A stretch of DNA of 64,000 nt from Liolophura sinensis (Eukaryota; Mollusca; Polyplacophora; Chitonida; Chitonidae), in assembly GCF_032854445.1 (NCBI RefSeq), contig NC_088301.1, forward strand, positions 51,323,187 to 51,387,186, written 5' to 3'. Each line of letters begins with the position of its first letter. Position 1 is the stretch's first letter. Made by a program: the position numbers and the translations under genes. This document shows positions 1 through 64,000 of this stretch, piece by piece. The notes under the pieces are model-generated. The model had not been told where the DNA came from. It saw only the letters and a program-made list of their open reading frames with translations, and searched no databases.

Positions 1-1565
1 GTATACCTTACTGAACTGATGATCAGTGTCGTTGTGTTTCCATACAGTGTTGAGATGTCAAATTAATTACTCATTTTGTGAGATAATTATTGTGAAACTT
101 TCAAGGAAATCTTGTAAACATCACAGGCATCAGAATCTTATGACAGCAAAATATAGCATTCTCCTTGGTCCAGTTCACAAAAACACATCAAATTTCGTGA
201 AATTGAATTGGTGAGAATTGTGTGGCTCTGGTTATAACCAACCTGAAATGCTCACTGATGAAACCTGGACTCAAGCCTACACCTTCAAGGACCAATCACT
301 AAGCCTATAGCTGAGTTCTTCTGGTACCCTACATGCCTAGATCCCCAAGCTTTTTTTGTTGTGAATTAATTACTGGTATAATCATAAACTGATACCTTAC
401 TAAATCATAATACATGTACTTGCTGTATACTTGATGATCAAAGCGGAAGATTTTTGTTTTAAAATCTTCATTATCAAAGAACCCCCAACAGAACCCCTTG
501 TATGTTGGCATCCACCATTGTGTTAATCTCATTTCACATATATCAGAAGGCCCCCACACCAGCCCCTTCTGTTGGCAACCTAAAATGCCTTTATTTTAGA
601 TCCCAAAATACTGTCAGGGAGATCCCAAAATTTAAAAAAGGTTAGTCAGATGTGTGGATAGTTTTTCTCCCTGTCAAAACTCCATGCTAGGGAGCATGTA
701 GCTGGGAATATATTGGTACATGTATAATTTCCTGAACTGTCATTGATATCACCACTGCCAGATGCTTTGGTGGGTAGAAAATGTATCTATTTACTGATAC
801 ATTGTGGTAAGGTTGAAACAATGTGACACTGGAAAGGGCAGGTCCCTTTCAGATCCAGTTCACATACAAAGACAAAGCTGATATGTTCCATTCGTAAATC
901 ATGTAACACAATATGATTTTGGCTTGCCGGCTCCTCCTCCTCATATATAAATGTTTTGGGCAGTCTATATAAGGTCAAATCTGGTTATCAGAGCTGAGGC
1001 TCTCTTGGGTGCTTACACTCTTCATACTTTCAGCCAAGCATGTACATTGAATGATGTATTGAGGATACAGTAAATGTTTGATCCTTCACATGAAGGAAGA
1101 ATCCCCTAAATCTAATACACTTTAATTAAAATTAGGAAATTCAGGAAAATGGAAATAGATTTCTCAGTATGTGTTACTAGGTCATGAGGTTCTACTTCAC
1201 TCTGTCAAAGTATCACCTGGACAAGACAGGGGCACAGGAAGCAATTTAAAAGTGGGGCTGGGCCAAGAGTCCCAGCAAAAAAGGCAAGGGTCCAGGGGCT
1301 GCGAAGGCCCCAGAAGCTCTGAAGGAGCTACATGTATATCCCTTAAAGATGATTTGCTGTATCTTAGATATGTCAATTGAGGTGGTATTGACTATTTAAG
1401 CCTGCCTGAAAAAATTGAAATAGACATTTAGCTCAATTGTTGAAGCTTTTGCCTGGAGAACCATGGGTCAACAAAGAACATTATAACAATTTATCCAGAA
1501 TTCAACATTAAATTTATGCATGTCATAGAAAGGTTGGTGTAGATTGACTAATACAAGCATTTAAC

Positions 1566-1787
1566 TGGTGTGGAAACCAATGCGGTCGTTGTGAGCTCAT
1601 GTCCAGCTCATGTTGGCTTCCTCTCCGGCCGTACGTGAGAAGGTCTGTCGGAAATCTGCGGATGGTTGTGGGTTTCCCCCGGGCTGTGCCCGGTTTCCAC
1701 CCACCATAATGCTGGCCGCCGTCATATAAGTGAAATATTATTGAGTACGGCGTAAAAACACCAATACAATAAAGAAATAAATTAACT
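1566..1787 (+). mobile_element. tRNA-SINE family A, 5'-truncated
   Basis: It has the family body (GGATGGTTGTGGGTTTCCCC, CACCATAATGCTGGCC) and the tail AAGTGAAATATT...GAGTACGGCGTAAA followed by AATAAAG-type repeats. The tRNA-like head is mostly missing. Confidence 0.9.
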
Positions 1788-1934
1788 GGTATGGTGGAAA
1801 GAAACATCCATGTTTTTACTGGGCCTTGGTGGTAAACTTGCAGGCCTATTAGCACTGGTTTGCTTTCGATTGAGATCAATGTCATTCACATGAATACATA
1901 CACTTTTTGATCGGGCCTTTGGCTCAGAAAAAAG

Positions 1935-2084
1935 GCGTGCGTCTGATTTCGGGGAATTGTCAGTAACACGCCAAAGTCGGTGGTTACAACGGTCACTTAT
2001 CTTTCCTTCACTAATGAATCTTGCAACCCGTCCTAAGTGAAATGATCTTGGAATGATGATAAACCATAATGAAATAAATAGCTC
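1935..2084 (+). mobile_element. tRNA-SINE family B, old copy
   Basis: It holds CAAAGTCGGTGGTTACAACGG and then AAGTGAAATGATCTTGGAAT, AAACCATAATGAAATAAATA: a worn version of the family B body and shared tail. Confidence 0.5.
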
Positions 2085-2884
2085 AACACCGATGAGTGCA
2101 TATATTATACAAATATATTCATTATTCTGCTTTTTGGGCTGAATAGAACTGCAACGTCATCGCATTGAAACACAGTCACTAAATAAGATAAATAGATTGT
2201 GTTTGGAGACAAATGAGTCCACTTTTTTGTCAAATTACACTGAAGATGATTTGCTCTTCCATGGGAATTGTATACATTAATATATGCTACTTCTGCATGT
2301 GTACTGAAAGTTAAAACAAGCAAACCTACATAAACCTATGTAATTTTGGCATATTTGGCACATTATCAGTTTGGAAAAACAGGTATATATAACTGATGAT
2401 ACATATGTATAACTATATCATATGATCTGGAAAAGCAAAATCTTTGAGAAATAATCAAAATTCACAACCTCACCACAATTGCAGCCATGCATGGATGCAG
2501 AAAATACAAAACCGACATTGCAGAAAAATTATTTAAAAAAAAGACCGTTATTTCAGCACATGTGGCATTTGTATTTTGTATGTCAAAAACCGCCTAAGCT
2601 AAGTAACTCTCAAAAAATGAAAGGAAAACAATAAAATGAACTATATGTCAAACTCCATGAATGTCCAGGTAGTTGGATTTATTTTAAAGTTGAACTCGAC
2701 GAAGTTTGTCAGGTGGCTCCATTGCAATCGACTGACGAGTCCCATCTAAGGGAGCTAACTCGTAAACATATATAAATATGTAGCCCCAATGTTTTACCAT
2801 GTTTACCATGTTTAGTTTACAGAGAAAATATATTTGCAATAGTGTGATGTTTTAATCGGCAAAGGGGCCTGTTTGTGTTACAAG

Positions 2885-2951
2885 TATATATATATTGCGG
2901 AACCTGAAAGTGGAGGAGCCAAAAGATATTCTGGCCCTCTCACTTTTGAAA
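2885..2951 (+). other. Possible 5' UTR exon of the ARIP4 gene
   Basis: The first coding exon has an acceptor (TTTCCAG) just before 3480, 98 bases upstream of the ATG triplets at 3578, so at least one non-coding exon lies upstream. A good donor, AAA|GTAAGTGTG, sits at 2951/2952 and would make an intron of about 530 bases. The left edge of the exon and the transcription start are not visible; the left coordinate here is a guess. Confidence 0.35.
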
Positions 2952-2957
2952 GTAAGT

Positions 2958-3020
2958 GTGGTGGGGGGTGGGTGGGGTGGGGGGGGGGGGGGTGCATGGT
3001 CCACCACCCCACCCCGCGTG
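2958..3020 (+). repeat. G-rich tract followed by complementary C-rich tract
   Basis: A run of G and GT blocks (2958-2994), including more than 12 G in a row, is followed within about 10 bases by a C-rich stretch (3000-3016) complementary to part of it. It could form a G-quadruplex or a hairpin. It sits just inside the putative first intron of the ARIP4 gene. Confidence 0.75.
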
Positions 3021-3577
3021 ATTTTGGTTATATTTTAACATGATTGCCTCCTCTGCACAGAACCTGAAACTGCTAGCACAAACTGTTGACTTAAATTACA
3101 CGGAGGGCTCGTAACAATGTTTAACAGATGTTTACTTCTTTTATTGTAAAGATGTAACAAAATTTATTTTGAGAATTGACAAATGTTGGGTGACATTTTG
3201 AGGAAGTTTAATATTAGTTTAATACAAACTCTTATTAAACAAACAATATTTAAATTTTGACCGTATATTATCATAATGAAGAACCTCAGTCAAATAAATA
3301 AATTTGTGAGACTACTGAAACGTCACAGTATGGCTACTGTTCCTAAAGATATCCTTCAATAATGGTTATTAGACATGATTGGGTATTGACATCATCACTA
3401 CTTTAATGAAGGAATAATATATTGTTGGAACTACGTTTGATATAGATATGTAAGTTATAATTATTTCTTTGTTTCCAGATTTTGACAGAGGACTCCAATG
3501 AGAATCTATCACCCAAGTACAGTAGGAGCAGTGAAAACTATGGACATAAAAATGTTACAATGTTAGCAGTTTTGTGA

Positions 3578-3921
3578 ATGATGATGGACTCCACAATGGC
3601 AGAGAACAGCTGCCAACTGAGTGATGAGAAGTTTATAGGCAATAACATATTGCAGCAAGATGAAAGCCTTGATTCTTACCTGGATGGTCAGTCAGTATCT
3701 GCAACCCCAGCTGGGAGTTTGAAGAGTGGAGGTCTTGCAGAGCTAGAGGAAGAGGGAGACACTAGTTCCAAGTTCAGTTTCAGTGGTTCAGATGAGCAGG
3801 ACTTGTCTGACATTATATCAGATAGGAACATAATGGATGACAATTCTAATAGTAACATCAACACAGCTCAGAATAGCAATGAAGACAGCAGTAATGGTGC
3901 AGGAGAGAATGAGGATTCAAG

Positions 3922-3953
<32 letters not shown>

Positions 3954-6900
3954 CAGAAGTTAGTGAGGAATCAGATCAGTCTGATGGGGAAAAAGATGAT
4001 GAAGAAGACGAAGAAGATGATGATGGTGGGGACAATGAGGGCAATGAAAATGATGATGATCAGCAGGGTGATAAAGAAGTAAAAAATGAAGGAGAAATGG
4101 AAGTTGATAAAGGTAAGGCACTTGTGATATAGCATGTGGACCCCAGACAATTCTGACCTACATGTATTTATTTTTTTAGTTTCCAAAGTATCATTTTAGT
4201 TTTACACTGTCATGTTGAATACCTGTGTGGTACCATTACAGACAAAGACAGTTGTCACTGATTTGATGTGATTTGACATGATTTGACATGTGGCCAGACA
4301 TTGCAGTTGCAGTGAAGTACATGTATTATTATACAAGTACACCTATGTACATGTAGTTGTATTAAGGTGAAAGTGGCACTGAGCACATATATTTGTAAAG
4401 CAGAAAAGAAAAAAATGCAGGCTATAGATATTCACAATAACTTGTCTTGTTAGGATATCTGCTAGCTTTTAAATGTGTTTGTCATTATGAAATCTCTGTC
4501 TTGCAATCCTTGAAATTTTAATGGATACTGCTAATTTGTCGTTACTATTGTGTTGATTGTTTCATTGCAGAAGAATTACCGACACCAGTTGTAAAAGCAG
4601 AAGCTGAAATTGATGCCAGTAAAACTTCTTTAACCTCACCAACGGAGGCAGCACAGGAGCCTTCCCAAGATCAACACCAAGATGTGGATGAGAAAAAGTC
4701 ATTAGGAAGTGGCAAAAAAACGATCAAATACTACGCAGGATGGATCAAAGAAGAAGAAAAGAAAGGTTACCAAAGATAAGAAACAGAAAAACAAAAAGAA
4801 AACGTCACAATCAAAGAAGTCAGGGAAGAAGAAGAAATCTTCACATGAAAGAAAGAACATCAGGTAAAACTGTTGCAAATTCACTGTATATCACATACAT
4901 TATCGAAATGAAATCATTTATAATCTTCATACAAACTCTTCATTCAAACATTACATGTATTTAATAAAATACTACTAAACTGGTGTGTCTTTGGTATATT
5001 AGAGAAATCCTGAAAGAAGATGAACTGGAATCTGAAACGGTTGCTGCCCAAGCTGCAGAATTAGAAAGACGAAAGAGATTAATGGATCTTAAAGGTGTGC
5101 AAAGGGAGACCAGGCAATCAGAGAGTGAAGAACCATGTGGTCTGCCTGAGAAGGACTCAGAATTAAGATCTCTGTTGCAAGGTAAGACACTTTCTCAGTT
5201 GTCTTTATAAAGTCTTGTGGTTGCATTGTGGAGCTAAGCCCTGAAATGATGCGTGCATATACCTGGCTGGTACTGCATACATATAACATTTCTTTGTGAG
5301 TGAACTGTTTACCTGTGGACAAATGTATCTTTACATTGCAGAATTTATTCCAATTGGATGTACTAGCCCAGTAATCTGTAAGCAAAATTGATCTCTTAAA
5401 GGAGCTTCCAATGGCCTGTTAAATGTGTCCAATTGTAAGTGCAGTACGGACAGGGCCGTGCATATGAGTATAATTTTAGTTACATGTACATGTACATTTT
5501 GAACATATAACTTGCTTTATGTCATAAAACATTTAAAGAGATAACCACATTTAAGTACATGGAATGTGCTTTTTTGTCATATTCTAGCTGCTGAAGCTGA
5601 GGTGTGTGCTACTTCCAATGATGATATTATCTTAATGGAGACTGAAGATGAGAAGATAAAAATGGCTCCTAAACCACCCCCACCCCCAGTTCCGCGTAAG
5701 TCCACACTCATACTTTATACCAGATTTAGAGATTGCAAGGTTGTTAATATCCTACATTTGTTCACATTCAAAACACAATCACCATCAAAATTTTTTTTTT
5801 TTTTTTTTTATTAATTTATCCCACACTTTTGTGAAAAAGGGATGGATATTAAGCTAAGTTTGTCTGTCTTACATATTTCATTTCATGCAATGATTCTTCC
5901 AAATATTGTTTGATTTAAATAAAATAAATAAGGTTTGGTTTCCTGGAGCCTTAGATCAAGTTGTAAAACCATCCTTTGTATGTAAGTTTTGCATACTTTA
6001 CCATTTTCTTGATTGTGTAACCCCAGATTATGTTCCAATAGCATATGAATCCGAGCCTTATTTTGTAAATTTAATGGTATCCTTCATTCCGATTGGTCAG
6101 CAACCTGCGGTTGGTCATGGGTTTCCCCTGGCTCTTTCCGCTTTCATTGCACCATAATGCTGGTTGCCTTTGTGTAAGTGATGTATTCTTGAGTATGGTG
6201 TAAAACACAAATCAAAATAAACCAAAATAAATAAATCATTCTGATTGTCATTGTTTACTGTCCAATATAATAACTGTTTCAAATATCCAATTTTGATCAA
6301 ATTTCTTGATATTCATTAAATCCATAATATTTCTTTTTATTTGTCTTTTGACTGATATTGATACTTGTTGTGTCTGTGTTTTCCTCAGATGATGTGATCA
6401 CCCTGAGCAGTGATGATGAAGAGGAGGAAATAGTTGGACGGGTTGGAAGTCAGGGCTCAACAGCAGCACGGACAGAGGAGGACTACGATGATGAAGATCT
6501 GTGTGGTACTCAGGAGGAGGAGGAGGAGGATTCCACTGACGACCCCAATGACAGTGGGTTCCATATCAATGATCAGGAGAACCAGCCAGATGCGCAGGGT
6601 CGTGTTCTAGTCAATGTGAAACACCCAAGTGAAGATCCTGATGTGTTTCTGGCTCCTCAGATAGCTCGAGTAATCAAGCCCCACCAGGTAAGTGTAAAAG
6701 AGTAAAATGCTGGACGCTGTTGTATATGTACAATATTCGCCAATCAAATAACTCGATCGTCAGTGCAGATACACCCAAGTGAGGGTTCAAAACCATCCTT
6801 GAATTGGGAATTTGTTTCATTACTTGTGGAGCCTTGAAAACAATAGTCCAATGTTTGTTGAAGACGGCTTGTCTTCCCCCAATATGCTGTGCATATCTGT

Positions 6901-9900
6901 ACTGTATGTCACTTTTGAGAAGGTTTGTGTGTAACTTGCCAATAGTTGGTGGTTTACCTTTGCCTTGGGCACTCCATTTTCATGTAGACTTAAAACTGAT
7001 TGCCTGCTTGTTAGTGAAAACATATACTGTGTGCATGCATACCGGTGTGCACACCCAATACCAAGCAATTTTATTGTGCTATTTATGTAATGTGATTTAT
7101 TTTCCTTTATCATATTTATCATCATTTAACATTACTGATGAGAGAGATACATGTGTGTTTTTTTTTTATTTCAGATCGGTGGCATTCGGTTTCTTTATGA
7201 CAATTTGGTAGAGTCTTTATCCAGATTCAAATCAAGTGCAGGGTTTGGCTGTATTCTGGCTCATAGTATGGGCCTTGGTAAAACTATTCAGTTGGTAGCT
7301 TTCATTGATGTCTTCTTGAGGGAGACAACTGCAAAGACTGTACTGTGCATTGTGCCTATAAACACATTACAGAACTGGATGTCAGAGTTTAATATGTGGC
7401 TGCCATCACCTGGGTCAGAGAATTTAAGAAAGGGTGATCGGCCAAGAATGCAGAAAGTGTACTTGTTAAATGACAGTCACAAGACCATGTCCGCCAGGGC
7501 TAGTGTAATAGGTGAGACTGCTTTTCAAACACTCTTCTAATAACTAATTCTGCTATTTCTTTTTTATTCGTTTTCACTTTCATTGTACCACCCACATCAA
7601 AGTTGGTGGTGGTGGCAGTGGGTGATGGTGTGCTGAAATCTCCTCATCAGTCTCTCTGTCCATAGACAAGATTTTGCCTGCTCAACTGCTCCTGAAGTGA
7701 AAATTGGTATACATCTCCCCATGATCCATAATTATTTTCATTTTCTTCACGTCATTATGTACAAAAATTACCCACCTTGAGGTTCTTTGAAGTGTACAGA
7801 TGTGATTTTTTGTTGTATTTCTTAGTTTTCATGGCAATAAGTTCAATGTTGACAAAGTTTTCCTCTTCAGGTGCATCGAGCGTTAATGTTTTTTTCACAT
7901 GTATAAATGTAACCTAAAGGTGACTTAATGTACCACTTATAATGACCTTAAAGTTTAATATTTTCATTATCTTCTATCAGTCTGCATAGCATTGTCATTT
8001 TCATTTACAGCTATCTTTTCCTGTATGTTGCCTCAACTTATATAGTTTGGCATGAGAATGAATGAATGACTATGACTTAACGCCACATTGGCAATTTTGC
8101 AGACATATTTTGGCAAGAAAAAGTTTAAAACCTGCGCCAGTCACTCAACATAAACCACAATAGATATGGTTACAACCACTTCAATAATAACCAAACCTTT
8201 AGTTAAAACTCGAAAAACCATTGCAATGAGAAGTAATGTTATCACAGTGACAAAATTAGAGCAATTTGAAGCCTTTTGAATTCAAACATTATCACATTTA
8301 AATTGCTGAGTCTGAGAGGCAAGAGTATTTTGATCAAAAGTACTCTTTTTCATATGATCATCTATTATTTATTTGCCTGAGTGTAAAACAGGGATAATTG
8401 TAAAGATAAAGTACCTGGTGTAATTTTGCTTAAAGTGACAAATAAGAATCTTGTTAGGGAAGATAAAGGTAAATGTGACATTGTCACTTTTGAACAAATT
8501 TTTGCTCAAATTTGTAGAAAACTGGTGTGTCACTGGAGGTGTGTTACTGATGGGCTACGAAATGTACAGGCTTCTTTGCTCACGAAAAAACCCAATTTAT
8601 CAGAAACCAAAGAGGCCCAAAAAATGTGCAAAGCCAGAAATCATAGACCTTGAGGAGGAGGATAGGAACAAAATGTTGCTTGTTGGTAAGTGAAGGATGA
8701 AGAAATATTTTTCTTGTTATTTGCCTGTTCTCCCTCTTTTGGCAGCACAGAAAGGTTGTACTTTAATTAATTCAACTGAAAAAGGCAGCATGTTTTTAAT
8801 TTTAGCGGATACATAGAACTCCAAATTTAACCAACTGAGATTCAGAAATGGATTTTTTTAACAGGGAGAGGTTGAAAGAAATGTTTGTCCTCCTGCCAGG
8901 CATGTGCAAGTATGACATCCACACTGGTACATCATACATCATGAATTGAAAGAGAAATGTACATATAGTGATAAAAATACATGTAGCTGCACTTTCTGAG
9001 TGATACTTTTTCTCTGCATTCTGACAGATGTATAGGATCATGTTTCCTAAGCTTTGTGTAGAAAACAAACCATGTTGCACCTTGAGAGAAGGATGGAGGT
9101 TTATTATGATCCCCTGTTTTGTTTGTGTGATTAACATGAATGTGTTTTCTTTGCAGACATTCAGTCGGCCTTGGTGCGCCCTGGTCCTGACCTGGTTGTG
9201 TGTGACGAGGGACACAGGATTAAAAACAGTCATGCTGGGATTTCACAGTCTTTGAAAAATATCAGGACAAAGTAGGTGGTTTATTGTATATTATTTGTGG
9301 GCTATTATAGTTCTTGTCTATAGCACAGTAGATTTATGGAAATATTTTAACATTTATTTACAAAGAAACACACACAATGGTTGGTTATGTCTTGAAATGA
9401 AAAGAGCCTTCTTATGTACTTCATTGGTGTTTTATACAGCTCAAATATTTGAGGAAACCTTGGTGAATTATGGAATCTCACTGTGTACCAGGTACACCTG
9501 GTCTGACCAGCATCATGAATGTACATGTACCTGTTGTTGTTATGCTTTTTCATGGTTTCCTATAGCTAATGCTGTCATATAAATTACAGATTTGTTTTCG
9601 GCAGTCTGTCAGTTTTTTTTGATTTGGATTGTTTACGCTTCGTTCCTTGTTTGTTTGCAGGAGAAGAGTTGTACTGACGGGATATCCACTTCAGAACAAC
9701 CTTTTGGAATACTGGTGTATGGTGGACTTTGTGCGTCCAAACTATCTTGGGTCTAAGACGGAATTCTGCAATATGTTTGAGAGGCCCATAATGAATGGCC
9801 AGTGTGTTGACAGTACGATTAAGGACATCAAGATTATGAGGTACAGAGCCCATGTTCTTCATAGTCTGCTAGAGGGCTTTGTGCAAAGGTATGATTACGT

Positions 9901-12900
9901 GTATTCTTTGTGCTTCAATATCTCATCTCTGAGCTATTCAAATAAACATTTTAGTTGGAATGATGGTACCTTAATCATCTTCATATAATAAATGGCTGCT
10001 GTATGGCTACATGTATATCTAATAAAACTGTTCTCTCCATACCATACTGACTCCTTCTCTTGTCTGACTAGGAAGCTGTCACGCTTGAATCCGGATCTCA
10101 AAGTCTTTTCTGGGGCTTTGTGTGGCCTTCTTCAGGTCATGACAAGTTTCCTCCATCCTTAATGTAAATAAAAGTTTTATATCTCATGATCAGTTATGTA
10201 AGTGTTTAGAGATACGTGAAATGATAGTGATGCACAAGAGCAGGTAGACAGGAATTATTCTGGTAGCAACTCATGTGCTGTGAGGTAGCCACAAGTTTTA
10301 CTTTCACTACTTCCACTGTTTGACAAACCTTGATTGTGAACAGTACTGAAGCTGTCACCCTGATGAATTTACATGTATCATTTATACTCTGCTTTTTAAT
10401 GAAGGCGTGGCCACACTGTACTCCGATACAACCTTCCACCGAAACAAGAGTTTGTGTTCCTTGTTAAACTGTCACCTATCCAACGAGCTGTGTATAAACA
10501 GTTCATGGAGTGCATTGAGAGTGGAACTATGTCCTCCTGGGAAACAACAAATCCTTTGAAGGCCTTTTCAGTCTGTTGTAAGGTGAGTTAATAAGGTATT
10601 TTCTCAGATGTAAAATCCCGGCAGGCTGAATATTCTGTTGACCTGGGCATCCCAATATTTTTGGCTATATTTTCTTTCTCTGCCAATTGTTAAAACAAAA
10701 CAGAGGAAGGATTCCTGAGAGACCAAAGCAATCTAAACTGAACATCGAATTCTGACAACAACAAAAATCTTACCTAAATCCTCATGTTATAGTTTTTATT
10801 GCATTATATCCTACAAATTACCTTTTACCCCAATGATGAAAGATTGTCTGCTCTCTGCAATAAGTTGTTTCAGTTGATAAGATTGCCTAAGATCTTTTTA
10901 GACGCAGGTTCATACTAATCCTGCATCTAATACACAAAAATAAACATTGGGTTTTTTTCTTTTTTTTTTTAATTTTTTTTTTTTTGTGTCTTAGGAAAGG
11001 ATACACAAATGGGAGTTAAACATGCACATGCAGTATTTGCATAGATTCATCGGTTTGTTTTTACAGATTTGGAATCACCCTGATGTCCTTCACAAAGTTC
11101 TTGCCCAGAAGCGCATGAGTGCTGCTGATGACAACGATCTGGACATTGACACAGAGTCAAAAGCAAATGGAGAGGCTGGAAAATCCAAGAAGAAGAAACG
11201 GGTTAATAATCTACCTTCGGATGAAAGTTATGGAGAGAAAAATGTCATATCATATGACTGGGTATGTGATCTTGGCTTGGTTGTTTCTGACTTATCCATG
11301 TACTTTTAATTTATTTCTAATGATGCTTGCTGGCTGAACAGTCATATGTTAGCCAAAGTGGTCTTGGGCTTTTCTGGGTTGCAGATATATGTTAAGGTGG
11401 GAGGTGGGATCAGTTACCTGAAATGCTGTGGATCTTCACGCTCTGTCCAGTTACTTGTTTCTCTTGAGACTGAAGTACATGTGGTACTTTAATATAACAA
11501 AACATGCACCATATCTGTGGTTGAATTTGTTAAGGATTTAGGGTTTGTGAGTGAGGAAGTCTAGCATGCATGCCAAAACCAAGTATGAGCATGAAGAACA
11601 AGTTCTGACAGCAAGCAGCAGCAAATGCTTTGTACTGCCTCCAGATTGCTTCTCATTCAGAATGCTTTTCACAGATGCATTACGTTCATTCCTTTGCCAT
11701 GCCTTGTGTTGTGTGATTCCTGTTATTTCCAGGCTGAACCAGTCATGAAAGACTACCGGGAAGGTCTGTTGGAAAGTGGTGGGAAAATGGTGCTGCTTTT
11801 TGAGATTCTACAGAAGAGTTTGTCACTAGGAGAAAAGATGCTTGTTTTCAGGTAAAAACGCTGGTCCATGTTCTTGGATTTAAACATTTGTCCACCGATG
11901 AACTTGACTATCAGAGTAGAAATGGTAAATTTCTGAGTATGTCATTAAAGTGACATGGTCGCCCAAAATTTTGATTTTTAAGCAAATTCTGAGGGCGACA
12001 TCTTAACGAAAGTTTAAAGTTCATTCATAAACTAAATCACTCACATTGAAATAAAAAATATTCTTTGATTATTTAGCTTGTACAAGCCCAGAGAAGTCCT
12101 GCTGTTATTCGAATTCAACACAAAGAGGCTGGGCCATTTTGCGTCATTAATGTTCAACCGGAACAGCCCAAAGCATTTCCGCAGCGTTTGGAAAGTTTGC
12201 TATGATACCAACTTTTGACCAGTCAACGAACTCGGATAATTTTGAATAATGATAAACATAGATACATGCTGAGTACAGCAGTTTAAACAGCATTGAGAAA
12301 AGATTACAAATAATCTTCTCATTAAACTAAGAGTCAGAAACGTGCATGTGTTCGAAGGTAAAACCCCTTGATAAACCCCTTACCTTATGATAAACCCCTA
12401 TGATAAACACTGATAATTTGTGAAACTGTAACTACTTTCAGTACAAAAACTTTTACGTTGAGTGAAAAACCAAACCATGTGATCTGAAATTTAGTAGAAA
12501 GTATCTTTACTTTATGCTTTTCCTGTCCTTTTCCAGTCAGAGCCTTTTCACATTGAACATCATTGAAGAGTTCCTGAGCAAACAGAAAGTTGACAGGCCA
12601 AACCTTGATGAGTACTGGTGCAGGAATAAGAACTATTTTCGTAAGTACTTTGTAGAACACAACATTGTCATGGATAAGATTTGAGAAGAAATATTATATG
12701 TACAGCTGTTATAACTGATTGCATCTTCAAGTAATTACCCTTGATAATTTTACTTTTGCAATTGTGTGACTGTCAGTATGCGCCGATTGTTTAGGGCATT
12801 AGGCCTAATTCCTCTCGGCTATTATACGCTCAAATTTTCATGTAACTACCTTTAAAACATGTCCGCAGCATATGTTACCATGGTAGTTAATCAGCTTAGT

Positions 12901-15900
12901 CTTTGGAACCAGGCCTTTACTGTCTTTTTGACAATAACATGTATTAAGATAGGATATCGTAAAAAGTTCTCATGTTTTCTGTTCAGCATAAACTTCTACC
13001 TTACATAATGGAAGAGTATATGCCCACACATGTTTATAATGGGACTGAGTGTCTGTATATCAGAAGCATTTTATACTTTTTCTGTATTTCAGTTGACATA
13101 TTTTTTTGTTTATACAATTAATCATGTTCTATAAACAACAGTGGGAGCCTCCATGGCTGAGGTAGTTAGTGTGACAAGGCATTGCAATGATTGAGGAGCC
13201 TCTAACCAATGCTTCCTCTCCCACTGTACACAGAATCTCTGCTGGCAAGCTGTGGATGGTTGTGGGGTTCCACCGGGCCCTGCGCTGTTTCCTCTCTCAC
13301 CATAATTCTATCCACTGTCATAAAGGTGAAATATTCTTGAGTACGACATAAAACACAAATCAAATGAATAAATAAATAAATAAACATTGTTGTTGATGTT
13401 TCAGGGTTGGATGGCGCCACAGCTGGGACTGACAGGGAAAAGCTGATAAACCAGTTCAATGCGCCTGATAATGACAGAGTTTGGCTGTTCCTGCTGTCGA
13501 CCAGGTGGGGTTGATTTGTATTTAAACACAACATATTTACACTCTGCAATTAGAGTGAAACTTCTGTGAAACTATTTTGCAGTTTGAATGCCTTTGCCTT
13601 TTGCTAGGGAAGAACCAAGTAAGACATATAACATAAGGTTTTTCAGGTGTAAACTGCACAGTCCTCCTGTCTTTGACCTTGTAGAATATTAGTGAGCAGG
13701 TGTTTACAGCGAATGACAGGCACCACATGGATTAATACAGCCTAACAGCCTAACCTGGTTCATTGAAACATTAGAATGTTTCTTGTTTTTATAGAATAGT
13801 TCAATGCAAGTTGTGATTTATCATCTCTTCGTCAGTAGGAAATCTTCCACATGATGGAATTAGAGTTGATAAAAATTTTGCTCTTTTCTGCCTGTGTGAT
13901 TCTGAAAATTCCTCTGAATGTGGATTTAGTTTTTGGTGTCCACAATTCTTCATGACATATGTTTTCTGTTGTTGTGTAGAGCTGGCTCTTTAGGCATAAA
14001 TTTGATTGGAGCTAACCGAGTGGTTGTCATGGATGCATCATGGAACCCATGCCACGACTGCCAAGCTGTGTGTCGTGTGTATCGCTATGGGCAGCAGAAG
14101 AACTGTTATGTTTACCGCTTTGTGAGCGAGAACACATTGGAGAAAAAAATCTACGAACGACAGATTAATAAGCAAGGCATGTCTGGTGAGTACTGCTTAC
14201 TGTGTTTGCTTTGCTTCAAAGCAGTTAATCTCTCCTTCAGTGCAGAAGACAGTATAAATGTTATTTTTGGGACTTACGCATTATATGTTAGCTTTGTATC
14301 ATTTTATCTATATCAACAGCCTTTTGAGTAGGCGGGTTCCAGCTGGCTATGATGGTTAAAGCATCTGTGCTTCTAGTGTCAGAGCAGCTTTTGTTTTCTT
14401 TCAACTGCAATTTTAAATCCAGAGTTTTGCCAGATACCTGACGGAGGTTGGTGGTTTACTCAAGGTACTTTCCTGTCCTACACCCTTAAGCCTGACCACC
14501 TTCATATAAGTGAAATATTGTTAAATTCTGCATATTAAAATCAGTATAATGAATTAGTAAATTTTGTGTATGGAATAAATACAAATTTGTAATTAAGGTG
14601 TATGTTCAGAGTAATTTGCCATCTCTTGAAATTTGAGTCTTGAAACGAAGATTTTTTTTTTAGACCGAGTTGTGGATGAATTGAATCCAGAGAACAATTT
14701 CACCAGAGGACAAGTAGAATCTCTCCTTCATTATGAGGTACAAGAATTTATGTTGAAAAATTTTTGAGTTTACTCCCCAGCAGTTTTTCAGACCTTATAT
14801 ACACCTAAATTACAAGTGATATCATGGTATGGCATTTATCTCCATTACCAGAGTAGAATCCATTTGAAAACATGAAGTGAAATGACTTAAATTTATACAC
14901 ACTTTATTTGAAGTATTACTTTCTTTCTAATTACTTCCTTTCTCTCTAATATGTTAATGGGGTTTTATACCATATCAGGTTGCTTTATAAAATTTACTTA
15001 CTGACCCTTGACCATTTTACAGATTTCTTGAATAAGTAACAAATAAATAACATTGTTGAACAACAAAATGAGTAATTTAAATTTTTGATTACCTTTTAAC
15101 CCTGCTATTCAGGATTATGATGTTAGTATAGAATTTACTATTTATTTATTTTTTTTATATCCCAAAGGACAAAGATTTTCCTGCCCCAGATTTGTCCAAT
15201 GCTGATGAAATGTTTGATGATGATGTCCTTCTCCATACATTGAAGAAACACAACAACTGGGTTACACAGGTATGGAAACCCTAGATCAGTGAGAACAAAC
15301 TACTTGGCGAAGATCGGTAGTTTACTCTGAGCTGATTTTGCCAGCCATAAAGGAAATATAAATGAAACATCACTCAAAGAACAGAAATCTGTCACAATCT
15401 GATGTACTACTTTCTAGCTACAGATCAAAGATCTGTGTAGAGGTACATGTAGTTTTAAGTGTTGTAGTGCATGATATTGCTAGAAATAAGTAATAGCTTT
15501 TCTTTTAGGTCACTATAGTTACATACGTGCACTTTGAACTCTCAAAGATGGCAAAACGTACTAAGGATGACAGTGAATCTAGGTGCCGAGTGAGACATTC
15601 AAATACCAGCCTTCAGTAATTTGATATACATGTATCTACCATAGTTACCATAATTCTTCAACCTTTTCAACCGCTACTACAACCAACATTTCAAAACATT
15701 CTGACAAAACTGTGGCGTGTCGAGAAATAATTTTTAGCACCATTTTCATAGTAATTGTGTGCAAAAATTTCACTCAAAAAAATACTTTAGTGGCTGTAAA
15801 GGTTAAAGATTACAGGGTAGTTACCAGTAAGAGGTTTGAAGCGTATACAACTTCCTGTTCTCACTTCCTTAAATGATTTTTGTTGCTTGTGTATATGCAA

Positions 15901-18900
15901 GAAAAAGTAGGTATTAAAGTTACAAGCAAACTCTGACTGGGTTTTGGAGTATTTGGATGCACAAAGACAAATGCAAACAGCTACATTGAAAGGGGAAAAA
16001 TGTGGACAGCTATGATTGGATTTGAACTTTTACCTAATGGTTTTGACTGTGCTAACAATCCATGTCTGGGTTGATGAGCGGTCTCTTGACTTAGCCAGGC
16101 TCTTGTGTACTTTAGTACGCAATAAATAAGCTTACTTGTATCATAATAACAAGCATACAATTAATGAGAACTTGGCACTTCCTAAATTTGTACTGTAGCA
16201 CCTACATTGATCTTCATGAAGCATAATTTGTGTATGTATTGTTGGCTCATCTGGCAAAGAGTGTTTACCTGATGGTTTTCTCCACTCATATATCTAATGG
16301 TTGGAAAAATTCTGCAGTATGTTGTAAAACAGCAATAGAATAAAACCAATACATACATCAATGCTTTTCTAAGAAAGGCACTACCCTAATATCTCAACCA
16401 CTACCTTAATTCCTCAACCTTTCCTTTATGAAAGAGCAACTTGTGAAAGTACAATTTGTGTACATTTTTCATTCAGTTATGGACACAAAAGTACTTCGGT
16501 CAAATTGGCTAAATTTCAGGGTCTCACACAGAGGATAATTTTATCAGTGTGCACAGTATAATGCTTTCAGAATATGCTTGAATAAACACTTTGCAAACAC
16601 GAGAAAGGTTTGAAGAATTGCAATATCACACCTAAATGTATTGAATTAACTGAAATTTGTCCATTTTATGTGTACAAGTGCTTTCCTTTTATTCACATCA
16701 TCCTTTGTAAATTGATAGTGAAATATTATTGTGATTTTAACCCTAGATTTTCTCTTCTCCAGCTGCCATTCACCCATGAATCTCTGTTGATTGACAAGAA
16801 GGAACTGAGACTCTCCAAGCAGGAGAAGAGGCTGGCAAAACAAAGTTATGCTATGGAAAAGAAGCTGAATGTGTCCTACTCACGGCCTTCATATGCTGCT
16901 TATTACCCAAAATATGCACCAGGAGGGCGCTTCACTCCAAGAGGAGCAAGGTATTACATTTATTTGACATTTTTGTGCCAGCTAATTCCAAAAGTGATGT
17001 TCAAATTCTTTGTTATTGTAAGATCAAAGGCTGGTGAAGAAAATTATCCCTAAACTTAATGTGATATTTTATATATGAATTCTGTTTTGTGACGACCTGT
17101 TAATAGAATTGCAGCTGGACAGAATGTGCTTGTCATAAAAACTACTAAAGGTGTGTACATACGAACAAGTGACGGGAAGATTTTCGCTGTGAGATCTCGC
17201 GCAGATCAACAGAGCATTCAGAGTGAGATCTCAAACCAAACAACCTCTGTAAATTATTTATTTATTTATTTGATTGGTGTTTTACGCCGTACTCAAGAAT
17301 ATTTCACTTATACGACGGCGGTCAGCATTATGGTGGGTGGAAACCGGGCAGAGCCCAGGGGAAACCCACAACCATCCGCAGGTTGCTGCCAGACCTTCCC
17401 ACGTACGGCCGGAGAGGAAGCCTACATGAGCTGGACTTGAACTCACAACGACCACATTGGTGAGGGACTCCTGGGTCATTATGCTGCACTAGCACGCTAA
17501 CAAACTGAGCCGTTACATAAAATGTACTTCACGAAATATACTTCAGTATAACACCTCGGGTGTCATGTCTGGTAGCTTTAACATGGTGCTCCAAATTTCA
17601 CAAGACTGGGATCATCTTGTCCCCAGAATACACTGTAAAGAAGTAAGGAAGATGAGCTTAATGTTTACACAGAGCTCAAGTAATTGGTCTGCTTGTAAAC
17701 ATCTTGAATTTGTGATAAAAACTGAGGCATAATAACACTAGAATGCTGTGGCCATTTTATGTTGTGTGTTGATAAGGAGACATTTTTGGTGAAAAACATC
17801 CTACTGAGCCTTCACTGAATTATTTTTTGAGTTAACATGTGAATACGTAAATAATTTTTGTTGCTATGTGCTTCTTGTACCTGTCTCCAGCCCAAAACAT
17901 GGACGTCCCATTGCCAGTGTTAAGCCAATCATGTCCACTCCTGTACCAGTGCAGTCCCACCCTGTCCTTGGCCCAAGTGGTCAGTCCACTTTCCCATTGC
18001 AGCAGCTTGTCCGGCCAGGTGTGTCTGTTCACCAGGTCATTACAACCACAGGTAAGCTAAACAGCAACAGAAACAACTTAAACTTTCAAAATATCTGTTA
18101 TCACGCTCTATTATGCAATAGAAAGTCGTAATATGTACAGATATATTTTGACAAAATACATTTTTAAATTCAGTTATGTATTATTTATTTATTTGATTGG
18201 TGTTTACACCATACTCGAATATTTCACTTATACACTGACGGCCAGCATTATGGTGTGAGGAAACGGGCATCTGCAGGTTGCTGACAGCTTTGATGTATTA
18301 AGATATGACATTGGAGTAAGGAGGTCTAATGAAAAGCACAAATGTAGTATTTTGTCTTCTTTTTAGGCATGGGTAGTGAAGGTATAATTAAAAATTTTCC
18401 ATTCTTGTCTCTCATTTTCTGAGTAATACAGGAAATAAATCATTAACTATATGTCAAAGCCATGTCATTTATTGTTCCAGATATTGTTTTACCTGGGTCC
18501 AACACAGCCTCCAATGCACGACCTGTTAATAGAATTGCAGCTGGACAGAATGTGCTTGTCATAAAAACTACTAAAGGTGTGTACATACGAACAAGTGACG
18601 GGAAGATTTTCGCTGTGAGATCTCGCGCAGATCAACAGAGCATTCAGAGTGAGATCTCAAACCAAACAACCTCATCGAATATACATATGACCACTCCAAC
18701 TACAACAAGTAAGTTCATTGATGTGTTCGGTTGTAAATGTAGTAGATTCCATTTGTTGTAATAGATTAACAGTGGGAAAATATTTGTTGTAAGATTTCTG
18801 CTTCTGATGAGAAACTCATTGTTAAAAAAAAAAACTATTTTCGATACTGGAGTGATTTTCACCACTGATTGTTCAAGTGTATAACATCCACACTCTGTGC

Positions 18901-20265
18901 TATTTTCTTGTACTGTATGCCTGTTCCCTTTTGCTTTGTTTACTAACAGACAGTATGGCTGGAAATATCAACCCCCTGGTAGGCATGGCCAAGCAGGTTG
19001 AAAGAACTCTTCAGAAAAGAGGTGACCCTTCAGCATCAAAGAACTGTGATCTGTTGGCAAATATATATGCACAGACAAAGACAGTCAACAGTCTTCTAAA
19101 CAAACCCCTTGAGCCAGACAACACAGCTGAAACAAAGTCTAAAGAGACTCCAGTGAGCACTACACCCTCCATCCAGCTACAAAGGAGTGTCCCTAAAGTT
19201 GTACCCACTGTCACAGCAACTCTGAGTAACAAACTAGCAGGGGTAAAAACGTACAGGAAAGAACAGGAAAGTTCTCCAAAAACATCGACTTCAAGTTCTG
19301 CTCTAATAGACAGCCTGTTTGACTCTGAATCTGAGTCTGAATCTGAGTCTGTGGGTAAAACTCCAGGAGATGTTCAGTCGTTCGAAACAAACATGAACAC
19401 AAGCAAAAATTTTAAAATGGTGGCACCCTTCGAACCTAACGTATCAAAGGAAGCAGTTACCAATGGCAACCAGCTTTGGCCTTTGAAGTCTTTTGAAAGT
19501 GACTCTCAAGCTAGAGGTGGAACTGAGAATAATACAAGGGCAAATAATCAAATGGGTACTCACATTTCACAGCCGTCAACAACAATGATTAATAGTTATC
19601 CCATTAGGAGATTTGAGTCAGATTGGTCGTCTGGGTTGACTAGTTCACCATCTGATGTGTCGAGAGAGAGCCGTGACCTTGACTTTGATTCAAGGACAAT
19701 GGGAGATGTTGACAAAGTGTTGCGAGTGTCCCCGCAACGCCCAGCCAGCGATTTTCTCAGTGATAGTCAAGATTCTCAGTCAAGTGAACGAAGTCAGGAT
19801 CTGAGTTCATCGTCGTTCAACATGCCAAGTTTTGACTCCTTACAGAACTACAATTCATCACCTTACCCACCTATCACATCATCTGTTCCATACAACGTCC
19901 CATTAACTTCTTCCATGATGATGCCTAGTATACCAGACTTCTCTAGTTTCCCATCCATGTCCAATTACCCTGTCCAGCGAGGCTATGGCCAATACCCAAT
20001 CCCTAGCTACCCTTACCATATGTCCCACCCAATGCTTCTCCCTCAACCAAATATGGATGTCCCAAGTGACTACCTCCGGTACTCTCGACCAATTTCTCAG
20101 CACACGGTGAACATGGACACGTTGTCGGGGTCAAATGTGCTGAGCATGCCCCCATATCGTGGTTCTCCCATCACAGACATGCTGCCGATCCCACCATCTC
20201 GTCATAAATCGTCTGCATCGTCCACTGGTAATCTCCCTGTCTCTCAAGACAACTCCATGCTCTGA
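3578..20265 (+). CDS. RAD54L2: ARIP4/RAD54L2-like SNF2 family DNA translocase (21 coding exons)
   Basis: Coding exons by reading frame and splice sites: 3578-4112, 4571-4863, 5003-5181, 5588-5695, 6389-6687, 7175-7511, 8518-8685, 9157-9271, 9661-9888, 10405-10582, 11067-11261, 11733-11851, 12537-12640, 13405-13504, 13980-14185, 14664-14737, 15168-15269, 16763-16950, 17891-18051, 18481-18708, 18950-20265. All phases join except for one extra base at 4714-4720. Protein about 1743 residues; human ARIP4 is about 1470. An acidic N-terminal third is followed by a basic Lys-rich stretch, then the two-lobe ATPase at residues ~471-1065: Walker A in HSMGLGKT (~501), DEGH box (~655), [29 protein letters not shown] and CRVYRYGQ. 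The DEGH box and the [10 protein letters not shown] start are typical of the ATRX/ARIP4 branch, and the NPLKAF.VCCK segment points to ARIP4. The Ser/Pro-rich tail is in the last exon. Known for the family: a nuclear ATP-driven translocase that binds nuclear receptors and helps clear topoisomerase II-DNA complexes. An LRSLL motif near residue 333 fits an LxxLL receptor box but is unproven here. Confidence 0.94.
3923..3952 (+). repeat. GAT trinucleotide repeat coding for poly-Asp
   Basis: Ten GAT codons in a row in the first coding exon of the ARIP4 gene encode an Asp run inside a long acidic region. The other plus frames are also open across it and give poly-Met shadows. Confidence 0.9.
6098..6238 (+). 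mobile_element. tRNA-SINE family A, truncated, in an ARIP4 intron
   Basis: Only the 3' part is present: CAGCAACCTGCGG, CACCATAATGCTGG, TTCTTGAGTATGGTGTAAAA and an AAATAAA tail. Confidence 0.85.
6915..6990 (+). mobile_element. Fragment resembling SINE family B
   Basis: The piece TTGGTGGTTTACCTTTGCCT then TGGGCACTCC matches the middle of family B (compare 41765-42056). No tail is visible. Confidence 0.35.
13146..13384 (+). mobile_element. tRNA-SINE family A, near full length, beside an ARIP4 exon
   Basis: It begins with a tRNA-like head (GCCTCCATGGCTGAGGTAGT), runs through the family body with small deletions, and ends in (AAAT)n. The tail ends 20 bases before the exon starting at 13405. Confidence 0.9.
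14340..14545 (+). mobile_element. tRNA-SINE family B, old copy, in an ARIP4 intron
   Basis: It has an A-box-like start (AGCTGGCTATGATGGTTAAA), the GGTTGGTGGTTTACTCAAGG core and an ATAAGTGAAATATTGTTAAA tail. Confidence 0.6.
16230..16358 (+). mobile_element. Degenerate short tRNA-SINE
   Basis: A head-like GTTGGCTCATCTGGCAAAGA is followed closely by a family tail (TGCAGTATGTTGTAAAACAG, CAATAGAATAAA). Most of the body is missing. Confidence 0.45.
16490..16633 (+). repeat. Unassigned dispersed repeat, copy 1
   Basis: It shares AATTTCAGGGTCTCAC, ATAATTTTATC, AATGCTTTCAGAATATGCTT, GAATAAACACTTTGC and TTGAAGAATT with copies at 56566 and 63187, in the same order. It lies in an ARIP4 intron and has no coding potential. 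Confidence 0.75.
17092..17247 (+). pseudogene. Intronic duplicate of part of ARIP4 coding exon 20
   Basis: These 156 bases are identical, base for base, to 18518-18673 inside the exon 18481-18708. The copy lies in the intron between exons 16763-16950 and 17891-18051. Those two exons join in frame without it (AG + C), so it is not needed for the main protein. It carries a TAG at 17104-17106 that could act as an acceptor, and splicing there would keep the correct frame. Reading would then run into the adjoining SINE and stop near 17438, or leave at a weak GTAAAT donor at 17249. No other part of exon 20 was copied. Identity at third codon positions means it is very recent, conserved by conversion, or an assembly error. 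Confidence 0.85.
17249..17515 (-). mobile_element. tRNA-SINE family A, full length, abutting the duplicated ARIP4 exon piece
   Basis: All parts are present on the minus strand: tRNA-like head at the right end, body, and AAATAAATAAATAA tail at the left. The tail touches the end of the 156-base exon copy at 17247. The sequence is little decayed, so insertion is fairly recent. Confidence 0.93.
18181..18288 (-). mobile_element. tRNA-SINE family A, 3' part only
   Basis: Tail and part of the body on the minus strand (plus-strand reading TTATTTATTTGATTGGTGTT, then GGCCAGCATTATGGTG), with the head missing. Confidence 0.85.
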
Positions 20266-22810
20266 AGAAGTATATTCCTTGTCATCTTTCTTCAGTCGTA
20301 AATCTGCCCTGTATAACATTGGCATTGGTGTGTGTTCAAAACTTTTTCCCAGTCACAAGAATATTTATTTTGGAATACCTGGAAAGTCCTGTGTGAATGT
20401 GTTTTTAGTTAACAAAAGTCCATGCGTAGTACTTCTCCCTGGCCTGTTTATAAAAGGTGTAAAAAACTACTGCCAAGCAGTGAACTCCCCAAAACAACCC
20501 TATCCATTTCTGTATACGTGTCGATTCATTAATTTCTGTCACTCACGATTGAGCTAATGTTGAGATGAATTGTGTATCATCCCATGTAGTGATATGAAGC
20601 AGCCCTTTGATTTTTTTATCTTCATTTTTTAGTTATATCTTACTCAGAAATGAGAAACTTTACCTTGTATCAAAACAAAATGCTGGTTTGCATCATTCCA
20701 TGGAGAATTCTGGAATGGTACTTTTGTTTAATGGCAAAGTTTGCTTTGTCAGATATTTGCATGATCTTGTCAGTTGGCAACACCCATTAGGCGTAGAGTT
20801 CATCAAAGTGGCAGTGGCTGGTTAATTAAGTTGAATCATGTCATGTTAATAGTTTAGGCACATATGAAAGATCAAGTAGATGTAACTCTACGTGCAAACA
20901 ATGATTCTTTATGGTAGAAAAGATCAAGCCAGATGTCCTAAAGATTAGAAAAGTAGTACTGTCTTTTGAACATGTTGGGAGGTTGTTCATTGTGAATGGT
21001 AAAATGAAGAGTACATGTTAAATCAGGATAAACTGGATTATGATGAGTGAAATCATAAAAACACTTGTGTGAGCTAAGACATCGAATACACATATTATCA
21101 TTTCAAAATGAAAGGGAGTAAGGAGTAACATTTATATGTAGTTTGTTATAAATTCGTGTCATGCCTGCAGTCAACTTTCATATGTCATCTATTAAGTAAA
21201 AACAACTTCTTTAGGCTGGTACATGTATATCTTTTTTCAAGGTACCAGTACTGTACATAAACTATGTTAAATGCATATATCTTCAGAATAGTGATGGCAT
21301 TAATAGTTTCTGTAGGGGGCTTGATTGCAGATAAAAAGATTTTCTCACATTTCATTATATCACTAGGTTCATTGTGTGTCAAAGCTTTTAGATGCGTACA
21401 TTAACTTGTTCTCAGGAGTGCTTTATTAATTTATTTAACATGTGGTTGATCTTACATAAATTGCACAATTTGGATAGGTGATATAATTATAAACTGCTTA
21501 TCTGTATGTTTATTCTTTTAAAAAATGTTTACATGTGTATGCTTGTTGATGAGAATTTTGATGTGCCATTTTCTCATTTTTCTGTGTTTCATGTATTATA
21601 TTGATATGAAACTAGCTGTACTTATGTACATCACGTTAGGATCAGTTATTAATTTGATTAACAATTCACAATGATTTCAAATCATTCTGACCATATGGGA
21701 GCTTAACAGGAATCTGGCAACTTTTTATATTAAGTTATTACTCGTTAATAAGAAATATGAAGAATCAAATAACATACTTTTTTTTTTTTGCTAGGTATTT
21801 ATTTTTACTATGGTAACACTTCTGTTATTGTGAGGATAGATGCTGCATGAAACCTGGTGACAACTTAGTTTTGCCATTTTGGCAATATGACAAAGGTATA
21901 CACCAGGTGTTTACTGTCAGCTGTTACAGGTACATGTGATCTCAGTGTTTCTGCCCGAATAAAACTATTTCATGACAAGATTTGATGAAAGAATTCATAT
22001 ATCTGACAACTTTAGTTCCTGTAATCTTGAGTCTACAGGCACGTCAGCTGTGTGAAGCAATTTCAGTATTGGAGAAGGTAGCAGGCTTGATAATTATAGG
22101 AGTCCTATTTAACCATTGTGCTTGTTTATTTTTTGTGCCATTTTATTTGTGTTGTGTTTTTCTAAAATTTTGATTGTGTGTTCTTGTTGGAAACCTGAAG
22201 CTTAAAGGATGTCAGTAGCACATCTAAAATCTTTTTCTTTCTCGTTTTTGTTTAATAATATCTGATATTAAAATTTAACATTGGACTGTTATCTGACACA
22301 TGCAAAGGTTTTTAGAAACCCACATCTAAACAGTACATACATGCTTCATTATACAGTGTTTTAACTGTCCTGCATTTTGGCATAGGCAGACCTTGGGGGT
22401 AAACATAAGGTTTGTACATGTAGATCCCTAGACATACTGGGTATTGCATTGTGATGAAAATATGTTATTGATACGTATGGTATTGGTCATTATGTAAATT
22501 TGTTAAAGCAAGATTAGCCCCCAAGTTCATCCAGTTTGCTTAAATACTTGTTTTAGGCTCTTGGTTTTACTGCTTGTAAATTGCTGAGATGTATATTTAT
22601 TGTGTGATACATAATGTGTAGTATGATTTACACTGTTATTATGAGAAATTCTTTATCCATTGTAGTTTAACCCCCATTGTAGCTAGGTCAAAACAGATAT
22701 GTCCAATTTGTCTTTTGTACATGTAAAATGGTTTTAGCTTTATGCTAAAATCATCTGTGTTGTTTCAGTACAAGTACACCATTGTATATTAAACTAAATA
22801 AATACATGCA
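20266..22810 (+). other. Probable 3' UTR of the ARIP4 gene
   Basis: After the TGA at 20263-20265 no further coding exon is seen. AATAAA signals occur at 21958-21963 and 22797-22802, so the transcript may end near either. The stretch is AT-rich and holds no recognisable gene or SINE. Confidence 0.5.
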
Positions 22811-22929
22811 TATTACAACTTCTTAGTAGTTAATCCAATTGCTATTTGTACCAGCACTGTAAAGGATGCTGTTGAGATTATGTGCAGTGCATAGAAATAG
22901 GAAAAAAGTTTATTGGTCCTGGTTTTTTC

Positions 22930-23058
22930 TCGGGCCTTACGTGGGAATGTGGCTCAGCCACCTGAGGATGGTTGTGAGTTTCCCCCAGCACAATGCTGGC
23001 CACCGTCATAAAAGTGAAATATTCTTGAGTACAGCATAAAACACCAATCAGTCAAATT
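22930..23058 (+). mobile_element. tRNA-SINE family A, truncated
   Basis: Body (GGATGGTTGTGAGTTTCCCC) and tail (AGTGAAATATTCTTGAGTAC, CACCAATCAG) in the region between the convergent ARIP4 and Rap1 genes. Confidence 0.85.
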
Positions 23059-23059
23059 T

Positions 23060-24550
23060 AATGTAGACCTACGTGTACCACCATACGCATGAAACTTGGT
23101 CCTCACTGGATAAGACGTCAAAGTGGTCATTTTTGGTTGGCCTGGCTACTGGAGTTTATTATTTTTGAAAAGATGTGATACATAAATATGTACAAACTGT
23201 ATTATCCAATCAGTGAAGTAGATAAGTTACCTAAACTAAATCTAATCACTATTTCATTGGAAGTTAGCTATTTTCAAGTTTCATATTTTGCTTGATTCAT
23301 CTCCCTGATGGTGCCACTTGTGTTTTTCTTTTGTGAAGTTTGATTTAATTTATTATAAGAAGAATTTAGTGTTGGGCTCAAACATATGATTTTAAGGCCT
23401 TTGTGCTTGTGGAAGTACATTTTTAAAGACTAGACTTTTGGCGAATTAAAGCATTCCACTGTTAGCCTTGTCCTTCTAACTACATGTATGAGCATGTTGA
23501 CTCGCACTTGATGGGAGTATTCTGAGGATCCAAAGTAGTGCAGTGCCAAGTACGAAACACTGTATATGCAAGTTAGGTAATGACCACTGCACAAATCTTT
23601 GCAACTGGTACTTCCTTCAACCACTTGGAGAACCTTGTTGGCTGTCTTCACACTGGAACTCTGCTTGTTCCTTTAACATACTGTTTGTATACAAAACCTA
23701 AATCTTTCTGATCTTCAAAAGACTTTTAGGGCAAAACATTCTGACAAACCTTTTCAATGGGCACTACAGTAGTACAGACACATTGAAATTTAGCATTTAA
23801 GGGACAGATGCACAGCTAAAGAAGTTTCCAGCTGTGTGTTAAGCTTACAAAGATGGTCACTGACCCTTTAAATGACATCTGATACTCGTTAGCCAGAGCT
23901 ACCGTTTTTGATTGCCTAATTTCTACTGAGTTGTAATTGCTATGCAACAACTGTATCATGTCACATTGAATTGCTGATTGTTGATCCATATCAGTGACAA
24001 TAATCAATCACATCTCTGGTACGCAGAAGGTTGTTTTTCTGAAAGAGAGCTGATAAAAATAGTTCATTTTCTACACCAGCAGATTTGACAATCATTTCCA
24101 AGAACTTGGGACAAAAATACCAGGTAACCAAGTTTACCATGCTGGGGCCCAGTTATTGGAAAGTATCGGCCAAACCTGGTATGTGTATCAAGTCATATTT
24201 TATACTTAAAATTTTTGCCAATACAGTTGTTTCTAAGTTAAAGCATAACATCAGACATAGTTAATATACTGTTACGTAATTATTTTTGGGCTATGTACAA
24301 AAACGAATACTTTTCTTAAAGTTAAGTATGGTATTATATCTTAAAACAGTTTTGAACAACTGGGTTCAGAAAAGTGGAATTCATTATTGGAATTTGAAAC
24401 CCAGTCTAAGCATGTGCTAATTTTAAGAATGATCTAAAGCCATCTGTTCACTTAATAATTCTATCAAAAAAAAATTTTTTTTTTGCATCTCCTAAACCAC
24501 AGGACAAGGGACAGAAAAATCTTCAACTGGGTGAAAATAACGATTTGTTT
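23060..24550. other. Intergenic spacer between the convergent ARIP4 and Rap1 genes
   Basis: AT-rich, with no recognisable coding exon, RNA gene or clear repeat. Its edges depend on which poly-A sites the two genes use. Confidence 0.5.
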
Positions 24551-24559
24551 GTATTATAT

Positions 24560-26675
24560 GACTTTATTTCAGAAAAAATGAGAATGAATGGATGCAATGA
24601 TAGAAAGTACTTAAAACTACATGTAACATGGCATATGTTTTCATGCAAGTTAAAGAACCCAAACTAGGCAAATAATGTCTGACATTACACCAAAAAAGAT
24701 TTTAATATTAGATTTATAAGAGATGAATATTACATTATTGTAAAATCAACCAGCAAAACATTGGACCGGCAGGGCCCAGTGCAATCCCATATCTACTGCA
24801 ATGGCATCAACAACATGGGTAACAGTAATATCAAAATTTCTGCACCGGACCAATAAAACAACTTAAGAATTAAGCAATACAATGTACAGCACATTATTCC
24901 TGCAATAAAGAGTGTGAAACTGAAGGTGAAGACCACAGCAGGATATTTTCGGTGTCATGATTTTAAGAAAATGAACCATATAATAAACATCTTTACCGTT
25001 TACTTCTCTGATTTATCAAAAACTTCAAATTATAACCTCAAATGGCTACAACGTTAAAATTCAACCCTATATAAAAGAAAATATACCATAAACATTTCTA
25101 GTGTAAGAAAGAAGGACGAAAAGTACTCACTGTACTCAAAAGTACTCAATAAAATGTAGTACCTGATTGGTGCCTTTAAAAATCCAAATGTTCACCTATA
25201 ATTATACTTCATAAATAGTCTGATGCTTATGAGGGTGGAGTATAAAATCAACAGTGAAAGTTTGTCACATTACGAGGACAAATCAGTGGACCCCTTTACC
25301 ATTTGGCTGATGTCCAAAGGCAGTACAATTACAAGCTGCTTAAATTCTTTTATTTTGTAATAATCAGAAAAATATAGCTGGTAAATACACATTGGTGCCC
25401 CATTCTTTGCCTGCGTGCCTTTAAAAGTACAAGAATTGAACATAATAGCAATAATAATGTTTAAGTCAAGCACTGACTGACTCTACTGGGCCACCTGGAT
25501 TTCACAGGCCTGTAACAAGACATTCTAACCATTTAAAACCCAGCCACTTCCAGCAGCGATATCACTAGTAGCCACATAATAATGGCACGTTCAGCTTCTA
25601 CAATCAATTCTCTTTTTACTGGAGCACCTTTAATTCCTTTTCCTTCACAATCTCACAACAATATTGTTCCTATCTTATAACCTGGTAATCCCAGACATGT
25701 TTCTTGAATCTGATGCAAATCTTGCCCAACTTACTGTATTGTCAATGGCAATAAGGTCCTGCATATCATTATCAGTACTTTCAGAAAATGTCTAACTCAG
25801 TCCTAAAATCTAGCCATTACTGTTATTACACGTAAAACCCTGCATTCCTGTTGTATACAATGTTGGTTAGGAAATCCATTAACAGAGTCAGTGCATTCCT
25901 AACATTCTATAAAAATAGCAAAATGCTCTGCTAGTTTGCGTTAATTCTGTGACTTCCAATGCACTCAGTTCTGATGAGTACAATTAATAATACCTTTAAA
26001 TGTGTATTTACAACAAGGACAACTTACACGCAAGGAAACTACATATGCACATGCATAAAGAAGGACTAGCCTAGCATTGTACAATCATAAATAGACGTTG
26101 AAATGGAAAAGCAGTTAAAAAAGCCGGGGAATTGAGCAGAGAGGCATCTTTCAGTTCATCCTATAGCTAACAGGTCAGAGGGATTAGCCTGCGTTGATAT
26201 CCTGCACTTCCACAGCCTCCCCAAAGTGGTCTGGCACTTGACTAACCCTCTGAACGAACACATCTTGATACAAGGGGACGTCCCTAAGGCAGACACTTTT
26301 TTTTATGACTGACCAACAAATTAACGCACAAGGTCCTTCTTCAAACAAATCACTGAAACAAGAACCCCAAATCAACATATATTACCCTGAAGGTTTAAAA
26401 AATAAATTTTGATACCAATATAAATTTTTCACAAAGCTATAGTCAATTTTTATGTGTTGTCAAATCAGGGAAGTAATATTATGTCACTTCAATGTATTTA
26501 AAATATAACAAAATCATCTGGGTTAAAACTTCAAGACAGTTTGAAAAGATGGCAAGTACTTTATTTGAAGATTACTTTTAAATGAATAAATCGAAATGAT
26601 ACTTATAAGTTAAACTCATTTTCATCTTCTTGTAGATGAAGATAAAACAAATACTTACATTTTCCTCCAATCTTA
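24560..26675 (-). other. Rap1 3' UTR with a short intron after the stop codon
   Basis: Only 17 bases after the TAA stop (26678-26676) there is a strong donor, GTAAGTAT, reading down from 26658. A matching acceptor (GTTTCAG) brings transcription back at 26352, which removes about 306 bases. A minus-strand AATAAA lies at 24568-24563. Because the junction is less than 50 bases past the stop, nonsense-mediated decay would not be expected. The 3' end is inferred. Confidence 0.45.
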
Positions 26676-33321
<6,646 letters not shown>

Positions 33322-33342
33322 TTTCTATCTTCTGTCAGTCAA
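33322..33342 (-). other. 5' UTR part of the Rap1 ATG exon
   Basis: A pyrimidine-rich acceptor (CTTTCTTTTTCAG, minus strand) ends just above 33342, 21 bases upstream of the ATG. The leader is therefore spliced, and the first exon must lie farther up (see 38266-38324). Confidence 0.7.
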
Positions 33343-36300
33343 CCTGAAAAAGAAAGAATGCAATCCATCAGTGTGTGTACATCATAAATATGTACTCAAC
33401 ATTCATGCTTCCTTTGTTAGGTGCCAAATGTGTATTATTTTGAAGTAATAAACACTGTTGTCAAAAATGTGTTTTAACACAAGATCATCAGTCAAGGCAA
33501 TGTATCATCATGGCTGGAATATACAAGACAATGAAGGGTGAGGATATGCATATGTGACATAATTATTTCTATCACTCAAATGCGCAGTATCCTGGAAAAT
33601 GACAAGGAAATAAATTTGTATTTACAAGAAGCATTTAGCATGTTGTATTTGAAAGTACATGGATATTATTAAATTAAAAGTGTAGCACTGTAATCTGGGA
33701 CTACAAAAGACTAACAATACACATTTGACAAATAGAACTAAAGTAAACACCACAAATTGTTAACCAACATACATTGTATTTTCTCCATGAAAACTAATAC
33801 CACCTTTTCAAAACCACCTGTCAGTTGGAGAAGATGACCATCAAATGTGATATATTGGGACAGTTATTTAAAAAATGCACATGTTCTTTATCGTCATATT
33901 GGTATTGCAATCGTCATTCATATTTACACTTTTTACGTCACTAGTAATATAAATAATTTCATACATGTATCAAACTGGGGCCCTATTAAGCAGTGTAACC
34001 AGGTAATACATTTTCTCGATTATACAATGTATGATAAAGCTGAAATAAACCCTATTCAGCAAAATTAACTTGATAGAAGTGTCCCCTTCTAGTCAGAACA
34101 ATTGTTTTTCTACATAGCCCCTTTTCAAAATGCACAACCAACACTTTTAAATGTATTCTTTTTTTGTAAATAATACTCTATTCAAAATATCCTAGCAAGT
34201 AACTCATATGTACATGAACTGTCATAAAAACATGGACATATTTAAGGAGTGAAGTATATGTGTTATATGTACATTTCTATCCAGTCAGATTAAATGTATT
34301 CATACCTGTAAGTATTCTGCTTGCAAGCAGACTGATACCAAGCTCTGATCACGTACTAAATCTTGGTATTTTGCAGTCCTAGTAAAATTTTTCATTCAGA
34401 GGCTAGTGGTGAAGTCTGACACTTGGCATCAAGGTAAAAACTACAAAACATACATAGACAACCTCAGATTTGTCACATATAACTCAAGGTTATCTATTAG
34501 TCTCCCTTCCTCCCCAGCCATGTCTGCCTAGCATGGATCTCGATCAAACTCAGTATATTTTAAAAGCTTAACTTCAGTTGGTTTGATGGTGTTGTCATCA
34601 CACTGGAGGGCTACACAGATTTAAGCAGGGGCACTGGCCATTTTTATCCTGTAACTGGGTAGGGAATGTCAGCTCTCATCTTTTACAGGTCAGCACTCAC
34701 ACACATGCTCTCTGGAGAATGTACTCCCCATATATCTATACATGTAAACTTGGTATTTGTAACTCTTGTGGAACTGAAACTTGAAATATATGTACATGTA
34801 ACTTTATAGCCATACATGTGCTACATGGATAGAGCCAGTTACATCGCTCCTATTTAGACTGAAACCACATACTATGTAAATGAAATAGGCACCAGTGTCT
34901 AATCTCTCATTTGATTACATTAGCTCGCAAAGTATATATCAAATATGCAATATGGTAAATGTTCTTTGACTTGGATTTCATCCCTTTTCATGAAAAAATT
35001 TCTTGAGTTTAGAAAGATTATGTCTGTCTTAATTTTTGATCTTTTAAAACCTTGCATACATACATGTTTGTTTTGAACAGCTTTTACACTTGTACACACA
35101 GTGATCATGAGGAGAAAAAAAAACACACATATTTGAAAATTTACATGAATTTAACTGTTCCCGACATATAAACTATGTCGAAATGTATCTGTTTTGTAAG
35201 TAAAACATACAAAATCTTAAGACCTGTATTGTAGAATAGACAGGTCCAGAATTAGTTACAAGTACTTTCTACACAGATTACTCTCTAACATGTGAATACA
35301 TGTTAACAACAGAGATCAGGTATTTCCAGTTAGACGTGTGGAACACAAGAATCGGGGGAGGACTTCCAATTTTTTTTTCTTAAATAATACTGGCCTTGAT
35401 GTTTTCTTGAACTTAAACAATACCATAGCAAAAATACATTATAAAAATGAGTCAACACCTTAAAAACTATGAAGGCCTGTATATACACGTAAGCTAAAAC
35501 AAACATTCTGTGTGTACCGACTTCCAATCTAAACATTCTAATTCAATCATTCAAACCTTTAAGTCAATGATGCATATTTTTACACGTATTTAAACAAGTG
35601 AATGTGCAGGCTATGTGCTGATAATCATGTCTGTATGCTACAAAAATTTAAGCACATTCTAATGCAAGGATATCTGACCCAGTTCCCACCCAAGGATTAA
35701 AATATCCAGCAGGCAACAGTCAGAAGTATACTCTCCAACTATCATCAGCAGTCTGACCAGACAAAGCCCAGAGCAATTTTCCAACCAAGCTGAGACAACT
35801 ATTTTAAGCAACAAGGAACATGATAAATGACTACACTGAGCATGTAACATATTTATTTTTAACCCCCATACTACTGCAACCTTTGTAGTATAACAATGCT
35901 CTTCAGTCTCAAATGGTCATAAACATCATATCTACAAGTGAATTAAAAGGTTGACTAAATTACATGCAGTAGTAATTAAATGAAACAATGGAAGTGATTT
36001 TAAAGTCAGTGTAATAAGGCTCAGATTTTCCAAAATCCAAAAAGAAATCGTCAATATCAATGAAATGGAAACATGCTCTTGCTAGATACTCTGGCTCTAG
36101 AATACAATATGATGTACGATGTATATTTTTTGGAAAAATACAGTCATTTACATAATTTCATTCATTGTGGTTATCTAATATATGAGGCTCAAAAAAACAA
36201 AGTACTAGTTCGTGACTACAATGAACATTCCTGCAAGACTAATACTGACTACCATTTTCTCACCAAGTGTATGATTTGTTTATTTATTTATTTGATTGGT

Positions 36301-38265
36301 GTTTTACGCTGTACTCAAGAATATTTCACTGTGGTGGGAGGAAACCGGAGCCCAGGGGGAATCCACGACCATCCGCAGGTTGCTGTCAGACCTTCCCACG
36401 TATGGCTGGAGTGGAAAACAGCATGAGCTGGACTTGAAATCAGAGCACCACATTGAAGAGAGGCCCCTGGGTCATTGCGCTGCGCTAGCGCACTAACCAA
36501 GTGTATCACATGGTAAAACTTGCCAATAAACTAGAAGAGGGAATACCAAGCCTCAATAACATCAATAAAATTATCACTTACATCAAAACTGCAGAAATAG
36601 AAAAAAAGCATACTCAAGTGAGTTCTTACATGTAGCTACAGCATTAAATCCCAGAATATGTTGTAGCAATCAATAATAATGAATCCATTATCTCATCTTC
36701 ATTACAATAATGCACCAGAGAATCCACTGAAAATTAATTAAAATGCATTAGTCACCTGCCTTGAGTGGTGAACAACTCAAATGTTTTCTGTGCTGCATAG
36801 TTAGTAGCTAATAATAAATATGTCCCGTACAGTTTTAATGAAGCTGCACATAATATGTACATGAAATGATGCAACTATTGTCTAACTTGACCATACTGGT
36901 GAACGTCTCATCAGGTTTCTGTTTAATTAGCACTGACAATAAAACAAGGTCCACAACTGCTTATCAATCAGAGTGATTCAATAAAAACCAAAGCTGCTGG
37001 CGCTAACCTTCCTCAACATCTGATTTAACAAGAAAACAAAATAAGAATTGTGATTTATCACACAAGCCAACAGTCCTATTTACAAGTATGAGCAGTAGAA
37101 ACAACATATAAAATAAACTAAACAAAATTTACATTATATAAAAGATGACAAATGTGACAATGTGGAGATGACGAAGATGATTCAACTGTGAAAATAGTGC
37201 TCTACATCAACAAGTTTTACATGGAGAAAATTTATTAAATCTATTATTAAATCTCAAGATTAATTTAGATGCATACATGTCTTGGATCTAAATTGCAGAA
37301 ATCAATTTTAGAATTTAGCATCTTCATGAAACTCATTCTTTGTATCCATTTTTATTTTTAACTTCCAAGGTTAGAAATATTTTGTTTACTGAAAGTCACA
37401 GTATTAATTTAGGATATATGGGAGGTGTGGTCTGTACGGCCGAGCTGAAAAAGCCACAGTTGACACAGGTTTTGGACCTCAAACATAGTCTAAGAACAAC
37501 TTACTAAAACTGATGTGTGTATTTTGTCCAAGTTGCACTGGGACTATGATACAGTGTACTACCCTTGCCCAGTGGATTTCTTTTTTAACTTCAGCATTTC
37601 TGAATGAGCACTGGAATGGGTGTCAAAATACATTCACCTTACACCATATGACAGTGAGGCCATATGACAGTTAGGCAATATAACCTAATCACCGAAAACA
37701 TAATATGGAAGAACAATAAACAATATGACAAACATGAAAACATAGTAACAGTGTTCAATATTTGATAAACATAACAACATATCATCACAGGATACGGTCA
37801 GTTTTATTATTCACTGGTTTTGTGCACCAAATACATGTACTGCAACATGAGCACTGTTCCCATATTCTACGACTACCAACATTGTAACATTGTACCTGCG
37901 AACACAAGATCACAAACAAAAATGTCTTGAAACAGTTGTAAAGACACGAAGGAACCATAGCCACCGTCTAATAAAACACTGCATACACGACAGACAACAA
38001 AGTGTGAAAAATAATGAGAGGACGCCGTGGATCACCCTGTCTATGTTAAATGCCTACAACCCGGTCAATCCGGGCACTCCTATCGTCTGCGGTAAGTGTA
38101 GATTTTATCCATAAAACAACGACTAGAAAACCAAACTGTGTTGTCATCAACGACATCAACAAACCTTACTCTCATGCAAATAATAAACTTGAGGGTCTAT
38201 TGAACAGCAATGGTGAAATATAAGCTAACAACGGCAGTAGAAATACTCATTATTTTGTGACCTAC
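33343..38265 (-). other. Large Rap1 5' UTR intron
   Basis: About 4.9 kb between the putative first exon and the ATG exon. Apart from the SINE at 36276-36503 no gene was recognised. It is AT-rich with several TACATGTA palindromes. Confidence 0.45.
36276..36503 (-). mobile_element. tRNA-SINE family A, near full length, in the Rap1 5' UTR intron
   Basis: Tail (TTATTTATTTGATTGGTGTT), body and most of the tRNA-like head (CATTGCGCTGCGCTAGCGCA) are present, with a small internal deletion after TTTCACT. Confidence 0.92.
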
Positions 38266-38324
38266 CAAGCTTAGACGTCCGCTTATCGCCTCTGTTAACC
38301 CAGCCGACTGACGTCACATATATA
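38266..38324 (-). promoter_or_regulatory. Probable Rap1 first exon and core promoter (TATA + CRE)
   Basis: On the minus strand a TATATA (38324-38319) is followed at once by a perfect CRE palindrome TGACGTCA (38316-38309). About 40 bases on is a donor, AAGCTTG|GTAGGTCA, at 38266/38265. Transcription would start near 38290 and give a short non-coding first exon joined to 33342 across about 4.9 kb. The assignment to Rap1 rests on strand, position and a clean donor, not on transcript data. Confidence 0.5.
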
Positions 38325-38329
38325 GCTTA

Positions 38330-38850
38330 TGCCGGATGTTACTATATTTGGTACCTCGTTCCCAAAATGCTGTTCGGCCAGCAGCATGCGCAGTTCTACT
38401 TCCGACCGTCTACGCACATTTCCATTCATTTCTCCTTCTGACTCCTACGTCTCACCTATCCTCTTTCTTTCACACCTTCCACACACACCCATCATACACT
38501 CACACTGACACACTGTTAGGGTTATTCTATACTGCTTTGATCTTATTTGATCAGGCATTAGCCTGAAATGATGAGAAAATCTGAACGGAGCAGATAGTTG
38601 TTACGTCTGCTGTGACTACGGTACGTTGGAAATGATGTCTTGAACGGATATACTAAAATTCGGAACAGAGCTCGCATTCTTTATGTTTGAAGCACTGTTC
38701 TTAGAATTTAGTGAGTTAGGACTGTTAAAACTGATCCAACATTGTAGTAAACTTGTAGCCATGTGAAGCCTCCTTGTTTTTGGCAGTCTCTTAAAAAATC
38801 TTGATAACCGCCAAAGCGGTACTAATACTATAATAGTTAAAAGAGTTGCT
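38330..38850. other. Upstream flank of Rap1, no gene recognised
   Basis: Just above the Rap1 promoter the sequence is less AT-rich to about 38500 (short CpG-containing stretches), then AT-rich. A short plus-strand open frame at 38336-38566 has no recognisable domain and is not called. Confidence 0.4.
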
Positions 38851-38854
38851 ATTT

Positions 38855-39096
38855 CAGGAGTCTCTCGAGTTCACACAGGTTGATAAGACTGGATTGGGGC
38901 TCTCGCGAAAGAATGCGGCTAAAATGGGTAGAGTTAAGGCAGTTAACAGCAGTGTTGGGCCAACAGACCTGGCTATTTGAAACGTGTATTCAGTCAAGCA
39001 AGTAGCATAAATATTTCACCTTTTAGCTCATTAGTTCGTGAGAGCCCCAGCCTGTCTCATCCATATCTGTGTGAACTCACGGGACTCCTGAAACGC
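38855..39096. mobile_element. Fold-back inverted repeat, possible MITE
   Basis: The left arm (38855 on, TTTCAGGAGTCTCTCGAGTT...) pairs with the right arm ending near 39095 (...GGGACTCCTGAAA). Matching blocks such as GAGTTCACACAG and GGGGCTCTC occur in both, over about 58 clear bases and perhaps 80 in all. The spacer of roughly 100 bases holds no gene. Non-autonomous DNA transposons often look like this; no target duplication was clear. Confidence 0.65.
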
Positions 39097-39586
39097 CAAC
39101 TTGAATTATTGCTCTGGAGCCACTTTCATAAAACTGCGTAAGGCATATTTCTTGTAAGCTTTTGCCGAGAAAGACATTTGGCTTATAGTGCCATAAAGTG
39201 ATGTCATTTGCGAGAAAAGTTACGAAAAATTGATTTGTGAAAGTGATTCCTGTTGAGCCAAGGATGGCCGCAAACCAAGAGACTTTATTTGAAACACTGA
39301 TGCAGTTGGCATGGCAGTTAGCATTTGAGACAAAAATTATGGATCCAACATGTCTCCACCGTCTTAAGTTTTTCGACACTTATTTTCCTTCATCTTTTCA
39401 TCTGTATATTGTTGCAAGCACAGTGACTATCGTTCATTCCTCAGGCTGTGTGTGCACAAGATTCCTCAGTGATGCTTATAGCAATTCACACTACTGATAG
39501 CCTTGACATATTGAAGAGTGACCATTCTTCTGGGAAAAGGTGAATCTTTCGTTTTGAATTCAGGGAAATATTGATATATAACTATA

Positions 39587-40845
39587 CACAAGGAAAAAAG
39601 TTAAGCACCCCCTGCTAAGATCAATTATTAAAAATCCCCATTAATTTCAACTGTAATGCCAGTGGTGATGATGACAAGAATGATGTACGGTTGTGGTCAT
39701 TCATGTTTGACAGTAACGTAAGAACTTAGTGTTCTGCGACGAGAAAATTTTTTTCGTGCAATAAAGCAAAATTCAGTATGCTTGCCCTTCAAATTTTTGT
39801 ACTCAAGGTTGGTGTTGTGCAATGCGGACCAATCTTCTGTGATGTATATTAGAGGAGCACAGATGGCAAGTTATCCGTATGCACTCCGCTTGGTTGTCGT
39901 TCAAAGCTATCGGGCGTCAATTGGGCTACCATTATACAGTGATAAGTCGATTGGTCAGCCATTGGCATTAAGTTCATGTGTGAAGCGACAGCGGCTACCC
40001 AACAGACGTCTGTCCACAAGACCTGTGTGAAACGGCTTGAAAGCCGCAGGGCTTTGGGCAAGGAGAGTCATCAAAAGCCCCATATCGTCAGATTGTCATC
40101 AATGGATACGTTTGGCATGGTGTTTAGAACGACAAGGGTGAAATTTGAGGACCTAACGTAGAATCCATTGATCGGACAAATGTCGGTTCTTGCTCAATGT
40201 TACAGATGGACAAATGAGGGTTTGGAGGCACAAGAACACAGCATACCCATATGTTCCTTATGGAGGTGGGTTCTGTAATGGTTTGGGGGTGCATCTCGCA
40301 TGACTGAAAACTGGACTTGGTCACTGTACGAGGTAACCTCACAGGAGTGGCAACTGTTGCATCCTTATGGCAGATCCGATGTCTCACTGGAGGGATGAGA
40401 CGCAGATTGGAAGCTGTCATCCGGACTAATGGGGGCTATACGCACTATTAACCTTTGGCTCTAGGGATGTGTTCTACACACTCAAAGTGACATTTTAACT
40501 TAAACATTTACGACCTATGAAGCAAATTGACATTTTACTTAAACATTTATGCCCCATGAAGCAAACTGACATTTTACTTAAACATTTACGCCCTATGAAA
40601 CCAGATGAACTTGGAAGTTCAGTACTTACAAGCCATGTTTATTTTGTGAAGAATACACTTTTGATTTGGATATCCTGAATAAATTGTAAAGTCTAATGTC
40701 ATTTATGGTATTTTCTTATTGACTGAAGGTTGCACTTTTTGATCACAATCCTTGCTGTGATATCAGTTTGCCAGTAATCTCCCAACCCCAATGATTTTAT
40801 TGTCAGTGTGGGCTTTCCAGGGGCTGCTGAACTTTTTTCTTTGTG
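39587..40845 (+). mobile_element. Dead Tc1-like DNA transposon with inverted ends and TA flanks
   Basis: The left end reads CACAAGGAAAAAAGTTAAGC and the right end, on the other strand, CACAAAGAAAAAAGTTCAGC; both are flanked by TA, the Tc1/mariner target. Length is 1259 bases. The interior between about 39950 and 40430 holds broken transposase: fragments such as TDGQMRVWRHKN, PYVPYGGG, VMVWGCISHD and KLDLVTVRGNLTG match the central and C-terminal catalytic region of Tc1-like enzymes but sit in different frames with stops. It cannot encode an active protein. Confidence 0.88.
40483..40605 (+). repeat. Tandem repeat of about 40 bases, three copies
   Basis: Units built on GACATTTTACTTAAACATTT followed by a variable ACGCCC/ATGCCC-TATGAAGCAAA part repeat three times inside the 3' part of the Tc1-like element, with a few substitutions between units. 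Confidence 0.85.
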
Positions 40846-40859
40846 TATAATTTAACACA

Positions 40860-41760
40860 CTCACTTGGCAAAAATATTGACTGCTGTGTGCAATAGAATA
40901 CAGTTGGCAGGCCATAATCATTGTCTATTTGATAGCTATGTGCGTGCCATGCTTGTCCAGCATTCCCAGTATGTTCATGGATGACATCATTTCTGAACCC
41001 TATGACACCAACTATTGAAATCAGTCAATCAATAAAAAAGTTTGTTTGAAGCTGCATAGACATTTTCAAATTTCATAAAATTTTTTGTCCAGTCTTTTGT
41101 TATTATAAAAAATTGTGGAAATTGTTCGTAAAAACAATTCTTTGAGTGTTTTTGTAATATAAATTTTTATGTGCACAACATGTCCATTGTCCTTCTTTGC
41201 TGGGGTACAACCACTAGAAGTGGGCTTGAAGGCCCCACGGTTCTGACACCACTGTTACTGTCAATCCAACACATCTGGGGCTTTTTCTCTCTCTAGCTCT
41301 CGTAACTCATCGCTGAATAAGTTACCCCCCTCTGCAACTTGTTACAACCTGAGTATACATTTACAAAACAGAAAAATGTAAATCACTGTATTTACTTGAT
41401 AATTGCCAGTTTCAGATCGAAGTCTTTTGAAGTTCACCATTAAAATGGTATGTAGTGTACGCATGTTACTGTACATGTAGCCTATTCATTGCAACATAAG
41501 ACCGCACTACAGCTGGTTTACAGTGACGAGATTACCGATAACTTGATGAGGCAGCGTGACCGAGTATATAAGATGTTAGTCGTTCAAAGGGGATCTCGAA
41601 AGACTTCTTCCCGCCTGTATCAAGACGGTCCAAAGCTGTGAACCCATTTGTTCTTTCCTTTATTACGTCACAATTATCGGTGTATGTCTGCACATAAAAC
41701 GTGAAATACACATCCACTGAAACGTCTCAGAGGTAAACCTTGCGTTCTACTGTCATTTGG
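40860..41760. other. Intergenic stretch with nothing recognised
   Basis: Between the Tc1-like element and a family B SINE there is no supported coding exon, RNA gene or clear repeat. Confidence 0.45.
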
Positions 41761-41764
41761 ACCG

Positions 41765-42056
41765 TCGGTGTAGCTTGTCCTCTAATCTCCCATTGCTAGT
41801 AGGCGTGGATTCGATTCCTGTCATTGGCATGGAATTTGTGGATTTACCCCACTCTCACTCTGAAGATTCATTTAAGATTTGTCTCCCACCCACCCCACTT
41901 CCTTGTGTCACACATGGAATGATTCATGAATAAGTTTGCCATAGTTTGGTGGTTTACCCTGGGCACTAGTTTCTTTCACCCACATGACTGCGAAGCTTCA
42001 TACATGTGAAATATTTTTTTCAGTATCGCTTAAACAACAATCAAATAATATAAATC
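41765..42056 (+). mobile_element. tRNA-SINE family B, near full length
   Basis: A tRNA-like head with a good B-box (GTGGATTCGATTCCTGTC) is followed by the TTTGGTGGTTTACCCTGGGC core and the tail ATGTGAAATATT...TTAAACAACAATCAAATAAT. Confidence 0.75.
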
Positions 42057-42260
42057 GGTCAGGCAGTGAGCAGATTAGAAACCTCACCTTGCAAGAGGAC
42101 CTGACAATTAGCATCCATTTATTTCCCGCCCCTCAAATATAAAACAAACATATTTCAAATGGGTAATTCATATTTTATTAAGGAATACCCAGGAACTCTA
42201 GATGTTTAACATACATCACAATTACAGTATTTGTATATGATATAAAGGAATGAATGTACA

Positions 42261-42265
<5 letters not shown>

Positions 42266-42292
<27 letters not shown>
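42266..42292. repeat. (AT)n microsatellite
   Basis: About 13 uninterrupted TA dinucleotides directly after a TGTACATGTACATA stretch. Confidence 0.95.
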
Positions 42293-42294
<2 letters not shown>

Positions 42295-45200
42295 GCAGCG
42301 GAAAGTACATGTAGAACTATTTTACAATACAAAAGCTGTAGCCTACACTTCAAGTGTTGAGCGGACGGTGGTAACGTCCCTTGAGGATCTTGCCCAAGAG
42401 ATGCCAGATCAAACCATCTTGCACCTTAATTATCATTGACTTCATTACAAATGCCTGACCTCTCCAGTTTCACATATTACATTTGCCTATGCTGACATAT
42501 TTTCAGCTTTTCAAGTTCCCACTTTCTGAAGTATTTGAAATTTGCTGAAAAGAATAGATTACTTGTCCTGAACAGTGCATAGATATACCACCAAGATAAT
42601 TACATCTTTGAGAGGTAATAATCCCTTGGACTAATTTGATCATAAGCTTCTTTTTCAAGGTGGGGTATCTTTGATAATACTGTATTCTTTTAGACCATGC
42701 AGTAGATCACAACATAAAAAAAATATATGTAAATAATAATGGGTTTCAATTTACCAATGAAGTGAATTTCTTTTTTTCTTTTTTTTGTATTTACCATATA
42801 GGTTAATTGGTATACAAGTCAAATGATATATTAAATCAGTGATATTTAAACTATTATACACTGATACCTTTGGAAAACGGCCCCAAATTTTGCCCAAAAC
42901 CTTGCATTTATATGTACAAATGTCAAAATATTACTGTTGGTGTTAAAACTTACATTGTGTCCATCAGGATATCCTATCAAATAAACCTCAAAATACCTTT
43001 CAAAGATCAATGTATCTGTTGGTATTGGGTAAATTGCACTACTTGTGCAATGGTGTCATGGGCAAAATTTTAGATGATTTACACCTACCATAACAATCCA
43101 CACACACCATCAATTAATCTTCAGGACAAGGCTGAGCACAACCACAATTTAAAATCATACTCTATCATTTTTGTAATGTATGTATAACTAGTAAGCACAC
43201 CTATCAAAATTGGCAATCAACACTAACAATGTGGCAAAAAGGAAAATCACAGAGAGAAACAGTTTAACCCTGAATGTAAAATATCCAGACACATTGTCTT
43301 AATAATGGTACAATTGTTCAGACCATGCATGCATTAAATCTCTAATATCTACATGCAGGACCTACCAAGAATCAGCACCATGCAAATTCACAGCACAAAC
43401 AATACAACAGAATTCTCGCATGGGTATACACAGCAAAATACTTTGCATTCCATCTTACATTAGATGAATTCCACAAATATACATGTACATAACAGTGACC
43501 ACATACTGAATTGCTTCACATGATGTTTTCATGGTTAGTCGCTGGACTAACTAGAAAATTCAGTAAAGCTGGATATTATCCAATTTCACTTTCAACCTAG
43601 CAGGTCTTAGGCATACAAATGATACTGACGACATAACTTCTGGCTGACTGTTCTAACAATGTTAGGGTAAGGCCACGAAACATATATCATCTTACACTCT
43701 GGCAAGTACCAGTACTTAAATTTAGTGTGAAGGAGAGAGGCCGTCATATGCAGACTATGTTCCATGGCAGTCCTTTCTCCTGTTTCATGAAGGATATAAT
43801 TATGGACCAGGCTGAACAGGGTTAACAAACTGTGGCATTATTAATGAGATTACCAATTCATGTCATCTTACATGGCCATCACATATCTCTAGGACCTGAG
43901 AATCGGTTAAAAGTTCTTAAGTAACAAGCAACAAAAAAAAAAAGTCACCTGTTGTGTGACAAAATGAATGTTGCATAATAAAGACCAGTTCATAATGGCC
44001 ATCTGAGAGAGTTTGTACATTGACCAATAGCTCACTTCCTCTGGAAAACGCACACACACAAAAATTACAATTCGTAATGATCAATTATAATTATGGTGTT
44101 TATGAGGCATGTGGGTACATATGCAGCAATAGCATTTGGCCAGCTTATATGATTGTCAGTCTAAATAACCAGATCATTTCTGGTGGGTTGTTCCAATGCT
44201 GAAGCAAGGCAATAAATATTAATGCTGACCAATAAAACACATTACCAAACACTTTATAAAACAAACTACAAATATTCCAAACAGTACTATCTACATGTAA
44301 CTGCACTGGGACCATTTGTAAATATCAAACTGGCATACCAGTTATTCAGAACTAGGAACAACACCCTTGGGAATCTAGGAAATAAAGTTCAGACACAAAA
44401 CTTGTAAATCTGTAATCATCACCTATCCCAATCAATCAACTCTATGAGCTGCAATTCAAATATTATAAAAATGTACTAAGGCCTACATACATGTACATGT
44501 CTTCCAATGAAGTTAAGTACATTTATGTTAAGACTTAATGGATGTCAATACTGCAGTTACAAAGAACTGGGAAAGGCTATGAAGCCTTTAAGGCAATGTT
44601 AATTAGGCACACCAACATGCACTTTCCAAGTGACTTGCCACTGTGACAAGATGTCATTTTTTTGGCAGAATGGGGTAAACACAAGCTGGTATACAAAAGA
44701 AAAAAAGTATCCAAAAGCGATGACATCCATCTTCCAAGTTTCAGAGTTACAAAAATAGCACAGTAAAGTTACATCTCACAGAGAATTGAAAACATTCCAG
44801 GGCTGGAAATTTGGCTCCACCATACCATAAGGTTGAGACCTCATGTCATGACTATAGAATTCTAAACGGGTGATGAAATGGGAATTTTTCTGAAGGCCTA
44901 CTGGTACACATTCAGCAGCATTAGCATAGATTTCCCATCAGTCAGCAAGCACCAATTTTGTGCATGAAGTATGAACAGGTGTCAGTAAATGAAACATGAG
45001 CTTGCCAGCAATAAAGAATGCTCACAATGATAGACCGCCAACACATGAATTTATTAATTTTTTACTTTATTTGGACACACATCCACTCAAGAACTTTTCA
45101 CATGTACGCTTATGGCCAGTTTAGTTTGTGGAAGAGACCGAAGAAAACCACCAACATTTGGAGAGGTTATGTTGGTGGAATAAGACCTGTGATCTCCTTC

Positions 45201-45583
45201 CTACATTTTTCCAGTACAATATAATCCAACCTTCCAAAAATACCCCAAAAACAGACCTTTCTTAGGTCAAGTACAGTATATTAACCTGTTAGTATCCAAG
45301 TCACTTAATTATTTGAGGCAGGCAGGTTACCATCATGGGCCATTATTTTTAGGGCATGCCAAAGTGGGACATAGCAAAATAATAAGTCAGTGTACATATT
45401 ACTGGTGAAGCCATCCCTTACTTTAACACAAGCTTGCATGTACATGTAATTGCTGGCTATATCAGAGGATCAAAAACAAGGCCTTTACCACACCTATGTT
45501 CTCCAATGTCACAAAGCTATAGACAGCTGCATCCATGGATTAGTTTCATTGAATAAGGTATAAATGTAATCTGCAGAAAATCA

Positions 45584-45851
45584 ATTTATTTATTTATTTG
45601 ATTGGTGTTTTACGGCGTACTCAAGAATATTTCACTTATACGACGGCAACCAGCATTATGGTGGGAGTAAAACAGGCACAGCTCGGGGGAAACCTACGAC
45701 CATTCGCAGGTTGCTGGCAGATCTTCCCACTTACGACCGGAGAGGAAGCCAGCATGAACTGGACTTGAACTCAAAGTGACAGCATTTGTGAGAGACTCCT
45801 GGGTCATTACGCTGTGCTAACGCACTAACCAACTGTGCCACGGAGGCCCCG
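45584..45851 (-). mobile_element. tRNA-SINE family A, full length
   Basis: Minus-strand copy from the tRNA-like head (right end; GGGGCCTCCGTGGCACAGTT on the minus strand) to the AAATAAATAAAT tail at 45584. It is one of the two best preserved copies here and a good template for the family consensus. Confidence 0.95.
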
Positions 45852-47682
45852 CCACATAGAATCAAAGCTTTCGTTTTACTTAATCTATATTTTCTATATC
45901 TTCGAACTTAGATTTAGTCTCTTCCAAAGCCATAAGAAGTTACCAGTATTTTTGACAAATGCTACCTTTTATCTTTATGTTTTCAGTTTACATCATGATT
46001 TTTCTACTGGGAGGGTTCACAAGGTTTCAGTTGTAAAATGACTCATGTTCAGATATTAAACACAAGTGTTACTGCCAGTCCCATCTTTATCAAATGATGT
46101 GACACTCAGAATGACAAAGCCTATACTTCGATGATAATATAAACTTTTTCAGAAATCTGTCTTCAGAAAAGCCAGCACAAATTATTTCTAATGGACCATA
46201 ATTTTGCTTAAAACAAACAATATAGTGTGTTTTCAAACTTGAGCTTCAACTCATTACAATGAACTGCTATGAAGAGGAATAAACAATTAGAAATTTGTAC
46301 TGTTAAACTACAAACACAGGAGAAAAAATGTATGCATCTTACGCCCAGATTCCACTGAGAGTGGGGCATCTGACTATACACAGTACCCATACACCAGTTC
46401 TATCATTAAAAGATGGATGGTTCTGTTCACTGACTGCAACAGCAGAATGTTCACCGAAACTTATTACCAGCTGGACAAGGGTGCAGAATCAAGATGTGCA
46501 GAGTTCATCATGTTACATTATCTGACTATAAAAAAATGAAGAACTGTTGATTTGACAGCTGCAAGTAGCAAGAATAGTCTCTGGAGGCAATGCACAGTGT
46601 AGGTTATCCTAAAATCATCAAAATTGTAAATTTCACAAATTGCACAGACCTTATGTACTGTATTTCACCTTAAATTTGGCAGGTAAAAATGCACTTTCAA
46701 GTCCATAAAGGCCTTAAAATGGTACTTTTGATGTTTACACTTTTTTTTCTGATAAGAAATCAACCTTTATAAAAAACATTTAAATGGTAATATTATGTGG
46801 ATGAATCAGAATCAAGACAAATGTATCACTTTAAAAATGCTAAACTTTGGGTGAAATGCAGTATAAGCAGTTACTGTGGCAATCAGGGGACAGTTTCATA
46901 AAGTATTCACTGCACATATCTACCATAACAAAGTCATAACATGGAAGGTATGTACACAGAACATTACAAGCGCCCTGCCAAACCCCTGCACAAAAACTAT
47001 GCTATACCTGTATGGCTGCTTTGTGAATAGCACACTTGTTCTGATTAACAGCAAATGTACTCTCACCACTTAAGGATTTTTTTGTTTACTGTATACAACA
47101 TGACAGGAGAGTCAAATCCCTAGGAGGTATGATGTCTCAGCTCCAAAGCATGGTAGTGTCCATACATGAAACTAAACTATTCTGTTAAATTAATAATGAA
47201 AATTATGTAAAAACAATTACGTTAATGATCTAAACTATGTTATTTTGTGGCACTGTGTGTTATAAAGTAAAAAAAAAGGGATACTTTTTGATGACAGTTC
47301 AAAAGGATCCACTATGTGGTCATTATGTCCTAACTCAAAAACTGTGCATTACGGTGGGTGGAACATCATAGTCTACCTTCCACCACCATGTGTTATTTGT
47401 GTAGTGCCTGAGATTAATGAGTATACTTCAGCATCAAACCATATACATATACATCAAAAGAGAGGAGCATTTTGAAGTGACATACAGATAATTCGTGAGA
47501 ACAGAGCAGCACCCATGAATAACGACAACAACACAGAGGTTTGCCTGCTAGCAGGAAAGCATCCCAGATTTCTGCCCTGGCATTACTGTTATATAAGCAG
47601 AACAATATGGACGGACAATAATAAAGGTAAAAAAAAGAATTTTTCTGTTGAGTTGCAAATGATCCAATGTGCTGCAGTGCCT

Positions 47683-50600
47683 TTAGCAGCTACTGAAATC
47701 CCACAGTTTGACAGTTTTGTCATATGATCCAGACACAATAAGAAAGTCATTAAACTGCAGGCAGGTCACTCCATCAGTGTGGTTTCGTAGCGTCACCAAT
47801 CTCTGGCCAGTCTCCAGATTCCACACCTGAAATCAGAATGACACAAATCAGGACTTGCAAGGACTAACTGAATGCAAGGCTTGTATCAACCTCTAAGAGT
47901 TCTTTTGTTCAGATACAAAAATGTGTGAAAGTGATGAAACACGATGAATTTACACCGTCCCAATCATTGCAACTGATGGAAGATTCATTTATGATAGACA
48001 AAATATATCAATACGCCATATGCATGTACGAACACAACTAATTCATTTCAATATTTCTTTTGACACATATTTTGCAGATATTTCACTAATTTACAAACCT
48101 TTTCACACACAAGAAGAATAAGGTCACAAAACAAAATGGAAAGACTAGAATTTTCTGAGAATACCATATTTGCATTTGTGTTAACTGGCAAACTTTATGC
48201 CATCATTTGTAATCCCCAGAAAGGACTTTACCTTGGGTATTATGGTTTCAGCTGTGCAGGATGGAAAGGCAAATAATTTGATTATCATATCCTCACACAT
48301 ACATGCCTTGAGGGTTGAAAAATAAAAAAAAAAGTCATGACATGCAGTTTAAGAAATTTCGTCATCATAAAAATCTGAAACTTACCTTTAGTGTCTTGTC
48401 ATCAGCTGCACTGACAAGCCTCCAGCTGTCTGCTTGAAGGCATCTGCAGAAGATAAAAAACAAGAAATAAACTTTTCATACCTAAATAGCATGTATCATA
48501 TGTTTATATGGTTATGGCGGAGCAATATCACAACAGCTTCTTCGTCTAGGATTCCTTTTAACAAATATGGGAGATAAACAATCTTTTTCCATCATACAAG
48601 AAAACCCTGCCATATTTAATAAACTTTGAATACCCAGTTACTTCCTCTTCAGTCATATCAATAATAACATTACTTCTCAGTAAGGGAATTTTCAATATTT
48701 ACATCCTTCTATTATTCTCTGGGTGCCTTCTTCATATAGTTTTACATGAAATTGATTGGAGACCACTTGCCTGACCAATATGAGGGTATATGCTACCTGT
48801 GCAATCTAGTTACAATGGCAACCATGCAAGGGCTCAACACACAGTAACCTCTTAAAACTGGGGTTTTGCATGTGCTGGGAAACCAAATCATACCTATTTA
48901 TATAGTAGTAGATATAAGGAAATAGTAAACTGGTTATCTTTTTATCTTTTTATTTATTTGATTGGTGTTTTATGCCATACTCAAGAAAATTTCACTTATA
49001 AGACAGCAGCCAGCACTATGGTTTGAGGAAACTGGGCAGGCACCAGTGGAAACTCTCGACCATCCACAGGTTGCTGGAAGGCCTTCCCTTGAATGGCTAG
49101 AGAGGAAGCCAGCAAGAGCTGGACTAGAGTTCATAGCAACCGCAGTGTGAGAGTTGCCGAAGCCAGGTATATCTATGTCTAAACAAAAAATTAAATGAGT
49201 TAATGGAAAATAATATAGTCTCTAGAGATATAGCCTAATGGCGATCGAATAAAACTTCTTTATTACAGATATGAACAACCATGAAATAAATAATTTAAAC
49301 TCCATACCTGACAACACCAGTGTGACCTTCTGCTGCCTTCCAGTCTATAGTGTTAATACAGTGGCCAGTGTGGATGTCCCAAAATTTGAGGTTGCAATCA
49401 AGGGAACCACTAACAATGCGAGTGGAATCAAACTGCAAACATGTCACTGCATCCTGATGCCCTGTCAATGTCATCATGCACTGACCAGCAAAATTCCAAA
49501 CCTGTAAAAGGTAAAACACTTGTTAAATGAACTATATCAGGTAAATATTATTTAGACGTCAACATCATGATGAAATCTTAACTCTTGGTCATCATACCCC
49601 ACAACTGTGTTTTGTAACGATGCAAGTCAAAGGCATTTAGATGGTTATTCTGAGTTATTCTTATGTGAAGCATTTATTACTTTAAAGCATTGTTCAAAAT
49701 ACTTTACCTTTATGGTTTTGTCACATGACCCGGAGACGATCTTAGTCTCATTAAAATGTATACACAAGACTGCTGCTTGATGACCCCTGTAAAGAGAAGA
49801 TCAAATCACATTTTTATAACTCAAATTCATTTTAACGGTTTCACAAAATATGCTAAAAAGTATCAGAAAATGTAATTATACATAACTGATACGTTCTATA
49901 CTTTTACCAGCAAAATCCTTATCTCAGTCTGATCCTACTACAAAACACTACTTATCAGGGTGTGTAGTACTCATAAAAATAGCTGCATGTTAAAAGTTTT
50001 AATGTCTTTCTCACCTGAGCGATAATTTACATACACCTGTCCTCATGTCCCAGATTTTTAAAGTTTTGTCATAGGACCCACTGATGACTTTATCATCATC
50101 AACCTAAAAACAATAAAGAAAAACCATACATTCACAAGCCACGCCTCTGATTTTGAAATCAAGTTTTATTTTCTGTATTCTGCTTAATAAAGAAAACTTG
50201 CTGGATGTGCAGATGAGGTTTGTACCGATAGATGGTACTTGACCATATTTGTCTTAGCTGATAAAATAAAGACACGTCTGGCTTCAACTATGACTTTTCA
50301 TGCAGGTAAAACTGAAATAAGATGTTTACAGACATCTATTTAATTTACCTGCAAGCATCTAACAGTGTCTGTATGACCGATCATGGTAACTTTGCAAGCA
50401 ATACTTGACCAACTGTCACGAGTAGACAAATCCCACACCTGTAATAAAGCATAAGAAAATTTTAAGAACTATCTGATATATTTATGTATTCCATTGGTGT
50501 TTTATGCCGTACTCACTTATATATTTCACTTATACGATGGCAGCCAGCATTATGGTGGGAGGAAACCAGGCTTTGGAGGAACCCAAGACCATCTGCAGGT

Positions 50601-53600
50601 TACTGGCAGACCAGAGAGAAAGCCAGCATGACCACATCATTGAGAGGCTGCTGGATCATTGTCCCATGCTTAACCACCTCAGCCACTGAGGACTTGAACT
50701 ACCTGTTTTCTTCAAAGAAATCATTTGAAGGCCTGAAAAGTGACGAATGAACACGGCAAAGAAATAATGAACCATACATCAGACAATCTAGAAATAGTGT
50801 GAGATAGAATATCATATATATTTCATGCACACTTTTTTTGCAATATAACACATGTACCACGCTATAAGATTAGATGTCAATTATGAAAAATCAATGAGAG
50901 GTCATGGATTGCCTTTACCTTCACAACAGTCATTACTGACTTTCCTTTTTCCACTGCAAACAATGGAAAACTTATTCTTAACAAATGTAAGAAGACAAAA
51001 AGCTGGTACGTGTAATTGTACTCACTATTTCATGAATCACGAAAATGAGCAAAACGCTTTGAACATAATGCTGCACATCATCACTCCATACTTTAAGAAG
51101 AGATAAAAAAAAGTGCATGTACGTGTAAAGTGCCTCCTTACTGAAGGATGGATTTCCACTGTTCTTTTATCTAGTGCTGCTTCACTGATTCGACCTACCA
51201 AAGGCAAGTGAACCGCCCCGCTCAAGCCATTATACTGATACGGGTCAACCAGTGATTGCACTATAACCTTAATGCTGAACTCCAAATGAGCAGGGCACAA
51301 CTTCCTCTTTTAAGGCCTTAGGTGTGACCCCACCTAGAACTGACCTGGGGTCTACCTCCACCATAGCAGACACTCTACGAACTGAGCCATCAGGGCTGGT
51401 CGAACCCTTTGAGAAACAGCCCCTTGGTTTCCCCCCTGTAGGCTCACTGGTCTTAGTCTGATTTCTCAACCGAAATTGCTGAACACTAAACAGAGTGAGT
51501 AATGGCCACCCTCAAACTAAAAGACCTAGAGACTTTAAAAGCAAGGGGAAATTCAAATCCGAAGAACTGATCAATGAAAAAAAAGACTAAGCCAAAAACA
51601 AATTTATAAACAAGGAGAAATGTCTTGGTACTAAAACATAAATCTTCCCATTCCAAAACCCCAACAAAAGATGATAAGAATACTACACAAATGAGCAAAC
51701 ATACTTCAAAAGGTGATCTTTCAGCTTCAAACCAAAAAAAAAAAAAAAAAATGAATTCAGCCCAGCCGTTTTGGAGATAAAACAATGCAAAAAGTAAAAA
51801 AACTGATGAATAACCTCAAAAGCTGACTACAGTTGCAAAGGTTCTCGCCATCAGGCTTCAAACAAAAATTTGACGTACATATATTGCAGAGATAAGGTTA
51901 TTGCCGGATACAGAATAAAAAGAGACAAAAACTGGCGAAGATGTGATGTATTATAAATTCTAAACGACCCTGACAAGAAGCTTCAAATCTAATTTGGTGA
52001 AGATCGACTAATTCGTTCTGGAGATATCATGCAGACAAAGAAATGATCAACAACGAACGAAAAGAGTGAAAAAAATACATCAGATCCTGCTCACCTTAAT
52101 TGTACGATCTGTTGACCCGCTGACCAGCCTGTTACCTTCTAAGTGAAGGCATCGCACAGTTCCACTATGTCCTACTAATGTCTGCACAGACCAGGGAGCA
52201 TTTGTACGAATATTCCAAACCTGAAAAAAATACAACCGTATTGTTTTACAATATCATTTAACTGGTGGGTGAGTTATAATGACAAGATCACACTCACTTT
52301 ACAGAAAACAGGTTTAGGGTAACAAAAAAAAACCAAACATCTTTAGTCAGAAAAGAAGATCATTGCCAAGAGTTCCATGCAAGAAATAACATTTTACATT
52401 TACATTTTCTGCATCCAGAGATGGATGACACTCTAACAAACTTTACCTGCCTGCGTTGAGGCAATAACAATTTTAATTGTGATAACAACTTGCATGCTAC
52501 TGTGACTGTGGGAAATGGCCAAACTACATGTCTTGCACTGCTATAATATATAACTTGTAAACCTGTTAGACTAACCTTAATGGTCTTGTCAGATGATCCA
52601 CTGACTATTCGTGTATCATCAAACTGGACACATGAAATGCCTGATTCAGGAAAAAACAAATGCATGTGAGAAATGAAGAATGTGAGAATAAAATGGCATT
52701 TGACTAGTTCCTCTAACACCAGACTCTTTTGAACTTCAAGCGCAAGAAATCACACTTTCACATGTGACATTTTTAATGGCATTTCCATGCTAATGTTCTC
52801 TGACACCAGTTTGAATATGTTTAAATTTTATTTTATTTTTACTCCAATATTTTTCACTGATATGATGTTCAACGATCAAGCTTGTGCATGTACTTCTATG
52901 TAATGTAGAAGACCCCAACACACCTCCTAATCAAAAGCTACAAGTGAACCAGCAAGAGCTGAAAACGAACATCACATCAATAGTAGTGGCAGACGAACCT
53001 ACCCCTAGTGAATGTAATGTGTAAAAACACTAATGTTTTCGCATAAAAATTAAATTTTATGTGTACACAATTGCGATAACAATGCAGCAGATATATTTTT
53101 AACCCATCTTAAAAATCACTTCAAATGAAAACACCACTGCAAAAATGTTTTAATTACCATAACCTTTTACTTGTGTCACTAAAACAGAGATCTCAGGAAT
53201 TTCCAAAAAAGGGGCTAAGGTGCCCCAGAGGGAAACAAAAGACACATTTGGTGTGTTAGTTTGGGTCATTCAGAGGAAAATTCTTCATGTTCTACATGTA
53301 CTTCAAGATAATAAGGTTATTAAGGATTCAGCATGTTTGACTGGTGTATAATGTTTGATGTGTTCTGTATATTTTCTGTGATCAGGCTTTTTTGACAGTT
53401 TGTTCATTGCATGTGTACTGATCATGTGAGGATGTAGGTTTTCCAGTTGTGATGCTGTACTTCTGAGAATTAAGGGATGCTTGTTCAGGAATTTCTCACT
53501 GTATGTGACTTTGTGCTTTTACACCCGCTTTCTTTGTGCACATCACCCCCAGGCATTTAATCGCCAGCCATTTTGCTGGGAAAAACATGCTTAAAGACAA

Positions 53601-56600
53601 GGTTGACATAAAAGGACAGAATAAACGGGTTACCCTTCGGAATCCCTTTACACGCTACATTTAAGTAGTATTAATTCGCAAGATGAAGGTTTCCTGCTAA
53701 ATCCTTGCTATAATGTGAATACTAAAATAGTGGATCTGATACTAAAAATGGACTTGCATAAAAATAAAAAACCAATTCAGACTATGGATTTTATTTTCTT
53801 CTGTGTGTTGCGTATTTTACACTTCTTCGGCGTACGGTTGTACATGTATTTTTTACGTTTGGTGGACAAAATATGCCAAAATCATACAAGTAGGCAGGTC
53901 TGTAATGGGCGCTTTCAACAGTAGCCTTCTATCCCCTGGGACAGATAGGGAATGAGTTTAACAAAAGTAAATGTAATCAAGAACTGAAAGTTTAGGTTGA
54001 ATAGCAACACTTGCCTTGTGTATGACCTTCAAATGTTCGAACTGTACATCTCCCCTTCAACCAATTATTACGAAGGCGAAACCGCTCTGCAAACACGAGC
54101 TTCCACTGTAATGTACAAATAACATGTATCAAAAAAGTATGAAAATGTATTCCGGCATTAAGGAAAGTTCAGTGTTTCTTATGGCATTTTTAGTGATAGA
54201 AGCATATTTAAAACACTGACAATGCACTGTAGATCATCATGTATATACCCACAGTTAACTGTTTACACGTACCCTAAATAACCTAAAATTTCTTCCATGA
54301 CTAAGTTGCCCATTTTCCAGATTTTGGGAGTTCTATTGATTTTAAAAATTTCTCCGGTATTTCCGGTATCTTTTAGGAAAATGTAAATTTTAGCACCAGA
54401 AGTAATATCTCATCACTAACTATTCACAAACCTGGATGGATCCTTCAGGTGACATGTGACTAATGACTTGCTTGTGTTCTGCTGCCTTTGACAGTCGCCA
54501 CTTCGGTTGAAAACAGAATCGTCGCCAAAGAGATAACTCTCCTCCCAATTTTTTCCAATCCAGGCACACCTGAGAGGCTTGACAAAGGCTGACTGGAAGA
54601 TTCCAAGACACAACTTGTACTAATACAGTACCATTCAGATAAAACTTCACAAAACTAGGATTGAGGGAGTTAAGAACTACATGTAATTGTGAAATTAGAG
54701 ATGTCTATAAAAGCTATCCATCCATCAAAAACCGTATAATAAGTATAAATACATGTTACTACCAGTTCGTGTACTTCTGTATCTGTAGGTTTTATTCAGA
54801 ACCCAAGATTATTTTGCACGCTTTATCATTTGTGAGAATAAAGCTAATCCCCTATATATATGATTCTGACAAATATTTCAGCTTCATATACATGTAAAAC
54901 TTCATATACATGTACTATTACACACTGTCTACAGTATGGATATACAGTCAGGTAACAGATTACTCAGAAGTAATACATGCGCTGGGTTCAGTTTATTCAT
55001 TTATTTATGCCTACTTCATGTTGTAATCAAGAATATACATGTACATCTGTTACCTGAGAAACGAAATCACATGTAATGCTTTATCTCCCCTACTACCAAT
55101 GTGACGACAAGAAGGTTTACTGGGGGAGATACATGTACCTGTGAATGTCAAGTGTTCGTGACAAACTGGGAGAAACTCAGATATCACCTTCACTAGGGAG
55201 GTTGCAGGCTGAATGCAACTGCAACATTGATTATCTTGCTAAATAAGACATATTTTGACAGAACAGACAGACCAAAAGGGGAACTCTATTAACCAAATTA
55301 ACCGAAGTCTGTAGAAGTAAATAAAGATAATACAGAAACTGATAATGCAAGAGACAACAAATCACCTGGGTCAAGATACGAAAATACTTTTGTGGCTAAA
55401 TTATCAGGTAACCAGGTGATAATATCCTGGCAATTGGGTGGACAGCCTCGATGTAAGTTAGCCTCCATCTTCACAGAAAGTAGGTGGAACTGTGGCAAGC
55501 TGCAGTCCATCTATAAACATAAATAAATGAACATGTTTTCCATGTACAGGTTTTGATGTTATACATAAAGAACTACAATGTAACAGGTAGACTTACAAAA
55601 GTTGTCAAATTCATTTGTGAAATGCATGACACATGTACATTGTTAAATGCAGTAAAATTATGTGTGCTGGAAAAATGTGCACAGAGACAGAACTAAAATA
55701 ACAACTGACAACTGACAAACATTAAAATATTCATTTACAGCCTACATGGATAAGGAAACGTTATAAGTTGATCACAGCGTACCACCAATACTGCCAGTAT
55801 TTAGTTAGTTTTATTTAGTTGGGGTAGTATTTGTTCCATAAACCAAAAACTGACAGAAGTGTGGAAAAGTACATAAATAAGTACATGTAGGATTGTCATC
55901 ACTACCACCTTATTCAAGGAGTGAATGCACCAGTTTGTCTGTGCCAAAGTACGTATAAACTTGATCTTATGAGCAGGAAATTAAACTACTTTCAGTCCAT
56001 AGTATATGCCTAAGAATGGCACTGAAATATTAGCCTTGAAAATTCATCTTACAATCAGGTTTAACTGTTATGTGGAGGCAGATAGGCTGTCGATCAACCA
56101 ACTACTTCTATTTATCTAGCTGAAAAGTTTCCATATCAAACCAAAATTTGTTACTGGTATGCAGTTACTTGAACATAAAGCACATGGGAGAAAAACTGAA
56201 TCTCCTCCATTCATATTTTATACAAAACAATGAATGTATACAATTAGTAGATCTTAGAAGTAGTATAATCAAAATCAAAATCAAAACTAGGTATTCCTGC
56301 GCATTTACCTTGCTACATATAACAACTTTAAATTATTATATAGGAATTTTTATCACACTTAAACTTCCCTGTACGATTTGTATTCACATTCTGGCTGCAA
56401 AAGAAGCTAAAATACATGTACAAGTAGTTCTTATATTCTCACACTTTACCCCGTTAATACTAACAATACTCAAACTTAACATAAATCATTATAATCTCAA
56501 TCGACCTAATATACTGCTAGCTTGAAAACTCATGTGTATAGCCTAATACATCAACCTTTTTGCAGATGAAAAAGCAGCTTTCAGGGCAATTTATGCAGAT

Positions 56601-58787
56601 TTATTAAACAAAACTACATTGGTTGGATTGGCCAAATTTAGGGTTTCACAAAAAATGTATAATTTTATCACAGGATAATGCCTTCAGAACATGCTTGAAT
56701 AAACGCCTTGGAGACAGGTGAAAATGTTGAAGAACTACAGTACCGATGGCTAAGCACAATTACATGCAAACCACATGTATTTTAATTCATCACCATGGAT
56801 AAAATTTTTTGATTTAGTCCTCTATTTTCTTATAGCAACAAAAGCAGGGCATGCATCAATGCGAGTGAGAGTGGAAAATGAACAAGATTTTTCTTACCAA
56901 AAGACGTTTCAGGACTATATTCTTTTGCTCATCATCAAATTCTGAAAACCATTTTACTATGGCCTGCAAATACAATAAGCAGTTTGGATCTGTACTTGAC
57001 ATTCTACTACTTGTACATACACATGTACTAAATGTATATTACACAATCATAGCCGAACAATGTAAAATAAACCAAATTATGAATATTGATCAGTATATGT
57101 TCTGCACAGTAAAGCACATACAAAATACCTAGTAGGCATGTTTACTACAGTATACATTTTAATTTTAGGTGAATATTTTAATCTAAACTAAATTAAATTG
57201 TAAACTCCAGTTCAGCATTACAGCTAGAATTTATATGTATTCATTTGATTGGTGTTTCATGTCGTACTCAGGAATAACTGACTTATACGACAGCGGCCAA
57301 CATTATGGTGGAACGAAAACCCACGACCATCCGCAGGTTGCTGCTGCCTTCGGCAGGAGAGGAAGCCAGCAGGAGCTGGACTTGAACTTGCAGCGAACGC
57401 ACTGGACGCTTGAAAAAGAACATGAAAGACTAAAGGCTATATATTTGTACACAAAAGATAAGGTGGAAACTGTTTCCTCCTGAGGAGAGAAATAAATTTA
57501 GGTGTTACGTTTTACATTGCCAATAAATCATTGATTTGTTTGATTGTTTAATGTCTCACTTGAGAATTTTCCACATATATAGCAGTCAGTTTTATGGACA
57601 AAGGAAGAAGACCAACCTTTCAGAATTTCCCACATCTGACTTACTCACCACATTTGTGTAAGATAAGTGGTTTTTAATGAAAGTAAGCGTGCGCAAATGG
57701 CCACTTGTTTGTAGTAGATTGCTTATTATCACAAAGGTCTCACCGAAAATGACAGCAGAATCCATACATTTCCTATCCAAGGCAGGAAATAAACTTGCAT
57801 CTTGTGTGTCCTAGTGACATAAAATTGAGTCCATGTATACACATATATGAAACTTACCCCAAACCTGTCCTTGAACATGTATGGGCTAATCCCTTCTTTG
57901 AGAAAAACACTATCCTGAGAGGTATCTTCATCTCCATCCAAAGACCCCGTTCTATTTGCTGCCACTGAGACCACTGCATCATTGTCAATTTTATCAATAA
58001 GGTCTGAGAATGCTGTGCCTAGGGGGTAATGAGAATGGTAAGGTCTGCTGGCTGGATGTGGGTGGTTATCATCCATTGGCAAATAACTACTACTTTCACT
58101 TTCAGGACGATCGAAAGTGAAAGTAGGGCAAGATGCTGTCGCAGCAACAATTTCAACTGGATCGGATGTCATTTCTTCATCACTATCACTTGAGTAGTCA
58201 CTTCGACGATACTTATACCTATTATCTGAAGGCCTGTTATAGTGCGTCCAGGACTGGATTGGTGTTGGACTTGTGCAACTGGCACTATGATCACTACATG
58301 AGCTACTGAAGGGCAAGCTACTGACAGAGATTGTTGTGTTCAGGTGAACACTCCGGTGGTGTGAACAGTTTCGAGAGGGCATAGAAAGTCTGTCAGGGCA
58401 TGCACAACAGGCAGGGCAATGACAGTTTGGTTTGTGGTCCATACTACCTTGTAAAGGTAGGGACACTGTCCTTGAGCGGGCATGACGCGTAGGACTAGCC
58501 AGATTGAAGTCCTGTGGATCCAGACGCATGGATGCATCAAGCCGACTAGTACTAAGGCAGGGACTGGTTGACTGTTGACGACTTGGACGTGGCTTTGTCC
58601 CAGATTTGGCTACTGGGACAGTGGCATAGGACTCCTCTGGCATATTTCTCACCATTCTGAATGAACCACCGTTACTAAGACAACAACATCTTGATGACGA
58701 CGAATAAACTGCAGTCACAGTTGGCTTTCTATGGCCTGGCAAACTCCCAGTACCACTGTCTAGGATGCCAGATGATGACTTGGCCAT
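47683..58787 (-). CDS. F-box and seven-WD40-repeat protein, probable SCF substrate receptor (13 coding exons)
   Basis: Exons in transcript order: 58787-57858, 56963-56898, 55510-55340, 54569-54432, 54105-54015, 52640-52576, 52220-52095, 50438-50349, 50103-50015, 49786-49708, 49501-49308, 48443-48386, 47826-47683. Total 2241 bases, 746 residues, with consistent phases. ATG 58787 is chosen because an in-frame TAG lies just upstream. Residues 1-310 are Ser-rich and low complexity, with a Cys cluster (CHCPACCACPDR). Residues ~311-355 resemble the dimerisation segment that precedes the F-box in beta-TrCP and Cdc4. The F-box is at ~363-400 (WLPDNLATKVFSYLDPGDLL). Seven WD40 blades follow at ~458-746, each with GH and a SGS-D-K/R-T-K-V-W type end. 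Known role of the class: the F-box binds Skp1 and the propeller binds phosphorylated substrate for ubiquitination. It is nearest to Cdc4/FBXW7/Met30 types, but the F-box differs enough that I assign no ortholog. Confidence 0.92.
48948..49160 (-). mobile_element. tRNA-SINE family A in an F-box gene intron
   Basis: Tail and body on the minus strand (plus-strand GATTGGTGTTTTATGCCATA at the left), with moderate decay and a lost head end. Confidence 0.9.
50477..50692 (-). mobile_element. tRNA-SINE family A in an F-box gene intron
   Basis: Body and head on the minus strand (plus-strand CATTGGTGTTTTATGCCGTA at the left, CAGCCACTGAGGA at the right), with internal deletions. Confidence 0.88.
51145..51405 (-). 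mobile_element. tRNA-SINE family C in an F-box gene intron
   Basis: On the minus strand it begins with a tRNA-like head (AGCCCTGATGGCTCAGTTCG), which is a clear A-box region, then a body ending in blocks that match 30515-30640. Its body is unlike families A and B. Confidence 0.65.
56566..56745 (+). repeat. Unassigned dispersed repeat, copy 2
   Basis: It holds GCAGCTTTCAGGGCAATTTA, AAAACTACATTGGTTGGATT, ATAATTTTATC and ATGCCTTCAGAACATGCTTG, then GTTGAAGAACTACAG. It lies antisense in an F-box gene intron. Confidence 0.8.
57236..57408 (-). mobile_element. tRNA-SINE family A in the first F-box gene intron
   Basis: Minus-strand copy with tail end (TTGATTGGTGTTTCATGTCG), a shortened body, and the B-box region (GAGCTGGACTTGAACTTGCA on the plus strand). 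The outer head is lost. Confidence 0.88.
57530..57625 (-). mobile_element. Very old SINE tail, family A or B
   Basis: TTTGATTGTTTAATGTCTCA and CTTGAGAATTTTCCACATAT resemble the shared SINE tail read on the minus strand, but the match is weak. Confidence 0.3.
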
Positions 58788-58920
58788 AGGCTGCAGCAAG
58801 TTACCCTAAACCTCAACATATGGGTCTTGTCCAACAAACTACACAGAGACACTATTTAATACATGTACACAAAAGAGTTATTGAGCAAGGGCAATACTTG
58901 TAGATCTTCTTTCTCAGCAT
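58788..58920 (-). other. Probable 5' UTR of the F-box/WD40 first coding exon, with a short uORF
   Basis: A plausible acceptor (CTCCATTTCAG, minus strand) ends just above 58920. Transcription from there meets an upstream ATG immediately, opening a frame of about 22 codons that ends in TAG before the main start. If the exon border is right, this uORF could dampen translation. Confidence 0.4.
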
Positions 58921-58924
58921 CTGA

Positions 58925-59830
58925 AATGGAGTAAAACAGGCATGTGTTAAAAAGTGAGCATTCTACCATAAAATTAGTTAACTTTTAGAAAGAGACTTTT
59001 GAATCACAGACTTCTGACATAAGAAACATTTGTTGCTTAGCAATTTCAATATTACCACAAAAGTAATATACACACAAAGGTGTAAGACATTCCAGAAATT
59101 TGACGTACATGTACATGAAGGGCATACATGTAACCAAATACACAGCAAAATATCAGATATTTATGACTGATAATCTATCATTTTACACAGCAGTTATTCA
59201 AATCTACTTGTGCTGGAAGTCATGTGTCACTGTGCATGTAATTTGTGCTTTGTTTCAGTGCATATACAGGTGCACCAACAATACTATACTTCTATTAGCA
59301 GCCAAACTGGTAGATAATTCTCCACATTTGTTGTACATGTATTTGCAACAAAGGTTTAAATTACGTTCTATTTTTAATAATGTCTTTTGCTGGGAGGATG
59401 TAAACATAAATTATGCAGGTGGTTATATTTTGTCATATCATATGCTTTCTATAAATACGTACAGTTAAAGAAGTTGAGGAAATTATAGTAAGCTTCAGTT
59501 GTTTGCTACAGATTTGCTGTATAACGGGAAACGGAGGTGGGACTTGAATAAATGGAGACTGATAGATACATCACAGGACACGTGGAATATCATATGACAT
59601 GGTATGCTTAAGACTCTCGAAGAAGTTCAATGAAATTAAATGCTGATTGCCAGATATTTCATAAATTGATAATTGATGGATGCATCGATTCTCGCAAGAC
59701 AATAAAGGGTTAACTGAGCTAAAAGACCGGACTGTTCGGTATTATTTAAGGATGGCTGACAGATCCATCTGTACAAAATGTATACCATGTATGTGTACAT
59801 TCAATAACCTAATGAATTGGATGTAGTGTG
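58925..59830. other. Upstream intron or flank of the F-box gene, nothing recognised
   Basis: AT-rich, with several TACATGTA sites. No supported exon or repeat. Confidence 0.4.
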
Positions 59831-59837
59831 ATACAAC

Positions 59838-60362
59838 ACCTAACAGAGGCCCCTTCCCAAACGCTGGATATTTTAACATCTGCACTTAGAACCAGTGTAA
59901 TCTTTCGTTACCATTTTCTCAATCAGCATGCCATAGCCAAGGGCATCACTTTTTTTTTTTTTGCATTGACATGGGCTTCTGTTCTGCTTAAATCAGTCAT
60001 TTATAGACCAAATCAGGAAAGTTTTTAACAGGCAGCCATTCTGCATTATGGAAATTTTTTGCCATGCTGCTGGATGTAGTTTACAGATAAAAATCTGCAG
60101 GAGAAATGAAAAATCCACCACAAGGAGAATAGTCCACTCTGCACCATTCTCTCGCACACAGAGGTAAGAAATGGTGAACATGGGTGCCTGCTGAAAGCTG
60201 TGCTGAGTTGTGGGGTTAACCAAGAGCCAGTTGTTATCCAAAAAAAGTGCAATCACCTTGGCTAGGGACTGCCGATTGAGAAAATGTTAAGTAGTTAATG
60301 CTGTGGAGGTTGTAAGCAAAATATCCAGCATTTTTGGATTCGACCTCTGTTAGACATTGCAC
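59838..60362. repeat. Inverted repeat with arms of about 130-150 bases
   Basis: Arm 1 (59838-59985) and arm 2 (60230-60362, opposite strand) share, in the same order, CTAACAGAGG, GCTGGATATTTT, ATTTTCTCAATC, TAGCCAAGG and a poly-T stretch. The spacer of about 240 bases has no recognised gene. It resembles a fold-back element; no family is assigned. Confidence 0.65.
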
Positions 60363-60364
60363 CT

Positions 60365-61365
60365 GCAAACTTAAGGCTGTGGAGACATATTTGATAGATA
60401 ATTTGTGTCTCAAATGCTGTGACACACTGCCATGGAAAGTGCATACGGTTTTTAAATGGAGCGCACTCTGACATTAGTTTAGGGCCATCCATCCATGGCC
60501 AAACAAAATTTTGCCAAACCTAACATCAGAGCAATTTCGGACTATCACCAGCATACAACATCTGATTCAGCTACTTAAGGTTACACATGTTAGCCACATT
60601 ACTTAGCATGTCTCATTCAAATCTGCCTGAACTTGTGAAACTCATGAAATGGCTATTTGGCTCCTTAGTCCCAAAGATCACAATGACATAATGTTTTAGT
60701 GTGATCCATTCAAAGTCAGCCCTTTAATTAAACATATTAGTATATACTCCTTTCACTTTATATTTCCTGTGAACACCTCAACTGTACGTGAAAGAATATT
60801 TTTCCTGGCAGCTTGATGTCGGGTGAACTTTTCTATAGATATTTAATTTTGCCGTGGAAATTAAGTCTTCGATAACATAAAACGTTACACTCCTGTGTGC
60901 CTTGTCTGACATTTTTTGAAATCCACAAGTTGCCTTGGAGTTGGAATCCTCACCCAGTTATAGGGATTTTGGTTCACATGCTTCGTAATGCACATAGATA
61001 TGAATGCTTTTCGTTAACAAGTAATAGTAAAAAAAAGTAGTCTAAATGCAACTATTACCTATTTTGACTCGAAATTACCTGACTCTGTCTTTAGAGGTAG
61101 AAAAACTATCACACACGGTGAGAAATCATCTTGATCAAGCGCAGCTATAGGACAATTCCAAAATTGATATTTGGGGGGTAGATACGCGCTTGTCAAAATT
61201 TAATGCAAGTGTGTGAAAGTGCATTTTATTACTTCTTCAAGAGCATGACTTCCCACGTGATTAATTTAAACACAGCTTTATCAGTTGCCAGCAGAAATTC
61301 GAGATGTTTGTTCCGTGACACAGAATAATGAAATAGAGCAACAGTAAACCTGAAACAAAAACCTT
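60365..61365. other. Flank between inverted repeat and putative shared promoter, nothing recognised
   Basis: No coding exon, RNA gene or clear repeat was recognised here on either strand. Confidence 0.4.
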
Positions 61366-61369
61366 TTCC

Positions 61370-61492
61370 GGTTAAAAGTGGAAGAGTCCGTCGGGTAGGT
61401 GGCGCTGTGAACCACATCCGGTTACTTTTTCTACAGGATGATATTCATTTGACACACGGGACGTCCAAGTCGAGAGTCTTAAGATAAATATT
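61370..61492. promoter_or_regulatory. Possible shared promoter between the F-box gene and the 61.5 kb gene
   Basis: A locally GC-richer, CpG-containing stretch with CCGGTT/TTCCGGTT motifs (ETS-like cores) around 61365-61430 lies between the minus-strand F-box gene and the plus-strand candidate exon at 61493. Position and composition are the only evidence; no TATA box is seen. Confidence 0.3.
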
Positions 61493-61705
61493 ATGGAAAA
61501 ATCACTGGACAAATTAATGGAGGACTTGTAAGACATATCTTTTTTATGTCCTATTTCTGCCTCATTTGATTTTATTTTAAGCTGGTACAGTTAATGACAA
61601 TTACTCTGTAATGACTTGGCCTTTGAGTGTGACGCTAGTTATGGTAGTTATAGTGTAAGTATGTAATTCTTCCCACAGGGCGGAAGGGGACCCAGCCATG
61701 ACTAC
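61493..61705 (+). CDS. Possible first two exons of an unidentified gene running off the window
   Basis: An ATG at 61493 opens MEKSLDKLMEDL up to a good donor (TT|GTAAGA, 61527/61528). An acceptor (TTCCCACAG) at 61678 joins in frame to a 27-base exon, 61679-61705, coding AEGDPAMT and ending at a strong donor (TAC|GTGAGC). If that donor is not used, the frame stops at TGA 61707-61709 and gives a 21-residue peptide. No further exon was recognised before 64000, and I do not know the family. The upstream 100 bases are richer in G+C and face the F-box gene. A non-coding transcript is an alternative. Confidence 0.35.
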
Positions 61706-61709
61706 GTGA

Positions 61710-62960
61710 GCGTCAGAACAAACAAAAAAAGAGCGTGGTGTAGTCATCCAGGGCTACACCTGAGCAAGGTGCTAGTGTTTGAAGGATTCAACACAGACCC
61801 TGCATATCACACTAAAATACCATTTGTTGACTACCTGAATGATTTATGGCTGCATCGGTGACTTTGCAGTATACTTAGTCATACGTCGCTTTGTGGGATT
61901 TTTATACGCCTCCGAATCTGGAAGTAGGAGATGAGATAATGTGTATCAATTGATCAATGGCCCTAGTGCAAAAGAGAAAGCGTGGGACAGAACTGGGAGA
62001 CCATTTGATGATCCCGCAGTTGTCTTAAGTTTCTGAATTTCTCCAGTATAAATTAGCTTTTAATTTGGATTAGTGTGTTTTTGTTAGTTTTGAATGGATT
62101 AGAGCCCCCCAAAGAACACTCTGTGTTTTTCTTAAAATTAAAACCCAAGAAACATGTAACATTAGTAGCATTATGTGCATTTAACACCATCTAACTCTTC
62201 AGGAACTGTTTATCCTAGTTAATATTCTAGTCTTTAAATGTTCCCTAATTCCTATGTTTTTATCAGAGACTTCTGCATCAGCATTGCCAAGAATGTTCTC
62301 TGTTAATAAGATTATGGTTAAGGGCAATAAAGCCATGTAAACAAGTAATATCTTCTAATAATTGTTATTGAGATACTAGTAATAGTGAACTTAACTTCAC
62401 TACATCACTTCGCAAAAAAACTGAGATACATAGATACTTGGATATTGTCACAGTTGTTGATACATCGTCTTGATATGGGCAAGATAGAAGGATGTTTTTT
62501 TATTTCTGTTTTGGTTTTAGCACAGTGAGCAACAAATTTATGAGAAATTCTTTTCTCATAGCTCATTAGAAATTTTCAATAGCTGCATCAGTAGTCACTT
62601 TATTAAAACCCTCTGTGTATAATAATGTTGACGTTTTATATCTCTTATATTTCTCTTTGCACTTAAGGTAACTCTAGCACTGAAGTGTATTCCATGTCAT
62701 TAAAAAGATTTAAATGAGCTTCAGATATTTCTTGATTATTGATGAAATTATCTCACACTTATGTTATCCCTGCTATAAAGTTCTGCATGTTGTGCGTGTT
62801 TGAATAAAAGAATTTTCTTTGCATAGGCCTACATTATGATTTCTTATAATTTTTGGTCATTTGATTTTTTGTAAGAGTCTGTATGATGGACACAGTGAGA
62901 CCCTACATGTACATCGATCCCTGTATACATGTATGTGAAAAATGAAGATTCCAATCAATC
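61710..62960. other. Downstream of the 61.5 kb candidate exons, nothing recognised
   Basis: Probably intron if the candidate gene is real. No supported exon was found, and only short open frames exist. Confidence 0.4.
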
Positions 62961-63019
62961 TTTATATTCCTAACAGCTGCAATTTTTTGTCCAGAAGTAA
63001 CCTAATTCCTAATCTTTTC

Positions 63020-63181
63020 ACACTCCGGCCGTAAGTGGGAAGGTCTGACAGCAACCTGCGGATGGTCGTGGGTTTCCCCCGGGCTGTGCCTGGTTTCCAC
63101 CCACCATAATGCTGGCTGCCGTAGTATAAGTGAAATATTCTTGAGTACTGCGTAAAACAGCAATCAAATAAATAAATAAAT
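63020..63181 (+). mobile_element. tRNA-SINE family A, 3' two thirds
   Basis: Body (CCGGCCGTAAGTGGGAAGGT on) and an intact tail ending in (AAAT)n at 63181, well preserved but 5' truncated. The unassigned 200-base repeat starts within a few bases of its tail. Confidence 0.92.
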
Positions 63182-63186
63182 CTTTT

Positions 63187-63395
63187 CACATATTAAAGAG
63201 CAACTTTCAGAGCACTTTATGCACATTTTCAATTTGATTTTGGTGACAAAACTACATTGCTTGGCTTGGCCAGTTTCAGGGCTTTGTAAAAAGTATAATT
63301 TTATCCCTCAACACAAAACAATGCCTTCAAAACATGCTTGAATAAAAACTTTGCGAACATGCGAAATGGTTGAAGAATTACAGCAACCTAGTTTT
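63187..63395 (+). repeat. Unassigned dispersed repeat, copy 3
   Basis: The longest copy: GAGCAACTTTCAGAGCACTT, AAAACTACATTGCTTGGCTT, ATAATTTTATCC, ATGCCTTCAAAACATGCTTG, then GTTGAAGAATTACAG. It follows a SINE tail directly. Confidence 0.8.
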
Positions 63396-63399
63396 TGGT

Positions 63400-64000
63400 G
63401 TTTTTAAAAATATCGCCATAAGAGTGTCTCGCCTCATATACATGTGCATGTACTTCTCATGAAAGTAACCACTATTGTATCATACAAGATAAAGTTATCT
63501 AGAGCATGCCATGAAAAACTGAGTAATGAATAAATCATAGATGGCACAACTGAATATGCATGTGTGTAAACATCTTAGGATCATGAAATTAAGTTGAAAA
63601 AAATCAACCAGCATTAAGTTGATAAGTCTTGTCATTACATGTATTGCATGTTGGAAGATCCATTTCTGCAATTTTTGTTTGAAATTACTTTGTAACACTC
63701 ACAGAGAAGAAAACTCATGATTTAAATGATTTTAGTGACTAATCCAAATTCACTCAAGCATTGATGTTGTTTTAAATATATATGACTATGTATTGGGCCT
63801 TTACCTCTTAATTTTTACACATTTCAAATAATTAATACTGAGACAAAATTGCTGAACCCTATCATATACTGATTGTGAGGCTATCTCTGTATCCACCATC
63901 GCCTTCAAGAATCACACTAGTGTTTTCTGAAATAGACCCAGTAAATTGCGAACCCAATAGTCATTATCTTACATATAATACATGATCTTCTGCTACATAT
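63400..64000. other. Window end, nothing recognised
   Basis: AT-rich sequence without a supported gene or repeat. Confidence 0.4.

Follow-up and report, generated by a model that had tools for sequence, protein, structure and literature searches.

The genome of the chiton Liolophura sinensis carries, in an intron of a gene of the SNF2 type, a perfect 156-nt copy of the inside of a coding exon that lies farther downstream in the same gene. We put at roughly 65% the probability that this copy is a young, DNA-templated proximal duplication that arose from the repair of a break beside the tail of a SINE, and a recent repair-patch duplication, which is a known kind of event, is thus the likeliest account of the locus. 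The preliminary description of this DNA had proposed a young duplication made during SINE insertion or repair, an emerging alternative exon, or an assembly artefact; of these, the young duplication is supported and its origin in repair fits best, whereas SINE insertion fits badly and the alternative exon has little in its favour. The features discussed below are collected in Table 1, with coordinates that refer to the window, that is, the whole stretch of 64,000 nucleotides that was analysed.

Table 1. Coordinates of the repeat, the neighbouring exons and the SINEs within the window
Feature	Position	Strand	Basis and remarks
E1, coding exon	16763..16950	+	Phase 2 at its end (..GCA AG/GTATTA); inferred from the open frame together with a CAG acceptor and a GT donor
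Copy of the inside of E3, in the E1-E2 intron	17092..17247	+	156/156 against 18518-18673
Spacer of 8 nt between copy and SINE tail, TGTAAATT	17248..17255	.	Sequence; filler or original intron
SINE, read as tRNA-derived, (TTTA)n tail toward the copy, head slightly truncated	17256..17512	-	BLAST and alignment of 10 copies
E2, coding exon between copy and source	17891..18051	+	Inferred from frame and splice sites
Partial SINE in the E2-E3 intron, same family and orientation as the SINE at 17256	18179..18283	-	86% over 93 nt
E3, source exon, 228 nt	18481..18708	+	Inferred from frame and splice sites
Segment of E3 that served as donor (source)	18518..18673	+	156/156 identity
E4	from 18950	+	Inferred from frame and splice motifs

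An exact and isolated repeat

The copy and its source agree at every one of their 156 positions, as the preliminary description had observed, and the identity cannot be extended by a single base to the left or to the right. When the 64-kb window was compared with itself by BLAST, the pair obtained E = 3.45e-76, a value that rules out chance similarity, and no other match at E <= 1e-3 overlapped either the copy or exon E3. The abrupt end of identity at 156 nt likewise rules out that the copy is part of a larger duplication. A search of the window for exact repeats of at least 20 nt, direct or inverted, in which low-complexity words and words starting in 14 SINE intervals were left out, returned only this pair and one of 22 nt, the latter lying inside a tandem array at 40483-40599. 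The array is made up of three 39-bp units with 89% matches. Some distance from it, the segments 38844-38924 and 39021-39101, each about 80 nt long, are inverted repeats that are 77% alike and separated by 96 nt; together they are possibly a decayed inverted-repeat element.

Copy and source stand in direct orientation on the same strand, 1,426 bp apart from start to start and with 1,270 bp between them, and the identity extends to all six CpG sites in the copy, each of them intact. The earlier characterization of the segment as exactly 52 codons is right as to length, which is divisible by three, but not as to whole codons, since the first nucleotide of the segment is the third of its codon; the multiple of three is a coincidence of length with a one-in-three chance.

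Gene and exon context

Exons E1, E2 and E3 join in a single open frame, the exon context as a whole resting on reading frame and splice motifs. Three open reading frame pieces upstream match SNF2-rel_dom or Helicase_C, and ATRX is the closest solved relative of one open reading frame piece; the gene is that of an SNF2-type ATPase, and, in line with the preliminary description, we take it to be ARIP4 (RAD54L2), a chromatin-remodelling gene. Among the matches listed in a literature search there was nothing useful on this gene in molluscs. The copied part of E3 begins 37 nt past the acceptor and stops 35 nt before the donor of the exon, and neither splice site was therefore copied. What was duplicated is hence not a whole exon with its splice sites, as it would be in a tandem exon duplication or a mutually exclusive exon.

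A match in the PDB between the exon and a designed beta-trefoil (E 8.9e-7; three repeats, 9-10.5 bits) was judged spurious. Words and peptides of the exon were also compared with viral contigs only, where one search gave no match and another gave 37 pattern matches, none of which was confirmed.

The adjacent SINE and the age of the copy

Homology to the neighbouring SINE begins at 17254-17256, 6-8 nt past the end of the copy, and not within two bases of it as had been described. Nor is this SINE of full length, as had also been claimed: its head stops near 17512 and is without some 11 nt or more that are present in the copy of the family at 45584. By BLAST the element matches 13 other places, which brings its family to 14 in the window, and these dispersed copies, together with the simple-repeat (TTTA)n tail, are what is expected of a tRNA-derived SINE. 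The head may be tRNA-like, to judge from an A-box pattern, and ARAGORN called no tRNA in the element. A word from the head matches one other copy with three mismatches; its exact hit at the SINE beside the copy holds by construction, since the word was taken from that very element. A SINE word found no match in viral or prokaryote contigs. String searches of the literature gave no name for the SINE; on the wider subject of such elements, the reference list of PMC10294476 cites a MetaSINE paper.

A random point would fall 0-8 nt outside one of the approximately 12 SINE tails with a probability of about 0.0017, a measure that was chosen after the fact. The partial SINE of Table 1 precedes the source segment by about 235 nt. 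The window also holds a second dispersed repeat family, with copies about 72-75% alike at 16427-16622, 56545-56740 and 63191-63382; one of them ends about 140 nt upstream of E1, and near 63181-63191 the family directly adjoins a SINE.

With no difference in 156 positions, the divergence between copy and source lies below 1.9% (95% upper bound), and the claim that the duplication is very young is thereby supported, unless gene conversion, which can conceal age, has kept the two alike. The age of the SINE relative to the copy is less readily ordered. Measured against 12 other copies in the window, the SINE carries 10 private changes in 260 columns, as compared with 0 in 156 for the copy (Fisher p = 0.0085), and 10 in 228 if only non-CpG columns are counted (p = 0.005); dropping two or three columns at the edge of the head, entered as 8/258 and 7/256, gives p = 0.022 and 0.035. 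In a stricter, three-copy comparison the SINE shows 3 private changes in 161 positions against 0 in 156, and p rises to 0.13, so that a SINE older than the copy can be regarded as only suggestive.

Joins and target-site duplications

Seen by eye, the copy is flanked by TTTTGTG on its left and by TGTAAATT on its right. There is no microhomology (0 nt) at either join, no poly(A/T) tract of at least 5 nt at the ends of the copy and, around the copy alone, no target-site duplication of at least 5 bp that the eye can discern. A non-templated tract of 10-40 A is also absent from its 3' end, where the copy is followed directly by the spacer and then by the SINE tail. In the search for a source of filler, no word of more than 10 nt from the junction flanks was found to recur in 15001-20500.

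Target-site duplications were sought for nine SINEs and compared with shuffled flanks. The two elements closest in sequence to the SINE beside the copy, at 1576 and 63023, have duplications against their tails, of 11/12 nt (shuffle p 0.02) and 9/9 nt (p 0.06) respectively; a near match of 9/10 nt was obtained for the SINE at 50476 (p 0.16), and the remaining five of the eight other SINEs yielded no clear target-site duplication (p 0.36 to 0.91). For the SINE at 17256 itself none was found, whether the copy was retained (p 0.70) or excised (p 0.79), as if the flank on the side of the tail had been lost. This is a weak indication of such a loss, since five of the six further SINEs also show no clear duplication.

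Origin of the copy

The claim that the copy was made during repair is, we infer, the one that names the best-fitting mechanism. The chromosome would have broken, or a repair would have stalled, in the intron by the AT-rich tail of a SINE whose insertion was probably the earlier event. DNA synthesis would then have extended one of the ends by 156 nt, with the interior of E3, about 1.4 kb downstream, as its template, and the extended end would have been joined to the other. This would have left in the intron a fragment of the exon in direct orientation, on the same strand and devoid of splice sites. A DNA template taken from the neighbourhood would yield the direct orientation at once. The missing microhomology is the main misfit of this reading, and the 8-nt spacer could be filler. 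A homologous template switch through the partial SINE at 18179-18283 is not favoured: to judge from the positions, synthesis from that element would copy the sequence to its left, and E3 lies to its right.

It is unlikely that the repeat is an artefact of assembly, in which gap filling, haplotype merging or a chimeric read inserted the segment into an intron that in reality lacks it. Such an origin would accord with the perfect identity and with a length of 156 nt that may be considered near that of a short read. Mis-joining through overlaps, however, should leave bases shared at the joins, and none is shared on either side; no gap is marked in the window, since it contains A, C, G and T only and no N; and no second repeat of this kind was found in the 64 kb. 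The blunt joins argue against mis-joining by overlap, not against a chimeric molecule.

An origin as a by-product of SINE or LINE retrotransposition, either through a reverse transcriptase that switched from the SINE RNA to a host transcript or through insertion of a transcript fragment alone, is improbable. The end of the copy does lie 6-8 nt from the SINE tail, and the three-copy comparison of ages does not establish a greater age for the SINE. Tail and flank are, moreover, A/T-rich, like the TTTT/A sites at which LINE-1 nicks, as these are described in PMC5110952. The arrangement of the locus nonetheless speaks against either route. A switch during first-strand synthesis would place the foreign piece at the head of the SINE, whereas the copy stands at its tail. 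In target-primed insertion of a SINE on the minus strand, the first cDNA is the plus strand and grows rightward from the tail; extension of that primer strand on a sense RNA would thus yield the reverse complement, and the copy is in sense. Nor is there a poly(A) tract, a target-site duplication with the copy in or out, or an exon junction within the copy. The claim of an origin during SINE insertion therefore fits badly with a copy that is antisense to the SINE and found on the side of its tail.

That the copy is an emerging alternative exon, spliced between E1 and E2 or between E1 and E3 and adding a second copy of the segment to the protein, is highly improbable. The TAG at 17104-17106 does continue the frame of E1 exactly; as had been stated, splicing to it from the preceding exon would keep the frame. 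A strong cryptic donor (AAG/GTGTGT, score 5.37) is present at 17151 inside the copy, and 24 acceptor-donor pairs are open into E3 with E2 skipped. Against this, the acceptor at 17106 scores -3.57, as compared with 2.64 to 6.47 for four inferred real acceptors, the splice sites of the source were not copied, and of the 346 acceptor-donor pairs that share 30 nt or more with the copy only 2 are open into E2. The proposal of an emerging exon hence finds little support in so weak an acceptor and so few open pairs. The best acceptor in the scanned stretch is at 17204, with a score of -0.21.

These scores were computed with a general weight matrix, one not trained on the host genome, and the matrix is crude, as seen in the value of only -1.04 that it assigns to the E1 donor. 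The other two inferred real donors score 4.55 and 7.80, and the cryptic donor at 17151 outscores two of the three. Since 17151 falls within the identical stretch, the same AAG/GTGTGT donor is also found in E3, where it might be an internal alternative splice site.

Equally remote is an older duplication whose identity with the exon gene conversion has maintained. Conversion between direct repeats at a distance of 1.3 kb is possible in general, but here the identity breaks off abruptly at either end, without a margin of partial divergence, and a young origin is simpler.

Consequences and significance

The copy is most likely a neutral passenger of the intron. The locus may be a fragile point, since recombination is possible between the two direct repeats, identical over 156 bp, and would be predicted to remove E2 along with the first part of E3 and the E3 acceptor. 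A more general possibility, which we consider very unlikely, is that SINE tails in this invertebrate lineage are recurrent break sites that capture nearby exon pieces by DNA-templated repair, and that introns would in this way be seeded, at a steady pace, with intact pieces of coding sequence as potential later exons.

The locus is a clean and apparently very recent intragenic copy of an exon fragment within an intron, with boundaries that can still be read. It thus offers a concrete place at which to test both repair-templated duplication outside the vertebrates and the attraction of such events to SINE tails. It is, at the same time, one event, likely a passenger, that alters no established view, and we make no claim to a first report.

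Comparison with known systems

Templated insertions attributed to Polymerase theta are usually much shorter than the copy described here. Those reported in C. elegans (PMC8654963) resemble it as joins in an invertebrate germline that contain pieces copied from nearby; in the description given there, unlike here, the insertions map to break-flanking sequence at the junctions of deletions. The class 2 templated sequence insertion polymorphisms described by Onozawa and Aplan (2016, PMC5110952) are similar in being patches of breaks with no target-site duplication and no poly(A). Their templates, according to that account, are distant and thought to be RNA, whereas the donor in the chiton belongs to the same gene, at a distance of 1.4 kb, and the strand is that of a DNA template. 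A limited literature search gave no report of such duplications in molluscs or similar animals among the matches listed.

A close parallel is provided by the repair-mediated proximal duplications of Pace et al. (2009, PMC2671141), with inserts of at least 50 bp and a donor within 5 kb. In size and distance the chiton copy falls within these bounds, with 156 bp and 1,426 bp from start to start. The cases given in that paper are vertebrate, and by design of the search their acceptor interrupts a transposable element, whereas the copy described here lies beside one. Microhomology (2-9 nt) at a join is found in 31 of the 39 proximal cases and filler in the other 8 (counted from Table 1, PMC2671141), and in its lack of microhomology our copy is thus unlike most of them. 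Target-site duplications are present in 6 of the 39 by a count from the same table, and their lack in the chiton does not, for that reason, single out repair.

In other respects the chiton copy agrees with the published series (PMC2671141): it is a short insert with a donor within 5 kb and no poly(A/T) tract, such tracts being recorded in 0 of the 39 proximal cases inspected there; its acceptor is intronic, as are 295 acceptors in that study; and partial as well as full exons are reported among the donors. For human proximal duplications the paper gives a mean length of 162 bp, a median of 147 bp and an average separation of 1.2 kb, with 753 of 1,136 human duplicons less than 3 kb apart (PMC2671141), and the chiton copy, in both its length and its distance from the donor, lies in the middle of this range.
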